Assembly (NCBI GenBank): GCA_910575005.1
Contig: CAJTCL010000006.1
Location: 1-64,000 of the forward strand
Source of the DNA: Lachnospiraceae bacterium
GTDB taxonomy: Bacteria; Bacillota; Clostridia; Lachnospirales; Lachnospiraceae
Direction of reading: 5' to 3'
Length of the DNA: 64,000 bases
Within the stretch, counting starts at the first letter, position 1; every line of letters begins with the position of its first letter. Of this stretch, positions 1 to 64,000 are shown one piece after another. The notes beneath the pieces are model-generated. The model made no database searches, had not been told where the DNA came from, and saw only the letters and a program-made list of their open reading frames with translations. The translations under genes and the position numbers were made by a program.

Positions 1-589
1 CTGTCACATAGAAGAATGACATTTTTCTTTTCCATCAACTCAGGCATAACCTGCCGTATCATGGAAACGGCAAGTTCCAGTTTGGACTCTTTTTTCTGCC
101 ACATCCGGTAAGAAAGCGGTACAGACTGGTAAACGATCCTGTCCTTATCCCATACAGGGACGCAGAGCATGACGCTTACAAAGCAGTGCCCGTTCAGGTA
201 GCCACTGCCATTATGTGCGGCATGGTCGAACAATTTTGAGACATTCTCAAACTTTTTCCCGAATTTAGGGACAATGGTATCATCAATGCATAAAAAAACA
301 GGCTGAGTCTCTAAAGGTTTTGGGATTAGTTTCAATGTCATAGATGCCGTGACATTCATAAACCTGGAATAATCCACTTTGGCATAGGAACAGGCATAGT
401 AAAAGGCATTCAGGGATTTATCTGTAAGCTTTGACAGAAAATGCCTGTAAAGGAAACGGATGGAATCAGCGGATTCCAGAGCCACTATAGAAAGCAAAAG
501 CAGGATTAATGTCTGGGCAGTGGGGGTGGAACAGGTTTCAAAATAATTGTAAAAATAATGATAAAGTCTACCAATTAAAGTTTTTTCAT
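1..589 (-). pseudogene. DDE transposase, 3' end beyond window, 5' frameshift
   Basis: Reading the minus strand leftward from about 589 gives a long transposase frame that runs off the window edge. It contains ESADSIRFLYRHFL, YAKVDYSRFMNVTAS, CIDDTIVPKFGKKFENVSK and DHAAHNGSGYLNGHCFVS, typical of IS4-like DDE transposases in Clostridia; the Asp pair in CIDDT is a likely catalytic position. The only plausible start, ATG at 589-587, is followed by six A residues and reads MKKL-stop. With seven A residues it would read MKKTLIGRLYHY and continue into the transposase. A one-base loss in the A-run (real or a sequencing error) is therefore inferred. Family assignment is from recognition only. Confidence 0.75.
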
Positions 590-666
590 TGTATAATAAG
601 TTTGTCGTACAGGGTCACTATCCTTTGTAATGTTTTGGTCAAATTCATTATACAACAGAAAGCCTT

Positions 667-1052
667 GTGCGGCATTTTTTTATTAAAAAAGTTGTAAACT
701 GGTGTTTGAATAAACAAATTAAGAGGAAAAATAGGCCAGGTTGGGTTCGAGTAAATGGTAATGAAAAAACATGTGAATCAAAAATAGATATAGAAGAAAT
801 AATAAATAAATTGCAAGGCGATAATATATATGAATTTAAGGTGTTTATAGAATATGTTAAGGATGTTGGAAACTATAAAGTAAAATTTAGAAATAAATTT
901 ACAAATTATTTAGAAAGAGCAGAAATCTGTAAAAAAGAATGCATACTAAAAGAAGGTATTAGTGAATATGTTTTTTATGCAAATTATTATGATGAGTATG
1001 AATATGAATGGTTTTATATAGGAAGGGCAATTGAAATTTTTTATACTAAATT
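667..1052 (+). pseudogene. 5' part of STAND-ATPase partner gene, cut by IS982 element
   Basis: This frame encodes about 129 residues before the IS982 insertion at 1053. Its last native codons (ACT AAA TT) continue exactly in frame into 2176 when the element and one AAATT copy are removed. The original product therefore continued as ...YTKLAIDYSII... into the 2176-2842 segment, giving roughly 350 residues. I do not recognise a domain here; it is acidic/aromatic and AT-rich (YDEYEYEWFYIGRAIEIFY). The true start is uncertain: ATG 667 lies next to the end of the upstream transposon remnant, so the first 10-15 codons may be foreign and the 5' end may be lost. By position it would be the effector or adaptor partner of the ATPase at 2854. 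Confidence 0.6.
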
Positions 1053-1066
1053 AACCTGTTGTGCTA
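1053..1066. repeat. Left terminal inverted repeat of the IS982 element
   Basis: AACCTGTTGTGCTA, the reverse complement of 2157-2170, and directly preceded by target duplication AAATT at 1048-1052. Confidence 0.92.
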
Positions 1067-1141
1067 TTTTATTTTGAAACGCTTGAAATGTCTAAAAACG
1101 CAAAGAATCCCTGTACCTTCTGTTTTTCCCTTTTGGATATA

Positions 1142-2080
1142 TCAGAAAATCAGACGCTTTATTTGAGCAAGTTCGCAGGTTTCATGAAAAATGCTGTTTA
1201 ATGCCAGACAAAGGTTATATGCCAGGATCTTATTCGTGATCCTGGTACACAGCCCTTGAAAACTACGGGCAAGTACTCTTTCTGCATTTAACTGCCCGCT
1301 TAACTGTGAAAATACAGTTTCCACACGGCGCCTCTGCTTGAATATCATCTGGCGAACTTCCCTGGGCCAATCCGTTTTGCTGTTGGAGCGTTTTAAGGCC
1401 ATCAGGCAGACCCCGTGGCTGTTTAGGTCCTGTGTGAGCGTTTCCCCTACATAGCCTTTGTCGCCAAGGACCACAAACCCTTCCTTTCCTTGCACAAGGT
1501 CGCGCAGGCCTTCTCTGTCGTCTGTGGATGCTGCCGTGATTTCAAATGCAGTGATGTATCCTTCTAGGGTGATCAAGGCATGCACTTTGTAGCCAAAATA
1601 GGTTTCTTTTTTGGAAGGGCATTTTCCGTAATCTGCACCATATCCGCGGAAAGAACGGCAATAACGCGCCCTTCCAAACTTGCAGACGGCAAGCGGAAAG
1701 CTATCCACTATCAAATACCTGCTGGCAGGGATGGGAAATACGCAGGACAACTTCTGCCTGAGCAACTCCGTTGTCTTTAGGAGAGCCCGTCTTGTCCGAT
1801 TAAAACGGCTCCGGCTACAAAGGGTTGGAAACAGATGTCGGTAATTGCGTTTTATAAAGGAATACCATGCGTTTTCGGAATCAATACCAGCTAATTCACC
1901 ACAAATGCTGATCGTGATGATCTCAGAGTCAGACAACTTGGCGTGTAGGACATGGCGTCTTGTGACGACTTCTGGCGGCGCGAAACATCGATACAGATCA
2001 TCAATAATGACATAAACTGTTAAAATAAAATCTTCAAAAGCAGCTATGAGTGTGGTATTATTATCGTAGAACTTCAACAT
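1142..2080 (-). CDS. IS982 family transposase
   Basis: A 312-residue transposase starting at ATG 2080, preceded by AAAGGAGGAATCATT, a strong ribosome binding site; an upstream extension of ten residues is open but lacks such a site. The protein begins MLKFYDNNTTLIAAFEDFI and contains YLIVDSFPLAVC (first catalytic Asp region), GYKVHALITLEGY, VVLGDKGYVGE (second Asp) and RRRVETVFSQL (Glu), the DDE triad layout of the IS982/IS5 group. It catalyses cut-and-paste movement of the surrounding element. The frame is intact and the ends are perfect, so the element may still be active. Confidence 0.92.
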   Translation of the reverse strand: MLKFYDNNTTLIAAFEDFILTVYVIIDDLYRCFAPPEVVTRRHVLHAKLSDSEIITISICGELAGIDSENAWYSFIKRNYRHLFPTLCSRSRFNRTRRALLKTTELLRQKLSCVFPIPASRYLIVDSFPLAVCKFGRARYCRSFRGYGADYGKCPSKKETYFGYKVHALITLEGYITAFEITAASTDDREGLRDLVQGKEGFVVLGDKGYVGETLTQDLNSHGVCLMALKRSNSKTDWPREVRQMIFKQRRRVETVFSQLSGQLNAERVLARSFQGLCTRITNKILAYNLCLALNSIFHETCELAQIKRLIF

Positions 2081-2156
2081 AATGATTCCTCCTTTCAGAA
2101 ATTGTATCACTACAAATAGGATAGCATATTTTGTGAAGTTCTTTTAATTTTTTATC

Positions 2157-2170
2157 TAGCACAACAGGTT
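2157..2170. repeat. Right terminal inverted repeat of the IS982 element
   Basis: TAGCACAACAGGTT, complementary to 1053-1066, directly followed by the second copy of the AAATT target duplication (2171-2175). Confidence 0.92.
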
Positions 2171-2175
2171 AAATT

Positions 2176-2842
2176 AGCTATTGATTATTCAATCATTGCG
2201 GAAAAGAAAACAATAAGATATGATTCAGAATATGAAACAGCATATAAGAATTATTTGATACAAGATGCATGGGATGAACTTGAACAAATTGAAGATGACA
2301 CAAAATTTATTTATGGGGTATATGTTCTGTCAAAAATACTTACTGGGGAAAAGCAGAATAGTTTAAAACAAGATTTTGATGAATTAATTAATAAATTGGT
2401 ATATGAAAATTATTCCATAAAGGAAGAAACAGAAATTAACAATAATTTTAAAGAGATGGACGAGAATTCTCATGAGAAAAGGAAGATGATACATATGTCA
2501 AAAGGTGAAACGTTTAATATAAGTGGTGGGCAAGTCAATATTTCTAATGATAATGCAACAATAAATGCCACACAAAATAACGGTGTGGGTGTAGATAAAA
2601 TAGAAGATATTATAAAAGGGATTACAGAAAATCTTTCTAGACTGGACAGCAAAGAAGCGGATAAACTGGCAGATATTTTAGATATGGCAAAAGATGAATT
2701 GACAAAATCAGAACCAAAAGTGAACAGGTTGAAGAACTGCTTGGCATTGCTTGCGCCAATGTTTACAGTTTCAAATGGAATTCCAACATTAGCAATGAAC
2801 TTGCATAGGTTACAAGATTTTATAATGCAGTATATAAAATAG
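2176..2842 (+). pseudogene. 3' part of STAND-ATPase partner with amyloid-like motif
   Basis: Continuation of the gene begun before 1053. A TTG at 2255 could in principle restart translation (195 residues), but the frame is open back to the IS junction at 2176. About 25 residues (near 2505-2582) read ETFNISGGQVNISNDNATI then NATQNN, a Gln/Asn/Gly-rich beta-prone stretch. It is followed by a charged helical tail (KIEDIIKGITENLSRL, DKLADILDMAKDEL) and a hydrophobic C-terminus. The motif QVNI..DN....TQNN recurs at the N-terminus of the ATPase encoded 11 bp downstream, with 10 of 17 positions identical. Shared short Q/N motifs between an NLR and its neighbour are the hallmark of amyloid-signalling pairs. 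The function here is inference; no enzymatic domain is recognised. Confidence 0.6.
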
Positions 2843-2853
2843 GGGGAAATAAA

Positions 2854-5010
2854 ATGGCAGAGAATTCGGGAGTGGTAGTAAATTTATATAAGGGTGCACA
2901 GGTTAATATAGCATTAGATAATGGAAATGTGTATTCTACCCAAAATAATGTGAAATTGAAATCAAATATTCAGTCTAATATAATAACATATGGTCAAGAT
3001 ATTACCTTCACTAATAATTTTGTTGGAAGAGAAGACGAGATAAACATGGTACTAAAAAAGCTTGAAAAAAATGATCGTATCCTTATTAGCGGAATGGGTG
3101 GGATTGGTAAAACTGCTATTTTGAAAAAGTTATATCATATTATAGTGGAATCAAATAAAAATAGTAATAAAAAATTTGGGTATTTTGAGTATAAATTATC
3201 AATGGATGATACTATTTATAATGCTTTGGAATTTGAAAAAACAGGTGATAGATATCTGGATATGCAAAAGGCTAAAAAAGTACTAGAGAATTATGCAAAT
3301 TGTGATGAAGTGATAATTTTTATTGATAATATTCCTAACCAAAAATATGAGGAAATCCAGAAATTAGCAAGTGTTAAAGGAAAAATTATTATTACATCAA
3401 GACAAAATGAATATGAGAATTATGAGACAGTATTTATTGATAAAATGAGTACGGAAGAATGTAAAAAACTATTTGAAAGAGAGAGTGGAATATATACAGA
3501 TGCACGGGACTTAGATTATATTATTAATTCTCTCATTGGACGACATACGTTGACTGTAAAACTGTTAGCAAATATAGCGAAAAAAAAGCAATGGACAATA
3601 GAAGATATAAATAATAAATTAACAGAGATAGGTTTTAAAATAGAGTATAGGGATTTGGGTAAAACAACAAATATATTGTCTGAGTATAAGAAACTATATT
3701 CAATTTCAGGATTAAGCAGTTGTGAAAAGAATATATTGGAGGGTTTTTCTTTATTAAGAGAAGCACAATTAGATAAAAATAAATATCAGAAATTTTTAGC
3801 ACAGGATGCGAAAGATGCGGAAAATGATAAATTATATGAATTATATGAAAAGGGTTGGCTAGAAAGAAATAAAGACGAATTTTCGATTCATCCAGTCTTT
3901 GCAGAATTTATTGCAGAATTGGATGAAATTAGTATTGTTAGACATGAAGGATTATATGAGTTTATAAAATCATTGTGTTTAGAATTTGATGATTTAACCA
4001 TATTAAGCAAACAAGCTTATTTAACAGAATTAATTTCATTTGGCAAAAATGTGTCGATAAAGTGTGGAGTGGAAAATGAACTGTATAATATCGCATTTAT
4101 TGCCAAGTATTTTACGGAATACAATAATGCCATTATTATATTGCAAAGAATAGGAAAGGTTTATGAAGAAAATTATATAAAGGCACAATTGTTGTTGGGA
4201 GAAATTTATACAGATTTGAGTGATTTTGAAAAAGCTAACGAATGCTTTGATAGATTTAAGGAAATTTGGCCAAACAAAGATAAGGTAAGATTATCATATT
4301 TATATATTGAATATAAAATAGATTATTCCTTATATTTAGAAAAAAGTTCTAAAACAGATTCAGATAGAAAGAAGGCAATTATAGAACTTGAAGAACTTCT
4401 GAAATTGGAAATGGATGAGCTAACACAAGGTAAAATCTATAATTGTTTGGGAGGTTTTTATACAAACTTAAAAGGAAATGTTGAAAATTTAAATAAAGCG
4501 TTGGAGTATCATAAAAGAGCAAAGGCTATTAGAGAAAAAAGTAGCGCTAATATTATGGATTTAGCAAGAACTTATAATAATATTGCTAATGTTTATTTTT
4601 ATAAGTCAAAAATCGAAAATGAGAAAGAAGGAAATTTGAAAAATGCAGAAAAATACTACATAAAATCCATCGATTTACGGAAAAAGGTATTAAATAATAA
4701 TCATCCAGATATTGCAAGGGTTTTAGTTAATTTGGGCAATGTTTATGTGGAGCAAAGTAAATATAAAGATGCATTGTCTGTTATGAAAAAGGGTTTAAAG
4801 ATCAGAGAAAAGTCTTTAGGTAGTTGTTCTGTAGAGGTGGGAGGTACATATGCTAATATGGCAAGAGCGTATGAAAAGTTACAGGATAAAGAAAATGTAT
4901 TGAAATGTGTGAAAAAAGCGAAAGAAATATTTTTATTGTTATATGGGGAGAAATCAGATAAGTACATAAATTTATGCAAGAATTACGAAAATGTTATTAG
5001 CGATATGTAA
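2854..5010 (+). CDS. NB-ARC STAND ATPase with TPR repeats (bacterial NLR-like)
   Basis: A 718-residue protein preceded by TAGGGGGAAATAAA. Residues 6-32 form a Q/N-rich motif (QVNI at 16-19, TQNN at 29-32) shared with the upstream protein. An NB-ARC ATPase follows: FVGREDEI at 56-63, Walker A GMGGIGKT at 80-87, Walker B VIIFIDNI at 153-160 and sensor-like IIITSRQ at 178-184. A winged-helix region with IHPVF comes next, and from about 430 to the end there are tetratricopeptide-like helices (NLGNVYVEQSKYKDAL, NNIANVYF). Such STAND proteins are nucleotide-driven switches that oligomerise on sensing a trigger, often in anti-phage immunity. It lacks a fused effector domain, which suggests the effector is the adjacent gene. 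The AT-rich codon use suggests horizontal transfer. The domain call is firm; the defence role is inferred. Confidence 0.82.
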   Translation: MAENSGVVVNLYKGAQVNIALDNGNVYSTQNNVKLKSNIQSNIITYGQDITFTNNFVGREDEINMVLKKLEKNDRILISGMGGIGKTAILKKLYHIIVESNKNSNKKFGYFEYKLSMDDTIYNALEFEKTGDRYLDMQKAKKVLENYANCDEVIIFIDNIPNQKYEEIQKLASVKGKIIITSRQNEYENYETVFIDKMSTEECKKLFERESGIYTDARDLDYIINSLIGRHTLTVKLLANIAKKKQWTIEDINNKLTEIGFKIEYRDLGKTTNILSEYKKLYSISGLSSCEKNILEGFSLLREAQLDKNKYQKFLAQDAKDAENDKLYELYEKGWLERNKDEFSIHPVFAEFIAELDEISIVRHEGLYEFIKSLCLEFDDLTILSKQAYLTELISFGKNVSIKCGVENELYNIAFIAKYFTEYNNAIIILQRIGKVYEENYIKAQLLLGEIYTDLSDFEKANECFDRFKEIWPNKDKVRLSYLYIEYKIDYSLYLEKSSKTDSDRKKAIIELEELLKLEMDELTQGKIYNCLGGFYTNLKGNVENLNKALEYHKRAKAIREKSSANIMDLARTYNNIANVYFYKSKIENEKEGNLKNAEKYYIKSIDLRKKVLNNNHPDIARVLVNLGNVYVEQSKYKDALSVMKKGLKIREKSLGSCSVEVGGTYANMARAYEKLQDKENVLKCVKKAKEIFLLLYGEKSDKYINLCKNYENVISDM

Positions 5011-5029
5011 AAGAAAAATAAAATTTTGT

Positions 5030-5130
5030 GGCATGATTATTTCTCTTGGTTATCGTGTGAAACCCTTGATTGATGCATAATTTCGTTGTTGGACAACTTA
5101 GCGTTTTTTGCCTGCTATTATTGAAACAAG
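5030..5130 (+). pseudogene. RhuM-family fragment, heavily decayed
   Basis: Translation of this stretch gives MIISLGYRVKPLIDA-stop-FRCWTT-stop-RFL, which matches the RhuM segment MIISLGYRVKSRIATNFRRW found in the next gene copy. Only about 30 codons survive, with two in-frame stops. It is a third, dead relative of the RhuM genes at 5399 and 36144. Confidence 0.6.
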
Positions 5131-5169
5131 TATATATTCAACGGAAGAACAAATAAAATATGTAAAATA

Positions 5170-5373
5170 TTGGGAAAAAGAGTTGAGATATTGAAGAAAA
5201 ATTTAATGGGATTAGGATATACCAATGGGCTGGCTTTGGGGCAAGAGCTAAAAAAATCAGAAGATATTGCTCGTTCCATTGCGGAATTTTTAGTTAATAT
5301 AGCAGATATGAAAAATCCAGATATTAATAACATTCATGAAGCCATATATCAGAGAATTCAAATGTATGTTTAA
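5170..5373 (+). CDS. Hypothetical short ORF, 67 residues
   Basis: An open frame of 67 residues from ATG 5170, without a convincing ribosome binding site and with no recognised family. The middle (ARSIAEFLVNIADMKNPDINNI) looks helical. It lies between a dead RhuM fragment and the RhuM gene at 5399, so it may be residual coding sequence from a deleted neighbour rather than a live gene. Confidence 0.3.
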   Translation: MGKRVEILKKNLMGLGYTNGLALGQELKKSEDIARSIAEFLVNIADMKNPDINNIHEAIYQRIQMYV

Positions 5374-5398
5374 AGAAATGAAGATGGGGGAGTTATAA

Positions 5399-6403
5399 GT
5401 GGATAATTGTGGAGAAATTCTTTTATATCAATCTGAAGACGGTTTGACAAAGATTGAAGTTAAAATACAGGACGAAACAGTGTGGCTGACATAACAGCAA
5501 ATGGCAGATTTGTTCCAAACGTCGCGAACAAATGTTGTAGAACATATCGCACATATATATGAGGAATTTGAATTAGATGAAAACTCAACCTGTCGGAAAT
5601 TCCGACAGGTTCGCAAGGAAGGAAATCGCGAAGTATCACGAGAGATGCCCTACTATAATCTTGATATGATTATCTCTCTTGGTTATAGAGTGAAATCCAG
5701 AATAGCTACGAATTTTCGGCGTTGGGCGACAGAACGTTTGAAAGAATATATGATAAAAGGCTTTACTATGGATGATGAGCGATTAAAAAATCTGGGAGGT
5801 GGAAATTACTGGAAAGAACTATTAGATCGTATACGGGATATCCGTTCTTCGGAAAAAGTGATGTATCGGCAGGTACTTGACCTTTATGCTACAAGTGTGG
5901 ATTATAATCCCAAAAGCAATGAATCTATTGCTTTTTTTTAAATGGTTCAAAATAAGCTTCATTATGCAGCACATGGGCATACGGTAGCAGAAGTAATCTA
6001 TGAACGTGCAAATGCAGAAAAGCAATTTATGGGGCTAAAAAGTTTTTCTGGCGATTTTCCAACATTAAAAGATATCGGTATTGCAAAGAATTATTTAAGT
6101 GAGGAAGAATTGAAGATTTTAAACAATATTGTATCGGGATATTTTGATTTTGCAGAAGTTCAGGCTATGCGCCATAATCCTATGTATATGTCTGATTATG
6201 TAGAGCATCTTGATAATGTATTGAAAACGACTGGAGAAAAACTATTGCAGGGAGTAGGAACAGTTAGCCATGCACAGGCAATCGAAAAAGCAACAGAGGA
6301 ATATAAAAAATATCAGGTTCAGAACTTATCACCAGTTGAAGAAGAATATTTAGAAAGCATTAAAAACATACATAGTACAGCAAAGAAAAAGGCGAAGAAA
6401 TAA
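5399..6403 (+). pseudogene. RhuM-family protein gene with two in-frame TAA codons
   Basis: One continuous frame of about 334 codons, from GTG 5399 (after GGGGGAGTTATAA) to TAA 6401-6403, matches the full length of RhuM ('virulence protein RhuM', DUF/Fic-adjacent family PF13310). Segments include ILLYQSEDGLTKIEVK, QQMADLFQTSRTNVVEHI, MIISLGYRVKSRIATNFRRW, VQNKLHYAAHGHT and MYMSDYVEHLDN. It is broken by TAA at 5492-5494 (WLT*QQMADLF) and TAA at 5939-5941 (FF*MVQNKLHYA). No frameshift is present, and homology continues in the same frame after each stop. The RhuM biochemical role is unknown; relatives are common beside restriction systems. It could be a decaying pseudogene or a gene needing readthrough. 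Confidence 0.75.
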
Positions 6404-6546
6404 TAACGCAGAATTGTGTTCCTATACGAGTGACGAGGATAAAAAATTGTGTTTACATAGTAGCTCAGACACATGTGGAGTGTGTCGTGTTGATGTCACG
6501 GGTGGAGAAATAGAATAGCGGAAAAGTGCAGAAAACAAGGGATTTC

Positions 6547-6592
6547 CGGGAGTTGGAACAGTTTGAAAAAATTGTTCCAACTCTCGGATTTT
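6547..6592 (+). terminator. Rho-independent terminator
   Basis: Perfect stem GAGTTGGAACA (6550-6560) / TGTTCCAACTC (6573-6583), extendable by CCG/CGG, followed by ATTTTTTG. It closes the accessory region before the TetR operon. Confidence 0.8.
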
Positions 6593-6775
6593 TTGTTTGT
6601 TGTATTGTGCGGAAACATATCCACTACTTTTTGGATGGGATAGTTGAGTTGACAGGATAGATATGGGGTATGTTGTGGAGATAGGATTGTTAAAAGGGGT
6701 GTTGAGTGGATGATATAGTTAAAACACGTTGTTTCTGGTGGAAAATAATGTACTTGCTTTATTTCGTCCGAAAAC

Positions 6776-6804
6776 TTGACAAGAAGTCTCTTAATTGTTA
6801 TAAT
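6776..6804 (+). promoter_or_regulatory. Sigma-A promoter for the TetR gene
   Basis: Consensus -35 TTGACA at 6776-6781, a 17-bp spacer and consensus -10 TATAAT at 6799-6804, about 40 bp before the regulator start. Downstream, AATTTAGTCA resembles the ATTTAGTCA before the ABC genes and may be a shared operator half-site. Confidence 0.85.
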
Positions 6805-6843
6805 GACCATACAAACAAATTTAGTCAAAAAGAGGTGAGGGCA

Positions 6844-7434
6844 GTGCCAAAGAGTTATTCTGAGCAGGAAAAAGAATATATAAGGAAACGCTTAAAAGAA
6901 GAAGCGGCAAAATGCCTTGTGAAGTATGGCGTTCGCCGCACGACGGTTGATGAAATCGTAAAGCGGGTCAATATTCCCAAAGGGACTTTTTATCTCTTTT
7001 ATAAATCAAAGGAACTGCTTTTGTTTGATGTTATTCAGGAACAGCAGGAGAATGTCAATCGTGAGCTGTATCAGGCTATTTCTAATGTCGCCGATACGGA
7101 ATTTTCAGCGGAAAGGCTGACTGATGTGATTTTCGGGTTTTATAAAATGACAGAGAAAATGCTGATTTTGAAAATGCTTGATGTCAATGAAGTGGAATTG
7201 CTTGCACGTAAGCTGCCGCGGGAAATAGTAGAGGAGCATTTTCAGGACGATACGGATACGATTGAAAAGATGCTTGCCCTGCTTCCCGTAAAAAAAGAAG
7301 TAGACATAAAGGCTGTCAGTGCCGCATTCCACGCAATTTATTTTGCAACGCTGCATAAAGCGGAGATAGGTGAAGAAGAGTATGATGAGGCACTGCGTAT
7401 TTTAATTTATGGAATTGTAACACAATTTATCTAA
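6844..7434 (+). CDS. TetR/AcrR family transcriptional regulator
   Basis: A 196-residue regulator. GTG 6844 is chosen because AGAGGTGAGG lies just upstream and the perfect promoter at 6776-6804 sits before it; the longer frame from 6706 would start upstream of that promoter. The N-terminal helix-turn-helix is clear (KYGVRRTTVDEIVKRVNIPKGTFYLFYKSKE), and the rest is a helical ligand-binding domain. It is followed by three ABC-transporter genes preceded by an inverted repeat. By analogy with the family it probably represses that exporter and itself until an inducing compound binds. The inducer is unknown. Confidence 0.88.
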   Translation: MPKSYSEQEKEYIRKRLKEEAAKCLVKYGVRRTTVDEIVKRVNIPKGTFYLFYKSKELLLFDVIQEQQENVNRELYQAISNVADTEFSAERLTDVIFGFYKMTEKMLILKMLDVNEVELLARKLPREIVEEHFQDDTDTIEKMLALLPVKKEVDIKAVSAAFHAIYFATLHKAEIGEEEYDEALRILIYGIVTQFI

Positions 7435-7435
7435 A

Positions 7436-7458
7436 AAGTCCGGCTATCAGCCGGACTT
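7436..7458 (+). terminator. Short GC-rich hairpin after tetR
   Basis: AAGTCCGGCT (7436-7445), loop ATC, AGCCGGACTT (7449-7458): a perfect 10-bp stem directly after the stop codon. No T-run follows, so it is a weak terminator or an RNA-stability/attenuation element between tetR and the exporter genes. Confidence 0.5.
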
Positions 7459-7474
7459 AAAACAAGCCATTAAT

Positions 7475-7498
7475 TGACTATTAAAATTTATTTAGTCA
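7475..7498 (+). promoter_or_regulatory. Candidate TetR operator/promoter before the ABC operon
   Basis: Inverted repeat TGACTA-12-TAGTCA about 20 bp before the ABC ATPase start. It overlaps a possible -35 TTGACT and lies just before TATAGT and an AAGGAGG site. The same TTTAGTCA half-site occurs near the tetR start. Confidence 0.5.
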
Positions 7499-7518
7499 TA
7501 TAGTATAAGGAGGAATAT

Positions 7519-8364
7519 ATGATACAAGTTAGCAATCTTTCGTTCAGCTATACAAAGCAGCCTTTTATTTCTGATATGAGCTTTTCTGTTTCTTCGGGTG
7601 AAATCTTTGGATTTTTAGGACCGTCTGGGGCAGGTAAAAGCACATTGCAAAAAATATTGATAGGGCTGCTTACTAATTATCAAGGTTCTGCGATGGTAAA
7701 CGGCATTGAATGCAAGGAACACACAAAGCATTTTTATGAAGATATAGGGGTGGATTTTGAATTTTCAACCATGTATGAAAAATTGACTGCGAAAGAAAAT
7801 CTGAGGTTTTTCTCATCGCTGTATGAAAAAAAGCCGCGTCCGATTGAGGAACTTTTGGAAATGGTAGGATTAGAGCACGACGCAGATAAGTGCGTATCCG
7901 ATTATTCAAAGGGTATGAAATCCCGCTTAAACTTTATAAAAGCATTGCTGCATGACCCGCTTTTGCTTTGCCTTGACGAGCCGACCAGTGGACTTGATCC
8001 CACAAACAGTCGTATGATGAAAGATATGATTTTAGCGGAAAAGGCAAAAGGGAAAACTATTCTTTTGACAACGCATAATATGCAGGATGCAGCCGAGCTT
8101 TGTGACAGAGTAGCATTTATTGTGGGTGGCAAAATATGCGCTCTTGACAGCCCGCATAATCTGATTATGTCAAAAGGTGCGGCAACCGTAACTTATACAT
8201 GGATCGAGAATGGGGAGCATAGTGCAAGCTGTCCTCTCGAACACTTATCTTCGGATGAACGATTGAAGAGTTTGATTGCTGAAAATCGTCTGCAGTCCAT
8301 TCATAGCAGCGAGCCAACTTTAAATGACATTTTTATGGATATTACGGGGAGGACGCTGCTATGA
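7519..8364 (+). CDS. ABC transporter ATP-binding protein
   Basis: A 281-residue ATPase starting 8 bp after AAGGAGG. Walker A GPSGAGKST at 34-42, the ABC signature in the variant form YSKGMKSRL, Walker B LLLCLDEPTSGLDP and switch His TTHNMQD are all present. This 'YSKGM' signature is usual in DrrA/CcmA-like exporters. The C-terminal 80 residues form a small accessory domain. The stop overlaps the next start (ATGA). Together with the two following membrane proteins it should form an ABC-2-type exporter; the substrate (drug, peptide or lipid) is not evident. It is probably controlled by the upstream TetR protein. Confidence 0.9.
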   Translation: MIQVSNLSFSYTKQPFISDMSFSVSSGEIFGFLGPSGAGKSTLQKILIGLLTNYQGSAMVNGIECKEHTKHFYEDIGVDFEFSTMYEKLTAKENLRFFSSLYEKKPRPIEELLEMVGLEHDADKCVSDYSKGMKSRLNFIKALLHDPLLLCLDEPTSGLDPTNSRMMKDMILAEKAKGKTILLTTHNMQDAAELCDRVAFIVGGKICALDSPHNLIMSKGAATVTYTWIENGEHSASCPLEHLSSDERLKSLIAENRLQSIHSSEPTLNDIFMDITGRTLL

Positions 8365-9041
8365 GGTTAAAAAGTTTGTTTTTATTGGATATGCGTTTTC
8401 AAGCAAAACATGGTTTTTATTTTTTATATGTTGTTTTAACGGTAATCTATGCGGTTGCTCTTTTGGCCGTTCCAGAGAGCTGGAAAGAAAAAACTGCAGT
8501 TATTTTGATTTTCTCTGATCCGGCATCAATGGGGTTGTTTTTCATGGGTGCGATTGTTCTTTTGGAAAAAAGTCAGCATACACCATGTGCATTTGCAGTT
8601 TCTCCTGTTCGTCCGATGGAATATATTATTGCCAAAGTTAGTTCATTGTCTGCTGTTTCACTTGTTGTCGCCGCTATATTGGCGTTAATAGCAAGAGTGG
8701 ATAACTTACATATTGTACTGCTTGGTACGGTTATATCCAACATAATATTTACACTTTTAGGCATTATTATTGCAACGAAAATAATCAGCCTCAATCAGTT
8801 TATTTTATGGACTGTACCAATAGAGATTGTTTGTTTTGTTCCTGCAATATTGCATTTGTTCAAACTTACTCCGGTCTGGCTTCGGTATTATCCTATTAAT
8901 GTTTGCATGGAAATGGTTTCGGGCTATGCTCCGTCCGCAATAGAAATTTTTATTGTGACAGCATGGATGGCAGTTCTATTAGTTTTTTCAAAATATTGTG
9001 TCTTGAAAATGTGGAGCAGTATGGGAGGTGTGAAATTATGA
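8361..9041 (+). CDS. ABC-2 type permease subunit (fluoroquinolone-exporter-like)
   Basis: A 226-residue integral membrane protein translationally coupled to the ATPase by an ATGA overlap. It has about six hydrophobic spans (for example FYFLYVVLTVIYAVALLAV, LVVAAILALIA, MAVLLVFSKYC). MGLFFMGAIVLLEKSQ and VSPVRPMEYIIAKVSS resemble the ABC-2 permease loop where LxTxPxxxxEYxxAK-like sequence occurs. It probably forms one half of the membrane channel, the next gene the other half. Confidence 0.78.
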   Translation: MRLKSLFLLDMRFQAKHGFYFLYVVLTVIYAVALLAVPESWKEKTAVILIFSDPASMGLFFMGAIVLLEKSQHTPCAFAVSPVRPMEYIIAKVSSLSAVSLVVAAILALIARVDNLHIVLLGTVISNIIFTLLGIIIATKIISLNQFILWTVPIEIVCFVPAILHLFKLTPVWLRYYPINVCMEMVSGYAPSAIEIFIVTAWMAVLLVFSKYCVLKMWSSMGGVKL

Positions 9042-9748
9042 AAACTATTCGGATAAGTTTTTTTCAAATGCTGGCATATATGCGGCGGGACAGGATGTTA
9101 TTTGCCGCCTGTCTTGCTCCGATTCTTGCAGGATTTCTATTCCGGTTTGCTATACCTCTTTTAGAAGCTGCTTTAACGGACTGGTTTCATGTACCAGCAA
9201 TCATCGTCCCCTACTATGCGCTGATTGACATATTCTTTGCCATGCTGTCCCCTGCAATGTTTTGCTTTGTTTCGGCAATGGTTTCCTTAGAAGAAACCGA
9301 TGAAAAGACGGCAGCGTATTTATTTGTTACGCCTTTAGGGAGAAACGGTTATCTGGCTGCAAGGCTAGGTATTCCGTCTGTTGCCGCTTTTCTTGTAACC
9401 AGCATCCTGCTGCCTGTATTCAAGCTGACTTCTCTTTCTACGGTTGATATTATATTGCTTGCGGCAGGAGGAACATTGCAGGGTATTATTATCTCATTAC
9501 TGATATTAACGTTTTCATCAAATAAACTGGAGGGCATGGCGGTAACAAAACTGTCTACGCTTATGATTTGCGGCGCAGCTATCCCATTTTTTATAAAACA
9601 CGATGCACAATATGTACTATCTCCGCTGCCCTCTTTTTGGATTGGAAAAACAATTTGCGAGAATGCAGCGCTTTACATGCTGCCTGTATTCATTTTATCA
9701 ATTACATGGATTTGTTTTTTGTTAAAACGGTACCTACGTAAGATTTAG
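9038..9748 (+). CDS. ABC-2 type permease subunit
   Basis: A 236-residue membrane protein. ATG 9038 overlaps the preceding stop (ATGA) and has GGGAGGTGTGAA upstream; a longer upstream frame is ignored for that reason. Six predicted spans include MLFAACLAPILAGFLFRFA, YALIDIFFAMLSPAMFCFV and MLPVFILSITWICFLL. The segment EETDEKTAAYLFVTPLGRNGYLAARLG is the cytoplasmic loop typical of ABC-2 permeases. It is the last gene of the tetR-ABC-permease-permease unit. Confidence 0.78.
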   Translation: MKTIRISFFQMLAYMRRDRMLFAACLAPILAGFLFRFAIPLLEAALTDWFHVPAIIVPYYALIDIFFAMLSPAMFCFVSAMVSLEETDEKTAAYLFVTPLGRNGYLAARLGIPSVAAFLVTSILLPVFKLTSLSTVDIILLAAGGTLQGIIISLLILTFSSNKLEGMAVTKLSTLMICGAAIPFFIKHDAQYVLSPLPSFWIGKTICENAALYMLPVFILSITWICFLLKRYLRKI

Positions 9749-9831
9749 AATCCTATTTATTTAAATTTGTAGAAAGAAATGCATGATTCATTCGATTCCA
9801 AAAGAACAGTGAGATGGAGGGAGGTGAGAAC

Positions 9832-10327
9832 ATGGGAAAGATGATTATTATTTCGTTAGATAAATCAGAAAAAGATATATAACCAAATATTGAAAATCGT
9901 TAATGAAGCTGATATCAGCATAGACAGAAAATTGGATGAGAGTCAGCGTGACATACAAGTTGGAGGATTGAAAATCATGCCAGGGCAGCATAAAGTATTA
10001 AAACAGGGCAGGGAAATCACTCTGACCAATATGGAATTCCGTATCCTGTATGTGCTGGCACTCCATCAGGGCATAATGCTTTCTAAAGAAAAGATTTATA
10101 ATTATGTCTGGAATGGGGAATATCTCCAGGATGACAGTAATATCACTTCCTATGTCCACCGCCTTCGGAAAAAAATTGAGGATGACCCAAGGCGGCCGGA
10201 ATATATTCAGACAGTGCGTGGGGTTGGCTATAAAATAAATTATGTAAAAAGGAGCAGGCAGTGTTCTAAGCAAAAGGCTTGGAACACTGCCTGTTTCTTT
10301 TGGAGCATAGATTTGAATTCGGGATGA
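9832..10327 (+). pseudogene. Winged-helix (OmpR/PhoB C-terminal type) regulator, frameshifted
   Basis: ATG 9832 follows GGGAGGTGAGAAC and reads MGKMIIISLDKSEKDI, then stops. A second frame from about 9890 carries KIVNEADISIDRKLDE, then a complete trans_reg_C winged helix (EITLTNMEFRILYVLALHQG, SNITSYVHRLRKKI, IQTVRGVGYKINY). A small indel near 9880 joins the frames into one product lacking any receiver domain. The 3' end reads straight into a terminator hairpin, so the original stop may also be altered. It may have been a stand-alone DNA-binding regulator; it is now probably inactive unless the indel is an error. Confidence 0.65.
10255..10301 (+). terminator. Rho-independent terminator
   Basis: A 17-bp stem, CAGGCAGTGTTCTAAGC (10255-10271) pairing with 10277-10293 (one G-U), loop AAAAG, then TTTCTTTT. 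Confidence 0.85.
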
Positions 10328-10383
10328 TGTAATATCTGCGGATATGTTAATAATGATAATAAGATTTGAAGGAGGACATGGAT

Positions 10384-10467
10384 ATGCAGAATAAAATATG
10401 GGAATAAGGGCGACGTTTCATAAGGAAGTTAAAGCCAAAAGACTTTGTAATCAGCCAGAATGAATAA
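10384..10467 (+). other. Possible micro-ORF in the 450-bp gap before the two-component genes
   Basis: After GAAGGAGG there is ATG 10384 reading MQNKIWE and then TAA (10405-10407). The same frame continues GRRFIRKLKPKDFVISQNE to TAA 10465. This may be a 7-residue leader peptide or a decayed small gene. The rest of 10328-10777 shows no gene; AT-rich promoter-like sequence (TTGACT at 10684) precedes the response regulator. Confidence 0.25.
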
Positions 10468-10777
10468 TATTAGGGCTTGTGTAAAAGAGATTGTAGATAA
10501 AAAATAATCTATTCATAGCGTAGAATCGGCAGAGTTTAGTAACTTTGCCAATTTTTTGATGAGGTTGCAACATAAAATGATGGTAAACAGTATGTATCAC
10601 GGAATTTGGATGCTCTTTCTAATTAAAACAAAGTGTTCGTTGTGTATTTGTTGGGATTTGTGTAGTATAATTAATTTTAAATGTTGACTGGCAAAGGGAC
10701 ATCCTATTGTAGATAATTTATGCACATGATAGGAAAACAAACCAGAAAGGCAACCATATCAAGGAAAAGGAGCAGAA

Positions 10778-11452
10778 ATGGCTTATAAGATATTGATTAT
10801 TGATGATGATACCGAACTTCTTAAAATGCTGAAAAAATTTCTGGAAATTAAAAAGTATGAAATCATTACGGCAGAGAATGGATTGGAAGGGTTAAATAAA
10901 ATAAAACTACAGCCAGATATTATATTACTGGATGTAAATATGCCGAACATTGATGGGATAGAGGTATGCAGGAGGGTACGGGATAAAGTAGTCTGCCCGA
11001 TTCTGTTTCTGACCGCGCGGGTAGACGAACAAGATGTTATAAATGGGCTTTCTTCAGGAGGCGACGACTACATTTTAAAGCCGTTTAGCCTGAAAGAGCT
11101 TGATGCAAGGATTACGGCGCACCTGAAACGGGAAGCACGGCGCAAAGAAAAGACAGAATGCTGCTTTCAAGGAGAACTGTCTATTGATTATAATGCAAAG
11201 ACCGTGCAGATTCACACAGATTATCTGGAACTGACAAGATTAGAATATGGAATTATTGAATTTTTGTCCATGAATCCAGGGATGGTCTTTGATAAAGACA
11301 GGATTTACGAGAAGGTCTGCGGATATGATGCAGAAGGTGACAGCAGGGTAATTACAGAACTAATCCGCCGAATCAGAAAAAAGTTCCAGCAATTTACAGA
11401 AACAGAATATATTGAAACCATATGGGGGATGGGATACCGATGGATAAAATAA
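10778..11452 (+). CDS. OmpR-family response regulator
   Basis: A 224-residue regulator preceded by AAGGAAAAGGAGCAGAA. The receiver has the acidic pocket IIDDD (residues 8-11), phospho-acceptor Asp52 in LLDVNMP, the conserved Thr/Lys positions FLTAR and ILKPF, and a C-terminal winged helix from about 128 (LELTRLEYGIIEFLSM, SRVITELIRRIRKKF, IETIWGMGYRW). It overlaps the histidine kinase gene by 13 bp, so the pair is co-translated. The ABC-transporter genes immediately downstream are the likely regulon, as in BceRS- or SpaRK-type modules. Confidence 0.93.
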   Translation: MAYKILIIDDDTELLKMLKKFLEIKKYEIITAENGLEGLNKIKLQPDIILLDVNMPNIDGIEVCRRVRDKVVCPILFLTARVDEQDVINGLSSGGDDYILKPFSLKELDARITAHLKREARRKEKTECCFQGELSIDYNAKTVQIHTDYLELTRLEYGIIEFLSMNPGMVFDKDRIYEKVCGYDAEGDSRVITELIRRIRKKFQQFTETEYIETIWGMGYRWIK

Positions 11453-12621
11453 GAAATCTTTCCGTAAGAAAAACAATTTTTTTATATATGGCGGCTGCCT
11501 TATTTTGCGGTTTCCTTATTTCGGCAGTTATTGCCAGAATTGCCGAATGGACACAAATGCATATCTGGTGGAATTATGTGGATGAAGAAGCATATTTTGA
11601 AGCAGTAGAAAATGAAGGGCCTTATTATGTGGCGGATATTCCAAGGCCAAGTCCTTATGAGATGACACAGTCAGACTATTTTGTGTCAGAGCTTTGCGAT
11701 TTTTTACAGACTTATACCGTGCTGATATTATCTATAGCAGGAAGCTGCGTGGCAGTTTTCCTCTTTTACCAAAACAAGTTAAGAAAGCCGATGGAAGAAC
11801 TGGTACAGGCATCAAAAAAGATTGCCGAGAATCATTTGGATTTTTGCATTTCCTATGAGAATAAGGACGAGATGGGCGAACTTTGCAGGGAGTTTGAGAA
11901 GATGCGAAAGCAGCTTGCCAGAAATAATCAGGCATTATGGCGGACGGTTGAGGAGGAAAAGATGCTGCGGGCGGCTATTTCGCACGATATACGCGCCCCA
12001 TTGTCCGTTTTGAAAGGGTATCAGGAAATGCTGATGGAATATCTGCCAAGCGAAGATATAGATATGGAACAGGCAATGGAAATGCTGTCAGAGAGCGGAC
12101 GCCAGATTGAACGTATGGATGCCTTTGTAGAAACAATGCGGAAATTGAGCAGTTTAGAAAATCGGCGGTTGACCCCAGAGAATATTTCTTCCAGACAATT
12201 AGAGAAGGATATTCAGGGAGAACTTGCCATTTTGGAAAAAGAGTATGGGAAACAATGTATGTTACAAGTGTCTGAATTAAAGGAAGAATTTTACGGGGAT
12301 AAGGAAATTATTTTAGAAGTAACGGAAAATCTTCTGTCGAATGCCCTGCGTCATGGGAAACGGCAGATTATAATTATGGTAAAGGCTGGATATGAAAAAT
12401 TAAGTATCTGTGTCATGGATGACGGCGATGGTTTTCGGGAAGATGCAGAAAAAATTACGGAGGCGTTCTATGGGCAGAATGTAAAAGACAGCCTGAAACA
12501 TGCGGGGCTGGGAATGTATATCAGCAGGCTGTATTGTGAAAAACATGGAGGAAAATTAGTTTTAGGAAATGATGAACAGAGAGGGGCTGTGGTGACAGCA
12601 ATGTTCCGTCGGATTGCGTAA
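11440..12621 (+). CDS. Sensor histidine kinase
   Basis: A 393-residue kinase starting at ATG 11440 inside the end of the response regulator. Transmembrane helices lie near 12-34 and 88-110, flanking a short (~55-residue) extracellular segment, with a HAMP region to about 165. The phospho-acceptor His182 is in SHDIRAPLSVLKGY. The ATP-binding domain has NLLSNALRHG, DDGDGF and AGLGMYISR. The small sensor loop resembles kinases that sense envelope stress or antimicrobial peptides through a partner transporter. The ligand is unknown. The stop codon lies within a terminator hairpin, so the kinase and downstream ABC genes form separate transcripts. Confidence 0.92.
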   Translation: MDKIRNLSVRKTIFLYMAAALFCGFLISAVIARIAEWTQMHIWWNYVDEEAYFEAVENEGPYYVADIPRPSPYEMTQSDYFVSELCDFLQTYTVLILSIAGSCVAVFLFYQNKLRKPMEELVQASKKIAENHLDFCISYENKDEMGELCREFEKMRKQLARNNQALWRTVEEEKMLRAAISHDIRAPLSVLKGYQEMLMEYLPSEDIDMEQAMEMLSESGRQIERMDAFVETMRKLSSLENRRLTPENISSRQLEKDIQGELAILEKEYGKQCMLQVSELKEEFYGDKEIILEVTENLLSNALRHGKRQIIIMVKAGYEKLSICVMDDGDGFREDAEKITEAFYGQNVKDSLKHAGLGMYISRLYCEKHGGKLVLGNDEQRGAVVTAMFRRIA

Positions 12622-12641
12622 GCAATCCGGCGTTTTTCTTT
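12607..12641 (+). terminator. Rho-independent terminator overlapping the kinase stop
   Basis: Stem CGTCGGATTGC (12607-12617), loop GTAA, GCAATCCGGCG (12622-12632; one T-G pair), then TTTTTCTTTTT. The TAA stop of the kinase gene lies in the loop region. Confidence 0.85.
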
Positions 12642-12652
12642 TTATTGTCTTT

Positions 12653-12681
12653 TTGTTGTGATTTTTCTTTTACAATAGAAT
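12653..12681 (+). promoter_or_regulatory. Candidate promoter for the second ABC operon
   Basis: TTGTTG (12653-12658), 17 bp, TAGAAT (12676-12681), placed between the kinase terminator and the permease start. It suggests separate, perhaps response-regulator-dependent, transcription of the transporter. Confidence 0.45.
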
Positions 12682-12707
12682 CACTAAAAAATGAAGGAGG
12701 CAAAGTT

Positions 12708-13772
12708 ATGCGGTCAATTTTGAAAAGAGAGGTAAAAAATTATATGAAGAACCCTCTGCTCTGGCTTGGCATCGTTATTGGTGTTTTTATGGTATTTCAA
12801 AATGTAAGCCCCTATCTGAACATCCATTATCTCAGGGAAGGGGAAACCATTGTGAATGACTATCCGCAAAGCTATCGGGATGGAGATGTTTCCTGCGGAT
12901 ATGTGCCGACGGAGGAAGGGCTACGGCGGGAAATGTGGGAAGAACGGATAGGGGAAGTCTTGATTTCCGAATTCGAGATGGACAATGAGGAGGAGGGGTC
13001 TGTGATTGATGAAATGAAAGGAATGGATATTATGGCAGCCTGCGCCCATCTGGAAGGATATGGCTTCTACGATGCATATTATGAGTATGAGAATACAGCC
13101 TACCATAAAGGGACCCGTGAAGAAATCAATTCTTATATTTCAGAAAAGTTGGAAAACAGGGCATTTTCGTACTACTTTTCCAGAAAATTTGCTGATTTTG
13201 CAGGGCTGTTTATGGGATTTTTCGCAACCGTTTTATTGTCTGTTTTATTTATGCAGGATACGAGGAGAAATACCTATGAGCTTCTTCATACAAAGCCTGT
13301 CAGCGCAGGAAAATATCTATCTGGCAAAGTGGGAGGCGGTTTTCAGTCTGCCTGATAATATGTGCGGCCTTAAATCTTATATTTTTTGGTATTTGCCTTG
13401 TATCAACGAGAAACAGCAGTTTTGAAGTTCATTTGAAGGACTTTTTATTGGTAAGCGTTTTATATATTCTGCCAAATATGCTGATGATTGTAAGCGTTTA
13501 CAAGCCTGATTTCATTGCTGTTTAAAAGCCCGCTGCCAGCAGTGCCGCTTTTGTTTCTTTATATCGTGTATTCCAATATGGGAAGCAGGAATGCGGAAGG
13601 CATCTATGGATATTATGGCAGACCGTTAGCGATTATGGTGCGGTTTCCAGGAGGTTTTTTTGATACTGCCCCTCCGCCAATGGCATTGCTGAATCAGAGT
13701 TTCCTCATCTTAGCCGCAATCTGCATCATCTTTCTTTCAATGCAGATATGGAAAAGGAGGCGGGTATATTGA
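12708..13772 (+). pseudogene. ABC transporter permease, broken by two frameshifts
   Basis: ATG 12708 follows GAAGGAGGCAAAGTT and opens a permease (MRSILKREVKNYMKNPLLWL) with a first transmembrane helix, a long acidic extracellular loop, and a second helix (FAGLFMGFFATVLLSVLF). Near 13330-13345 the membrane-protein sequence moves to another frame (FSVCLIICAALNLIFFGI, LVSVLYILPNMLMIVSVYK). Near 13515 it moves again (SPLPAVPLLFLYIVYSNMG) and ends at TGA 13770. The assembled length, ~350 residues, fits an ABC-2 permease. As read it cannot make a full-length product, so the exporter may be inactive, or the two shifts are sequence errors. Confidence 0.75.
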
Positions 13773-14440
13773 TACGTGAAATGAAAATCTCCCTGACCTT
13801 CCAAAAGCAGGCTTATGCAGTATTTTTTGTCATAATCTTAAGCCTTGTCAGAGGGATAACTTATTCTGATGAAATAGGAATTGCGTTAGAAGCACCAATG
13901 GCAATCCTTGCTTTCACATTCTGTGCAGATACCTATACGCAGGAAATTGCCAGCAAGCGGTCAGAGATTTGGCGGCTATGCCCCATGAAAAAAAGAATGA
14001 ATTCTATTTACAGACGGATTGTGATACAGGAAATGTTCTTACTGGCCGTTGCAGCCACCTCATATGGATTGTTTTTTCTATTCCAAAATCCAAACATAAA
14101 TGGGATGGGGCAAAGTGGTATAGAAAATGAAATATGCCAGTTCTTTGTATATTTTGCTGCTATCGCTGTCACGCTTGGCTTCTGGGGGCTTTTATCAAAT
14201 CTGTTTTCCTGCCTGTTTCGGAATATGTGGGTGGGAATCGGGGGCTGCATGGTGCTGTGGCTGATTACAAATTCGAGCATCGGTGACAGAACCTTTAAAG
14301 CATGGAACCTATTCTCCTATACCTTCAGGAAGTTAGAGAACAGTAGCGATTTTAGCTGGATATGCGGGAAAGTTGTTTGTATTTGTATTGGAATCATGGC
14401 AGTAGTGGCACTGCCTAAAATCATCAAGAAAAGAGGTTAA
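13769..14440 (+). CDS. ABC-2 type permease subunit
   Basis: About 223 residues. TTG 13769 is preferred because AAAGGAGGCGGG lies 5 bp upstream and it overlaps the preceding stop (TTGA); ATG 13781 is an alternative. There are six hydrophobic spans, for example YAVFFVIILSLVRGI, FFVYFAAIAVTLGFWGLL and VVCICIGIMAVVALP. EIASKRSEIWRLCPMKKRMNSI matches a cytoplasmic ABC-2 loop. It would pair with the broken permease upstream and the ATPase 4 bp downstream. Confidence 0.75.
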   Translation: MIREMKISLTFQKQAYAVFFVIILSLVRGITYSDEIGIALEAPMAILAFTFCADTYTQEIASKRSEIWRLCPMKKRMNSIYRRIVIQEMFLLAVAATSYGLFFLFQNPNINGMGQSGIENEICQFFVYFAAIAVTLGFWGLLSNLFSCLFRNMWVGIGGCMVLWLITNSSIGDRTFKAWNLFSYTFRKLENSSDFSWICGKVVCICIGIMAVVALPKIIKKRG

Positions 14441-14444
14441 GACT

Positions 14445-15320
14445 ATGGGAATTAAGATAGAGGATTTAACAGTAACATTCCGAAATGATGTAACAGCAAT
14501 CAATCATGCAGATTTGGAAATTCCAAAGGGGATTTTTGGGCTGCTAGGGGAAAACGGGGCAGGAAAAACAACGCTCATGCGGGTGCTTACAACTGTGTTA
14601 TCACCAACCAGTGGTACAGTAATCTTAGATGGAATACTTTATAGCGAGGGGAATTTTGAAAAAATACAGAGAAAGATAGGATATCTGCCGCAGGAGATAG
14701 ACCTATATCCAAACCTGTCAGTACAAGAATGTCTGGAATATATGGGGGACTTATCTGGCATACCCAGACAAACATATAAAGAACACATCGAATATTATCT
14801 TGAAAAGACAAGCTTGTCAGGGCATCGCAGAAAGAAGATGAAACAATTGTCGGGCGGCATGAAACGGAGAGTCGGGCTTATTCAGGCACTTTTAAATGAG
14901 CCAGAATTTTTAATTGTTGATGAACCAACAACTGGATTAGACCCTGAAGAACGTATCCGCATCAGAAATCTGTTGGTTGATTTTTCAGAAGGGCGTACCG
15001 TTTTGTTTTCCACCCATGTAGTGGAAGATTTGGTAGCTACCTGCAATCAGCTTGCAGTTATGAAAAATGGGAAATTCCTTTATTCAGGAAACATGAAAGA
15101 ATTATTGGAACAGGCAAGAGGTCATATTTGGATTTATAAAACAAAAGATGAAGGGACTGCAAGGGAACTGGAAAAAAAATATCATGTTTCATCGAAACAG
15201 TATGTAGGGGACGAATTACAAATGAAATTAATCAGTGAAATGCCACCAAAAATGGAATGCAGTTCTTGTGAAGCAACGCTGGAGGATGCTTACATTTATC
15301 TTACGAACAAAGAACTATAA
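14445..15320 (+). CDS. ABC transporter ATP-binding protein
   Basis: A 291-residue ATPase with Walker A GENGAGKTT (35-43), Q-loop GYLPQEI, signature LSGGMKRRVGL, Walker B FLIVDEPTTGLDP and switch STHVVED. It begins 4 bp after the permease stop with AAGAGG nearby. The C-terminal region (ELEKKYHVSSKQYV) is the usual small accessory domain of bacteriocin/drug exporters. It is coupled by position to the two-component system at 10778-12621 and is likely an antimicrobial-peptide or drug export/immunity ATPase, although its first permease is broken as read. Confidence 0.9.
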   Translation: MGIKIEDLTVTFRNDVTAINHADLEIPKGIFGLLGENGAGKTTLMRVLTTVLSPTSGTVILDGILYSEGNFEKIQRKIGYLPQEIDLYPNLSVQECLEYMGDLSGIPRQTYKEHIEYYLEKTSLSGHRRKKMKQLSGGMKRRVGLIQALLNEPEFLIVDEPTTGLDPEERIRIRNLLVDFSEGRTVLFSTHVVEDLVATCNQLAVMKNGKFLYSGNMKELLEQARGHIWIYKTKDEGTARELEKKYHVSSKQYVGDELQMKLISEMPPKMECSSCEATLEDAYIYLTNKEL

Positions 15321-16356
15321 TTGCAATAAACCTAAACAGGGTCAATGAATTTGTCTGTAAAGTTATCATTACTCATTTACACTGTTTTTATAGTTAGAAA
15401 TATAAGGGGTGTTTATGTTTTTGCAAGAAATAATCATAGGGGGACTTAATATTGTTTTTGTAGGGCAGTAGAGAATATACCTGTCCTCAAAATGGAAATA
15501 GAATATCAGCTGCAGATATTCTGTGCCTGGCAGGAAAAATCTCCATTAAACCAGACAGGAAGTAGTCGTATGCAGTTCATTCCTTTGATGCTTTATGCTT
15601 TTCGGTGGAACATCGAAAAAAGTCGAAACACACATAAAATCAAAAGCTATCATTAAGGTTTTAAAACAACTGATTCAACATCAGGGATATCATTTATAAA
15701 GTTGTAAAGTGGTGTGATTACATAGAATACTATAATAATCACCAGTATCAAAAACGCTTAAACTGTATGACACCGATAGAATATAGAAAACATTTAGCAT
15801 GTGCAGCGTAAGAATACTGCCAACCACAAAAATGTGATTGGCAGCTATAATTTTTGTTTTTTCCACTGTCTACTTGACAGGGAGCAATTCAGTTTTTATT
15901 ATTTCACTTGGCTACCTAGAAGGGAACATATCAAAAAGGCAAGGCCATAATGTAATTTACATTTCAAAGCAGCTATGCCTATTGACAAAGCAGAAAAATA
16001 ACAATATATTTATAGAAAGAAGTATTGTCAACCCAAAGTTTTCCAAAACTGTAAAGTTAAGCTAAATATATGAACAGAAAATTAAGATTGGCTGCCAGCT
16101 AGTAAAGAACATAAAACTATTATTTTATGGCAGAGCCAAGCCACATAAGTTCAAAACCTATGAAGATGAAGTAATCTATTGTGGAAGAATTTTTGAATTT
16201 TTAATATTTTGCTCATTCAGAGAAATGATGTATTTGCCAGAAAAGATTTTAATTCCTTAGTGGTAGATAGCAAACAGCTCCTTTTAGGTGAATTGATTTT
16301 GGCAACTAAATGATACGATCAGGAGTTGGCTGTTACTATAAATTTAGTAGTGATCA
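15321..16356. other. Gene-free stretch with insertion-sequence debris
   Basis: No intact gene is supported. MLYAFRWNIEKSRNTHKI (about 15588-15650) resembles the 'YRWNIE' region of IS4/IS1182 transposases, and a clear IS3-type end follows at 15719-15811. The rest to 16356 is AT-rich with short open frames lacking ribosome binding sites. Confidence 0.5.
15719..15811 (+). pseudogene. C-terminal remnant of an IS3-family (IS150-type) transposase
   Basis: The frame reads YIEYYNNHQYQKRLNCMTPIEY followed by RKHLACAA-stop, closely matching the conserved C-terminus of IS3-family OrfB integrases (YI.YYN..RYQ..LK.MTP.EYR). Only 30 codons survive; the upstream integrase core is gone. Confidence 0.75.
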
Positions 16357-16419
16357 AGAGGTAAGCCATGCCTCTCAAACCTGCATAGATACTGAATATG
16401 CAGCGTTTTGCACATGGCT
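16357..16419 (+). ncRNA. Possible pseudoknotted 5' leader of the surface-protein gene
   Basis: AGAGG (16357-16361) can pair with CCTCT (16371-16375). The loop between them contains AGCCATG (16364-16370), which is complementary to CATGGCT (16413-16419). Between these, CTGCATA (16381-16387) pairs with TATGCAG (16397-16403). The result is an H-type pseudoknot with an inserted hairpin, ending 17 bp before the ribosome binding site. It could be a riboswitch-like control element; I cannot match it to a named class. Confidence 0.4.
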
Positions 16420-16446
16420 AAAATTTATAAAGAGGAGGTAATAAAA

Positions 16447-19020
16447 TTGAAAAAACGAATTGTAACAATTGCATTGGCAGTGTCCGTATGCTTTTCTTCT
16501 CAGTCAGTGGCATACGCATGGCAAGATGCCCCTTTGCTGCAAGAGGATGTTCTTGTGGAAGAATCCCTATCTGGACCGGTCACACGTGAAGCAGAGTGCC
16601 CATCTCCAGCGGAAGCTTATGAGGCCATGATTGCGCTGAAGGACAGGGAAGAGTATAAGGAGGGTACGACTTGGACCAACGATGAACCTTATTCAGACTC
16701 AAAGGGATATTATCGTTGGAAGGGCGGTCCCCTTGGTGGGGCAAATATTGTTGCTGTAGGCTGTGTCGCCTTTTCTTTTATACTTAGTGATGAGGCATTT
16801 GGCAGTCTGCCAGCCAGAATGTATGGAGAGGGTGCGTTTCAATATGAGGATATAAAAGTCGGGGATATCCTGCGGGTAAATGGTGACACCCATACTGTAA
16901 TTGTGCTTGAGGTCGACGAAGTAGGTGTGGTTGTGGCTGAGGGAAATATCAGCACAGGAGACCACATAGGTAAAGTTCATTGGGGGAGAGCAATCTCTAA
17001 GGAAGAGGTGATGAGAACCACCAGCCATTACATCACCCGCTATCCAGAAAATTATATCCCGCCAGATGATCCCGAGGCTAATGTATCAATTGCAAATGGA
17101 ACTCTTGACGGAGGCCTAAAATGGAATCTGACCAAGGCTGGTACACTATCTATCTCTGGTACGGGAGCTATGCCGGATTTCGGCGGTACGGGGGATCAGC
17201 CGTGGATTGAAAACAGTGATAAGATCCGCAAGGTTGTGATTGGGGATGGCGTTACCAATATTGGTTCCTGCGCTTTTTGGAACTGCGGGGTTCTTGGGGT
17301 AGTGATTTCTCCCAGTGTGACGACAATTGGCAATAGCGCTTTCCGTGGTTCTTCGATCATTTCTGTGACTATTCCATCAAATGTGAAAACTATTGGAGAC
17401 AGCGCTTTCCGAGAATGTAAGAATCTTAGTGCAGTGACTTTTTCAGAAGGGTTGGAGACCATCAGTCAAAATGCTTTCCGCTCTTGCGAAAGTCTCACTA
17501 CCATAGAGTTGCCTGCAAGTATTGGAGAGGTGGGAGCCGCTGCATTTATTCAATGCCAGAAATTGACAATCGCCACATTTGCGCCTGGAAGCAAGCAGGT
17601 AAAGATGGGCGACAATATGTTTGCAGGATGTTACTATCTGATGAAAGTAACACTGCCCAAAAGTATAGACCGCATTAGTGAGGGGATGTTTCAGAATTGT
17701 CTGACGCTTGCCGGAGTGGAAATTCCTCAAGGCGCGGAGAGCATAGAACCATCAGCATTTGCTTCCTGCACTTCCTTTACCACAGTTGTTATTCCAGATA
17801 GTGTCACGGCAATAGGGACGGCTGCATTCTCATCTTGTCGTCTGTCTGATATATACTTTACTGGCACTGAAGCGCAGTGGAACAGCATCAGTAAATCAGC
17901 AGATAACATGGTGGCAATGTCAAAGGCGAAGATGCATTATAACTATACTCCTCCCACCAGTCCTGATCCGGGAGGAGATAACCCAGGAGGAGACAATCCA
18001 GGAGGAGACAATCCAGGAGGAGATAACCCAGGAGGGGACAATCCAGGAGGAGATAACCCAGGGGGAGACAATCCAGGAGGAGACAATCCGGGAGGAGATA
18101 ACCCGGGAGGAGACAATCCAGGAGGAGATAACCCAGGAGGAGACAATCCAGGAGGAGACAATCCGGGAGGAGATAACCCAGGAGGAGATAACCCAGGAGG
18201 GGACAATCCAGGAGGAGATAACCCAGGAGGAGATAATCCAGGAAACGAGGATAATCCAGGAAACGTTGCTGATATTTCTAAAGCGACTGTCACATTGACC
18301 AAAACAAGCTACATTTACGATGGAAAACCCAAGACACCATCTGTAATCGTAAAGCTGGATGGTAAAACATTAGTTTTAAATACAGACTATACAATTTCTT
18401 ATAGTAACAATATCAAAGTAGGAACAGCTGCTGTAACTATTACAGGTAAGGGAAATTATACTGGCAGCAAGACAGCCAGCTTTACAATTACGAAACCACA
18501 GGAGCCAGCAGCATCTATTACATGTAGGAAAACTGTATATGAAGTTGCATATGGTGCAAAGCCATTCAAAATCAATGCATCATCCAATAGCAAAATGACC
18601 TTTACAAGCTCCAAGAAAAAGATTGCCGCTGTGGATAAGAATACTGGAAAAGTAACAATCAAAGATACAGGGGTTGCTACTATAACCATCAAGGCAGGAG
18701 AAGCTACTAAGAAAGTGACAATCAAGGTAAATCCAAAGAAGCAGTCTGTAAAATCTATAAAGGCAGTAAAGGGCAAAAAACTGATCGTGAAATGGCCTAC
18801 GGATAAGAGAGCGTCGGGATATCAGATTCAAATAAGCACAGATAAGAAATTTAAGAAAAACTTGAAATCTAAGAGGATATCAAAAACTTCTTACACATTC
18901 TCTAAGCTGAAAACAGGTAAGAAGTATTATGTAAGAGTACGCAGTTATAAGAAATCTGGCAAAGATATTTTAAACGGCACCTGGAGCAAAGTAAAATTAA
19001 GCAGCAAGATTAAGAAATAA
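16447..19020 (+). CDS. Secreted multidomain surface protein: papain-like domain, LRR, NPGGD repeats, Ig and Fn3
   Basis: An 857-residue protein from TTG 16447, chosen because AGAGGAGGTAATAAAA precedes it and a signal peptide follows (MKKRIVTIALAVSVCFSSQS, likely cleaved after VAYA). Residues ~50-200 look like a cysteine-peptidase/amidase-type fold (GCVAFSFILSD with Cys, HTVIVLEV with His, VAEGNIS). Residues ~215-480 are BspA-type leucine-rich repeats (TIGDSAFRECKNLSAVTF). Then about 17 NPGGD repeats form a stalk. MBG/Ig-like domains follow (TPSVIVKLDGKTLVLNTDYT, GKVTIKDTGVATITIK), and a Fn3-like, lysine-rich C-terminus. No LPXTG or membrane anchor is seen, so the basic C-terminus may bind the wall. 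It is probably an adhesin or host-interaction protein. Confidence 0.8.
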   Translation: MKKRIVTIALAVSVCFSSQSVAYAWQDAPLLQEDVLVEESLSGPVTREAECPSPAEAYEAMIALKDREEYKEGTTWTNDEPYSDSKGYYRWKGGPLGGANIVAVGCVAFSFILSDEAFGSLPARMYGEGAFQYEDIKVGDILRVNGDTHTVIVLEVDEVGVVVAEGNISTGDHIGKVHWGRAISKEEVMRTTSHYITRYPENYIPPDDPEANVSIANGTLDGGLKWNLTKAGTLSISGTGAMPDFGGTGDQPWIENSDKIRKVVIGDGVTNIGSCAFWNCGVLGVVISPSVTTIGNSAFRGSSIISVTIPSNVKTIGDSAFRECKNLSAVTFSEGLETISQNAFRSCESLTTIELPASIGEVGAAAFIQCQKLTIATFAPGSKQVKMGDNMFAGCYYLMKVTLPKSIDRISEGMFQNCLTLAGVEIPQGAESIEPSAFASCTSFTTVVIPDSVTAIGTAAFSSCRLSDIYFTGTEAQWNSISKSADNMVAMSKAKMHYNYTPPTSPDPGGDNPGGDNPGGDNPGGDNPGGDNPGGDNPGGDNPGGDNPGGDNPGGDNPGGDNPGGDNPGGDNPGGDNPGGDNPGGDNPGGDNPGGDNPGNEDNPGNVADISKATVTLTKTSYIYDGKPKTPSVIVKLDGKTLVLNTDYTISYSNNIKVGTAAVTITGKGNYTGSKTASFTITKPQEPAASITCRKTVYEVAYGAKPFKINASSNSKMTFTSSKKKIAAVDKNTGKVTIKDTGVATITIKAGEATKKVTIKVNPKKQSVKSIKAVKGKKLIVKWPTDKRASGYQIQISTDKKFKKNLKSKRISKTSYTFSKLKTGKKYYVRVRSYKKSGKDILNGTWSKVKLSSKIKK
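17968..18243 (+). repeat. 15-bp minisatellite encoding NPGGD repeats
   Basis: About 17-18 in-frame copies of a 15-bp unit (GGAGGAGATAACCCA with A/G and C/T wobble variants) encode the Gly-Pro-Asn-Asp stalk of the surface protein. The copies differ only at third positions, so copy number may vary by slippage without changing frame. Confidence 0.9.
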
Positions 19021-19090
19021 GTACTAAAGTATGAAACAAAATTTATTGTTTCTAGTTCTTATTATAAGATATTAAGATGTAGGAAGAATG

Positions 19091-19125
19091 ACCGTCCAGT
19101 TAGTTGCTGGGCGGTTATTTTATTG
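19091..19125 (+). terminator. Terminator of the surface-protein gene
   Basis: ACCGTCCAG (19091-19099) pairs with CTGGGCGGT (19107-19115) with one wobble, followed by TATTTTATT. Confidence 0.7.
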
Positions 19126-19133
19126 AAAAAATA

Positions 19134-19462
19134 TTATATATTGAGATTTTCATCTCCCCACTGTTTCATATGTTCAAAGACAGGAATGAAACTTTTCCCA
19201 AAATCAGTAAGGTTATATTCCACATGGGGAGGGATTTCTTTATAGTCATGGCGAGTAATAAAGCCATCTGCCTGTAATTCACGAAGTTGCTTTGTCAGGC
19301 TTGATTCAGTGATATCCCCAATTTGTCTGCGAAGTTTTCCGAAACGGTGTATGTCTTGAAAGGCGATATAATAAATGATTTCTATTTTCCATTTACCTCT
19401 TAAAATTTTTTGTATGGTAGAAACTGTTTTGCAGCGTTCAATTGATCATGTGCTTTTTTCAC
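19134..19462 (-). pseudogene. HxlR-family regulator, frameshifted at its 5' end
   Basis: On the minus strand, GTG 19462 follows AAAAGGGATAAAT and reads MKKAHDQLN. After a one-base slip near 19440 the frame becomes RCKTVSTIQKILRGKWKIEI, then FGKLRRQIGDITESSLTKQL, LQADGFITRHDYKEIPPHVE and YNLTDFGKSFIP. This is a near complete HxlR winged helix of ~105 residues ending at 19134. The conserved Cys and GKWK of the family are present. It could have regulated a neighbouring redox gene. The one-base loss may be real or a sequence error. Confidence 0.75.
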
Positions 19463-19605
19463 ATTTATCCCTTTTTTTTGAAGAAAGCATAGCACACTAA
19501 TTTGTAAAATCAATATATATATTTTTAAGTTTTTCCATTTTTAAAAGACAAACACTCCAGTGTCCGCTATTTTAAAGTGATCAAACAAATTTAGCTTCTG
19601 TGATT

Positions 19606-19783
19606 TTACTTTTTTTCGGAAAGAAACTGCTTATGCCTTTCCAACTCATGGACAGAAACTGTCAGCCCGATATATTCTGCCGCAAGCATGGCAAACAGGT
19701 TCAGGCTACGGATTGACTTCAGGGACATTACCCGTAAATCATATAGTTCAAACTGCTGTTTCTTGAACTTGGAATATCCCCCC
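19606..19783 (-). pseudogene. C-terminal transposase remnant
   Basis: The minus-strand frame reads SKFKKQQFELYDLRVMSLKS, IRSLNLFAMLAAEYIGLTVS, VHELERHKQFLSEKK-stop. This is the C-terminal portion of an IS4/IS1634-like transposase; upstream sequence is lost. The natural stop is kept. Confidence 0.6.
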
Positions 19784-19894
19784 TATACGCCATCTCATTC
19801 GATATACTTTTGTTATGATTGTATCTTCTGGCAACCTCCATAATATTTGATACAGTTATACCATGCGCGTCGTCCCGAAGATATAGAAACTTGA

Positions 19895-20449
19895 GAAGAT
19901 GAATTTATAGACATTACAATAAAAAATGTACTTACAAATGGCATCTATAATGACTTGGGCTTCAGGGTAAGAGATAAAATTATGATCCTTGTAGAACAAC
20001 AATCATCCTGGACAATGAATATCATTGTACGTGCACTTATGTATCTGATCCAGACTTACCATGATTATTTTGAAGAACAGGATGCAGATCTATATGGAAG
20101 TAAGAAGGTCCATGTGCCAGAAGCAGAATTGTATGTAATCTATACTGGGGAACGAGTAAGCAGACCAGAAACCATTTCATTTTCCAAGGAATTTTTCCGC
20201 CGTAAATTTTTACAAAGCAGGGAAAAGGAGATTATATCTATTATGATGACGTTGTTTGATGAAGAGAAGATCATGCGAACCCATATTGCAAGTGAAAAGA
20301 AAGAGGCATCAAAAGAAACTGCACAGAAAGCAGCTGAAAAAAAGTTAAAGGTAGGGAAAATGTCAACAGAGGAGATCGCTGGATGTTTTTCGGAACTTTC
20401 TGTGGAAGAGGTTCAAGAAATCGAAAAGAGATTGTTTCAAACCACATAA
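19895..20449 (+). pseudogene. Rpn/PD-(D/E)XK nuclease-family transposase-like gene, truncated
   Basis: The frame is open from 19895 without a start codon: EDEFITDIT-like start, then NGIYNDLGFRVRDKIMILVE, QQSSWTMNIIVRALMYLIQT, YHDYF and EAELYVIYTGER. This is the nuclease core of the Rpn ('PD-(D/E)XK nuclease family transposase') proteins abundant in Clostridia, with E-x-Q-S as the active-site strand. The N-terminal third is missing. A stretch after FFRRKF is also absent, joining directly to the C-terminal EIISIMMTLFDEEKIMRTH tail. It is likely nonfunctional. Confidence 0.7.
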
Positions 20450-20486
20450 TATTTTAAAGTAGATAAAAATGAAAACTATATAGATA

Positions 20487-20518
20487 CCCCAGATGTGTAT
20501 AAATACATCTGGGGTTAT
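20487..20518 (+). terminator. Hairpin terminator after the Rpn remnant
   Basis: CCCCAGATGT (20487-20496) / ACATCTGGGG (20505-20514), followed by TTATTC. A weak T-run, but a perfect 10-bp stem. Confidence 0.6.
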
Positions 20519-20791
20519 TCATATACTGGGGTGCAGAAGGAGATTTACTATTTACGCAGCTTGTCTCACACAGTGAATAGGGAAGAAAACCTTCCCTACT
20601 CAATTTATGGAAATGACAGTAAAAGATTCAGAATTAATAGATAAAATATATTCTGCTATTTGTGCTAATACCAACAGAAGGAATGCTTCTTTCCATCTGA
20701 TGTGTTGGTGAAAATAAGAGAATCTTATGATCATTTCTTCCTCTTTGAAAATTGAATCATATTACAAACATAAATACTATAAAACATCATT
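20519..20791. other. Intergenic region with two inverted repeats
   Basis: GGGAAG...CTTCCC around 20580-20600 and ACCAACA (20670-20676) / TGTTGGT (20703-20709). They lie downstream of rmuC, which points left, and may serve as its terminators. No gene is seen. Confidence 0.4.
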
Positions 20792-22210
20792 TTATTTCAT
20801 AGATTGTTCATCAGTCGTATAGTCCAATCCGATCAGCGAAGATGTACTTGCTTCTGTTAAATCTTCTACCCCACGCAGAGTACGGTTAATTGCTCTTGTA
20901 CGTCTACCCACAATTTCGGCAAGTGTTTTGTCTGCAGTCTGAATCTGCTTTTGTGCTTTGTCAAGCATATCTCCAAATTTAATAAATTCTGATTTCACAG
21001 CACGGAGCGTATCCCATACTTCCTGTGACCGTTGTTCAATTGCAAGTGTCTGAAAACCCATTTGCAGAGATGCAAGAAATGCGGAAAGCGTAGTTGCGCC
21101 AACTGCTGTAATTTTATATTTATCACGAAGTTCCTCAAATAAAGCTGCATTTTGAACTACTTCTGCGTATAGTCCTTCCGTTGGCAAAAACATTAGTGCA
21201 AAATCAGTCGTCTTTGGAGGCACTATATATTTATCATGGATATCTTTTGCAAAAGCACGGATTTTTATTGCAAGTGAACGTCTCGCCTCCTCCATTGCCT
21301 GCTTATCCTCTGCATCAATCAACCGATTATAATCCTCAATCGGAAACTTACTGTCAATTGGCAGAAGCAACGGTGCATCATTATTGCCTGGAAGTTTTAC
21401 AGCAAATTCTACACGTTTGCCATCTGTAATCTCCACATTCATTAGATATTGATTTGGTGCAAGAATATCAGAGAGTAATTTTTCAAGGCGAACCTCACCA
21501 TATGTACCACGCTCTTTTACATTGGTAAGGGCGTTTTTCAATGACTTTGCATCAGCAGCGAGAGCTTTCATCTCACCCAGTCCTTGTCCTACACTCTCAA
21601 GCTGTTTGCTAACCAATTCAAAGGACTGTGCAAGACGGGTTTCAAGTGTTTTTTGCAACTTTTCATCCACCACACCTTGTATTTGTTCCAGTCGCCTTTC
21701 ATTACTTTCCTGTAAGGATTTTATTTTATGTTCAAGTGTAACGTTGATTTTTTCAATATTCTCTGCATTCGCACGTTGAATAGAAGAAAGACGGTTGTCT
21801 ACTTGCTCGCCAAATGTGTGAAGCTGGTTATTCTGTTCCTCACGGTTCGTTTGCAGAGAATTCGTTATTGTTCTTCTAATCTGCTCATTGCTGTCTGCGC
21901 CAGTTTTTTGAATAGCCATTAATTGTGTTCCCATCTGCTGTTGAAACTCAGCAAGCTGTTGATTGACCTCTTTACGATTTTCCGATAGTGTGTCTTGAAT
22001 ACTCTTTTGTATCACACCAAAACGCTCAAACTGCTCTGTTGCACCATTAGCAATTTGTTTCTGTACACCATTACGTTGCTCCTCAGCGGTACGTTTTAGT
22101 AGAGTTATTATTTCGCCAATATCGGATTTCTTACGTCCTAGTATCTGCAATATAATAGTCACCAAAAGTAAAATAACAGTTACAATACCTAAAATTTCTG
22201 ACAATCCCAT
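20792..22210 (-). CDS. rmuC: RmuC-family DNA recombination protein
   Basis: A 472-residue protein from ATG 22210 with AAGGAG upstream. One N-terminal transmembrane helix (IVTVILLLVTIILQIL, residues ~8-24) is followed by a long coiled coil (~40-220; QQLAEFQQQMGTQLMAI, LQESNERRLEQIQGVVDEKL). The conserved RmuC domain follows: YGEVRLEKLLSDILAPNQY, LPIDSKFPIEDYNRL, FALMFLPTEGLYAEV, TLSAFLASLQMGFQTLAIEQ. RmuC proteins limit inversion at short inverted repeats and contain a PD-(D/E)XK-like core; recent work on related proteins links them to DNA surveillance. It is transcribed alone, opposite to its neighbours. Confidence 0.92.
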   Translation of the reverse strand: MGLSEILGIVTVILLLVTIILQILGRKKSDIGEIITLLKRTAEEQRNGVQKQIANGATEQFERFGVIQKSIQDTLSENRKEVNQQLAEFQQQMGTQLMAIQKTGADSNEQIRRTITNSLQTNREEQNNQLHTFGEQVDNRLSSIQRANAENIEKINVTLEHKIKSLQESNERRLEQIQGVVDEKLQKTLETRLAQSFELVSKQLESVGQGLGEMKALAADAKSLKNALTNVKERGTYGEVRLEKLLSDILAPNQYLMNVEITDGKRVEFAVKLPGNNDAPLLLPIDSKFPIEDYNRLIDAEDKQAMEEARRSLAIKIRAFAKDIHDKYIVPPKTTDFALMFLPTEGLYAEVVQNAALFEELRDKYKITAVGATTLSAFLASLQMGFQTLAIEQRSQEVWDTLRAVKSEFIKFGDMLDKAQKQIQTADKTLAEIVGRRTRAINRTLRGVEDLTEASTSSLIGLDYTTDEQSMK

Positions 22211-22725
22211 TTCTTATTTTCTCCTTAAATAATATTTTATTTCATATCATACAACATTTATGTGCATATATCAATGTGTAGAAAATTTTTGTGTTTCCCC
22301 ATTTTGTAATTTATAGTACCAAGAGGTTTCCATCGAAAAGTGATGGAAACACTTTGTACATAAAAGCGCTCTGGAAAGCTAGCTTTTCAGACGCTTTTTA
22401 TGCAAGATGTCTATGCTGCCAAAGAAGCAAGACCTAATTGTATAAGATTGCATTTAAAAATTCATTCCTGTGAGCAAGTAGCCATGCTTGTATGGATAAT
22501 TGAAAACTGCCGAGAGGCTCAAAACCCGTTTTAAATAATATTTTTTGATTTTTCTAGTGCAATTTGTATGCAGTGTCCCCTGGTCATCTTAGGTAACAGG
22601 AGCTTTTGGTACATTTAATAGAAATAAAAAATAGGAGAACTTAAAGCACAATAATGAAATAGATACTACAAAAAAGTACAGTACTTGTAAAATCATTGAT
22701 CGAAAGTATAATTAGTGTAAAACAT
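22211..22725. other. Non-coding gap upstream of rmuC
   Basis: About 515 bp without a supported gene. AAAAGCG (22362-22368) and CGCTTTT (22392-22398) flank CTG...CAG to make a terminator-like hairpin followed by TTTTTAT on the plus strand, although no plus-strand gene precedes it closely. AT-rich promoter-like sequence for rmuC lies near 22230-22300. Confidence 0.35.
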
Positions 22726-22878
22726 AGGAAACACCCCAAGGGTATACCTATATGCGCAGAAAACAGCGCAAGAATAAGGAAACACCCCAAGGGTATACCT
22801 ATATGCGCAGAAAACAGCGCAAGAATAAGGAAACACCCCAAGGGTATACCTATATGCGCAGAAAACAGCGCAAGAATA
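22726..22878 (+). repeat. Three perfect 51-bp tandem repeats in a gene leader
   Basis: Copies at 22726-22776, 22777-22827 and 22828-22878 are identical, followed by a 6-base partial copy that runs into the ribosome binding site. Each unit contains TGCGC-AGAAAACA-GCGCA, able to form a small hairpin, and the palindrome GGTATACC. The unit is 17 codons, open in several frames. The radical SAM gene starts 18 bp after the last copy. Confidence 0.95.
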
Positions 22879-22896
22879 AGGAAAGGAGAGGTTTTT

Positions 22897-23796
22897 ATGC
22901 ATTATACAGGAACAATTTGGCGTCCACCATATGAAGTTACATCACTGCTATTAGAAGTAACGGCTGGTTGTACACATCATAAATGCAAGTTTTGTACTTT
23001 GTATCATGATCTACCGTTCAATTTTAGGATGTCCCCTATGGAGGTTATTGAGTACGATTTACAGGAGGTAAACAAATCAATCAAAGGTAGGAATTGTAAA
23101 AATATTGAGCGAGTGTTTCTAACTGGGGCTAATCCGTTCGTTTTGTCCTATGACAAATTAACTGCGATTGCTGAGCTGATTCACAAATATCTTCCGTCTG
23201 TAAAATCTATTGGTTCATTTGCAAGGATTACAGATGTTATGCCTAAAACGGATAGAGAGCTTGCCAAATTGTGTGCTTTGGGATATGATGGTCTGACAAT
23301 CGGAATAGAAACAGGTGATGACGAAGCTTTGCGATTTATGAACAAGGGATATACTTCGGCCGATATTATAGAGCAATGTCAAAGATTAGATGCAGCAGGA
23401 ATTCATTATAGTTTCTTTTATCTGGTAAGTATTTCAGGAGCAGGTCGTGGAGAAATCGGAGCAAAATTAACTGCTGCTATATGCAATCAGATACATCCTA
23501 CACTCATCGGAGCCAATATGCTTACAATTTATTCAGATTCTGAACTTTATGTTGAAATACAAAATGGCAATTGGCAGGAAGAGGGTGAACTTGAAAAATA
23601 CAAAGAAGTTCGGACACTGATAGAAAATTTACAGATAAGCACAACATTTGCAGCAATGGGAGCATCCAATGCATATCAATTTCATGGACAACTGCCGAAA
23701 GATAAGAGAAAGCTTCTGGCATTTCTTGATAAAATTATAGGAAATGTCAGTGAAGAAGAATTACAGCGATATAGAAAAAGCGTTTATCATTTATAA
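22897..23796 (+). CDS. Radical SAM protein
   Basis: 299 residues from ATG 22897, preceded by AAAGGAGAGG. A longer frame reaches back through the 51-bp repeats but family homology starts at MHYTGTIWRPPYE. The [4Fe-4S] site is GCTHHKCKFCTLY, the spacing seen in this B12-independent radical SAM group (GCxxxxCxFC). GIETGDDEALRFMNKGYT and LVSISGAGRGEIG are typical of HemN/Elp3-like TIM barrels. It should cleave S-adenosylmethionine to a 5'-deoxyadenosyl radical; the substrate is unknown. It stands alone, with an unusual repeat leader. Confidence 0.85.
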   Translation: MHYTGTIWRPPYEVTSLLLEVTAGCTHHKCKFCTLYHDLPFNFRMSPMEVIEYDLQEVNKSIKGRNCKNIERVFLTGANPFVLSYDKLTAIAELIHKYLPSVKSIGSFARITDVMPKTDRELAKLCALGYDGLTIGIETGDDEALRFMNKGYTSADIIEQCQRLDAAGIHYSFFYLVSISGAGRGEIGAKLTAAICNQIHPTLIGANMLTIYSDSELYVEIQNGNWQEEGELEKYKEVRTLIENLQISTTFAAMGASNAYQFHGQLPKDKRKLLAFLDKIIGNVSEEELQRYRKSVYHL

Positions 23797-23868
23797 GAAA
23801 GCTGATGTATTAGAGCAGTGTACGAAGTTAGATGAAACAAAGACAGAGCATTAATTTCATAACGTGAA

Positions 23869-24240
23869 TTATTCTTTTGCTATGCGTTCTATTTCGTGGT
23901 GGTAAAAATCAATTTTATCATCCAATTTTGCCAGGTGTTTCTGCAGTACCTTTATCTGCTCATTTAGTGATTCACGGTGCATGGTCAGCATTTTCATTCT
24001 TTCGTTAAGGCTAAGGTCGCCTTCCGCCCGCAGTTTGGCATAATGTTGTATTTGTTTGATCGGCATACCAGTATCTTTCAGACGTTTGATAAATTCGATC
24101 CATACAAGGTCTTTGTCTGAATAATAGCGGCGGTTGTTGGAATTGCGTTTTGGAGTAATTAAATTTTCATGTTCATAGTAACGCAAGGTATGAATTCCTA
24201 AATTTGTCAGCTTTGAAAATTCTCCTATGGAATATTCCAA
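23869..24240 (-). CDS. MerR-family transcriptional regulator
   Basis: 123 residues from TTG 24240, chosen because GAGAGGTG lies 7 bp upstream and family members start at EYSIGEFSK; GTG 24249 is an alternative. The N-terminal winged helix reads YSIGEFSKLTNLGIHTLRYY then EHENLITPKR, followed by a coiled-coil dimerisation helix. No cysteine cluster for metal sensing is seen. It is divergent from the SDR gene at 24323 with a shared intergenic MerR-type promoter, so it probably activates that dehydrogenase. This pairing is common for aldehyde/oxidative stress MerR proteins. Confidence 0.88.
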   Translation of the reverse strand: MEYSIGEFSKLTNLGIHTLRYYEHENLITPKRNSNNRRYYSDKDLVWIEFIKRLKDTGMPIKQIQHYAKLRAEGDLSLNERMKMLTMHRESLNEQIKVLQKHLAKLDDKIDFYHHEIERIAKE

Positions 24241-24259
24241 AAAAATCACCTCTCATCTC

Positions 24260-24290
24260 TTGACATAGAGTTTACTCTACATTGTATGTT
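24260..24290 (+). promoter_or_regulatory. MerR-type promoter with 19-bp spacer and operator
   Basis: TTGACA (24260-24265), 19-bp spacer, TATGTT (24285-24290). The spacer contains the near-palindrome TAGAGTTTACTCTA (24266-24279). Overlong 19-bp spacers with a central dyad are the signature of MerR-activated promoters; it faces the SDR gene. Confidence 0.85.
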
Positions 24291-24322
24291 TGTATTATAT
24301 CAAGAAAGAGGAGGATTTGTAA

Positions 24323-25108
24323 ATGGTTCAGAATACAGACAGATACACCGTAATCACGGGAGCAAGTTCGGGAATAGGTTATGAAACTGCAAAAGCTTTT
24401 GCAGAGCGTGGTAGTAATTTAATCCTCATTGCCCGTAGAAGAGACAGGTTGGAGAAATTACGACAGGAGATTCTAATGTTATATCCAATGCTTGATATTG
24501 TGATTAAAGTTATGGATTTATCGGTTTCAAAAAATATTTTCCAATTGTATGACAGTATCAAATCATATCCTTTAAGAACATGGATTAATAATGTAGGATT
24601 TGGGAGTTATAGCAGTGTTGAAAATCAGGATCTAACTAAAATCAGGCGGATGCTTCATTTGAATGTGGAAACCCTTACGGTGTTTTCTTCCCTGTTTGTC
24701 CGTGATTTCAAAGATATAGAGGACACACAGCTTATCAATGTTTCATCCTGCGGCTATACGATTGTACCTAATGCAGTGACGTATTGTGCGGCAAAATTTT
24801 ATGTCAGTGCTTTCACGGAAGGTTTGGCATGGGAATTGAAAGCCAATGATGCCAAAATGCAGGCAAAAGTATTGGCACCTGCTGCAACAAAAACAGAGTT
24901 TGGAAAAATTGCAAATGATGTTAGGGAATATAATTATGATAAATTATTTGGAACTTACCATACGAGTACACAGGCAGCAACATTTCTGCTTAAGTTGTAT
25001 GATAGTGATAAAGCTGTGGGTATAGTGGACAGGGAAACTTTTTCATTTCATTTGTACGAACCTCAATTTCAATATGCAGGCAATTCAAGACATAATCAGA
25101 AAATGTAA
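24323..25108 (+). CDS. Short-chain dehydrogenase/reductase
   Basis: A 261-residue SDR with AAGAGGAGGA before ATG 24323. Cofactor motif TGASSGIGYETAKAF at the N-terminus, ARRRDRLEK (arginines after beta-2 favour NADPH), NNVGFGSY (NAG-equivalent), catalytic Ser in INVSSCGY and the Tyr-Lys pair in YCAAK. It reduces or oxidises an unknown carbonyl/alcohol. It is under the MerR-type promoter at 24260. Confidence 0.92.
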   Translation: MVQNTDRYTVITGASSGIGYETAKAFAERGSNLILIARRRDRLEKLRQEILMLYPMLDIVIKVMDLSVSKNIFQLYDSIKSYPLRTWINNVGFGSYSSVENQDLTKIRRMLHLNVETLTVFSSLFVRDFKDIEDTQLINVSSCGYTIVPNAVTYCAAKFYVSAFTEGLAWELKANDAKMQAKVLAPAATKTEFGKIANDVREYNYDKLFGTYHTSTQAATFLLKLYDSDKAVGIVDRETFSFHLYEPQFQYAGNSRHNQKM

Positions 25109-25261
25109 TGAGTCGTATAGGTCTTCAGTGTGATAAAAAAGGAAAAACAGAGACACTTATTCTTAAGTTTGTTATTTCATATTGTTTGATAAAGATTTGA
25201 GATAAGAAAAGAGTTTAATGGTTAGTGATTGATAAATGTGCAGCAAGAAGGAGAAAAGATA

Positions 25262-26095
25262 ATGCAAGGTCATACAGTACATATTGTTTCACAGGCTATT
25301 CGCTTTATAGAGGAACATTTGCATGAAAAGATGGATTTGGATATGGTGGCCTTGGCATGTCACTATTCCAAATACCATCTGCATCGGATTTTTACAAATA
25401 CCGTTGGCTTGACCATACACGATTACACCAAACGGCGGCAGCTTACAGAGGCAGCAAAACTGCTTATATACTCTGAAAAACCGATTATAGAGATCGCTTT
25501 TATGAGCGGATATAAAAGTCAACAGGCATTTACAGATATTTTTAAAGCAATGTATAAGACGTCCCCTGCGGGATATCGAGCAACGAAACGCTTCTATCCG
25601 TTACAGTTTGAAATTCAACTGAGGGAGGAACCTGCCAAAATGGATTTAACAAAAGATAATATAAAATTTGCCACGCCCGCAGATATAGATGACTGGATGA
25701 AATTGGTAAAACTAACGATTGACGGATATCCATGTCTGGACAAAAAACAATATATCGAAAATTTGTATCAATATATTATGCATAAACAAGCTTTTATTCT
25801 GCGGGATGATTGTCTGGTAATCGGTGTAATGGGATTTTCACCCAATACAGATAGTATTGATTATTTAGCTGTCCATCCGCAGTACCGATATCTTGGCATC
25901 ATAGAGCTGTTTCTTGACAAGCTGAAGGATGAATTGCTTCACAGGCAAGCAGTTACTTTGACAACATATCGTGCAGGCGATAAGGCAGATACGGGTTATC
26001 GGGAGGAATATCTTCGTCTTGGATTTACAGAACAGGAACTGCTTGTGGAATATGGCTATCCGACACAGCGTTTTGTAAAAGTTTTAACGCCATAA
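25262..26095 (+). CDS. AraC-type DNA-binding domain fused to a GNAT acetyltransferase
   Basis: 277 residues from ATG 25262 (AAGGAGAAAAGATA upstream). Residues 1-105 are a complete double helix-turn-helix of the AraC/XylS family (MDLDMVALACHYSKYHLHRI, IIEIAFMSGYKSQQAFTDIF). From ~125 the protein resembles a GNAT fold (IDYLAVHPQYRYLGIIELFL, where the R/Q-x-x-G-x-G/A motif is degenerate; YREEYLRLGFTEQE). It may couple small-molecule acetylation or acetyl-CoA binding to gene control. The target is unknown; it is transcribed singly. Confidence 0.82.
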   Translation: MQGHTVHIVSQAIRFIEEHLHEKMDLDMVALACHYSKYHLHRIFTNTVGLTIHDYTKRRQLTEAAKLLIYSEKPIIEIAFMSGYKSQQAFTDIFKAMYKTSPAGYRATKRFYPLQFEIQLREEPAKMDLTKDNIKFATPADIDDWMKLVKLTIDGYPCLDKKQYIENLYQYIMHKQAFILRDDCLVIGVMGFSPNTDSIDYLAVHPQYRYLGIIELFLDKLKDELLHRQAVTLTTYRAGDKADTGYREEYLRLGFTEQELLVEYGYPTQRFVKVLTP

Positions 26096-26239
26096 ACCAT
26101 CTGATTGTTGACTTGGAAACGATGTTTGTGGCAGTACTGTTATCAAAAAATGAAAAGGCAGAGGAATTTTAAATCAATTTCATATTACTTGTCACACAGA
26201 CAAAGGAATGGTGTCTAATTAAGTAGGAGGTAAAAATCT

Positions 26240-27091
26240 ATGCATAAACGAAAGAATGAAGAATTACAGGCTCTAGTTGAGCAAGCTACCGCAGGAGATA
26301 AAAAAGCCCTGGAAACACTCATCACAGGTGTGCAGGATATTGTCTTTAATTTATCTTTGCGAATGCTTGGTACATTTGCAGATGCACAGGATGCCACGCA
26401 GGACATCTTATTGAAAATGATTACACATCTGTCATCTTTCAGAGGTGAGAGTTCATTTACAACATGGGTATTCAGCATTGCAGCTAATCATCTGAAAAAT
26501 TACAAAAAGCATATGTTTGCCCGTTATCCGCTTAGTTTTGAATATTATGGGGATGATATAGAAAACGGAAAAATACGGGATGTGCCAGATTTAACGCAGA
26601 ATGTAGAAAAGGATATATTAGCGGAAGAACTGAAAATGTCCTGTACTAATGTAATGCTGCAATGCCTTGACGTGGAAAGCAGATGTATTTTCATATTAGG
26701 TACAATGTTTAAGATTGACAGCCGCATTGCGGGAGATATTTTGGAAATGACTCCAGAGGCGTATCGTCAGCGACTTTCCAGAATACGCAAAAAAATGGCG
26801 GATTTTCTGGGACAGTATTGTGGGGAATATGGTAAAGGCGGGTGTAAATGTAAAGACAGGGTTAATTATGCAATACAAAACCACAGGATAAACCCACTGC
26901 AGCTGGATTATATGACAGCTACGGAAATCCCCATTCAAACTATAATGGATGTGAAAAATGCTATGGAGGATATTGACGATCTATCACAGGATTTTTCGTT
27001 CTGTAAACCTTATCAATCTCCCGAACGCACGAAACATCTGATACAGGAATTTTTAGATTCCACGCAGTTTTCCGTTATCCAAAACTCATAA
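26240..27091 (+). CDS. ECF-type RNA polymerase sigma factor with C-terminal extension
   Basis: 283 residues from ATG 26240, with TAGGAGG upstream. Region sigma-2 is DAQDATQDILLKMITHLSSF and RGESSFTTWVFSIAANHLKN; sigma-4 is RIAGDILEMTPEAYRQRLSR. A further ~100 residues contain a small Cys cluster (YCGEYGKGGCKCKDRVNYAI), known in a subset of ECF sigmas that lack a membrane anti-sigma. No anti-sigma gene is adjacent; the DUF2461 gene follows after 15 bp and is probably co-transcribed. The Cys cluster could sense metal or redox state; that is inference. Confidence 0.87.
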   Translation: MHKRKNEELQALVEQATAGDKKALETLITGVQDIVFNLSLRMLGTFADAQDATQDILLKMITHLSSFRGESSFTTWVFSIAANHLKNYKKHMFARYPLSFEYYGDDIENGKIRDVPDLTQNVEKDILAEELKMSCTNVMLQCLDVESRCIFILGTMFKIDSRIAGDILEMTPEAYRQRLSRIRKKMADFLGQYCGEYGKGGCKCKDRVNYAIQNHRINPLQLDYMTATEIPIQTIMDVKNAMEDIDDLSQDFSFCKPYQSPERTKHLIQEFLDSTQFSVIQNS

Positions 27092-27106
27092 AGGAGATGA
27101 CAGATT

Positions 27107-27790
27107 ATGAATACACAGATAATTATTGATTATTTATCAGCATTGAGTGTGAATAATAACCGTGAATGGTATCATGCGAACAAGGATGACTATAAAAAAG
27201 CTAATGCTGAATTTGAAGAACTGTTGCAGGCATTGATGCTGGAAATTGGAAAATTTGACAGCAGTATTTTGCATAACAATCCCAAAGACCTTACATTTAA
27301 GATTGTAAGAGATACTCGTTTCAGCCATGACAAATCGCCTTATAATCCGGCTTTTCGAGCTCACATTGCCCCTAAGGGTAAGCTTCCGGTTCCAGTCGGA
27401 TATTATCTTATGATAAAGCCTGGCAATCAGTCTTTTTTAGGAGGAGGCTTGTTTGCAGATATGTTTAAGGATGCAACGAAAATGGTGCGGGATTATATTG
27501 TAAAAAATGGTGAAGAATGGGAGAAAGTGATACATGCACCAGAATTTGAAAAATATTTTACGGTACAGGGAACAGCATTAAAGAATGTTCCTGCGGGTTA
27601 TGAGAAAGAACACCCGCAAGCGGAATATCTAAAATTTAAGAGTTGGTATCTGGAATATCCGTTAAAAGATGAAGAGTTGAACAATGCAGAAACATTTTCT
27701 ACAAAGGCAGCAGAAATTTTCCGAATGATGAAACCTTTTAATGACTATTTGAACAAGGCGCTTGTAGATTTTCAGATGCCGGCAAGGTGA
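27107..27790 (+). CDS. DUF2461 family protein
   Basis: 227 residues starting after AAAGGAGATGACAGATT, 15 bp behind the sigma factor. It matches DUF2461 (TIGR02453) along its whole length: LSVNNNREWYHANKDDYKKA, FKIVRDTRFSHDKSPYNPAF, GGGLFADMFKDATKMVRDYI. The biochemical function of the family is unknown. Proximity to an ECF sigma with a Cys cluster suggests stress induction. Confidence 0.88.
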   Translation: MNTQIIIDYLSALSVNNNREWYHANKDDYKKANAEFEELLQALMLEIGKFDSSILHNNPKDLTFKIVRDTRFSHDKSPYNPAFRAHIAPKGKLPVPVGYYLMIKPGNQSFLGGGLFADMFKDATKMVRDYIVKNGEEWEKVIHAPEFEKYFTVQGTALKNVPAGYEKEHPQAEYLKFKSWYLEYPLKDEELNNAETFSTKAAEIFRMMKPFNDYLNKALVDFQMPAR

Positions 27791-28110
27791 CAGCCAGGGG
27801 AATAATGGGCCAGAAATTTATTATTGATACATGCAAGTAACTCACCACCGATAGAGACGGGAGTCATTCCCATCTGATATAGCACAAAGTGTACGTTACC
27901 GTTGATCAGGCGGAATTAGGGAACCAGACTCAGAGCTGACAGACTTGTGAGAAATCACAGTTTGTCAGCTTTCTTTATATCTAGAAACAATAAGTCATTT
28001 TTTTAATGCATTCACATGCCTATCAGCGGCGGGGGCGAATATGGAAGTTTAAGTTACTGTATTGAGGGAATAAGTGCAGCTTATCATTTGTTTGTGTTTC
28101 GAAAAATATA
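27791..28110. other. Gap with no supported gene
   Basis: Contains the terminator at 27934-27976. A minus-strand snippet near 27810-27870 (PVSIGGELLACINN) looks like a coding fragment but is too short to assign. Confidence 0.4.
27934..27976 (+). terminator. Long hairpin terminator
   Basis: AGCTGACA (27934-27941) / TGTCAGCT (27963-27970) with inner GTGA/TCAC pairing and a GAAA loop, then TTCTTTAT. Confidence 0.75.
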
Positions 28111-28159
28111 TTGACTTTACGACACGTATGTCGTATAATAATTTCAGACATATATGTCG
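28111..28159 (+). promoter_or_regulatory. Promoter with two TetR-type operators
   Basis: TTGACT (28111-28116), 17 bp, TATAAT (28134-28139). The spacer is filled by the palindrome TACGACACGTATGTCGTA (28118-28135). A second site, GACATATATGTC (28147-28158), lies just downstream of the start region. Both share (C/A)GACA-N4-TGTCG. The layout indicates autorepression by the TetR protein encoded next. Confidence 0.87.
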
Positions 28160-28174
28160 GAAAAGGAATTGACT

Positions 28175-28759
28175 ATGAATAAAAGAGGACAAGAAACAAG
28201 AAATCATATCAAAGAATGTGCATATTCTTTATTTGCCCAAAAGGGTTTTAAACAGGTGACAATGAAAGATATCTGTGAGGCGGCGAACATTAGCCGTGGA
28301 GGTCTATATTGTCATTACGAAAGTACACGTCAAATATTTCAAGAGATGATCAATGATATGATGAGCCGGCAGGACCATGAATTTGACAGGAAAATAAATC
28401 AAAATCAATCTGCCGTGACAATCTTGGATGAGATTTTAGAAGTCTATCAAAAAGAAATGCTTGACAGCCAGTCATCATTGAGCATAGCAATCTATGAATA
28501 TTTTAGCATCCATGACATTGCAAGCCAAAAAAATACATTATATGAACAGTATTTAATTTCCGCAAATACATGGAAAAAGTTGATAAAGTATGGCATTGAC
28601 AGAGGGGAATTTCAAGATGTGGATATAGATGCAGTTTATGATTTAATCGTTTTTTCCTATCAAGGGGTGAGAATGTACAGCAAATTGATGCCTATGGATG
28701 AAGAGATACCGTTAAGAATCATTCGTCAAATTAAAAAAATACTAGTACAACAAAAATAA
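28175..28759 (+). CDS. TetR/AcrR family transcriptional regulator
   Basis: 194 residues from ATG 28175 (AAAAGGAATTGACT upstream); an in-frame ATG at 28154 overlaps the second operator and is less likely. N-terminal helix-turn-helix: LFAQKGFKQVTMKDICEAAN and ISRGGLYCHYESTRQIFQ. The C-terminal helical domain is ligand-binding. The two palindromes in its own promoter and the nucleoside phosphorylase gene 13 bp downstream suggest autorepression of a two-gene operon, perhaps relieved by a nucleoside-like ligand (inference). Confidence 0.9.
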   Translation: MNKRGQETRNHIKECAYSLFAQKGFKQVTMKDICEAANISRGGLYCHYESTRQIFQEMINDMMSRQDHEFDRKINQNQSAVTILDEILEVYQKEMLDSQSSLSIAIYEYFSIHDIASQKNTLYEQYLISANTWKKLIKYGIDRGEFQDVDIDAVYDLIVFSYQGVRMYSKLMPMDEEIPLRIIRQIKKILVQQK

Positions 28760-28772
28760 AGGAGTGAGTGTG

Positions 28773-29552
28773 ATGGCAACAATCTTTCATCATTTTTGTA
28801 AAGATCGAGATGCGTTTATCAATCCTTGTGATACTACTGAGAAAATTGCTGGTTTTCCAGAGGTATGTATCACTACATTTTCAGAAGGTATCATAAAAGA
28901 TTTTACCAAGAATAACGCCGCGAAAATAATTGCAAATCTGTATTCTGCAAATGGGGCAATACCTGTATATGAAATTGAATATGGAAATAAAAAGATGGGA
29001 TTATTCTTGTCTCGGGTAGGGGCGCCTGCCTGTGCAGCTGGTCTGGAAGAAGTTATAGCTTTAGGAGCAAAAAAGATCGTACAATTTGGCTGCTGTGGGA
29101 TATTAGATCAATCTCGTGTAGGTGATAAAATAATCATTCCCTCTTCAGCCGTCAGGGATGAGGGCACAAGTTACCATTATATTTCAAGCAGTGAGGAAAT
29201 AAGTGCAGATCATGCTTTGATTGATCTGACAGTAAAATGTTTAGAAAGACACCAGATTCCATATGTAGTGGGGAAAGTTTGGACCACAGATGCGATATAC
29301 AGGGAGACGCAGGCAGTGATTACAGAGCGAAAAAAACAAGGCTGTATTGCCGTTGAGATGGAGTGTTCGGCCTCTTTAGCTGTGGCAGCATTTAGAGGGA
29401 TACCAATAATTCAGTTTTTCTATGGAGCAGACAGCTTAGATGCAGAGCAGTGGGAAATCAGAGATTTAACAGATTATGGAATCAGCTATGGTGATAAATA
29501 TATGGCAATCGCTTTAGAATGTGGAATGGCATTTTCTAATTTTATTAGTTAA
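28773..29552 (+). CDS. Nucleoside phosphorylase (uridine/purine type)
   Basis: 259 residues; ATG 28773 follows AAGGAGTGAGTGTG (ATG or GTG slightly upstream also possible). Phosphorylase family 1 features: VGAPACAAGLEEVIALGAKK (phosphate/ribose region), VQFGCCGIL, the base-binding VEMECSASLAVAAFRGIPI with the E-M-E motif, and FFYGADSLD. It should cleave nucleosides with phosphate to base plus ribose-1-phosphate in salvage. The exact base preference is not readable. It is controlled with the TetR gene upstream. Confidence 0.88.
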   Translation: MATIFHHFCKDRDAFINPCDTTEKIAGFPEVCITTFSEGIIKDFTKNNAAKIIANLYSANGAIPVYEIEYGNKKMGLFLSRVGAPACAAGLEEVIALGAKKIVQFGCCGILDQSRVGDKIIIPSSAVRDEGTSYHYISSSEEISADHALIDLTVKCLERHQIPYVVGKVWTTDAIYRETQAVITERKKQGCIAVEMECSASLAVAAFRGIPIIQFFYGADSLDAEQWEIRDLTDYGISYGDKYMAIALECGMAFSNFIS

Positions 29553-29588
29553 AAATCGAAGTTAGAAACAGGGAGGATTGTTATATAA

Positions 29589-29738
29589 ATGAATGGTATG
29601 TCTTATTTATCATACCCAAGGGCACTCCATCATGCCATGCGGCGTGTTATAAGTTATAGTGAAATAGGGCTAAGGATAGATGGAGATACCAACATAAAAA
29701 ATATCGTTACGATTATAAAAGATCAAATGCAGAGCTGA
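29589..29738 (+). CDS. Possible small protein, 49 residues
   Basis: ATG 29589 lies 13 bp after GGGAGG and opens MNGMSYLSYPRALHHAMRRV... to TGA 29736. It ends within the left arm of a terminator hairpin. No family is recognised and spacing to the ribosome binding site is long, so this is tentative. Confidence 0.25.
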   Translation: MNGMSYLSYPRALHHAMRRVISYSEIGLRIDGDTNIKNIVTIIKDQMQS

Positions 29739-29778
29739 TCAGCTTGGGGAGTAAACCACAGGTCGTCAGCTCTGTTTC
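29730..29778 (+). terminator. Hairpin terminator before the restriction locus
   Basis: CAGAGCTGA (29730-29738) / TCAGCTCTG (29766-29774) followed by TTTC. The AGCTGA core resembles the hairpin at 27934. Confidence 0.6.
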
Positions 29779-29931
29779 TATGGAAATCAGAATTGTCGAA
29801 TGATTGACATTAGTGTAAGAGTGAATTATAATTTTTCAAAGTAATAAAGCTCTAAACAGTTAAAATATTTGACTCAAAAGCATCTAAGACACTAGAATAT
29901 ATCAGGATAATTGATAAAGGGGGAGAGCAGT

Positions 29932-32900
29932 TTGAAATCAAATTTTGCATTTTTAAATGGGACTTTTCCAGTTCTTGCGAATTTTGGAGAATTGGCAGAA
30001 AAATATTTGTACAATGATTCCAATTCTTGTTTCATGAAGTTAGGCATGATTGGGGAGACGATGGTCAATCTGATTTTTACCTATGACAAAATTCCATTGC
30101 CCAGAGATAACACGGCGGTGGCTAGGATTGATACATTGCTGCGGGAAGGCATGATTGCCCGTGATTTGGCAGATATTCTCCATACTTTGCGCAAAATTAG
30201 AAATAGAGCTGTCCATGAAAATTATGCTTCCGTGGAGGATGGGAAGACATTAATTCAGATGGCATACAGTCTTTGTGAATGGTTTATGCAGACATACGGT
30301 GATTGGAATTATCAGAATCAGCCGTTTTTGATGCCCTCTAAACATCAAGAATCTGTCCAAGCAGACAAGGCGAAAGAACAGGCGAAGGAAATCAAACTGA
30401 TCGAAGAAGCATCGAAAGCTGCAGAGCTGGCGCCCATTGTGGCAAAGGATCAAAGAAAGAAACAGGCGGGTAAGGCGGCAAGCCAAAGAATAAAATCGGA
30501 AGCAGAAACGCGTTATTTGATTGATGAACAGCTGCGTAAGGTCGGCTGGGAGGCAGATACCGAAAAGCTGCGCTATTCTAAGGGTACACGTCCCACAAAA
30601 GGACATAATATTGCGATCGCTGAATGGCCCACAGATTCTACGGTTGGCAGGAAGGGATATGTTGATTATGCACTGTTTATTGGCACACAGATGGTAGCAA
30701 CGATTGAGGCCAAGGCCATCCATAAGGATATTCCTTCTGTGATTGATTATCAGTGTAAGGATTATTCCAGAAATATCAGAAATGCAGACGCTAATTTCCA
30801 GATTGGCAAATGGGGAAATTATAAAGTTCCATTTACATTTGCTACCAATGGAAGGCCATATTTAGAACAGTATGACACCAAAAGCGGTATTTGGTTTCTT
30901 GACTTAAGACAGCCTGATAACAGCCCCAAGGCCCTAAAAGGCTGGATGCGTCCATCTGGTATGTTAGAATTGCTGGAAAAAGATATCGCAGGATGTAATC
31001 AAGCCTTGCAGAATATGTCTTATGATTTGCTGTGTGACAAGGACGGTTTAAACTTGCGTGAATATCAGCTAAAAGCAATTGGGGCTGCAGAGAAGGCGAT
31101 TGTCAATGGCCAACAGAATATTTTGCTGGCTATGGCCACAGGTACAGGGAAAACCCGTACCATATTGGGAATGATTTATCGTTTTCTAAAAACAGGGCGT
31201 TTCCGCAGAATTTTATTCCTTGTGGACAGAAATTCATTGGGGGAACAAGCTTTTGATGTATTTAAAGAAGTTAAATTAGAGGAGTTAATGACTCTGAATG
31301 ATATTTATAATATAAAAGGACTGGAAGAGAAGGAAATTGACCGTGAAACCCGCATTCAGGTGGCCACTGTGCAAAGTATGGTAAAACGCATTCTCTATAA
31401 TACTGATGAGGCTATGCCAGCGGTTACAGATTTTGATCTGGTGATTATTGATGAAGCACACCGCGGATATATATTGGATAAAGAAATGGGGGAAGATGAA
31501 ATTTTGTACCGCGACCAGATCGACTACCAGAGTAAATATCGCTCAGTGGTGGAATATTTTGATTCTGTAAAAATTGCATTGACCGCGACGCCGGCCTTGC
31601 AGACCACCCAAATTTTTGGACAGCCTGTATATAAATATACTTACCGTGAGGCGGTGATTGAGGGATATTTGGTTGACCATGACGCGCCCCATGAACTGGC
31701 TACGAAACTTAGCAAAGAGGGCATCCATTACAAAAAGGGTGATACGGTTTTACTCTATGACCCTGTGACCGGAGAAATCACCAATTCTGAGCTTGTCAAT
31801 GATGAACTGGATTTTAATATTGAAGAATTTAACCGCCAAGTGATTACAGAGTCTTTTAACAAAACTGTATTGACGGAGATTGCCGCAGATATTGACCCTG
31901 AAAGTCCAGACATTCAGGGAAAAACATTGATTTTTGCCGTTGACGATCAACATGCGGATATGATTGTAAAAATATTAAAAGAGATTTATGCCAAAAGAGG
32001 GGTGGACAATGACGCCATCATGAAAATTACTGGTTCGGTGGGCGGCGGTAACAAGAAAAAGGTTCAGGAAGTGATCAAACGCTTTAAAAATGAACGTTTT
32101 CCCAGCATTGTCGTGACGGTTGACTTGTTGACCACTGGGATTGATATACCGGAAATTACAACATTGGTATTTATGCGGCGTGTGAAGTCCCGTATTTTGT
32201 TTGAACAGATGATGGGACGGGCAACCAGGCTTTGCCCTAAAATTCATAAGACACATTTTGAGATTTATGATCCGGTTGGGGTATATGATTCCTTGGATCC
32301 AGTCAATACGATGAAGCCTGTGGTAGTAAATCCAAGCACGACATTTCCGCAGTTGTTGGAGGGACTGGAAGTATTGGAAGATGAAAAACAGGTACAAAAC
32401 CAAATCAATCAAATCATTGCAAAATTACAGCGCAAGAAGCGAAATATGGATGATAAGACCAAAGAGCATTTTATCAATATGACAGGAGGACAGGATCCAA
32501 CACAATTTATTGATGATATTCAGCGCAGTAAGACGAAAGAAGCAAGGAAACGTTTACTGGCATATGCTGATCTGTTTCAAATGCTGCAGCAAACAAAGGC
32601 AGCTGCGAGCCGTTCTGTGGTGATTTCTGAGGAGGAAGACGAACTTTTAGAACACAACAGAGGTTATGGCAAGGGCAATAAACCGGAGGATTATCTGGAC
32701 GCTTTTGCCGCTTATATTAAAACAAATCTAAATCAGATTGCTGCCTTGAACATTGTCTGCAGCAGACCAAAAGAGCTGACCCGTGAAAGTCTCAAATCAT
32801 TGCGGCTCACTTTAGACAGAGAGGGATTTACCGTTCAGCAGCTCAATACTGCGGTCTCTGAAATGACCAATGAGGAAATTGCAGCAGATATGATCAGCCT

Positions 32901-33198
32901 GATTCGCAGGTATGCGATTGGTTCGGCATTGATTTCTCATGAGGCAAAAATCAGACAGGCAGTGGATAAACTGAAACATGCGCATAATTTTTCCAAACAG
33001 GAATTAAATTGGATTGCCAGAATGGAAAAATATTTGATGGAAGAATCTGTTCTGAATGTGACTGTTTTTGAGGAAGATGGCCGCTTTAAGGCACAAGGAG
33101 GATTTGGTAAGATCAATAAAGTATTTGGAAATAAATTAGAGAGTATTATTTTGGAATTGAATGAGTATTTGTATGACGATGGAGGAAAAACAGCATGA
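29932..33198 (+). CDS. hsdR: Type I restriction enzyme R subunit
   Basis: 1088 residues from TTG 29932, directly after AAAGGGGGAGAGCAG. The N-terminus (~10-120) is a DUF4145-type helical domain (LADILHTLRKIRNRAVHENY). A charged helix and the HSDR_N nuclease follow (GYVDYALFIGTQMVATIEAK near 241-260; D...E-x-K catalytic set). The SF2 translocase has Walker A MATGTGKTRT (~399), DEAH box IIDEAHRG (~504), TATPALQTTQ (~549) and MGRATRLCP. The C-terminal EcoEI_R_C-type domain binds the methylase complex. It cuts unmodified DNA with HsdM and HsdS. It overlaps hsdM by four bases. Confidence 0.95.
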   Translation: MKSNFAFLNGTFPVLANFGELAEKYLYNDSNSCFMKLGMIGETMVNLIFTYDKIPLPRDNTAVARIDTLLREGMIARDLADILHTLRKIRNRAVHENYASVEDGKTLIQMAYSLCEWFMQTYGDWNYQNQPFLMPSKHQESVQADKAKEQAKEIKLIEEASKAAELAPIVAKDQRKKQAGKAASQRIKSEAETRYLIDEQLRKVGWEADTEKLRYSKGTRPTKGHNIAIAEWPTDSTVGRKGYVDYALFIGTQMVATIEAKAIHKDIPSVIDYQCKDYSRNIRNADANFQIGKWGNYKVPFTFATNGRPYLEQYDTKSGIWFLDLRQPDNSPKALKGWMRPSGMLELLEKDIAGCNQALQNMSYDLLCDKDGLNLREYQLKAIGAAEKAIVNGQQNILLAMATGTGKTRTILGMIYRFLKTGRFRRILFLVDRNSLGEQAFDVFKEVKLEELMTLNDIYNIKGLEEKEIDRETRIQVATVQSMVKRILYNTDEAMPAVTDFDLVIIDEAHRGYILDKEMGEDEILYRDQIDYQSKYRSVVEYFDSVKIALTATPALQTTQIFGQPVYKYTYREAVIEGYLVDHDAPHELATKLSKEGIHYKKGDTVLLYDPVTGEITNSELVNDELDFNIEEFNRQVITESFNKTVLTEIAADIDPESPDIQGKTLIFAVDDQHADMIVKILKEIYAKRGVDNDAIMKITGSVGGGNKKKVQEVIKRFKNERFPSIVVTVDLLTTGIDIPEITTLVFMRRVKSRILFEQMMGRATRLCPKIHKTHFEIYDPVGVYDSLDPVNTMKPVVVNPSTTFPQLLEGLEVLEDEKQVQNQINQIIAKLQRKKRNMDDKTKEHFINMTGGQDPTQFIDDIQRSKTKEARKRLLAYADLFQMLQQTKAAASRSVVISEEEDELLEHNRGYGKGNKPEDYLDAFAAYIKTNLNQIAALNIVCSRPKELTRESLKSLRLTLDREGFTVQQLNTAVSEMTNEEIAADMISLIRRYAIGSALISHEAKIRQAVDKLKHAHNFSKQELNWIARMEKYLMEESVLNVTVFEEDGRFKAQGGFGKINKVFGNKLESIILELNEYLYDDGGKTA

Positions 33199-34616
33199 CC
33201 ACACAAGAAATCGTGTCAAAACTCTGGAATCTCTGCAATGTCCTTAGGGATGATGGCATTACATATCATCAATATGTGACAGAGTTGACGTATATTCTAT
33301 TTTTGAAAATGGCGAAAGAGACTGGTGCAGAAAAACAGATTCCACAAGAGTATCACTGGGATGAATTGACCACGAAAAGCGGCATTGAGTTAAAGAAATT
33401 TTACAAAGAATTATTGAATGATCTAGGTGAGAATGGTACAGGCCGTGTGAGGGAAATCTACCAGGGTGCGGCAACCAATATTGATGAGCCCAAAAATCTG
33501 GAAAAAATTATTACAACGATTGATGGATTGGACTGGTATTCCGCGCGGGAAGAAGGGCTTGGAAACTTATATGAGGGGTTGTTGGAGAAGAATGCCAATG
33601 AGAAAAAATCTGGTGCTGGACAGTACTTTACGCCCCGAGTGTTGATTGATGTTATGACAAGACTGGTGAAACCGCAGGCTGGCGAACGCTGTCATGACCC
33701 AGCTTGTGGAACGTTTGGCTTTATGATTGCCGCCCATCAGTATGTTGCAGAGCGGACAGATGATTTCTTTGATCTTGATGTAGACATGGCAAAATTTGAG
33801 CGTGAGCAGGCATTTACTGGTGTGGAGCTGGTTCACGATACGCATAGGCTGGCTTTGATGAATGCCATGCTGCATAATATGGAAGGCGAAATCACATTGG
33901 GAGATACGCTTTCTAATATTGGTAAGAGTATGAAAGATTATGATGTGGTTTTGACAAACCCGCCATTTGGCACCAAGAAAGGTGGGGAACGTGCCACCCG
34001 TGATGACTTTACGTTTCCGACCAGCAATAAACAGCTTAATTTCCTGCAGCATATCTACCGCAGCCTGAAAGCAGACGGAAAAGCGCGGGCAGCGGTGGTT
34101 CTGCCAGATAATGTGCTCTTTGCTGATGGAGAAGGAGAAAAGATTCGTGTTGACCTGATGGATAAATGTAATTTGCATACCGTTCTGCGTCTGCCGACTG
34201 GCATTTTCTATGCGCAGGGGGTGAAGACTAATGTATTATTCTTTACCCGTGAAAAGGCAGATAAAGGCAGCACTAAGGAAGTCTGGTTTTATGATTTGCG
34301 TACTAATATGCCTTCTTTTGGCAAGACAAATCCATTGAAAGCAGAACATTTTGCAGATTTTGAAGCAGCATATGAAGCTGCTGACCGTCATGCGCTGGAG
34401 GATGAACGCTTTCATGTATTTACTCGTGAGCAGATTGCAGAAAAGGGCAATAGCCTTGACTTGGGATTGATTCGCGACGAATCGGTTTTGGATTATGAGG
34501 ATTTACCAGATCCAATAGAAAGCGGCGAAGAGGCCATTGCACAGCTTGAGGAGGCAGTTGATCTATTAAAGAGTGTGGTGCAGGAATTAAAGACTTTAGA
34601 AAATGCGGAGGTGTGA
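33195..34616 (+). CDS. hsdM: Type I modification methylase M subunit
   Basis: A 473-residue N6-adenine methyltransferase coupled to hsdR by an ATGA overlap. The N-terminal HsdM helical domain (LWNLCNVLRDDGITYHQYVT) is followed by GAGQYFTPRVLIDVM (~139), the SAM-binding motif DPACGTFGFM (~167) and catalytic NPPFG (~254). It methylates adenine in the target chosen by HsdS and forms the M2S core of the restriction complex. Confidence 0.96.
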   Translation: MTTQEIVSKLWNLCNVLRDDGITYHQYVTELTYILFLKMAKETGAEKQIPQEYHWDELTTKSGIELKKFYKELLNDLGENGTGRVREIYQGAATNIDEPKNLEKIITTIDGLDWYSAREEGLGNLYEGLLEKNANEKKSGAGQYFTPRVLIDVMTRLVKPQAGERCHDPACGTFGFMIAAHQYVAERTDDFFDLDVDMAKFEREQAFTGVELVHDTHRLALMNAMLHNMEGEITLGDTLSNIGKSMKDYDVVLTNPPFGTKKGGERATRDDFTFPTSNKQLNFLQHIYRSLKADGKARAAVVLPDNVLFADGEGEKIRVDLMDKCNLHTVLRLPTGIFYAQGVKTNVLFFTREKADKGSTKEVWFYDLRTNMPSFGKTNPLKAEHFADFEAAYEAADRHALEDERFHVFTREQIAEKGNSLDLGLIRDESVLDYEDLPDPIESGEEAIAQLEEAVDLLKSVVQELKTLENAEV

Positions 34617-34617
34617 T

Positions 34618-35982
34618 ATGGCGAGAGGGAAAAAGGCAGCAAAGGCGCTGACGCTGGAGGAAAAGCTGGAACAGGCATTGGTGCCAGAGGAAGAGCAGCC
34701 ATATGCGATACCAGAGAATTGGTGTTGGGTTAAATTTGGATATTGCATTGAGTTAATTTCGGGTCGAGATGTAGCATTATCAGAGTGTAATGACAGAGGA
34801 TTGGGAATACCATACATTCTAGGTGCTAGTAATATAAATAATAACAAGTTTATTATTGAACGTTGGATTAAAGTTCCACAAGTGATTTCAAGAAAAAATG
34901 ATATTCTTCTTAGTGTAAAAGGAACAATCGGAAAACTTTATATACAACAGGAAGAAAGTATAAATATTAGTCGTCAAATTATGGCAATTCGTTTACCTGA
35001 GCAATTAATTTTAAGATATGTTTATTATTTTTTGCAAAATATTTGTGATGTATTACAAGAAGCTGGTAATGGGTTGATTCCTGGAATTTCTCGTTCTGAA
35101 ATACTTGATAAAACATTTATGTTGCCCCCTATCATTGAACAACAACGCATTGTTACACGCATTGAAAGTCTATTTGCTAAGCTGGATGAAACAAAGGAAA
35201 AAGCGCAAGCTGTTATAGATGGCTTTGAATTGCGTAAGTCTGCTATTTTACATAAGGCTTTTACTGGAGAGCTGACAGAGCGATGGAGAAAAAAATATGG
35301 TGTTGAGTTGGATAGTTGGATAAGTGTTTTCTTGTCTGATGTATGTAAGGTTAATCCTAAAAAATTGGATACAAAAAATTTGCCTGATGATTTGGAAGTA
35401 TCTTTTTTTCCAATGTCGTCATTATCAGAAACATATGGTGAAATTACTGAACCGCAGACAAAAATATTAAAAGAGGTAAGAACTGGATTTACAAACTTTC
35501 TTGAAGGTGATGTGGTTTTTGCTAAAATTACTCCATGTATGGAGAATGGAAAATCTGCTATTATTGGTAAACTAGTAAATAATATTGGATATGGTACAAC
35601 AGAATTTTATGTACTGAGGTGTGAAAAAAAGATATATAACCGTTATCTGTATCATTTGGTAAGAGACCAATATTTCAGAGATCAGGCAAAAGCTGTGATG
35701 ACTGGTGCAGTAGGTCAGCAGCGTGTTCCAAAAGATTTTATGGAAACATATCCATTGAAACTTCCTACTGTAATTGAACAACATGAAATTTGCCGAATAT
35801 TAGATGAGATATTTTTTAAAGAAATGAAAATAAAACAAGCCGCCGAATCTGTTCTTGCCCAAATTGACACCATGAAAAAAGCTATTTTAGCCCGTGCTTT
35901 TCGCGGTGAACTGGGGACAAATAATCCAAGTGATGAAAATGCTATAGAGTTGTTGAAAAAAGTTTTAGCGGAGAAAAACTGA
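34618..35982 (+). CDS. hsdS: Type I specificity S subunit
   Basis: 454 residues from ATG 34618 (GCGGAGGTGTGAT upstream, one base after hsdM). Two target-recognition domains are present: NWCWVKFGYCIELISGRDVA to about 195, and WISVFLSDVCKVNPKKLDTK to about 410. Each ends in a conserved helix (PIIEQQRIVTRIESLFAKLD; VIEQHEICRILDEIFFKEMK) and in ..KAFTGELTERW / ARAFRGELG. The recognition domains are clearly more AT-rich than the framing helices, as expected from recombinational exchange. It sets the bipartite DNA sequence recognised by the complex. Confidence 0.94.
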   Translation: MARGKKAAKALTLEEKLEQALVPEEEQPYAIPENWCWVKFGYCIELISGRDVALSECNDRGLGIPYILGASNINNNKFIIERWIKVPQVISRKNDILLSVKGTIGKLYIQQEESINISRQIMAIRLPEQLILRYVYYFLQNICDVLQEAGNGLIPGISRSEILDKTFMLPPIIEQQRIVTRIESLFAKLDETKEKAQAVIDGFELRKSAILHKAFTGELTERWRKKYGVELDSWISVFLSDVCKVNPKKLDTKNLPDDLEVSFFPMSSLSETYGEITEPQTKILKEVRTGFTNFLEGDVVFAKITPCMENGKSAIIGKLVNNIGYGTTEFYVLRCEKKIYNRYLYHLVRDQYFRDQAKAVMTGAVGQQRVPKDFMETYPLKLPTVIEQHEICRILDEIFFKEMKIKQAAESVLAQIDTMKKAILARAFRGELGTNNPSDENAIELLKKVLAEKN

Positions 35983-36143
35983 GAATGAAAAATATTGTTT
36001 AACGGTTTTTTCAACGATACGATAGCCAAGAGAGATTGTATTCAAAGTGAAAGCAGAAAACATAGATTTTTTTGGTACATAAAAAGTTATTAAAAGTATT
36101 GTTGCTGCAGCTAGCATAGTTTGCTGCTGCATCATCAGATGAA

Positions 36144-37145
36144 ATGATGGATCTGGGAAATATCCTTATCTACCAGACAGAAAAAGGCGATACCAAAATT
36201 GATGTATTTTTTTAAAATGGTAATATCTGGATGAATCAGTCAGCTATTGCCACACTATATAATACGACTCCTCAGAACATCACTATGCATATACGCAATA
36301 TTTATGCTGGTGGTGAGTTGGATGAACTATCAACTTGTAAGGAATTCTTACAAGTTCAAACAGAGGGAGAAAGACAGATTAAACGGAAGAAAAAGCATTA
36401 TAACTTTAAAATGATTCTTGCCATCGCCTATTATGTCCGTTCTAACGTGGGAAGGCATTTTCAAAACTGGGTTTCTGCAATATTAGAGGAATATTCCCGC
36501 ATGGGATTTTCTATGAATGACGAGCGTCTGAAAAACCCAAAGCAGTTTGGCGAAGGTTATTTTGATGAATTGTTAGAACGTATCCGCAAAATCAGGGCGT
36601 CTGAAAAACAGTTTTACCAGAAAATCTGCGACATATATAAAACATCTGTTGATTATTCTAGCAATGATAAAGATGCAGAATTATTTTTTTAAACTGTCCA
36701 GAATAAAATACATTACGCAGTACATGGGCATACCGCGGCAGAAGTCATCATGCATAGGGCAGATGCTGCGAAATACAATATGGGGCTGACTGCTTTTGAG
36801 GGGGCAAAAGTCCGAAAAAAAGATGTGGATATTGCTAAAAACTATCTCAATGAGGATGAAATGAAGGAATTAAACAGGGTGATAACGATGTACTTGGACT
36901 TTGCGGAAGACCAGGCACGAAGGCATAATCCTATGTATATGAAAGATTGGGAAACTTACTTGAATAATTTTTTGAATATGACAGGACGGGAAGTACTATC
37001 TGGAGCTGGACATATTTTAGCAAAACAAGCGAAGGCACATGGCTATGAATAATATGAGCTTTATGATGAGAACAGAAAAAGAATGGAGAAAAATGAGGTT
37101 GATTTGTTGATCAAGGAAACGGAACTTCTAATAAAAGAAAAATAA
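36144..37145 (+). pseudogene. RhuM-family protein gene with three in-frame TAA codons
   Basis: A single uninterrupted phase of ~333 codons from ATG 36144 to TAA 37143. Segments: LGNILIYQTEKGDTKIDVFF-TAA-NGNIWMNQSAIATLYN, MILAIAYYVRSNVGRHFQNW, DAELFF-TAA-TVQNKIHYAVHGHTAAEV, QARRHNPMYMKDWETYLNNF, HGYE-TAA-YELYDENRKRME. Stops are at 36213-36215, 36690-36692 and 37050-37052; all are TAA and no frameshift occurs. It is a diverged paralogue of the gene at 5399, and the middle TAA falls at exactly the same homologous site (FF*xVQNK). RhuM genes often sit inside or beside type I restriction loci, as here. The product is unknown in function and, as read, interrupted. Confidence 0.75.
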
Positions 37146-37497
37146 TTACCATATGTAGCTATAGTGCATAATAAGCACAAAAAAAGGAGTTTAGATATGG
37201 ATGATATTTCAAGATATATTGAATCAATGTATAAGATAACATGTTGAAAATGACGATGACATAAATTGTTAAAAATTTAATACAAAAGTAGTTTTGAATA
37301 TCCCACGAAAAATCTTCTATATTATGAAGAACAAGAAATATCTTTCAGGCAGAGTTATATGCTCTGTTCTTTTTCTTATTAAAAACTCTAAATATTTCAA
37401 AAAGTATTTTTCAAACATGCTCTAGTAAATATCGTTATTTTACTGTATAATAAATTTATCATAAGTGGTTAAGTGGGTATTATTGGAGCGTGACTAT
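37146..37497. other. Gap with a micro-ORF and weak hairpin
   Basis: After AAAAAGGAG, ATG 37198 opens MDDISRYIESMYKITC and stops, probably the start of a lost gene. CAGAG/CTCTG around 37352-37372 followed by TTCTTTTTC may be a terminator. No other gene is seen. Confidence 0.35.
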
Positions 37498-38733
37498 ATG
37501 GGAATTTATTTGAATCAAGAAAATGATTCATTTGCAGAGACGTTACGATCTGAGATTTATGTGGATAAAACAGAATTAATTGCTTGTACCAATAAAGTAT
37601 TTGCTACCAAACAAAAATATATTTGCATCAGTCGGCCACGACGATTTGGCAAGTCAATGACGACGGAAATGCTAACGGCATATTATGGGCGAGGGTGTGA
37701 TTCTTCTATATTATTTCAAGGATTAAAAATTGCAAATGATCCAACTTTTAGAAATATCGTAAACAATTTGACGTATTATTTTTAAATATACATGATTTTT
37801 TGTGCCGGATAGAAAATATGGAAGATATGGTATGCTGCATACAGGAAACGGTATTAGAAGAGCTTAAGAAAGAATTTCCAGAACAAATTAGCAGCACAAA
37901 AGTTTTTTTGCCAATTGCATTAGATCAAATTTACACTGAGACAAAAAGAGGATTTGTAATTATTATAGATGAAGGGGATTGTGTATTTTGTGAGAAGAAA
38001 CAAGATACAAAGGCACATGTTTCATATTTCGATGATGAATCCAGGGATATTTGCACCATATGTTGGATTTACAGAAAATGAGGTAAAGGCTCTTTGTCAA
38101 CGGTATCATATGGATTTTCTGGAAACAGAAAGATGGTATGATGGCTATCAATTTCGCAGGGCAGCCCATGTATATAGTCCTAAGTCAGTTGTGGATGCAA
38201 TGCTGCCAGAGGAATTTGATAGTTACTGGTCTCAGACTGAGACATATGAAGCATTGAAAATATATATAGATATGAATTTTGATAATTTAAAAGATACCAT
38301 AGTTTTAATGCTTGGGGGTCTTCGGTGTAAAATTAATCCAAGAACTTTTCAAAATGATATGACAACATTTCAGAGTAAGGATGATGTGTTGACATTATTA
38401 GTACATTTGGGATATCTTGCTTATGATATAGAGAGCAAAGAAGTATTTATACCAAATCAGGAAGTGGCATATTTTAGTGCAAGAACTTATTATATTTTCA
38501 TTCGTGAAATGCCGACTGGAAGAGGATTTGCCGATATTGTATTTTTGCCGCGCAAAAATCATCTACAGAAACCGGCGATTATAGCCGAATTAAAATGGGA
38601 TAAAACTGCAGAGTGTGCAATTGCACAGATTAAGAGACAGCAATATGTAAAATCAATACAAGATTTTGCGGGAAAGATACTTTTAGTCGGAATTAATTAT
38701 GATAAAAAAAGAAAGAACATCAATGTGTCATAG
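37498..38733 (+). pseudogene. AAA-ATPase/PD-(D/E)XK nuclease family gene, eroded
   Basis: Starts at ATG 37498 with MGIYLNQENDSFAETLRSEI and the P-loop-containing SRPRRFGKSMTTEMLTAYY, the hallmark of the AAA-ATPase-like domain PF09820. Sequence then breaks near 37785. It resumes in another frame (CRIENMEDMVCCIQETVLEE, GFVIIIDEGDCVF, where family members have DEWD) and breaks again near 38035. It resumes as MNPGIFAPYVGFTENEVKAL through NPRTFQNDMTTFQSKDDVLT. An internal in-frame deletion joins NQEVA to YFSARTYY, before the nuclease signature GFADIVFLPR...AIIAELKWDK. Four lesions make it a clear pseudogene. Confidence 0.82.
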
Positions 38734-38854
38734 AAGAGGATTTCCAGATCATCTAAAATAAAAATCTTGTATGACCTTGTTTGAGATGGCAGCGCCAGAA
38801 TACCTTGTTTTTGGTCAAGTGTTAGAACAATATTAAAATAATAAAGGTAAGGTT

Positions 38855-39181
38855 ATGACTGAAAAAGACGATTGGAGATTATTGAATCTTGATGGTGAAT
38901 TTCTGAAAAAGGCTTATGTAAATCCCACAGACGGAGAAGAAATTTGCAAGTATGCGCCGCAATTAAGGTATTGTGAATTTTGTTTGGAGCCAGTACAAGA
39001 CAATCCACATCAATGGTGGTTTCTTCCTGTTAATTTATCATGTTGTATCTGTGAAGATTGTTTTCATGATTTTAAGGAATTGTTTGCGTGGAAGAAACTA
39101 GATGGCTGGGATATTGAATGGGAAGGAAAAAAGGCTTTTGCCAAAAAGCAGAAAGAATGTGGCGGCAGTTGTGCGGAGTAG
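38855..39181 (+). CDS. Hypothetical small zinc-ribbon-like protein
   Basis: 108 residues preceded by AAAGGTAAGGTT. Cysteines are arranged as CEFC ... CCICEDC, with trailing CGGSC, suggesting a zinc-binding treble-clef or ribbon fold. Otherwise it is acidic and Trp-rich (HQWWFLPVN, WDIEWEG). I do not recognise a named family. It sits between a dead ATPase/nuclease and the AIPR gene, and a terminator directly follows, so it is transcribed separately from AIPR. Confidence 0.6.
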   Translation: MTEKDDWRLLNLDGEFLKKAYVNPTDGEEICKYAPQLRYCEFCLEPVQDNPHQWWFLPVNLSCCICEDCFHDFKELFAWKKLDGWDIEWEGKKAFAKKQKECGGSCAE

Positions 39182-39185
39182 TTAT

Positions 39186-39236
39186 AGTCAGCAAAGCTGA
39201 CTCGCGCGCCGCCGCAGGAACGCCTCAGCGTTTTTG
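39186..39236 (+). terminator. Double hairpin terminator, GC-rich
   Basis: AGTCAGC-AAA-GCTGACT (39186-39202), then a GC-rich spacer containing GCCGCAGG, then AACGC-CTCA-GCGTT (39219-39232) merging into a T-run. Its layout (hairpin, GCCGCAGG, terminator) resembles the structured repeats at 48800 and 60500. Confidence 0.65.
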
Positions 39237-39274
39237 AGTTTTACTAGGATAAATATGGAGGGGGATTTTATACG

Positions 39275-41023
39275 ATGTATGAGAAAATTAAAAATGATAT
39301 TGCACAGGAATACTATGTGAAGAATTATCCAAATGATGGGCAGCGCTTTGTGGCATGGTATCTTCGCAATATTCATAATTTAGATACGATTGAGACAAAG
39401 AGTTGTATTACAGATGGAGCTGGTGACAAACAGATTGATGCCGTATATATTGATAATCAGTCAATGACGATTTATATTATCCAAGGCAAGTTCTATAAGG
39501 GTCAGGCAATTGATGCAGAACCATTAAGAGAGGTACTCTCTTCATGGATGCAAATCAACAATCTCTCTCAATTACAGGAGGCGGCTAACGAAAAGCTCAA
39601 AGTTAAAATCAATGAGATTGCCACAGCGCTTGATGACGATTATGAGATTTGCTTTGAGTTGATCACAACATCCGATTTAACACCATCGGCAAAAAGAGAT
39701 CTGGAAACATTTCAAAAGACAATTTCTGAAAATGATATGTTAAGCGCTAATTTGGTGCTGGTAGATCATGAGACACTTATAACTAGATACGACGAGGCGT
39801 TAAATCGGAATAGACCATATATCAATTATGAATTTTCAGTGGAATCTGGAAAATATATGGAGATGCAGATTGGTGCCACAAGAGCGGTCATTGCTGCGAT
39901 CTCTCTTCGTGAATGCATTAACATACCAGGCATCAAAGAAGGTACCTTGTTCCGAAAAAATGTACGCCAATCACTAGGAACTGGTAATAAGGTAAATAAA
40001 GGGATTGCCCGCACATTGCGAAAGAATCCAGAAGAATTTTTCTTTCTTCACAATGGGATTACAGCTATCTGTTCTTCTATAAAAATCAATGACGGAATTA
40101 TGAGTGTAAGAGAACTCAATGTGGTCAATGGCTGTCAATCTTTGAATACAATTTTTAGTTGTAGTGAGTCTGTACGCAATGCGACAGATGCCTATGTGAT
40201 GTTTCGTTTCTATGAGATTAGCGATACAGATCGTGGGGATGCAATCAGTACCTCTACCAATTCTCAGAGTACAGTGAAAGCCAGAGATCTCAGAAGTAAT
40301 GATAAGTATGTATTGACCATGAAGAAGGCTTATGAGCAGCGGTATACAGATGGATATTTCATTACCAAGCGCGGTGAGACCGCAGACGAAGTAAGATATA
40401 ATACAACTCATATTGTAGACTTGTCGCTGTTAGGAAAGCAATTGATTGCCTGGCATTCACAGAGACCGACGATCTCTTATAGTGAGAGTAAAATTTTTGA
40501 TAAATATTTTGATCAGTTATTCCACCGTGAATATAGTCCAGAGAAGATTCAGGCACTCTCAGAGTTGTACAAGGCAGTCTATCAAAATTGGAATACAGAT
40601 AACCCTTTGAATTTAAATGAAGCGCTTCTGGCCATGAAATCTTATGTATCATACCATCATTTATTTGCTGTTTCGGTGCTGGTTTGTGAGTTCAATAAGA
40701 TGCAGGACTTAGTGCCAAATCCTGCGGTTGCCCTGCAGAAATTAAAAGACAGCAGTCTGTTGGACACAGTGATCGAACTGACAGGGCAATGCTTAAATAT
40801 GGGATTTGAAATCGCTGTAGATGATGCAAATCAGAATAATAAGGTATTTAGCCCACAGAACTGGAGTAAAAACAAGGGTTCTCTGCGGGATGTCCGCTCG
40901 GCAGTCAAGCAATATTTAATGTCTGCGAGAATGATGCCTGGCGGCAAGGAAATGATGGAGAAGCTCAATAACGGTTTGCAGATGACAAAAGAAGATTTTG
41001 AACCAAGATGGTCTGCAGATTAA
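39275..41023 (+). CDS. AIPR family (abortive infection/phage resistance) protein
   Basis: 582 residues from ATG 39275 (GGAGGGGGATTTTATACG upstream). The N-terminal third has the PD-(D/E)XK-like set GAGDKQIDAVYI and IYIIQGKFYKG (Asp and Q-x-K), consistent with nuclease activity. The AIPR domain (PF10592) follows: LFRKNVRQSLGTGNKVNKGI, NPEEFFFLHNGITAICSSI, VVNGCQSLNTIFSC. AIPR proteins are linked to abortive infection defence against phage. The gene is intact, next to a type I restriction locus, and 36 bp ahead of a small ORF that may be its partner. The defence role is inferred from family and neighbourhood. Confidence 0.9.
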   Translation: MYEKIKNDIAQEYYVKNYPNDGQRFVAWYLRNIHNLDTIETKSCITDGAGDKQIDAVYIDNQSMTIYIIQGKFYKGQAIDAEPLREVLSSWMQINNLSQLQEAANEKLKVKINEIATALDDDYEICFELITTSDLTPSAKRDLETFQKTISENDMLSANLVLVDHETLITRYDEALNRNRPYINYEFSVESGKYMEMQIGATRAVIAAISLRECINIPGIKEGTLFRKNVRQSLGTGNKVNKGIARTLRKNPEEFFFLHNGITAICSSIKINDGIMSVRELNVVNGCQSLNTIFSCSESVRNATDAYVMFRFYEISDTDRGDAISTSTNSQSTVKARDLRSNDKYVLTMKKAYEQRYTDGYFITKRGETADEVRYNTTHIVDLSLLGKQLIAWHSQRPTISYSESKIFDKYFDQLFHREYSPEKIQALSELYKAVYQNWNTDNPLNLNEALLAMKSYVSYHHLFAVSVLVCEFNKMQDLVPNPAVALQKLKDSSLLDTVIELTGQCLNMGFEIAVDDANQNNKVFSPQNWSKNKGSLRDVRSAVKQYLMSARMMPGGKEMMEKLNNGLQMTKEDFEPRWSAD

Positions 41024-41059
41024 AGGAAAAATGGATAGATCATCTGGGGAGGAATTTAG

Positions 41060-41533
41060 ATGGAAACAGAGGAAATGAAACAGTTATTAGTCAAGATGGG
41101 ACTTCGTGAGGAGGCTGCAGAGCATTATTTACAGTATGAATCAGAGATATGGGCAGTGCTTCCAGCCTTCCGCCTGCTGAAACCATTGAGTGATCAGTTA
41201 GAATTTTATAAAGGCAGTTATCGGAAAATGTTAGAAAATCGACTGGCAGATGGAACACTTGAGAAACGTTTGCCCAAGGTTTCTGCATTAATGAAATCTG
41301 GCGCGGCGCCAGAAGATATTGAAGCATTTGCATATGACTTGGTGCTGGAGGCATTTGAAAGCATTCTCTATCAGTTGGATGATCATCAAGGGGCGGAGGT
41401 TAGTGATGTTTTTTTAGAAGAAGATTTTTCAAAATGTGGTTATGCCAGACTGATGGAACAAGGGCCAGAGGGAGAAGCGACAGGACGGTATTTGTTTGAG
41501 GTACATGGTATGATTCCTTTTTCTGATTTGTAG
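41060..41533 (+). CDS. Hypothetical protein, possible AIPR partner
   Basis: 157 residues, ATG 41060 preceded by GGGGAGGAATTTAG, only 36 bp after the AIPR stop with no terminator between, so co-transcription is likely. It is largely helical and acidic (MKQLLVKMGLREEAAEHYLQ, DIEAFAYDLVLEAFESILYQ). No recognised family, no signal peptide or membrane span. Short acidic proteins paired with defence nucleases are often immunity or regulatory subunits; that is a suggestion from context only. Confidence 0.6.
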   Translation: METEEMKQLLVKMGLREEAAEHYLQYESEIWAVLPAFRLLKPLSDQLEFYKGSYRKMLENRLADGTLEKRLPKVSALMKSGAAPEDIEAFAYDLVLEAFESILYQLDDHQGAEVSDVFLEEDFSKCGYARLMEQGPEGEATGRYLFEVHGMIPFSDL

Positions 41534-41660
41534 TCAGACAGAGATGCCTCTCATTTTTTAAGTGATCAATAACAAATAATTAACATAGATCCAATTATTG
41601 TAAAATCTCTAACGCTGTCTATGGAGAGTATCAAAGTGGAAATAGAAAGAAGTGATAACA

Positions 41661-41879
41661 ATGTTTGGAAAAAGGCGTAAAAAGATCACAGGGCTTTCCT
41701 ATGACAAAGAGCAGAAAACCCCTGTGATCAAGTGCAGCATTTGTAATGGGGAACAAGTAGCTGGATTAAAGCATTTAAAGACTGGAAAGTTTGAGGAAGT
41801 TATGGTAATTCGCAATACCAAAGATTTGGAAGTGTTTCAGGAAATGTGCGGCATGATTGAAATACCCAAAGAATATTAG
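41661..41879 (+). CDS. Hypothetical conserved small protein
   Basis: 72 residues starting at ATG 41661 after GAAAGAAGTGATAACA. MFGKRRKKITGLSYDKEQKT followed by PVIKCSICNGEQVAGLKH and IRNTKDLEVFQEMCGM is a pattern I recognise as a short protein common in Lachnospiraceae. It is sometimes labelled 'aspartate dehydrogenase' without support. The single CSIC pair could bind metal. Function unknown. Confidence 0.65.
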   Translation: MFGKRRKKITGLSYDKEQKTPVIKCSICNGEQVAGLKHLKTGKFEEVMVIRNTKDLEVFQEMCGMIEIPKEY

Positions 41880-41979
41880 TGCCTTAGGCATCCAGATCAG
41901 ATATGAGGAGAAACGTGTGAAAGAAAAAATAAGAAAGGACGAAATGCAAACACGCTTCTTTCACTCTTTTTGTTTGCGA

Positions 41980-42011
41980 CTCAAATGAAAATGCAAGTAT
42001 TTTCGTTTGAG
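41980..42011 (+). promoter_or_regulatory. Inverted repeat just ahead of the next start codon
   Basis: CTCAAATGAAAAT (41980-41992), loop GCAAGT, ATTTTCGTTTGAG (41999-42011); 13 bp with one wobble, ending 14 bp before ATG 42026. It could be an operator or sequester the ribosome binding site (GAGGATTGGTGT). Confidence 0.5.
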
Positions 42012-42025
42012 GATTGGTGTAAAAT

Positions 42026-42850
42026 ATGTATCAATTAGATGAAAAAGAGATTAATATTGAGTTTCACAAAGAGCCATATGAGTCAACCGTTTGGGACGTG
42101 GTACGGATGTGTTATCAAATGGATATCAGAAACAATTTGAGAACATCACTGGAGAACAGAGACTGGGAGCAAATTGAAAATATTTTTGAGTGTATGACCC
42201 ATCAAATGTCATTCTATTCAGCGACTTATGTTGTGCTGCCCTATATGGTAGAATTGTTGGAGCAGGTTATGGAAGAAGGGGATGTGGAACATGCTTTCAC
42301 TCTAATTTTTCATCTGGGCGTCTGTTTAGCGACGGACATTCCTGTAAATCAATATGAAAAAATAGACAGTCCAATTCTGGAAGATTACAATGCTGCTGCT
42401 CAAAAACTTGCTGGACTGACAAAACGATATATCAATACCTATATAGAAGAAATACATAAAATGAATCAGGAAATGCGCAGTATGCTTTTGGTGTCCGCAA
42501 TTGCCATTTTGGGTGATCGCCAACTTGCCTATGGATTGGTGCTCTCAGGTCTGGAGCTGACAGAGATTGGTGTTATGTGTGGTGGTGAGTGCCAGTTTTA
42601 TGAGGAGGAATTTGCAGTGTTGGAGGATTGTGAAGATCAGACTGTGATTCCGGCGGAATATAAGCCTGGACAATGGGACGGGAAATTTGATCAGGATTGG
42701 TTTGCCTGGACTTCTGCCCTTGCAGATATGCTTGGCGCTAAGCAAGAATTGGAATTTTTATGTTATCTCAACGGAACCTTTACTTGTCCAGAATGTGGCA
42801 AAACAAAGAAAATGATTGATTTTATGAAAACTTATTTTGCAGAAGGGTAA
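42026..42850 (+). CDS. Hypothetical protein with helical repeats and C-terminal CxxC
   Basis: 274 residues from ATG 42026 (GAGGATTGGTGTAAAAT upstream). The first ~200 residues are helical and HEAT-like (IENIFECMTHQMSFYSATYV, AFTLIFHLGVCLATDIPVNQ, MLLVSAIAILGDRQLAYGLV). The C-terminus has one zinc-knuckle-like TCPECGKTKK. I do not recognise a characterised family. It closes the defence-island side of the window and is preceded by a strong hairpin. Confidence 0.6.
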   Translation: MYQLDEKEINIEFHKEPYESTVWDVVRMCYQMDIRNNLRTSLENRDWEQIENIFECMTHQMSFYSATYVVLPYMVELLEQVMEEGDVEHAFTLIFHLGVCLATDIPVNQYEKIDSPILEDYNAAAQKLAGLTKRYINTYIEEIHKMNQEMRSMLLVSAIAILGDRQLAYGLVLSGLELTEIGVMCGGECQFYEEEFAVLEDCEDQTVIPAEYKPGQWDGKFDQDWFAWTSALADMLGAKQELEFLCYLNGTFTCPECGKTKKMIDFMKTYFAEG

Positions 42851-42858
42851 ATTTAGTA

Positions 42859-42889
42859 TTGACTCCTACGTTGCGTAATGCTTTATAGT
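42859..42889 (+). promoter_or_regulatory. MerR-type promoter of the TipA-like regulator
   Basis: TTGACT (42859-42864), 19-bp spacer, TATAGT (42884-42889), with the dyad TACGTTGCGTA in the spacer. This is the layout expected for a MerR protein controlling its own gene. Confidence 0.82.
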
Positions 42890-42912
42890 ATCAGTAACAC
42901 GAAGGAGGCTGG

Positions 42913-43656
42913 ATGATGAAAACAGTGAAAGAAGTAAGTAAATTGACAGGGGTAAGTATACGCACACTTCATTACTATGATACCATTGGTCTATTAAAGC
43001 CGGCAGATATGACCGAAGCAGGTTACAGATTATATGATGATGCGGCCTTAGAGCGATTGCAGACGATTTTATTGTTTCGGGAATTACAGTTCCCACTGAT
43101 GGAAATAAAACAAATTCTGGATAGTCCCAATTTCGACCGTGGAAAGGCTTTGGAGCAGCAGATTGCTTTGTTGGAAATGAAAAAGGAACATATTGAGAAT
43201 TTAATAGACCTCGCGCGTGGAATAAAAATGATAGGAGTGAGACCACTGATGGATTTTACAGCATTTGACACCAAAAAAATTGATGAATATGCAAGGCAGG
43301 CAAAAGAGTCTTGGGGAAACACAGAAGCTTATAAGGAATTTGAGGAGAAAAATAAAGATCGTTCTCTTAAGGAGCAGGAGGCCTTAAGTAAGGAATTTAT
43401 GGAATTGTTTGCAGAATTTGGCAGTATGAAAAACCTCGAACCTGCAGATGAAAGAGTCCAGGCTCAGGTGGAGAAGTTTCGAGCCTATATCACAGAGCAT
43501 TTTTATCAATGTACAACCGAGATACTGCAGTGTCTAGGAAAAATGTACAGCGGAGGCGGCAGTATGAGTGAAAATATTGATAAGGTTGGAGGTGCAAAAA
43601 CAGCTCAGTTTGTAGACAGAGCGATCTGTGAATATTGCGATAGCATGAGGAGCTAA
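42913..43656 (+). CDS. MerR family regulator with TipAS antibiotic-recognition domain
   Basis: About 247 residues from ATG 42913 or 42916 (GAAGGAGGCTGG upstream). The N-terminal MerR helix-turn-helix reads TVKEVSKLTGVSIRTLHYYD and the linker coiled coil LEQQIALLEMKKEHIENLID. The C-terminal TipAS domain (PF07739) has DEYARQAKESWGNTEAYKEF and YITEHFYQCTTEILQCLGKM. TipA-type proteins bind thiopeptides and other drugs and activate their own promoter, here the 19-bp-spacer promoter at 42859. No transporter follows directly, so only autoregulation is visible. Confidence 0.93.
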   Translation: MMKTVKEVSKLTGVSIRTLHYYDTIGLLKPADMTEAGYRLYDDAALERLQTILLFRELQFPLMEIKQILDSPNFDRGKALEQQIALLEMKKEHIENLIDLARGIKMIGVRPLMDFTAFDTKKIDEYARQAKESWGNTEAYKEFEEKNKDRSLKEQEALSKEFMELFAEFGSMKNLEPADERVQAQVEKFRAYITEHFYQCTTEILQCLGKMYSGGGSMSENIDKVGGAKTAQFVDRAICEYCDSMRS

Positions 43657-43755
43657 TTCCAAAAGCCACAGATAAAAAAGTTGGTTGAAGCGTATGTATG
43701 ATAGCTTTGCCGATGTGTCTGAGACTTGGCGACTCTGAATAGTTACAAAATATGT

Positions 43756-43786
43756 AAGGACAGTCATTATGGCTGTCCTTAATTTA
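43756..43786 (+). terminator. Terminator of the TipA-like gene
   Basis: AAGGACAG (43756-43763) / CTGTCCTT (43773-43780) followed by AATTTATT. Confidence 0.65.
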
Positions 43787-43929
43787 TTACCTTTTTTGTA
43801 GATTTTATGGTAAAATGAAAAATCAATAAGCAAATGAGAAAGCGTGTATTTCAAATATTCTAGTGATAGAGAACTGGAGAGAAATAAATAGTTCTTATTG
43901 GCAGATGGGTGAACAGCAAAGGAGGATTT

Positions 43930-44775
43930 ATGGACGAAAAATCAAATAATAGGCAGGAAGTTGATCAAAAACTAGCTCAGTTAAAAGCACTTTTGAAGAA
44001 GTTAGGCAGTGTGTTGGTGGCGTTTTCTGGCGGTGTGGATTCTACTTTTTTATTAAAAGTGGCACAGGAAGTGTTGGGGGATCAAGTGTTAGCTGTCACT
44101 ATTGATTCTAATTCCTTTGCTAAGAAAGAATTGCGGGAAACACAAGTATTTTGTGAACAGCAAGGTATTGTGCAGGAAGTCTGTAAATTTAATGAGTTGG
44201 AAGTGGAGGGTTTTTGTCAGAATCCGCCCAATCGCTGTTATATATGCAAAAAGGCATTGTTTCAAAATTTATTAGAGATTGCCAAGGAACACAAAATTGC
44301 GTTTGTGGTGGAAGGTTCCAACATAGATGATGAGGGAGATTATCGTCCTGGAATGCAGGCAGTCAAAGAATTGGGAATTTGCAGTCCGTTGCGTGAGGTG
44401 AGATTGACGAAGCAGGAAATCCGTGAATTGTCCAGAAATTATGGTCTTGCTGTCTGGAACAAACCTTCGTCTGCCTGTCTTTCCTCGCGGTTTGCCTATG
44501 GAGAACAGATTACCAGGGAAAAATTGAAAATGGTAGAACAGGCAGAGCAATTTTTACAGGACTTGGGATTTATGCAGGTAAGAGTGCGTGTTCATGGCAG
44601 TTTGGCGCGTATTGAAGTGCTGTTAGAAGAAATTCCACAGTTAATGTTACAGGACAATCGAAAGCGGATTGCAGAAAAGCTCAAAGAATATGGTTTTTCT
44701 TATGTGACAATGGATTTGTGCGGCTACCGAATCGGCAGTATGAACGAGTCATTGACTGTCGATGAGAGAAAATAG
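43930..44775 (+). CDS. larE: ATP-dependent sacrificial sulfur transferase LarE-like
   Basis: 281 residues from ATG 43930, after AAAGGAGGATTT. PP-loop ATP-binding motif AFSGGVDSTFLLKVA, then CYICKKALF, VVEGSNIDDEGDYRPGMQAV and the family signature WNKPSSACLSSRFAYG, near the region of the sulfur-donor cysteine. LarE inserts sulfur into pyridinium dicarboxylate for the nickel-pincer cofactor of lactate racemase. No larB, larC or larA is in the window, so a broader role or genes elsewhere must be assumed. It is followed by tcdA, 41 bp downstream, probably in one operon. Confidence 0.9.
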   Translation: MDEKSNNRQEVDQKLAQLKALLKKLGSVLVAFSGGVDSTFLLKVAQEVLGDQVLAVTIDSNSFAKKELRETQVFCEQQGIVQEVCKFNELEVEGFCQNPPNRCYICKKALFQNLLEIAKEHKIAFVVEGSNIDDEGDYRPGMQAVKELGICSPLREVRLTKQEIRELSRNYGLAVWNKPSSACLSSRFAYGEQITREKLKMVEQAEQFLQDLGFMQVRVRVHGSLARIEVLLEEIPQLMLQDNRKRIAEKLKEYGFSYVTMDLCGYRIGSMNESLTVDERK

Positions 44776-44816
44776 ATTTTGTAAGAATAATAATATGGAA
44801 AGGACTGAGAGGCAAA

Positions 44817-45554
44817 ATGGAAAATCAATTTTCAAGAATGGAATTATTGATTGGCACAGAGAAGTTAAAACAGTTGAGGCAGATGCGGGTGGCAGTATTT
44901 GGGGTTGGCGGAGTTGGCGGTTATACGGTGGAAGCATTGGCACGCTGTGGAATTGGAATTTTGGATCTAATAGATAATGATAAAGTGTCTTTGAGCAATC
45001 TCAATCGCCAAATCTATGCACTGCACAGCACGGTTGGAAAATATAAAGTGGATGTGGCAAAGGAACGAGTACAAGATATCAATCCCCAGACAGAGGTAAA
45101 CAGTTATCGTGTTTTTTATTTGCCCCAGACAGCAAAACAATTTGATTTTACTGCTTATGACTATGTGGTGGATGCCATTGACACAGTTACTGGCAAATTG
45201 ATGCTGGCAGAGCAGGCAATGGCTGCTGGCACGCCGATCATCAGTGCTATGGGAGCAGGAAATAAAATGGATCCCACAGCTTTTCAAGTGGCAGATATTT
45301 CAGAGACGGCTGTCTGTCCATTGGCAAAGGTCATGCGGCGGGAATTAAAAAAACGGGGTATTAAAAACCTTAAGGTTGTTTATTCTCAAGAAAAACCGAT
45401 GACTCCTATATCAAACAGTGAAGTTTCCGTATTAGGCAATGCAGAATCAGGCAATAGAAATAGACAGATACCAGGCAGCATGGCATTTGTGCCCTCAACA
45501 GTAGGTATGATAGTCGCTGGGGAAGTGATTCGTGATCTATTGGAAAGTGAATAG
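44817..45554 (+). CDS. tcdA: tRNA threonylcarbamoyladenosine dehydratase
   Basis: 245 residues of the ThiF/MoeB/HesA E1-like family. Rossmann motif VAVFGVGGVGGYTVEALARC, DNDKVSLSNLNRQIYAL, VVDAIDTVTGKLML, AMGAGNKMDPTAFQVADISE and VYSQEKPMTPI mark the TcdA (CsdL/YgdL) subgroup. It uses ATP to cyclise t6A37 of tRNA to ct6A. The gene begins at ATG 44817 within AGGCAAA context, after larE. Confidence 0.93.
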   Translation: MENQFSRMELLIGTEKLKQLRQMRVAVFGVGGVGGYTVEALARCGIGILDLIDNDKVSLSNLNRQIYALHSTVGKYKVDVAKERVQDINPQTEVNSYRVFYLPQTAKQFDFTAYDYVVDAIDTVTGKLMLAEQAMAAGTPIISAMGAGNKMDPTAFQVADISETAVCPLAKVMRRELKKRGIKNLKVVYSQEKPMTPISNSEVSVLGNAESGNRNRQIPGSMAFVPSTVGMIVAGEVIRDLLESE

Positions 45555-45652
45555 TCAATGAAAGATAAATGGTTGAAAGTATATGAAAGATTGTGAAAAT
45601 GGCTTGTGTAAATAGTTTCTAGCTAGTATAATAGTACTTACTAATATAACAA

Positions 45653-45710
45653 GAGTAGGGTGTCAAAAGATTCGTTCTATCAGGAAGATCAACCTTTTGG
45701 CACCTTACTC
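45653..45710. repeat. 17-bp inverted repeat with 24-nt loop
   Basis: GAGTAGGGTGTCAAAAG (45653-45669) and CTTTTGGCACCTTACTC (45694-45710) pair over 17 positions with two G-T pairs. No T-run follows. It lies after tcdA and could be a processing element or a terminator core. Confidence 0.7.
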
Positions 45711-45743
45711 ATAATATGGAAGGAAATGATACGATTTATGTGG

Positions 45744-45871
45744 TGTATTGGTAATTGCGAAACTCAATCATTTTATAAATTTCATATACAAAACAAAATA
45801 TTTGTCTGAAATTTTATAAAATGTATATGAAATTTAGATAACATAATAGTTTCGCAATCACCTATAATGCA
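45744..45871. repeat. Nested inverted repeats, MITE-like
   Basis: Outer arms GGTAATTGCGAAACT (45750-45764) and AGTTTCGCAATCACC (45848-45862) with one mismatch. Inner arms TAAATTTCATATACA (45776-45790) and TGTATATGAAATTTA (45822-45836) are perfect. The whole 113-bp block folds into one long stem. It ends right at the promoter region of the gene at 45898 (TATAAT at 45863-45868). Confidence 0.75.
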
Positions 45872-45897
45872 GCGTAGAGAGAAAGGAGATGTGAAAA

Positions 45898-48720
45898 ATG
45901 AAAACAAAAGTCCGCAAAGGGATCTGTATTTTGACGGTTGCAGCCATGATTTCTGGGGGAATGCAGCAACCGGTATTGGCTGGTTATTCAGAAACAAAAA
46001 ATCAAGATTCTTTGCAGGTTAAGATGACTCCACTAACCAAGGAAAGTGGAGTCACTGTCACGAACGAAGACCAATTTATGAATGCATTGAAACAACAGCA
46101 AAGTCCAATTACGGTAAATGCAAATTTGGTTATTGGCGATGAGGCGGAGCAGGATGGCAGAATGAAGCCTGTGATGATTCCAGCCAACACAGTAATTGAA
46201 GGGACGCAAGGCAGCAGCATTAATAGCCGAAGTCCCATACAGCTTTTAGGAGATGGGGTCTGTTTTCGTAATATTGAGTTGAAATTTAGCAGTGGTACTG
46301 CAACAGGGAGCGTGGCACACCGGGAGATTTTTCTGGCGGGGCATAGTTTGACCTTGGATAATGTGAGCACTTGGCTGGAAGGTGGAGGAAATTTAGGATC
46401 GTTGGGAGGAGATGAGGATGAGCTGCTTCCCACGGTCTATGCGGGTGGTTATCCTGGCACAGTGAACGGAGAACATGCGTCACTTACAGTGGAAAATGCA
46501 AACACAAAAACAATGTTTCAGGCAGTCTATATGGGACATGGAGCGGGGAATGATGACAACGTTCCCTATACTGGAACGGCTGTATTAAACTTGGATCCAG
46601 ATTTAACAGTAAGGGAAAAAGTTGATACCAGCCAAACCAGTGAAGCTCAGATTAACATTGCTGGCAGTAAGTATGATACTGCAAAGACAAATAAATTTAG
46701 TGGAAATGAACATACTGTTTTAACCCTCAGTCAAAGTACAATCCCAAAGGCAGTTGTAGAAAATATTGGGCATTTGGTTTTGAAAGACGAGGGCTGCCTG
46801 CAGTCTGAAACAGATCAATTGCAAAATGTCACCCTACAAAATGGAGGATGTCTGGATCTCAATGGGGTAAAGGATGCCAAGGTGCATGGAGATTTTCAGG
46901 GAGTCGAAGATCAGACAGAGCAACGTGGAATTTTAGTTTTAAATAAGGAGGGCTCACTGTCTATACATGGCGCTGTTGATGGTACTACTCAATTTCAGAC
47001 AGACAGCCGCCAGTTTCCTGGAATTTTTAATATCGGAAAACCGTATGTTTTGGCAACACAGCAACCAGTATCGGGCAGTAGTTTTGTGTTGTCCCAAAAG
47101 AGCATTGACAATGGCTACCAATTAAATTATCAGAATGGTTCGTGGTCTGTAAATAAGGAAGAAGTGTCATTTATATCAGATATACAAATATTGTCAGCGC
47201 CAGAAAAAGTTGATTTGCGAAAGATTAAAGCAAACGCAGATGGCACAATACCAGATCAAAATACATTTCTTGAAGTTGTCTGGTATGATTCAGAAGGGAC
47301 ACCATTTACCAGTGATGAAGTGGAAGAATATGCCCTTTATGAAATGGATTATGTTATTAAAATTAGAACAGATTATTGGCAAAGTGATAGTCCAGATATT
47401 TTAGATAAAACGGATTGGTATCAGCCAGTATCACTAGTTACATCAGAAGAATTTCCTGGGAAGTATTTCTTACAGGCCGAAGAAAATGCACAGCCAGGGG
47501 ATTACACATTTCTATTTTGCTCGGATTATTTTGAGGATATAAATACTGTTGCAGATGTGAAAGCGTTGAAAAATACAGTAAAAGCAGCGCAGCAGATTAT
47601 TTTCTATGATGAAGATTTAGAAGAGGAAACACCCACACCGCCCGGAGGGGAAGAGACACCAGATTCGCCCGGAGGGGAAGAAACACCCACACCGCCCGGA
47701 GGGGAAGAGACACCAGATCCGCCCGGAGGAGAAGAGACACCCACACCGCCGGGAGGAGAAGAAACACCCACGCCACCGGGAGGGGAAGAAAAGCCAGATC
47801 CGCCCGGAGGAGAGGAAAACCCGAATCCGCCGGGAGGAGAAGAAACACCCACGCCACCGGGAGGAGAAGAGACACCCACACCGCCCGGAGGGGAAGAAAC
47901 ACCCACGCCACCGGGAGGGGAAGAAAAGCCAGATCCGCCCGGAGGAGAGGAAAACCCGAATCCGCCGGGAGGAGAAGAAACACCCACGCCACCGGGAGGA
48001 GAAGAGACACCCACACCGCCGGGAGGAGAAGAAACACCCACACCGCCCGGAGAGGAAGAGAAGCCAGAACCACCTGGAGGAGAGCAGCATACGCATAGTT
48101 ATACAGTTGTTACCAAGAAAGCAACATTGAAAAAGGATGGCAGCCGTATTGAGAAATGTAGCTGTGGCGTGATTAAGTCTCAGAAGAAGATTTATTATCC
48201 AAAGAAGATTACACTTTCTGCCAAGAGTTTTGTTTATAATGGCAAAGGGCAGAAACCACAAGTAAAGATTACAGACAGTAAAGGACAAAAGATCAATAGT
48301 TCAAACTATACTTTAAAGTACAAGAATAATATTAAGGTGGGGACAGCTTCTGTTACCATTACCTTTAAGAATAATTACAGCGGCAGTTTAAAGAAGACAT
48401 TCACGATTGTGCCAAAGAGTACAAATATATCAAAACTAACTGCAAAGTGTAAAGGTTTTACCGTAAAGTGGAAAAAGCAGAGTACACAGATTACAGGGTA
48501 TGAGATTGCGTATTCTACAAGCTCTAAATTTACCAAGAAGACAACAAAAACAGTAAGTGTGAAGAACGCAAAAGCTACTTCCAAAACAATTTCTAATTGC
48601 AAGCCAAAGAAGAAATATTATATTAGAGTTCGTACTTATAAGGCAGAAAAGATGAAAGGCAAGACCCAGAAATTTTATTCTTCATGGTCTAAAGTCAAGT
48701 CTGTGAAAACGAAAAAGTAA
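45898..48720 (+). CDS. Secreted surface protein with beta-helix-like head and TPPGGE stalk
   Basis: 940 residues; ATG 45898 follows AAAGGAGATGTGAAAA. A signal peptide (MKTKVRKGICILTVAAMISG, cleavage near VLAG) is followed by ~350 residues resembling a pectate-lyase-like right-handed beta-helix of the kind found in surface adhesins (FRNIELKFSSG, LTLDNVSTWLEGGGN, LNLDPDLTV). A spacer (440-575) and ~17 nine-residue ETPTPPGGE repeats form a stalk. The C-terminus has an Ig/MBG-like module (ITLSAKSFVYNGKGQKPQVK, IKVGTASVTITFKNNYSG) and a Fn3-like Lys-rich domain homologous to the one ending at 19020. No LPXTG sequence is seen. Probably an adhesin. Confidence 0.78.
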   Translation: MKTKVRKGICILTVAAMISGGMQQPVLAGYSETKNQDSLQVKMTPLTKESGVTVTNEDQFMNALKQQQSPITVNANLVIGDEAEQDGRMKPVMIPANTVIEGTQGSSINSRSPIQLLGDGVCFRNIELKFSSGTATGSVAHREIFLAGHSLTLDNVSTWLEGGGNLGSLGGDEDELLPTVYAGGYPGTVNGEHASLTVENANTKTMFQAVYMGHGAGNDDNVPYTGTAVLNLDPDLTVREKVDTSQTSEAQINIAGSKYDTAKTNKFSGNEHTVLTLSQSTIPKAVVENIGHLVLKDEGCLQSETDQLQNVTLQNGGCLDLNGVKDAKVHGDFQGVEDQTEQRGILVLNKEGSLSIHGAVDGTTQFQTDSRQFPGIFNIGKPYVLATQQPVSGSSFVLSQKSIDNGYQLNYQNGSWSVNKEEVSFISDIQILSAPEKVDLRKIKANADGTIPDQNTFLEVVWYDSEGTPFTSDEVEEYALYEMDYVIKIRTDYWQSDSPDILDKTDWYQPVSLVTSEEFPGKYFLQAEENAQPGDYTFLFCSDYFEDINTVADVKALKNTVKAAQQIIFYDEDLEEETPTPPGGEETPDSPGGEETPTPPGGEETPDPPGGEETPTPPGGEETPTPPGGEEKPDPPGGEENPNPPGGEETPTPPGGEETPTPPGGEETPTPPGGEEKPDPPGGEENPNPPGGEETPTPPGGEETPTPPGGEETPTPPGEEEKPEPPGGEQHTHSYTVVTKKATLKKDGSRIEKCSCGVIKSQKKIYYPKKITLSAKSFVYNGKGQKPQVKITDSKGQKINSSNYTLKYKNNIKVGTASVTITFKNNYSGSLKKTFTIVPKSTNISKLTAKCKGFTVKWKKQSTQITGYEIAYSTSSKFTKKTTKTVSVKNAKATSKTISNCKPKKKYYIRVRTYKAEKMKGKTQKFYSSWSKVKSVKTKK
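47626..48085 (+). repeat. 27-bp minisatellite encoding Pro/Gly/Glu stalk
   Basis: About 17 in-frame 27-bp units encode variants of ETPTPPGGE (TPDSPGGEE, KPDPPGGEE, NPNPPGGEE). A larger block (KPDPPGGEENPNPPGGEE plus three TP units) is itself duplicated, showing recent expansion. Confidence 0.9.
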
Positions 48721-48799
48721 CATATAAAAAAGATATAGAAAGATGAATAATGCTGTGCTGTCAGTAAATGTGTACTGGCAGTATGGCATTTTTATCGCA

Positions 48800-48877
48800 C
48801 TGCGGCAAAAATAAAATATGTCGCGAAAGCGACCCGCCGCAGGCAAAGAATCCTGAATGGCAGGATTCTTTGTTTTA
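48800..48877 (+). repeat. Structured intergenic element, copy A
   Basis: CTGCGGC (48800-48806) pairs with GCCGCAG (48836-48842), enclosing TCGC-GAAA-GCGA (48821-48832, GNRA tetraloop). AAAGAATCCTG (48845-48855) / CAGGATTCTTT (48861-48871) and a T-rich tail follow. A diverged copy with identical spacing lies at 60500-60576. The last part can act as a terminator for the surface-protein gene. Confidence 0.75.
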
Positions 48878-49033
48878 TAATAGGAAATTCCTTCTGATTT
48901 CCCATGAAAGAATAGGAGTATAGAAAGACATTAAAATGTTATCTATAGTTGTAAATGTTAATGAATATATATAGTTGGTTTACAATTGATGGCCAAAAAG
49001 CTCGAAAATGCTTATTTTTCGCGCGATTTTGTT

Positions 49034-49062
49034 TTGGATTTATACAAAAAAGATAATATAAT
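49034..49062 (+). promoter_or_regulatory. Candidate promoter of the polysaccharide-lyase-like gene
   Basis: TTGGAT (49034-49039), 17 bp, TATAAT (49057-49062). A leader of ~80 nt follows, with TGGGGTGAGA near 49081 able to pair with TCTCCCCCA near 49109. Confidence 0.5.
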
Positions 49063-49146
49063 AAAAGCATAAAATTATCGTGGGGTGAGAGTGCCTGTAT
49101 GTTCTATCTCCCCCATATACAACCAAAACAAAGAAGGAGAGACAAG

Positions 49147-52100
49147 ATGAAGCGAAGGAAGGGAAAGAAAAGCTGGAAATTCTCCACACTATTGTCATTG
49201 TTTCTGGCAGTGACAATGTTGGCGGGAAGTCTGCCGCTGACTGGATTTGAAGTAAAGGCGGCAGCAGATGACAACACAGCAAAACAAAGTGAAACGACTG
49301 AAAAAGCAGCAAACAGTGGATTTAATCATCCAGGGCTTCTGCACTCGCAGGAGGATCTTACAAGAGTATGGCAAAATGTAGAGAACAATGTGTCCCCCAA
49401 CAAGGAGACCTGGGATGCTTTGTGGTGGGATACCTTTTCTAATCCTAGTTGGTGGCCCCGCCCATTGGAGGGAGTTACCAGAGGAGGTGGCCGCGACAGT
49501 ATCAATCAATTGCGTATTGATATTCGCCGTGCTTATCAGAATGCCTTGATCTGGAAACTCAGCGGGGACGAGGCCCATGGAGAGGCAGCCTGCCGGATTA
49601 TCAATGCTTGGTCCTCCACCATGAAATGGTTGGGCGGAAATGCCGACAGATTTCTGGCAGCAGGACTTCAGGGCTATGAATTGGCAAATATCGGAGAGCT
49701 GATGCGGGATCATCCTGATTTTGATACAGAAGGATTGCAGAATCTCTTAATCAATGTATTTTATCCGATGAATCAAGATTTTATGGTACGGCATAATGAT
49801 TCTCATATTGGGAATTATTGGGCAAACTGGGAGCTTGCCAATCTCGCTTCCATGATTTCCATTGGTGTATATTGCGATCGGGAAGATATCTATGAGCAGG
49901 CGCTGAACTTTTTCAAGTATGGCAAAGGAAATGGCTCTTTCTATCATGCTATGCCTTATGTACTTGATCAAAATGGAGAAGAGCTGGTACAGTGGCAGGA
50001 ATCTGTCAGGGATCAGGGACATACCACTCTGGGACTGGTTCTGGCAGGAGTGATCTGCGAGACTGCCTGGAATCAGGGGGATGATCTATATGGATTGTCT
50101 GACAACCGTTTCTTAAAGGCAGTGGAATATTCTGTCAAGTACAATAGCCTGGGCGAAGAGGTACCCTCAAGCTTTTATCAGCGTGCATATGGAAATATGT
50201 ATAACAGCGCTGGGGGTTATAATAAGCCAAGGTATGAATGGCTGGCTGGCGTAAATCCTTATCAGCGGGGAAGCTGGCGTCCGATTTATTATCAGATGTA
50301 TAATCACTATGTAAATCGCAAAGGGTTAAAAATGTCCAATGTCAAGCGGATGATGGACAATGCAAATGGTACTTATATTGAAGGTGGTGCTGGTAACAGT
50401 TTGGATGAGCTGGGCTGGTACAGTCTGACTTATGCCAATGCGGGGGAGCGTGTGGAGGATAAGCCCATTCAGGGAGAGCTGACAGACGGCGTTTACCGAA
50501 TTTTATCTGCTTCCAGTGGAAAGTCATTGGTGGTAAATGGGGAGGGTAATCTGGCCTCGGCAGAAAAGGGCACCAGGAAGGATGAGTGGTGGTTGATTCA
50601 GAGCACTGGCGATGGAGAATATACCATTACCAATATGACAACTGGAAAAGCGATGCAGGTCAATGGAGAAGGTACTGGTATCAGAAATATAGGTGGTACA
50701 GATTTAACTTACAGCAATTATTATCTGGAAGGGACATCTGTTGGTACAAATGAGCCAGACAAAACCCGCAAACAGCGTTTTGCGTTCTTAAAAGATGATG
50801 ATGGTTCATTTAGAATAGTTCCCTCTCTGACATACCATGTATTGGCCTTGGAGGGGAACAGTACTGCAGATGATGCACGGATTGTTCAGTGGTGGAATGA
50901 CAGCGTGGGACAGTATGAAAACTACAGCAATGCAGCACAGCGCTGGAATTTTGAGAAGGCCACAGAGATTGGTACGGAGTTTACTTTTGATGATAAGAGT
51001 ACCGGATTTCGTACAACTTATGCGGAGGCGGAGGGAGACTGCACCCTGGAGACACACGATACTGGAAAGGCAGTATCTCTCAATGGAAGCAGTCAATTTC
51101 TGACTATTAAGACTAAAACCGACAAGAGTGTGCTGGCAGGTGAGACGGCATTCACGGTCAATTGCGAGATTAAGCCGCAGGCAGGAAGCAATAATTGGAT
51201 TTTCTATGCAGCGCCAAGTGGAACGCAAGATTCTGGGAAAGAAACATACTTAGGCATCAAAGAGGCAAATGGAACCATTACCGCTGAGGCATATAAGGAT
51301 GGCAAGAAATCAGCTTCTGTCAGCGCTGCTGGCAAAAATGACTGGTGCCAGGTGTCAGTCGTTTTTCATGGAGCAGAGATTATCCTCTATATCAATGGAC
51401 AGGAAAAAGCAAGAGAGACTGGAACTTGTAAAATTTCTGATATTGTCGGAGAGGACAGCATTACACAGATTGGCAAGGCAAATCTTGGCAGTGGGGAATA
51501 CTACAAGGGATTACTTGATAACTTAAAGATCACAGGCCATGCCATGACAGAGGGAGAAGTAATCAAAGGAGCAGGAGACTATGCCTTTGCAGAAATCAAG
51601 GTGCCAGAAACTTTAGTGGATTTTACTTTTGACGATACAGAGACAGGATTTACTGGTGGAGAGGCTGTTGCCAAAGGCTGTTACAGTCTTGCTGACCATG
51701 ATGGCGGCAAAGCGCTGTACTTAAACGGTTACAAAGATTACCTGAAAGTAACTGGCAAAGACGGCGGTTCCGTTGTGCCGGGAGGCCTTGTAAAAGAGAT
51801 GACAATCTCCCTACAGGCAAAACGGGACGGCGGTGATTTTGGCTGGGTATTTTATGCCGCGCCAGATGACACCACGCCAATCTTTGGCTGGGAGAAATAT
51901 CTTGGTGTATTAGATAATAATGGCACAGTTACTGCACAGCGTTTTTATAATCAAGGACAGCGTTTGCCAAGTGCAGAAGACAAGGCTCAGGCCGACCGCT
52001 GGCACTATTTGACCATCGTCTATACAGAGAACAATATTATTGTCTATGAAAACGGAGAGAAGATAGCAGAAGCAGACAACAATGCATCCTTATCGGATAT

Positions 52101-55100
52101 TTTCGGCAGTGATAGTATCTGGTATATTGGCAAAGCTAATTGGATCAAAGGAAATGGAGAAAAGGGAGAGCATTTCCGAGGATGGATTGACAATTATAAA
52201 GTGGTTTCGAGGGCATGGACTGCTGAGGAAGTAAAAACGGAGGCCCTAAAATATGTGGATAAGAGCATACTGCAGGCAGCGGTGGACAATCAGACTGCAG
52301 CAGATCAGAGTCAATACATAAAGGGGCGTTGGGAAACTTACCAGGCGGCATTAAAGACAGCGCAAGATACCTTGGCAGACAAACAGGCATTACAGTCAGC
52401 GGTAGATCCTGCGGCAGATGCTCTGGAGGATGTACAGGCATGGATGCGTCTGGATGAGGCTTTATATGTCTCTGTTGCCGCAGATAAGGAATCAGAGTAC
52501 ACGAAAAAGTCCTGGGCGTCATATGGGGAAGCGCTGACAGAGGCCAAGAATCTTCAGACAAGTGGAACGGCAAATCGCGCAGAGGTATTGGCAGCAGCAC
52601 AAACCTTACAGAAAACACAGAAAGCATTGATCGAAAAGGGTAATACCATTACAGAGGCTATCACCAGAATTGACGCCATTGGCAAGGTAGAATTGACTCC
52701 AGAGTGCAGCCGTAAAGTAATTTTAGCAAAACAGATCTGTGACATGCTGGATGAAGAGGAATTGGCAGAGATTCCGAATCTGTCCCATTTGACAGAGGCA
52801 GAAGCGGCAATGAAAGACTATCTGGCAGAATTTACCTTTGATGATGAAGAAACTGGATTTATCGGGGGGCAGGCAGTGGCGGAAGGTCAAAGTACCCATA
52901 CCATTCAAAATAGGGCTTTATATCTGGATGGAACCAGCAGCAATTGGCTCAATGTCACCAAGGCAGACGGCAGCAGCCTGTTGACGGGAAGAGACGAATT
53001 GACCATTTCCTTTGCAGCGAAACCAGAATCTGGAGTAAGCAACTGGATGTTCTATACAGCACCAAACGGTGAGGCACAAAATCTCAATAATGAAAATTAT
53101 CTGGGACTTTTGGAATACAATGGAACTCTGACAGCGGAGCGTTATAAGAACAGTGGTACAAGACCAGCGTCTGCCAGTGCTGCCAATGTAGATACTTCTG
53201 ACTGGCTGTATGTGACAATTGTACATACAGCAACGGAAACAACGCTCTATGTCAATGGAGAGAAAAAGGCAACACAGGAAAGCAGTATTGCTCTGTCAGA
53301 TATCTTAGGGGAAAATAGTATTCTACAGATTGGAAAGGCAAATTGGGGAAATGGAGAGTATTACAAAGGTCTGATCGATAACCTTAAGATCATGGGAACT
53401 GCCATGACAGAGGCGGAAATTAAACAGGAAGCTACAGAACATTTGGATTCTATTGTGGAACCTGAGAAGGTACAGAGTGCAATTGAAAAGATTAATGCGA
53501 TCGGAACTGTAGAGGCAACAGTTGCTTCTAGGGAGAAGATTGAGCAGGCAAGAGAAGCGTATGATAAGTTATCTTCAGCGGAAAAGGCTCTTGTCACCAA
53601 TGTAGAAACATTATTCCTGGCAGAGCTTGAGTATGAGGATTTGTTGGAGGAAGCGAAAAATGTATTGGCACAGTTCACTTTTGATGATGTAGAAAGTGGA
53701 TTTAAAAGTTCAGGCGCAGTAGCACAGCCAAATAATGAGCCAGTGATTGTTGCGGATCAGACGCGTGGAAATGTACTTTCTTTGGATGGAAGTGCAAACG
53801 TCTGGCTAAATCTCACGAAAGAAGATGGAAAGCCTTTACTTACTGGTGTGGAAGAATTGACAGTTTCATATTATAGTAAGGCAGATCGCACAGATACCAA
53901 CTGGGTATTTTACGCAGCTCCAAATGGAAATGCACAGACGCTAGGTACAGAACGTTATCTTGGTATCATGGAGAGTAGTGGAAAAGTTACGGCGGAGCGT
54001 TTTTTGAACGGAAGGCAGGACAGTGCGGAGGCGAATTATAATGCGGGCTGGAATCATGTTGTGGTTGTTTATGGGGCAGATGATGTTAAAATCTATATTA
54101 ATGGTATCCATGCATCAACTGCAAAGAATAATGGCGCTTTAAAGCAGATTTTAGGTGAGGGCAGTGTTGTTCAGATTGGAAAGGCAAATTGGGGAGATGG
54201 GGAATATTATCAGGGACTTCTGGATGATTATATAATATATAATTATGCATTTTCTGAGAGGGAGGTGCAGATCCTATGTGGTATTATTGCTGATCCCAAG
54301 CAGCTAAAAGAAAAGATCAGGGAAGCTAGAGCGATTCAGAAGGAAAATTATACAGATAAGAGTTTTGTGGCGCTGCAAAAAGCAATTGAACAGGCCAAAA
54401 AAGCATTTGATACAGTGACAACAGAAGCAGAGATAGAAGAAGCAATTGCAGCGCTGCAGGCGGCAATAGACGCTCTGGAACAAAAGGCCTTGGATGATAC
54501 AGCTCTAAGAAATAAAATCATTGAGGCCAAGGAGATAGAGCAGGGGAACTATACCGATGAGAGTTATGCAGCTTTGCAGGAAGCGATTGCAGCAGCAGAG
54601 AAAGCATTAGAAACAGTATCTTCTCCAAGTGAAGTTTCTGAGGCGGTAGATGCACTGCAAAGAGCGATTGACGCCTTGACAGAGAATGGGTCAGGGGATT
54701 CAGAGGATCCCAATCAGCCAGGTACTTTGGATCGTACACCGTTATTAGATAAGATTGCAGAGGCCAAGGAGATAGAGCAGGGGAACTATACCGATGAGAG
54801 CTTTGCAGCGCTGCAGGAAGCAATCGCAAGAGCGCAGGAGGCGCTTGACAGTGTGACTACACCAGAAGAAGTGGAGGAGGCAGTGTCAGCCTTGCAGCAA
54901 GCAATGGATGCGCTTACCGATAAGAACCACGGGAATTCAGGAAAGGTTTTGGTTAAAGAACTGAAATTGAATGCTTCTCAAAAGACGTTGACCATAGGGC
55001 AGAAATTTACAATCAATGTAACCGTAAGTCCCGAAAATGCTTTTAATCAGAACCTGGAATTTTCCAGCAATAATTCCAAGGTGGCAACGGTTTCTGAGGA

Positions 55101-55758
55101 TGGCAAAGTGACTGCCAAAGCGATGGGAACAGCAGAGATCAAGGTTGCAGCAACGGATGGTTCTAAAGTGGAGGCAATTCTTAAAATAAAGGTTCGTCAA
55201 AAAACAGTTACAAGCATTAAGGCAGCGCAGCAGAAGACCAGCCGTTATGTAAAAGTGACCTTTGGCAAGATCAAAGGCGCAAAACAGTATATTATTTACC
55301 GATCTGCCAAAGCGAAAAAGGGCTATAAGAAGATTGGCACTTCGAAGAAGAACAGTTTTGTGGATAAAAAAGTCAAAAATGCTAAAACCTACTATTACAA
55401 GGTGAAGGTAAAAGGAACAACGACTAGCTACAACAGTGCTTTGAGTAAAAAATATGCCAAGATTAAAGTGTTGGCACGGCCAGCAATGAAAGTAAAAGCC
55501 TCAAAGGGAAGAAAGCTTACGGTTTCCTGGAAGAAAATCAAAGGTGCCAAAGGATATGTAGTTTACACTTCCACGAAGAAGACAAAAGGCTTTAAGGCAG
55601 TAAAGACATTGAAAAAGCAAAAGCTGGTAAAGACAACAATCAGAGCAAAGAAAAAGGTGAAAAGACTGTATGTAAAGGTACGTCCATACTATACAGTGAA
55701 GGGCAAGAAAGTATTTGGCCCATACTCGAACACCATGCTTGTGAAAGTGAAAAAATAA
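49147..55758 (+). CDS. Giant secreted alginate-lyase-like protein with lectin, LamG and FIVAR modules
   Basis: 2203 residues from ATG 49147 (AGAAGGAGAGACAAG upstream). A signal peptide ends near VKAAA. Residues ~50-440 resemble the alginate-lyase (alpha/alpha toroid) fold: HPGLLHSQEDLTRVW, HNDSHIGNYWANWELAN and QESVRDQGHTTLGLVL, with catalytic-type Asn/His/Arg. A ricin-type lectin-like region follows (~450-610). Four LamG-like units open with EFTFDD.STGF-type sequence (near 615, 820, 1235 and 1515). Several FIVAR helical repeats (YTDESFAALQEAIARAQEAL), a BIG2 Ig domain and two Fn3-like Lys-rich domains close the protein. It probably degrades a uronic-acid or host/dietary glycan at the cell surface. 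Substrate unproven. Confidence 0.82.
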   Translation: MKRRKGKKSWKFSTLLSLFLAVTMLAGSLPLTGFEVKAAADDNTAKQSETTEKAANSGFNHPGLLHSQEDLTRVWQNVENNVSPNKETWDALWWDTFSNPSWWPRPLEGVTRGGGRDSINQLRIDIRRAYQNALIWKLSGDEAHGEAACRIINAWSSTMKWLGGNADRFLAAGLQGYELANIGELMRDHPDFDTEGLQNLLINVFYPMNQDFMVRHNDSHIGNYWANWELANLASMISIGVYCDREDIYEQALNFFKYGKGNGSFYHAMPYVLDQNGEELVQWQESVRDQGHTTLGLVLAGVICETAWNQGDDLYGLSDNRFLKAVEYSVKYNSLGEEVPSSFYQRAYGNMYNSAGGYNKPRYEWLAGVNPYQRGSWRPIYYQMYNHYVNRKGLKMSNVKRMMDNANGTYIEGGAGNSLDELGWYSLTYANAGERVEDKPIQGELTDGVYRILSASSGKSLVVNGEGNLASAEKGTRKDEWWLIQSTGDGEYTITNMTTGKAMQVNGEGTGIRNIGGTDLTYSNYYLEGTSVGTNEPDKTRKQRFAFLKDDDGSFRIVPSLTYHVLALEGNSTADDARIVQWWNDSVGQYENYSNAAQRWNFEKATEIGTEFTFDDKSTGFRTTYAEAEGDCTLETHDTGKAVSLNGSSQFLTIKTKTDKSVLAGETAFTVNCEIKPQAGSNNWIFYAAPSGTQDSGKETYLGIKEANGTITAEAYKDGKKSASVSAAGKNDWCQVSVVFHGAEIILYINGQEKARETGTCKISDIVGEDSITQIGKANLGSGEYYKGLLDNLKITGHAMTEGEVIKGAGDYAFAEIKVPETLVDFTFDDTETGFTGGEAVAKGCYSLADHDGGKALYLNGYKDYLKVTGKDGGSVVPGGLVKEMTISLQAKRDGGDFGWVFYAAPDDTTPIFGWEKYLGVLDNNGTVTAQRFYNQGQRLPSAEDKAQADRWHYLTIVYTENNIIVYENGEKIAEADNNASLSDIFGSDSIWYIGKANWIKGNGEKGEHFRGWIDNYKVVSRAWTAEEVKTEALKYVDKSILQAAVDNQTAADQSQYIKGRWETYQAALKTAQDTLADKQALQSAVDPAADALEDVQAWMRLDEALYVSVAADKESEYTKKSWASYGEALTEAKNLQTSGTANRAEVLAAAQTLQKTQKALIEKGNTITEAITRIDAIGKVELTPECSRKVILAKQICDMLDEEELAEIPNLSHLTEAEAAMKDYLAEFTFDDEETGFIGGQAVAEGQSTHTIQNRALYLDGTSSNWLNVTKADGSSLLTGRDELTISFAAKPESGVSNWMFYTAPNGEAQNLNNENYLGLLEYNGTLTAERYKNSGTRPASASAANVDTSDWLYVTIVHTATETTLYVNGEKKATQESSIALSDILGENSILQIGKANWGNGEYYKGLIDNLKIMGTAMTEAEIKQEATEHLDSIVEPEKVQSAIEKINAIGTVEATVASREKIEQAREAYDKLSSAEKALVTNVETLFLAELEYEDLLEEAKNVLAQFTFDDVESGFKSSGAVAQPNNEPVIVADQTRGNVLSLDGSANVWLNLTKEDGKPLLTGVEELTVSYYSKADRTDTNWVFYAAPNGNAQTLGTERYLGIMESSGKVTAERFLNGRQDSAEANYNAGWNHVVVVYGADDVKIYINGIHASTAKNNGALKQILGEGSVVQIGKANWGDGEYYQGLLDDYIIYNYAFSEREVQILCGIIADPKQLKEKIREARAIQKENYTDKSFVALQKAIEQAKKAFDTVTTEAEIEEAIAALQAAIDALEQKALDDTALRNKIIEAKEIEQGNYTDESYAALQEAIAAAEKALETVSSPSEVSEAVDALQRAIDALTENGSGDSEDPNQPGTLDRTPLLDKIAEAKEIEQGNYTDESFAALQEAIARAQEALDSVTTPEEVEEAVSALQQAMDALTDKNHGNSGKVLVKELKLNASQKTLTIGQKFTINVTVSPENAFNQNLEFSSNNSKVATVSEDGKVTAKAMGTAEIKVAATDGSKVEAILKIKVRQKTVTSIKAAQQKTSRYVKVTFGKIKGAKQYIIYRSAKAKKGYKKIGTSKKNSFVDKKVKNAKTYYYKVKVKGTTTSYNSALSKKYAKIKVLARPAMKVKASKGRKLTVSWKKIKGAKGYVVYTSTKKTKGFKAVKTLKKQKLVKTTIRAKKKVKRLYVKVRPYYTVKGKKVFGPYSNTMLVKVKK

Positions 55759-55764
55759 GATCGT

Positions 55765-55811
55765 GAACAAAGAACTGGCGCAGAATTTAGCGTCAGTTCT
55801 TTGTCCGTTTA
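55765..55811 (+). terminator. Strong terminator of the giant lyase gene
   Basis: GAACAAAGAACTGGCGC (55765-55781) pairs with 55790-55806 (GCGTCAGTTCTTTGTCC, few mismatches), then GTTT. Confidence 0.75.
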
Positions 55812-55906
55812 GGAGAAATCTCTAGATTTTTTATTGAAGATTGACTTAGAGAAGCGTGGAGATTCTATGCTGAGATGAATAAAATTATGGATAAAAAATT
55901 TTGGCT

Positions 55907-56140
55907 CTAGTGTAGCTGTTTTAACTGCTCAAGCAGCTCTAGATCTGACTGCGTAATTTTTAAATTGGAGCAGTAATTCTTGCCTTCTGGTGTAGTGATA
56001 TTTACCTCAATAATCGTGTTTTCTTTGAGGCCTTCAGAAGAAACAGCCTTCAAGAATTTGGGAAGTTTAGGGTGATTGGAAGTAAATTTCTGCCATAGAC
56101 CCATTATCTGAAATATTTGTGTAGGATTCATTTTAGCCAT
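55907..56140 (-). CDS. Hypothetical conserved small protein
   Basis: 77 residues from ATG 56140, with AGAAAGGACAATTATT upstream. MAKMNPTQIFQIMGLWQKFT and PKLPKFLKAVSSEGLKENTI, then IIEVNITTPEGKNYCSNLKI with a final acidic helix (DLELLEQLKQ), look like a small soluble protein seen in other Lachnospiraceae. No known function. It is divergent from the hemerythrin gene. Confidence 0.6.
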   Translation of the reverse strand: MAKMNPTQIFQIMGLWQKFTSNHPKLPKFLKAVSSEGLKENTIIEVNITTPEGKNYCSNLKITQSDLELLEQLKQLH

Positions 56141-56304
56141 AATAATTGTCCTTTCTGATCATGTATAAAAATTTTGTAATGATTTAAACAATAACAGTAT
56201 AGCATTGATTTTTCTAAAATCAAACCTGCAACAGCTTCTTTTTTGGAATAAAATATGATATACTTAGCAGAAGGATCGGTTTCAACAGAAAGGGAGGACA
56301 AGAG

Positions 56305-57123
56305 ATGTATCGATTTACAGAAGACTGTCTGACAGGAATCCAACAGATTGATGAGGAGCACAAGAAATTATTTGCGCTGCTTAACACAACTTTAGAATTA
56401 TTACAAAATGAGGTACTGCAGGATAAGTACCATCAGGTACAAGATATTCTAGAAGAATTAAAACAATATGCAGATATTCATTTTGTCAATGAAGAAGCAT
56501 ATATGGCAGCAATCAATGATCCAGAATTGGAGATTCAAAAAGAACAACATATGGCGTTTCGGGAGAAGATCAACCATATGGATTTTTCAGACATTGCTGA
56601 ACTTGAAGCACAACATGAAACTCTGGAGGATCTGATGCGTTACCTGACAAGGTGGCTGTATCAGCATATTTTGGGCAGTGATATTTTGATTGGGAAAATG
56701 CCTCCCAGGGAGCAGTGGAAAAATCAAGAAAATCCTTGTGTTTTTACAGAAAAATATCTCACTGGCATTGAGTTGATTGATGGAGAACACAAGACATTAT
56801 TTGAGATTATTGGGGAAGCCAATGATTTAGTAAAGGCAGAACTTCTTCATGACAAATATGATGAAATTGTAAATATTTTGACTAGGCTTAGAGATTATAC
56901 AAAAGAGCATTTTGCGGATGAAGAAGAATATATGGAAAGTATCAATTATCCAGGGATTGGGGCACAGAAGATGGCACATAAAATCTTTGTGTCTAAGCTA
57001 GAAGAAATAGATCTGCAGCATGTGGATGATCATCAGCAGGAATATTTGGAGGAACTGTTGGAGTTTCTCTTTGGATGGCTCTCAAACCACATATTAAAAA
57101 TGGATAAAATGATTGGAAAATAG
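56305..57123 (+). CDS. Tandem hemerythrin-domain protein
   Basis: 272 residues, ATG 56305 after AAAGGGAGGACAAGAG. Two complete hemerythrin domains. Repeat 1 has GIQQIDEEHKKLFAL, YADIHFVNEEAYM, QKEQHMAFREKI and YQHILGSD. Repeat 2 has GIELIDGEHKTLFEI, YTKEHFADEEEYM, QKMAHKIFVSKL and SNHILKMD. Each supplies the His/Glu/Asp ligands of a di-iron centre. Such cytosolic proteins bind oxygen or nitric oxide and in anaerobes help oxygen sensing or scavenging. It stands alone. Confidence 0.92.
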   Translation: MYRFTEDCLTGIQQIDEEHKKLFALLNTTLELLQNEVLQDKYHQVQDILEELKQYADIHFVNEEAYMAAINDPELEIQKEQHMAFREKINHMDFSDIAELEAQHETLEDLMRYLTRWLYQHILGSDILIGKMPPREQWKNQENPCVFTEKYLTGIELIDGEHKTLFEIIGEANDLVKAELLHDKYDEIVNILTRLRDYTKEHFADEEEYMESINYPGIGAQKMAHKIFVSKLEEIDLQHVDDHQQEYLEELLEFLFGWLSNHILKMDKMIGK

Positions 57124-57194
57124 TTGGAAATCACTTGTAATTGCTATGATAAGAGTATAGAATAAACTTAGAAAAAAGAGGAGGTAATTCGATC

Positions 57195-58238
57195 ATGGAG
57201 ACATTAGAATTTGGAACAAATCAACGCGGCGAAAAGGCATCTTTATATGTCTTGGAAAACAAAAAACACACGGTTATTAAGGTGTCAGATCATGGGGCAA
57301 CTTTAGTATCTGTACTGATTCCCGACAAAGATGGTGTAGTACGCGATGTAGTATTGGGATATGATGAAGCGGCAGAGTATGACAGCCATACTTGCTATTT
57401 TGGAGCAACCATTGGCAGAAATGGCAATCGTATTGACAAGGCGCAGATGACAATTGATGGAAAACTGTGTCAAGTTCCCGCCAATGAAAATGAAAATAAT
57501 CTGCACAGCGGCCCAAATGGATTTGACCGTGTAGTATGGGAAGTAAAAGAGCGCACAGAAAATAGTATCACATTCTTCCATTTAAGTACAGAGGAGGAGC
57601 AGGGATTTCCAGGGAATTTGAAGACAGAAGTTACATACACACTGACAGATGAGGATGCGGTAGAGATTAGTTATCGCGGGGAAGCGGACAAGACTACGAT
57701 CATGAATTTTACCAATCATTCTTATTTTAACCTCGGTGGGCATGACAGCGGTTCTGCTATGGATCAAAAGTTGCAGATTTTGGCAGAGGCTTATCATCCA
57801 GTTCGTGATTCCAAATCTATTCCTACTGGGGAGATTGCACCAGTTGAGGGCACACCGATGGATTTTAGAACCATGAAGCCGATCGGACAAGATATTGAAG
57901 CAGATTTTGAGCAGTTGAAATTTACTGGAGGTTATGATCACAACTATGTGCTCAGCGATAAAGTGGGAGAGATGAAAGTCATGGCCAATGCATACTGTGA
58001 AAAAACCGGTATTGCAATGGAAGCTTCCACAGATTGTTGTGGCGTACAGCTCTATGCAGGAAACTTTATTGGTGATCAGACCGGAAAGGGTGGCGCAGCA
58101 TACTGCAAACGCTGTGGATTCTGTTTGGAATCTCAGTTCTATCCCAACGCCATGAATCAGGAGAATGTTCCATCTCCTGTTATAAAAGCTGGAGATGTAT
58201 TTACCACCAAGACAATCTATCGTTTTTATGTAAAATAG
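57195..58238 (+). CDS. galM: Aldose 1-epimerase (galactose mutarotase)
   Basis: 347 residues from ATG 57195 (AGAGGAGGTAATTCGATC upstream). Family motifs: ATIGRNGNRIDKAQMTIDGK, NENNLHSGPNGFDRVVWEV (catalytic His), TNHSYFNLGGHDSG (second His) and LESQFYPNAMNQ (catalytic Glu). It interconverts alpha and beta anomers of galactose and glucose in the Leloir pathway. No other gal genes are nearby. Confidence 0.95.
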   Translation: METLEFGTNQRGEKASLYVLENKKHTVIKVSDHGATLVSVLIPDKDGVVRDVVLGYDEAAEYDSHTCYFGATIGRNGNRIDKAQMTIDGKLCQVPANENENNLHSGPNGFDRVVWEVKERTENSITFFHLSTEEEQGFPGNLKTEVTYTLTDEDAVEISYRGEADKTTIMNFTNHSYFNLGGHDSGSAMDQKLQILAEAYHPVRDSKSIPTGEIAPVEGTPMDFRTMKPIGQDIEADFEQLKFTGGYDHNYVLSDKVGEMKVMANAYCEKTGIAMEASTDCCGVQLYAGNFIGDQTGKGGAAYCKRCGFCLESQFYPNAMNQENVPSPVIKAGDVFTTKTIYRFYVK

Positions 58239-58251
58239 AACAGATTTGAAT

Positions 58252-58312
58252 TGCACCCCAAATATTGGACATGACAAAAAATCATGTATCATATTTGGAG
58301 GTGCATTTTTTT
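58252..58312 (+). terminator. Terminator of galM
   Basis: TGCACC (58252-58257) / GGTGCA (58300-58305) and CAAATAT (58259-58265) / ATATTTG (58291-58297), with inner ACATGA/TCATGT, then TTTTTTT. Confidence 0.85.
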
Positions 58313-58354
58313 ATGTAATAGGAAATTCCTTCGGATTTCCTATTACATAAAAAA
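58307..58354. terminator. Bidirectional palindromic terminator
   Basis: A perfect 20-bp inverted repeat, left arm 58307-58326, right arm 58335-58354, bounded by T-run and A-run so it can stop transcription from both sides. The core AGGAAAT-tccttcgg-ATTTCCT also occurs, degenerate, near 48885-48905. Confidence 0.8.
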
Positions 58355-58447
58355 CAATGATCGCAGGGTCTTAAAAGATTTCACTTGACATATACAATTG
58401 AAATAGTTAAAATACTTAGGAACCGAAATAAATGGAGATGATAAATA

Positions 58448-58867
58448 ATGGATGCTGGACAATATATCAATATGTTGTGCAATCGGCTGCGCAGACATTC
58501 CTGTAAATTTCAAGAACAGTTGGGATTGACTAGGGAACAAGGGAATATTTTAAGTTTTGTACTTTTAGCGGGGGAGAGACATAATCTTTACCAAAAGGAT
58601 GTGGAAAGAGAGTTTGATTTGCGGCCTTCTACAGCGACAGGCTTATTAAATGCTTTGGAAAAGAAAGGGTTGCTCTGCAGAATCAACGATGATAAGGATG
58701 GCAGATATAAGATTTTGCGTGCTACAAAGCAGGGGGAGTTGCTTAGAAAAACCTTGCAGGAGGAGATTCAAGAGCTGGAGGCAAATTTAGTAAGAGGAAT
58801 CTGTGCAGAGGAATTGGAAATTTTCAAACAGACAGCAGAAAAAATGCTTAAAAACTTAGGAGATTAA
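58448..58867 (+). CDS. MarR family transcriptional regulator
   Basis: 139 residues from ATG 58448 with GGAGATGATAA upstream. Winged helix: LTREQGNILSFVLLAGERHN, YQKDVEREFDLRPSTATGLL, NALEKKGLLCRINDDKDGRY. It is followed by a MATE exporter gene 180 bp downstream, and probably represses it, as in many MarR-MATE pairs. Confidence 0.9.
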   Translation: MDAGQYINMLCNRLRRHSCKFQEQLGLTREQGNILSFVLLAGERHNLYQKDVEREFDLRPSTATGLLNALEKKGLLCRINDDKDGRYKILRATKQGELLRKTLQEEIQELEANLVRGICAEELEIFKQTAEKMLKNLGD

Positions 58868-59048
58868 TCTGAATTTCTGGAGACCAGTATACGAGTGCCT
58901 GGCCCACATTGTATCTGATAGAACTCTATAGGGATATAGGTTCATCCGAAAGTGGATTTTTGGGATGGACAGAGGCTATAACTAGAAAATGTAACACAGC
59001 AAAGGGGAAATTAATAAATAATAATCAGAAAAGAAACAGGAGGATACT

Positions 59049-60395
59049 ATGGAACAAAATAGATTATCAGATGATTTTACAGAGGGTAAAATTGCTGGGA
59101 AATTGCTCAAATTTATGATTCCAATTTTAGGAGCCTTGGTGCTGCAGGCGATGTATGGAGCAGTAGATTTGCTGGTAGTAGGGCAATTTGGAACCAAAGC
59201 AGGAATCTCAGCAGTATCTACAGGAAGTAATATTATCAATATGGTGACATTTATTATCACAGGCTTGACTATGGGAGTAACTGTATTGATTAGCCGTTAT
59301 TTGGGAGAGAAAGCGACAGAGCGGATTGGTAAGGTGATAGGCGGTGCGATTGTATTTTTTATGGCGCTGACTATTTTTTTGATGGCAATACTATTATTAT
59401 TTGCGCCAATCTTTGCAAAATGGCTAAATGCGCCGCAGGAGGCATACAGTTTGACGGTGATTTATGTGCGTATTTGTGGCGGGGGCTTAATCTTTGTAGT
59501 AGCTTATAATGTGATCAGCGGGATCTTTCGAGGCTTGGGCAATTCTAAACTGCCGTTGATTTTTGTGGCGATTGCCTGTGTAGTGAATATTGTCGGGGAT
59601 TTGCTGTTTGTGGCAGTTTTTCATATGGATGTGGCAGGGGCGGCCTTGGCTACAATTTTAGCACAATGTGTCAGTGTTATTTTATCGTTTGCTATTATAA
59701 GAAGACAACAGCTTCCCTTTAAGTTCACAAGGAAAGACATTGGTTTTCATAAAGAGATTCTAGTATTTCTAAAGCTGGGTTTTCCTATTGCTTTGCAGGA
59801 TATGTTAGTGAATATTTCATTTTTGATTTTATGTGCCATTATCAATGGCATTAGCCTAGAAGCTTCCTCAGGCTATGGAATCGCGCAGAAAGTAACAGCT
59901 TTTGTAATGTTGATTCCTTCTTCTCTGATGCAGTCCATGTCTGCATTTGTAGCGCAGAACGTAGGGGCTGGCAAGGAAGATCGTGCACGCAAGGCGATGC
60001 AGATAGGAATGGGATTAGGGGTATGTATTGGTGTGTTTGTGTTTGCACTTGCTTTTTTGCGTGGAGATGTGCCCTCAATGCTCTTTACATCAGATCCAAA
60101 CTATATTGCCTGTTCTGCGCAATATCTAAAAGGGTTTAGCCCTGAGGCGGTTTTAACTTGTCTGGTATTTAGCTATATTGGTTATTTTAACGGGCATGGC
60201 AAGACAATGCCTGTAATGATACAAGGAATTACGTCTGCATTTTTATTTCGTGTGCCTTTGTCATATCTGTTCAGTATACAGCCGCAAGCCAATTTGATTA
60301 CCATTGGTCTGGCTGTACCATTGACTTCGATCTATGGCATTTCGTTCTTTACTATTTACTATTTGATCTATCAAAAGAAACTGAGAAACAGTTAG
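59049..60395 (+). CDS. MATE family efflux transporter
   Basis: 448 residues from ATG 59049 after AACAGGAGGATACT. Twelve hydrophobic spans in two halves. MATE signatures include MIPILGALVLQAMYGAVDLL near the N-terminus, VLISRYLGEKATERIGKVIG, NVISGIFRGLGNSKLPLIFV and MSAFVAQNVGAGKEDRARKA. It exports cationic drugs or metabolites using a Na+ or H+ gradient. Likely controlled by the MarR protein upstream. Confidence 0.93.
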   Translation: MEQNRLSDDFTEGKIAGKLLKFMIPILGALVLQAMYGAVDLLVVGQFGTKAGISAVSTGSNIINMVTFIITGLTMGVTVLISRYLGEKATERIGKVIGGAIVFFMALTIFLMAILLLFAPIFAKWLNAPQEAYSLTVIYVRICGGGLIFVVAYNVISGIFRGLGNSKLPLIFVAIACVVNIVGDLLFVAVFHMDVAGAALATILAQCVSVILSFAIIRRQQLPFKFTRKDIGFHKEILVFLKLGFPIALQDMLVNISFLILCAIINGISLEASSGYGIAQKVTAFVMLIPSSLMQSMSAFVAQNVGAGKEDRARKAMQIGMGLGVCIGVFVFALAFLRGDVPSMLFTSDPNYIACSAQYLKGFSPEAVLTCLVFSYIGYFNGHGKTMPVMIQGITSAFLFRVPLSYLFSIQPQANLITIGLAVPLTSIYGISFFTIYYLIYQKKLRNS

Positions 60396-60422
60396 AATAG
60401 TTACAAAACATGTTAAATAAAT

Positions 60423-60472
60423 CCCCCTGCTGCTTTTGGAATATTTTTCTAAAAGCAGCAGAGGGGTTTTTT
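60423..60472 (+). terminator. Terminator of the MATE gene
   Basis: CCCCCTGCTGCTTTT (60423-60437) pairs with AAAAGCAGCAGAGGGG (60451-60466), followed by TTTTTT. Confidence 0.9.
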
Positions 60473-60499
60473 ATGAAAATATAAAAAACAATGATCGGA

Positions 60500-60576
60500 C
60501 TGCGGCGGAAAAGAAATATTTCGCGAAAGCGACCCACCACAGGACAAGAATTCTGCTTCGCAGGATTCTTAGTTCT
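60500..60576 (+). repeat. Structured intergenic element, copy B
   Basis: Same order and spacing as copy A at 48800: CTGCGGC (60500-60506), TCGC-GAAA-GCGA (60521-60532), ACCACAG (60536-60542), then AAGAATTCTG / CAGGATTCTT. Here the outer stem has two mismatches, so this copy is decayed or tolerates variation. It lies between the convergent MATE and but genes. Confidence 0.7.
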
Positions 60577-60635
60577 TTCAGAAACCACAATACTTGTGGG
60601 AATAAAAATATCACTTTATCACTGTGTTCTTTCTA

Positions 60636-61973
60636 TTATTTATTGCTTCTTCTCCAGATTTTCATTTTCTCAGCGTCTTTGATCAGTTCATCGCGGAAAT
60701 CAGGATGAGCTACGGAGATAATTGCCTCACATTTCTGCCAGGAAGATAAGCCCTTTAAGTTCACCTTACCATATTCTGTCACCAAATAGTGGATATTGGC
60801 ACGTGTGTCGGTGACAATGGAACCTGGATGAAGGGTGGGCAGAATTCTAGACTTTAATTCACCATCCTTGGTCTTAAATGTGGAAGAACAGCAGATAAAG
60901 CTTTTACCACCATTGGACAGATAAGCGCCTAATACAAAGTCAAGCTGTCCGCCTGCGCCGCTGATATGCTTAATTCCTGACGATTCAGAGCTGACTTGTC
61001 CAAATAAGTCAATGTCGACAGCGTTGTTAATTGACATAAAGTTATCCAATGCAGAGATGGAACGGATATCATTCGTATAACTTACTGGTGCACTCAATAA
61101 CTCTGGATTATCATCCAGATAATCATACATTTTCTTGGTTCCAGCGCCAAATGCGTAAGCCTGGCGATAACGGTCAATACTCTTTTTGGAGCCGTTGATT
61201 TTACCAGCTTTGGCAATGTCAACAAAGGCATCTACGTACATTTCTGTGTGGACGCCCAGATCTTTTAAGTCAGATTCTGCAATCAGGGATCCTACCGCAT
61301 TGGGCATTCCGCCGATACCAAGCTGCAGACATGCTCCGTTGGGGATTTCATCAACAATCAGTTTTGCCACAGCCTTGTCTATTTCTGAGGCAGCACCGCC
61401 GCCCAGTTCACCGATGGGTGGGTTTTCGCCTTCCACAATATAGTCTACCTGAGAAATGTGCACACCATTTTCAAAGCCACCCAGACAGCGAGGCATATTT
61501 TCGTTTACCTCTACAATAATTTTGCCGGAAGTCTCGCAGACTGCAGCGAGATGGGATGCGTTGGGGCCAAAATTAAAATAGCCATGTTTATCCATTGGAG
61601 CTACCTGGAACATTGCCACATCATTTGGAGTGGAAGATTCCCGATAATAGCGAGGCAGCTCAGAGTAACGGATTGCTCCATAATATGCACATCCTCTGTT
61701 GATCAGCTTACGTTCTATACCAGACATATGCCAGGAATTCCATGTAAAATGTTCTCCAGCATCTTCACGTTCAAAGATAGCAGGCAGTTTTAAGAGAATA
61801 CCGCCGCGTAAATTGATGTCTTTTAATTCATCTGTACGTTTCGCCAATGCTTTATCCAGTAGATCTGGAGTGCCGTTGCACCATCCATAGTCTACCCAGT
61901 CACCAGATTTGATTACTTTGACTGCTTCATCGGCCGAGACAAGTTTTTGCTGATATTCCTGTGTGTAATCCAT
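60636..61973 (-). CDS. but: Butyryl-CoA:acetate CoA-transferase
   Basis: 445 residues from ATG 61973, where GGGAGGTTTTTAAC precedes [20 protein letters not shown], the start conserved in the family. A second in-frame ATG at 62030 with AAAGGTGATAAG could add 19 residues. Motifs: [80 protein letters not shown] (catalytic Glu in SES) and [20 protein letters not shown]. The match to Roseburia/Eubacterium But enzymes is close. It transfers CoA from butyryl-CoA to acetate, the last step of butyrate formation. It stands alone on the minus strand. Confidence 0.93.
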
Positions 61974-62001
61974 GTTAAAAACCTCCCTGAAATTGGATTT
62001 A

Positions 62002-62019
62002 ATTATTGTATTCAATAAT
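62002..62019. promoter_or_regulatory. Inverted repeat upstream of the but start
   Basis: ATTATTG-TATT-CAATAAT, perfect 7-4-7, 29-46 bp upstream of ATG 61973 and within the leader. It is placed where an operator would act, but could also be AT-rich chance. Confidence 0.35.
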
Positions 62020-62200
62020 ACTTCTTTCATCTTATCACCTTTCCAGTAAAGGGTCAATAAGCCTTCAGCGTGATTTTAATAAATTATTTTCACGGAGATT
62101 TTTTGACTAAATTTACAAAAAATAGAATTTTCAGTGGAAGAAAAAGATAATTTGTACTATAATCAAAGAAAGATTTGTGGAAAGGTGGAGAAGAAATGCT

Positions 62201-63694
62201 ATGAATTCAGAAAAAAAGTTTCGTTTCAATGATAAATCAGAAAGATATCATATTATGAATCGTTTGTTCCATATAGCAGCACTGGCAGTATTTTGTGCCT
62301 ATCTTGCTTATCTGTGGTTAAGTAGTGGTACTGGAAAGATGGCGTGGGCAACCTGCATTGGGAATACAGCCGCAATTATATTTTTTATTCTTTTAAATAC
62401 TGTATTGTTTTTTCAAAACCGTGCTGGTGCGAAACTAAAGACAGCACTTAGTATAGAGTTTGGTTTTCTATTTTTGACAATGGCGGTACAGACAGATGCG
62501 GAATTTATCAATATTGTGTTGTTGGGAGTGCTGGCAGTACAAATTCCCTATTCGGATTCTAAGAATTATATCAGAACAGGTATTGCATATATGTTCTTAT
62601 ATATATTAGAGGTTGTAGTGCGAAGTGTAAAACATATGATTGTTTTAGATCCAGATTATATTTGTACGGTATATGTAATATTAGGAGTTTTTTATGTACT
62701 GCTACGTGCAGGAAAAATTTCCAAATCATTTAGTGATCATGCACTGGGCGCAGTCACAGAGCAGAATGGTAAGCAACAGGAAATGATGAGTGGTATGCTT
62801 TCTATTTCCCAGACAGTAAAACAGGAATCTGATAAGAGTACAGGTATGATGGAAGAACTAGTGGAATCTACCAAGGTAGTGGCACACAGTATGCAGGAGA
62901 TTTCTACAGCTGCTGGAGTGACGGCAGAAAATATTTCAGAACAGAGTATCATGACGCAGAATATTCAGGAGTCTATTGAGGAGACGCTTGAGAAATCAGG
63001 GCAGATGGTCAATATTGCCAGGGAATCTAATGTCAGTATTCAGGACAATATGCATGTGATGGAGGAGTTAAAGGAGCAGTCAACACAGATTGCATCTACC
63101 AATGAACAAGTTACGGATGCTATGGGAAGACTGCAGGATAAAACCAGGGAGGCAGAGGAGATTGCAGATATGATTCTCTCTATTTCCAGTCAGACAAATC
63201 TCCTGGCATTGAATGCTTCGATTGAAAGTGCCAGAGCTGGTGAGGCGGGGCGTGGATTTGCAGTGGTTGCAGATCAGATTCGGCAATTGGCGGAACAGAC
63301 AAAGAATTCTACTGAAAATATCACCAGAATTATTGAAGAATTGAATCAAAAGGCCAGCCAGGTAGTACATTCTGTAGAAAAATCGGTGGATGCAGCTGCA
63401 AATCAGAATAAAATGATACATACCGCAGCGGACAGTTTTGAGAAATTAGATCGTAATATGGAAGAATTGATTGTTGATATTCAAGAGATTGATCAGAGAA
63501 TTAACCATCTGTCCGATGCGAATAATCGTATTGTGGAGAGTATTTCGCAGTTATCAGCGACTACCGAGGAAGTGACAGCCAGTGCAGAGCAGGCAAATGT
63601 GCTTAGTGAGAAGAATTTGAAATATGTAGAACAGACAAAAGATGCCATTGTCTTGATTCAGACGACAACACAGGAATTAGAGCAATATCTGTAA
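62201..63694 (+). CDS. Methyl-accepting chemotaxis protein
   Basis: About 497 residues from ATG 62201 (AAAGGTGGAGAAGAA upstream). The N-terminal ~165 residues hold about six hydrophobic segments ([50 protein letters not shown]) with almost no extracellular domain, so the membrane part itself may be the sensor. The C-terminal signalling coiled coil has [19 protein letters not shown] and [20 protein letters not shown], the CheA/CheW-binding tip. It implies chemotaxis or a related pathway; no che or flagellar genes are in the window. Confidence 0.92.
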
Positions 63695-63709
63695 AACGTA
63701 ACAAAAAAT

Positions 63710-63777
63710 TGATATTAGGAAGATAAAGACAGAAAATAGAACTTAATAGAGAACTGATATTAGGAAGATAAAGACAG
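63710..63777 (+). repeat. 23-bp direct repeat, two copies
   Basis: TGATATTAGGAAGATAAAGA(CAG) occurs at 63710-63732 and again at 63755-63777, identical, 45 bp apart, in the leader of the AIM24-family gene. Confidence 0.8.
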
Positions 63778-63861
63778 TATTATAAAGGATAGTGTGCTTT
63801 CAAGGGATTGGCAGAAAGCTGTCGATTCCTTCAAATAAAAAATAAGAAGAGGAGATTGTTT

Positions 63862-64000
63862 ATGAGATATGAGGTTTTAGGAGACACAATGCCGGCAGTT
63901 GAGGTGGTTTTTGATCAAGCAGGGGAGAGTATGTATACACAATCTGGCGGTATGGCTTGGATGAGTGAAGGCGTTGCAATGGATTCCAATATGCGTGGCG
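63862..64000 (+). CDS. AIM24/TIGR00266 family protein, N-terminal part
   Basis: Starts at ATG 63862 after AAGAGGAGATTGTTT and runs off the window. MRYEVLGDTMPAVEVVFDQA followed by GESMYTQSGGMAWMSEG is the usual N-terminus of AIM24 (DUF124) proteins, small soluble beta-rich proteins of unknown biochemical role. Only 46 codons are visible. Confidence 0.85.
   Translation, partial: MRYEVLGDTMPAVEVVFDQAGESMYTQSGGMAWMSEGVAMDSNMRG

Follow-up and report, generated by a model that had tools for sequence, protein, structure and literature searches.

Organization of the locus

The DNA that we analysed, called the window here, is a stretch of 64,000 nucleotides. Its base 1 is also base 1 of the contig and lies inside a transposase fragment. 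The following features were found, where L067 denotes an intact homologous locus (86%).

3..497, minus strand: transposase fragment, an open-ended reading frame at the edge of both window and contig (DDE_5 matched weakly, 1.7e-4, short of the family cut-off)
667..1053, plus strand: effector gene, middle piece, 78% identical to L067
1054..2170, no strand given: IS interrupting the effector gene, with inverted repeats (about 1055-1067 and 2157-2169; exact ends set by eye)
1142-2110, minus strand: transposase in the IS (DDE_Tnp_1_3, 1.3e-22)
2171..2842, plus strand: effector gene, 3' piece, 84% identical to L067 (PDC-M14B, 5.7e-21)
2531..2581, plus strand: shared motif, effector side, QVNISNDNATINATQNN
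2582..2842, plus strand: C-terminal module of 86 residues with a helical sequence pattern and a moderately hydrophobic end
2854..5010, plus strand: NLR of 718 aa with a short motif, an NB-ARC-like STAND NTPase and TPR repeats
2899..2949, plus strand: shared motif, NLR side, QVNIALDNGNVYSTQNN, residues 16-32
5501..6403, plus strand: RhuM-family gene in pieces (5501-5941 and 5942-6403)

The NLR matched NB-ARC (8.2e-6) and TPR_12 (2e-24), and its P-loop, GGIGKT, begins at residue 82. The NTPase matches start at about residue 55-60, and thus only the short motif region precedes them. The motif at residues 16-32 stands at the N-terminus with no fused effector, as the preliminary description had stated and as is characteristic of NLR-associated amyloid signalling. 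The dN/dS value of the NLR against L067 was 0.25. The Pfam fungal amyloid-motif families were absent among the matches listed (E<=10) for the window NLR and the effector pieces, the check on the NLR covering the best 25 of 33 families.

The effector gene is interrupted. The homology of the piece at 667..1053 with the L067 effector sets in at about residue 154 of the latter, and the Pfam, PADLOC and NCBIfam scans listed no family for it. The piece at 2171..2842 codes for the end of the middle region, then the shared motif, then the C-terminal helical module, and its PDC-M14B match spans residues 115-220. The best 19-residue mean hydropathy of the module was 1.43 versus a transmembrane (TM) threshold of 1.6. 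The 5' part, which codes for a DUF4062 domain, lies outside the window; a matching 177-aa frame was found near the start of contig C32 of the same genome (G000:C32), where it adjoins a transposase-like frame. Position 667, where the stretch covered by the preliminary description begins, is not the start of the upstream gene. We had considered a simple deletion of the 5' end, and dropped it once this part turned up on C32. We infer that a second IS, represented by the fragment at 3..497, separates the window pieces from the DUF4062-coding part.

The gene pair in the window is thus broken and cannot work as encoded. With one IS, and apparently a second, interrupting the effector, the NLR of this strain is probably an orphan. 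The RhuM-family gene downstream is likewise in pieces; its match (Virulence_RhuM, 1.8e-54) rests on the first piece, 5501-5938, and in L067 the NLR is followed by a 334-aa copy (L067:7239-8240, 2.5e-111).

The intact effector

In L067 the effector consists of a DUF4062 TIR-like domain, a middle region, the motif and the helical C-terminal module. DUF4062 (1.7e-27) was the only family given by Pfam. Using phmmer, we aligned residues 2-171 of this effector to residues 3-168 of the 326 residues of the Swarozyc protein KpSwz (1.3e-38), and Glu87 falls at the KpSwz position taken as the catalytic E97. The intact partner is therefore predicted to be a DUF4062 TIR-like NADase. This strain possesses only the detached 177-aa frame.

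The stretch after the motif is 85-86 residues long in all eight partner-type proteins of alignment A6, so the unusual layout noted earlier, in which the motif does not end the partner, held. We compared A6 with solved structures and obtained 38 matches at E<=1. The best of them, designed helical proteins (6.3e-5), were taken as chance. The module may resemble AbiTii-type proteins.

The shared motif

QVNIALDNGNVYSTQNN and QVNISNDNATINATQNN are identical at 10 of 17 positions, in agreement with the identity count proposed at the outset. The Smith-Waterman score of the pair was 60, a value reached once in 5000 trials when both sequences were shuffled and twice in 5000 when only the NLR side was. 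The similarity of the two motifs exceeds chance.

N, A, G and Q are frequent in this short motif. Fifteen instances of 19 residues contained no proline and four Lys/Arg residues in all, and positions 3, 17 and 18 (Q, Q and N) were invariant, some of the instances being close relatives. The motif alignment (A5) gave no match to solved structures at E<=10.

Motif pairs in other loci

Searches with motif models recovered the same arrangement in L067 and in L083, L104 and L105. In these loci, as in the window, of which L067 is not independent, the motif is present both in the NLR and in a protein whose gene adjoins or overlaps that of the NLR; L106 has the motif partner with only a receptor stub. 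Since pair and motif co-occur in further loci, the co-conservation expected from the preliminary description was found. In L083 the matches were a 126-aa protein (9.6e-12), the NLR (9.6e-7) and a TM frame (0.0033) that has no ATG, GTG or TTG ahead of the motif. Neighbouring copies were also matched in G1012 (1.3e-11 and 2.1e-8) and G996 (6.3e-7 and 2.1e-5); the models that recovered L083, G1012 and G996 did not include the target locus. In L104-L106 the motif lies near the N-terminus of a 117-aa protein. The L104 receptor is 26% identical to the window NLR and the L105 receptor is a NACHT-pentapeptide protein, so that the motif occurs on different STAND types.

At E<=1e-3 there were 15 distinct motif places. 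Ten adjoin another such place, four are without an NLR, and one (G1001) adjoins a stub whose own copy was missed by the model. When the six places in the first model are set aside, six of nine are paired, one is beside a stub and two are M14B. The weak matches in G135, G036, G221, G899, G904 and G1011 (E 0.007-0.05) were left out of these counts, and no pair was noticed around those in G135 and G1011.

We applied the shuffle test to 10 pairs, and the score was reached in 0-2 of 5000 shuffles for each. Among adjacent same-strand gene pairs, 11 of 167 scored at least 50, and nine of the 11 were motif pairs. Four other tested pairs (L041, L043, L044 and L049, two of them in this genome) carry different motifs that are matched within each pair. 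In a survey of 23 NLR places, seven with short N-termini have a matching neighbour. Fourteen of 15 other places have about 120-355 residues ahead of the NTPase, and none of the seven among these 15 with a same-strand upstream frame matches it convincingly. L047 has a short N-terminus (about 59 residues) and no matching neighbour.

Within the class with the window motif (QVN class), an NLR shows no preference for its own partner: the own partner ranked first for L104 only, and second, second, third, fifth and fifth for the others. The in-locus motif identity was 58 versus a permuted mean of 53.2, a weak excess, since 7 of 120 permutations were as high.

The DUF4062 partner beside this NLR was seen only in the single lineage of the window and L067. 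Genome contigs searched with the NLR yielded two loci, L067 and a TPR-only match, L068. A class-wide motif search of 291 genomes returned the window pair, two M14B proteins (G897, and G739 at 0.0013) and two weak matches. The effector piece had no tblastn match in plasmids or phages, and NLR residues 1-300 had one weak plasmid match and no phage match. Viral contigs searched with the NLR, the effector piece and A6 gave nothing confirmed; with alignment A2 they gave two M14B-type loci.

The motif in PDC-M14B proteins

PDC-M14B, an accessory protein found with BREX and type I RM loci, ends in the same motif and module. PDC-M14 is a PADLOC candidate, and the term was absent from the papers available to us. 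M14A (zinc-ribbon-like) and M14B lie in loci with BREX, type I RM or a methyltransferase, where no neighbouring NLR was seen; nor was one seen beside the motif of PDC-M14B in L011, L013, L085, L092 and L093, or beside the motif in L010. The effectors of the window and L067, like the 117-aa proteins, match M14B over its last approximately 105 residues, which include the motif, whereas the N-terminal half of M14B is not matched. The best-profile matches to M14B (window, L067, L104, L105 and L106) cover only the positions from about 150 to 260 of the 261, so they are not full-length M14B, and inspection by eye of the ORF lists for L067, L083 and L104-L106 showed no M14A-like frame. Distant M14B-like proteins (L064, L065) keep the module with a divergent motif. 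Thus the motif is not exclusive to NLRs. The proposal that it marks an NLR-effector pair stands in so far as it recurs in paired loci, and is not supported as a confinement to such pairs.

Comparison with known systems

Bacterial amyloid signalling sequences (BASS) connect NLRs with Bell-type partners and less often with TIR and CHAT partners, according to the available part of PMC7889193, and there too the N-terminus of the NLR and the product of the adjacent gene have a short motif in common. In BASS the motif ends the partner, whereas here 85-86 residues follow it, or it lies near the N-terminus of a small protein. The partners also appear to differ, being Bell-type in BASS and a DUF4062 or 117-aa protein here. 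BASS were described from Actinomycetes, Cyanobacteria and Archaea, as far as the available part of PMC9815663 goes, whereas the window family comes from a Lachnospiraceae-named genome. The window motif may be identical with one of BASS1-10. On sequence grounds, the locus represents a candidate variant of BASS-like NLR signalling.

The window NLR gave a TPR_NPHP3 match (5.2e-16, below the curated cut-off), and NPHP3 itself ends in TPRs. Eukaryotic NPHP3 and TEP1 contain the same kinds of parts, with DUF4062 next to a NACHT NTPase in one chain, according to the available text of the Swarozyc preprint (PMC13174449); in the present system they are divided between two proteins, one with DUF4062 and one with the NTPase and TPRs, that carry the same motif. 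The same text describes a DUF4062 NADase that causes abortive infection in a supramolecular complex, and reports that KpSwz senses the phage portal through its own auxiliary domain. This portal-binding domain was unmatched in the L067 effector by phmmer; in contrast, the L067 effector adjoins an NLR with the shared motif.

Interpretation

We consider it fairly likely that the locus derives from a two-gene NLR defence cassette that has since been broken, and in which NLR oligomers would recruit or template the effector through the motif. In the intact form, the first gene would supply the putative NADase with its beta-prone motif of about 20 residues and helical module, and the second an NB-ARC-TPR NLR whose sole N-terminal feature is the same motif. 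STAND NTPases oligomerise. The TPRs may sense infection, whereupon the NTPase would oligomerise and the clustered N-terminal motifs, judging from their co-conservation, may bind, stack with or template the motif of the partner. The gathered DUF4062 domains would then be activated, deplete NAD+ and abort the infection, as proposed from the available part of the Swarozyc preprint (PMC13174449). In other loci the same plug may serve the 117-aa motif-plus-module protein.

A rather unlikely alternative is that motif and helices make up an ordinary oligomerisation module, of which the motif is the initial segment, and that NLR and partner form a fixed, non-amyloid complex (e.g. by strand addition or through a small beta-solenoid) with stoichiometric recruitment instead of templating. 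Motif and module do travel together in PDC-M14B, where no NLR was seen, and L064 and L065 keep the module even where the motif has diverged. However, the NLRs and the L083 TM frame carry the motif but lack the helical module, and the lack of proline and the four Lys/Arg residues are expected of a beta-arch, although not specific to one. It is more improbable that both copies bind the same third molecule, for instance a nucleic acid, a membrane or a ligand from phage or host, and share a target without touching each other. The presence of the motif in proteins of quite different architectures and contexts and the weak partner preference within the class would fit such a ligand, but neighbours in L041, L043, L044 and L049 are matched with other motif sequences, so homotypic pairing fits better. 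The composition of the motif could even suggest that low-complexity N/Q-rich sequence, or a local duplication between the neighbouring genes, produced the similarity without any function. This seems very improbable and was already disfavoured, because composition-preserving shuffles so rarely reach the score, three positions are invariant (some instances being close relatives) and the motif persists on different STAND types.

Returning to recruitment or templating by the NLR, the matched motifs between neighbours in relatives suggest a plug by which immune sensors may switch on cell-suicide proteins. Whether the QVN motif is a common plug is doubtful. It would then link unrelated sensors (NB-ARC-TPR and NACHT-pentapeptide proteins), and possibly the BREX and type I RM PDC-M14 accessories, to interchangeable outputs (DUF4062 NADase, multi-TM and 117-aa module protein), and DNA-modification and NLR suicide systems would share one assembly code.

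If our reading is true, matched-motif NLR signalling, described mainly from filamentous bacteria and fungi in the parts of the literature available to us, would extend to a Lachnospiraceae-type gut lineage, and the DUF4062 NADase would gain an NLR as its trigger. The same motif would also be tied to a BREX and type I restriction accessory that is still uncharacterised. Since several NLRs with differently matched motifs are present in one genome, insulated versus shared signalling channels would be directly testable there.

Motif common to the NLR and its broken partner

The window begins at base 1 of assembly contig C6. The features of the pair are as follows.

About 1054-2170: IS within the partner gene of the window strain
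2171-2842: upstream frame, ending 12 bases before the NLR; it holds the motif QVNISNDNATINATQNN and then a C-terminal stretch
2854-5010: NLR (STAND ATPase), a 718-aa frame with an NB-ARC-like NTPase (8.2e-6) and TPR_12 (2e-24)

Ahead of its NTPase the NLR has only a short stretch, which carries the motif QVNIALDNGNVYSTQNN. The preliminary description of a motif common to the two genes was correct, with identity at 10 of 17 positions. The C-terminal stretch of the upstream frame, hereafter the module, is assigned by PADLOC to the end of its candidate family PDC-M14B (5.7e-21, profile positions 158-259 of 261).

The partner in the window is a broken DUF4062 gene. The genome contig search gave one close relative, L067, in a Lachnospiraceae MAG (G663, a member of the window's family), with 86% identity across the entire NLR. 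The L067 partner is intact (490 aa), with DUF4062 at 6-91 (1.7e-27), a middle region, the motif (GGQ begins at residue 386) and the module. An alignment to the Swarozyc NADase KpSwz (PDB 10wc, 1.3e-38) covers residues 2-171 of the L067 partner; judged by its sequence, this form of the partner belongs to the DUF4062 NADase family. The deposited KpSwz chain has Ala at the position of L067 Glu87. An E97A construct is named in the Swarozyc preprint (PMC13174449), and we take the chain to be that construct, with a numbering that we infer.

In the window genome, the part that codes for DUF4062 lies close to the beginning of contig C32. It is a frame of 177 aa, of which the DNA is 93.7% identical to L067 across 683 columns; a transposase-like frame adjoins it. 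C32 and C6 would flank a single additional IS insertion. The RhuM gene downstream of the NLR is in pieces in the window and whole in L067. The dN/dS values against L067, each from a single pairwise comparison, were 0.25 for the NLR and 0.58, 0.41 and 0.29 for the 5' piece, the pre-module piece and the module of the effector. The L067 genome also encodes another DUF4062 protein, of 347 aa, with a 1049-aa frame nearby that by eye resembles a STAND NTPase (L117:1-5467, G663:C63).

Motif pairs in other genomes

The motif model A4 (27 positions; six sequences from four loci, namely both genes of the window, both genes of L067, and one sequence each from L010 and L011) gave 13 places in 9 of 397 family genomes at E<=0.05. 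It recovered the pairs of the window genome (G000) and G663, both already in the model, and three motif places at a single locus, L083, of G634, which is outside the model. At L083 the first protein (126 aa) has motif and module, the NLR is 38% identical to that of the window, and the third place is an open frame of 289 codons, in which the motif precedes five segments with hydrophobicity at the TM threshold; no standard start codon was found ahead of the motif in this frame.

Of 29 genomes of the window's own genus, 5 had matches to the updated model A5, at 8 places in all: the window's pair, the pairs of G1012 (L104) and G996 (L105), a single place in G1001 (L106) and a weak one in G1011. 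The partner at L104-L106 is a 117-aa protein with the motif first and the module second (at L105 the length is counted from an internal Met). The receptor is NB-ARC-TPR at L104 and NACHT with pentapeptide repeats at L105; at L106, where the receptor is a presumed one, transposase-like frames (by eye) come after a 56-aa motif frame (stub). The profile search proposed earlier for co-occurrence of the motif in neighbouring genes found pairs at the further loci L083, L104 and L105.

Searching the genera of G634 (1 genome) and G663 (5 genomes) gave no further locus, and in 291 genomes of the class the new matches were M14B proteins in G897 (4.6e-7) and G739 (0.0013) and two weak ones. The family, class and own-genus searches, of which the genome sets overlap, together gave 15 separate places at E<=1e-3. 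Ten of these belong to pairs, one adjoins the stub and four are without an NLR (M14B in G152, G110 and G897; L010 in G047). Six of the 15 had sequences in A4 (two in G000, two in G663, one in G152 and one in G047), and the nine outside it were six in pairs, one beside the stub and two M14B.

An NLR search of 299 family genomes gave 23 places in 18 genomes. The window genome has three further NLRs. Their N-termini are short and Q/N/G-rich, and each has a motif-matched neighbour on the same strand, which is a TIR_2 protein (5.5e-17) at L043 and a 75-aa TM-like protein at L041 and its near copy L042. G999, of the window's genus, repeats the 75-aa pair (L108); the partners are TIR_2 in G242 (L044; L045 by similarity) and a 151-aa protein in G087 (L049). 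A short N-terminus with a matching neighbour was found at 7 of the 23 places (four in G000, two in G242, and G087), five of them shuffle-tested and the others near copies (L042 and L045). At one place (G242:C15) the contig end cuts off the N-terminus of the NLR. At the other 15 places the NTPase is preceded by about 120-355 residues in 14 cases and by about 59 in one (L047); for eight the stretch examined had no upstream frame on the same strand, and the seven with such a frame gave no convincing neighbour match (best L034, whose score was reached by 28 of 1000 shuffles; for L047 it was reached by 794 of 1000). A short N-terminus thus accompanies matching, L047 being an exception.

The L043 NLR (L043:4167-8216, minus; G000:C7) has a very long TPR array, and it and the adjoining TIR_2 protein have a common N-terminal motif of a separate class (Y-V/T-GGN-x-NN). 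The 75-aa protein, which has a hydrophobic N-terminal segment, precedes the NLR at three loci (L041:1271-3461, minus, G000:C31; L042, G000:C26; L108, G999), and both proteins have a GDYVGRD/GSYVGRD-type motif.

Significance of the match

For ten pairs, NLR residues 1-60 were aligned to the full partner. The own-pair scores were 53-90.

Table. Shuffles scoring as high as the own pair (n = 5000)
Pair: both sequences shuffled; NLR only shuffled
Window: 1/5000; 2/5000
L067: 0/5000; 0/5000
L083: 0/5000; 0/5000
L104: 0/5000; 0/5000
L105: 2/5000; 2/5000
L106: 0/5000; 0/5000
L043: 2/5000; 2/5000
L041: 0/5000; 0/5000
L044: 0/5000; 1/5000
L049: 1/5000; 0/5000

NLRs of the window's motif class (QVN) scored 40-90 against QVN partners and 19-50 against non-QVN partners, and four NLRs of other classes ranked their own partner first in 4/4. 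Within the QVN class the own partner ranked first for L104 only (2nd, 2nd, 3rd, 5th and 5th for the other five), and in-locus identity was weakly above that of permuted pairings (7/120 permutations; L067 left out). Because the scores separate the classes but the ranks and permutations within the class are weak, the match is class-specific and locus specificity is unsupported.

Among 167 adjacent same-strand gene pairs of the window and the fetched loci (frames of at least 90 aa, a cut-off that removes the pairs of L041 and L106), 11 scored at least 50 and 9 of these were motif pairs (L045 nearly repeats L044), a share that is inflated because the loci were picked for NLR, module or motif matches. 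One non-motif high pair was the tandem cytosine methyltransferases at L063 (identified by a scan for one and by eye for the other). At L092:7258-11041, M14B and the beginning of HsdR (SW score 53) form the sole high adjacent pair without explanation.

Motif outside NLR loci

The motif is also present in PDC-M14B proteins, which adjoin PDC-M14A. M14B was assigned by profile at L011, L012 and L092 and by alignment or close similarity at L013-L016, L063, L085, L086 and L093; M14A was assigned by profile at L011, L012, L016, L063, L064, L085 and L092. These loci lie in BREX with PglX (L015, L016 and L064; PglZ scanned too in L015), in type I RM (HsdM, HsdS and HsdR at L092; HsdM and HsdR at L085) and in a C5 methyltransferase context (L063). 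No NLR was seen by eye beside them in the ORF lists. At L064 and L065 the module is retained and the motif is divergent. L010 combines motif and module in a protein of 304 aa; Pfam gave it no match at E<=0.1, and no adjoining NLR was seen. Because M14B and L010 have the motif where no adjoining NLR was seen, the claim that it exists for the NLR-effector connection is limited.

PDC-M14A/B recurs as an accessory in the loci of type I RM, BREX and cytosine methyltransferases (L085, L086, L092, L093, L015, L016, L063 and L064), in which the C-terminus of M14B is the site of the motif module. The term PDC-M14 was not found in the literature searched. After the motif-module protein at L010:6580-8142 comes a 205-aa protein that matches AbiGi weakly (0.0025, below the cut-off). 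PDC-M14A/B adjoins a reverse-transcriptase-domain protein (RVT_1, 3.4e-11) at L011:8357-10976 (minus), on a small contig that also has genes resembling integrases (by eye), and at L013:10205-12577 a protein with a TIR/SEFIR-like start (by eye) lies upstream of it.

Character and possible action of the motif

The consensus of 15 instances is GGQ-V/F-N-x-A-x-D-N/S-A-T-I/V-N-A-T-QNN, with no proline and 4 Lys/Arg in 285 residues, a composition that fits a putative beta-arch. The QVN motif may match one of BASS1-10, the bacterial amyloid signalling sequences; the founding BASS paper reportedly appeared in J Mol Biol in 2020. In the titles and abstract openings of the papers searched, we recognised no description of the QVN motif. 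Background came from PMC7889193, PMC8086366, PMC12261475, PMC9815663, PMC8195603 and PMC13174449.

At the level of sequence, it is shown that the partner gene, the NLR gene and the motif are kept together in several loci, with the motif as the common element. By analogy with BASS/HET-s and with PMC13174449, we propose that the motif would mediate the contact between the NLR and its partner, that this contact would be cross-beta stacking or templating, and that the outcome would be NAD+ loss and abortive infection.
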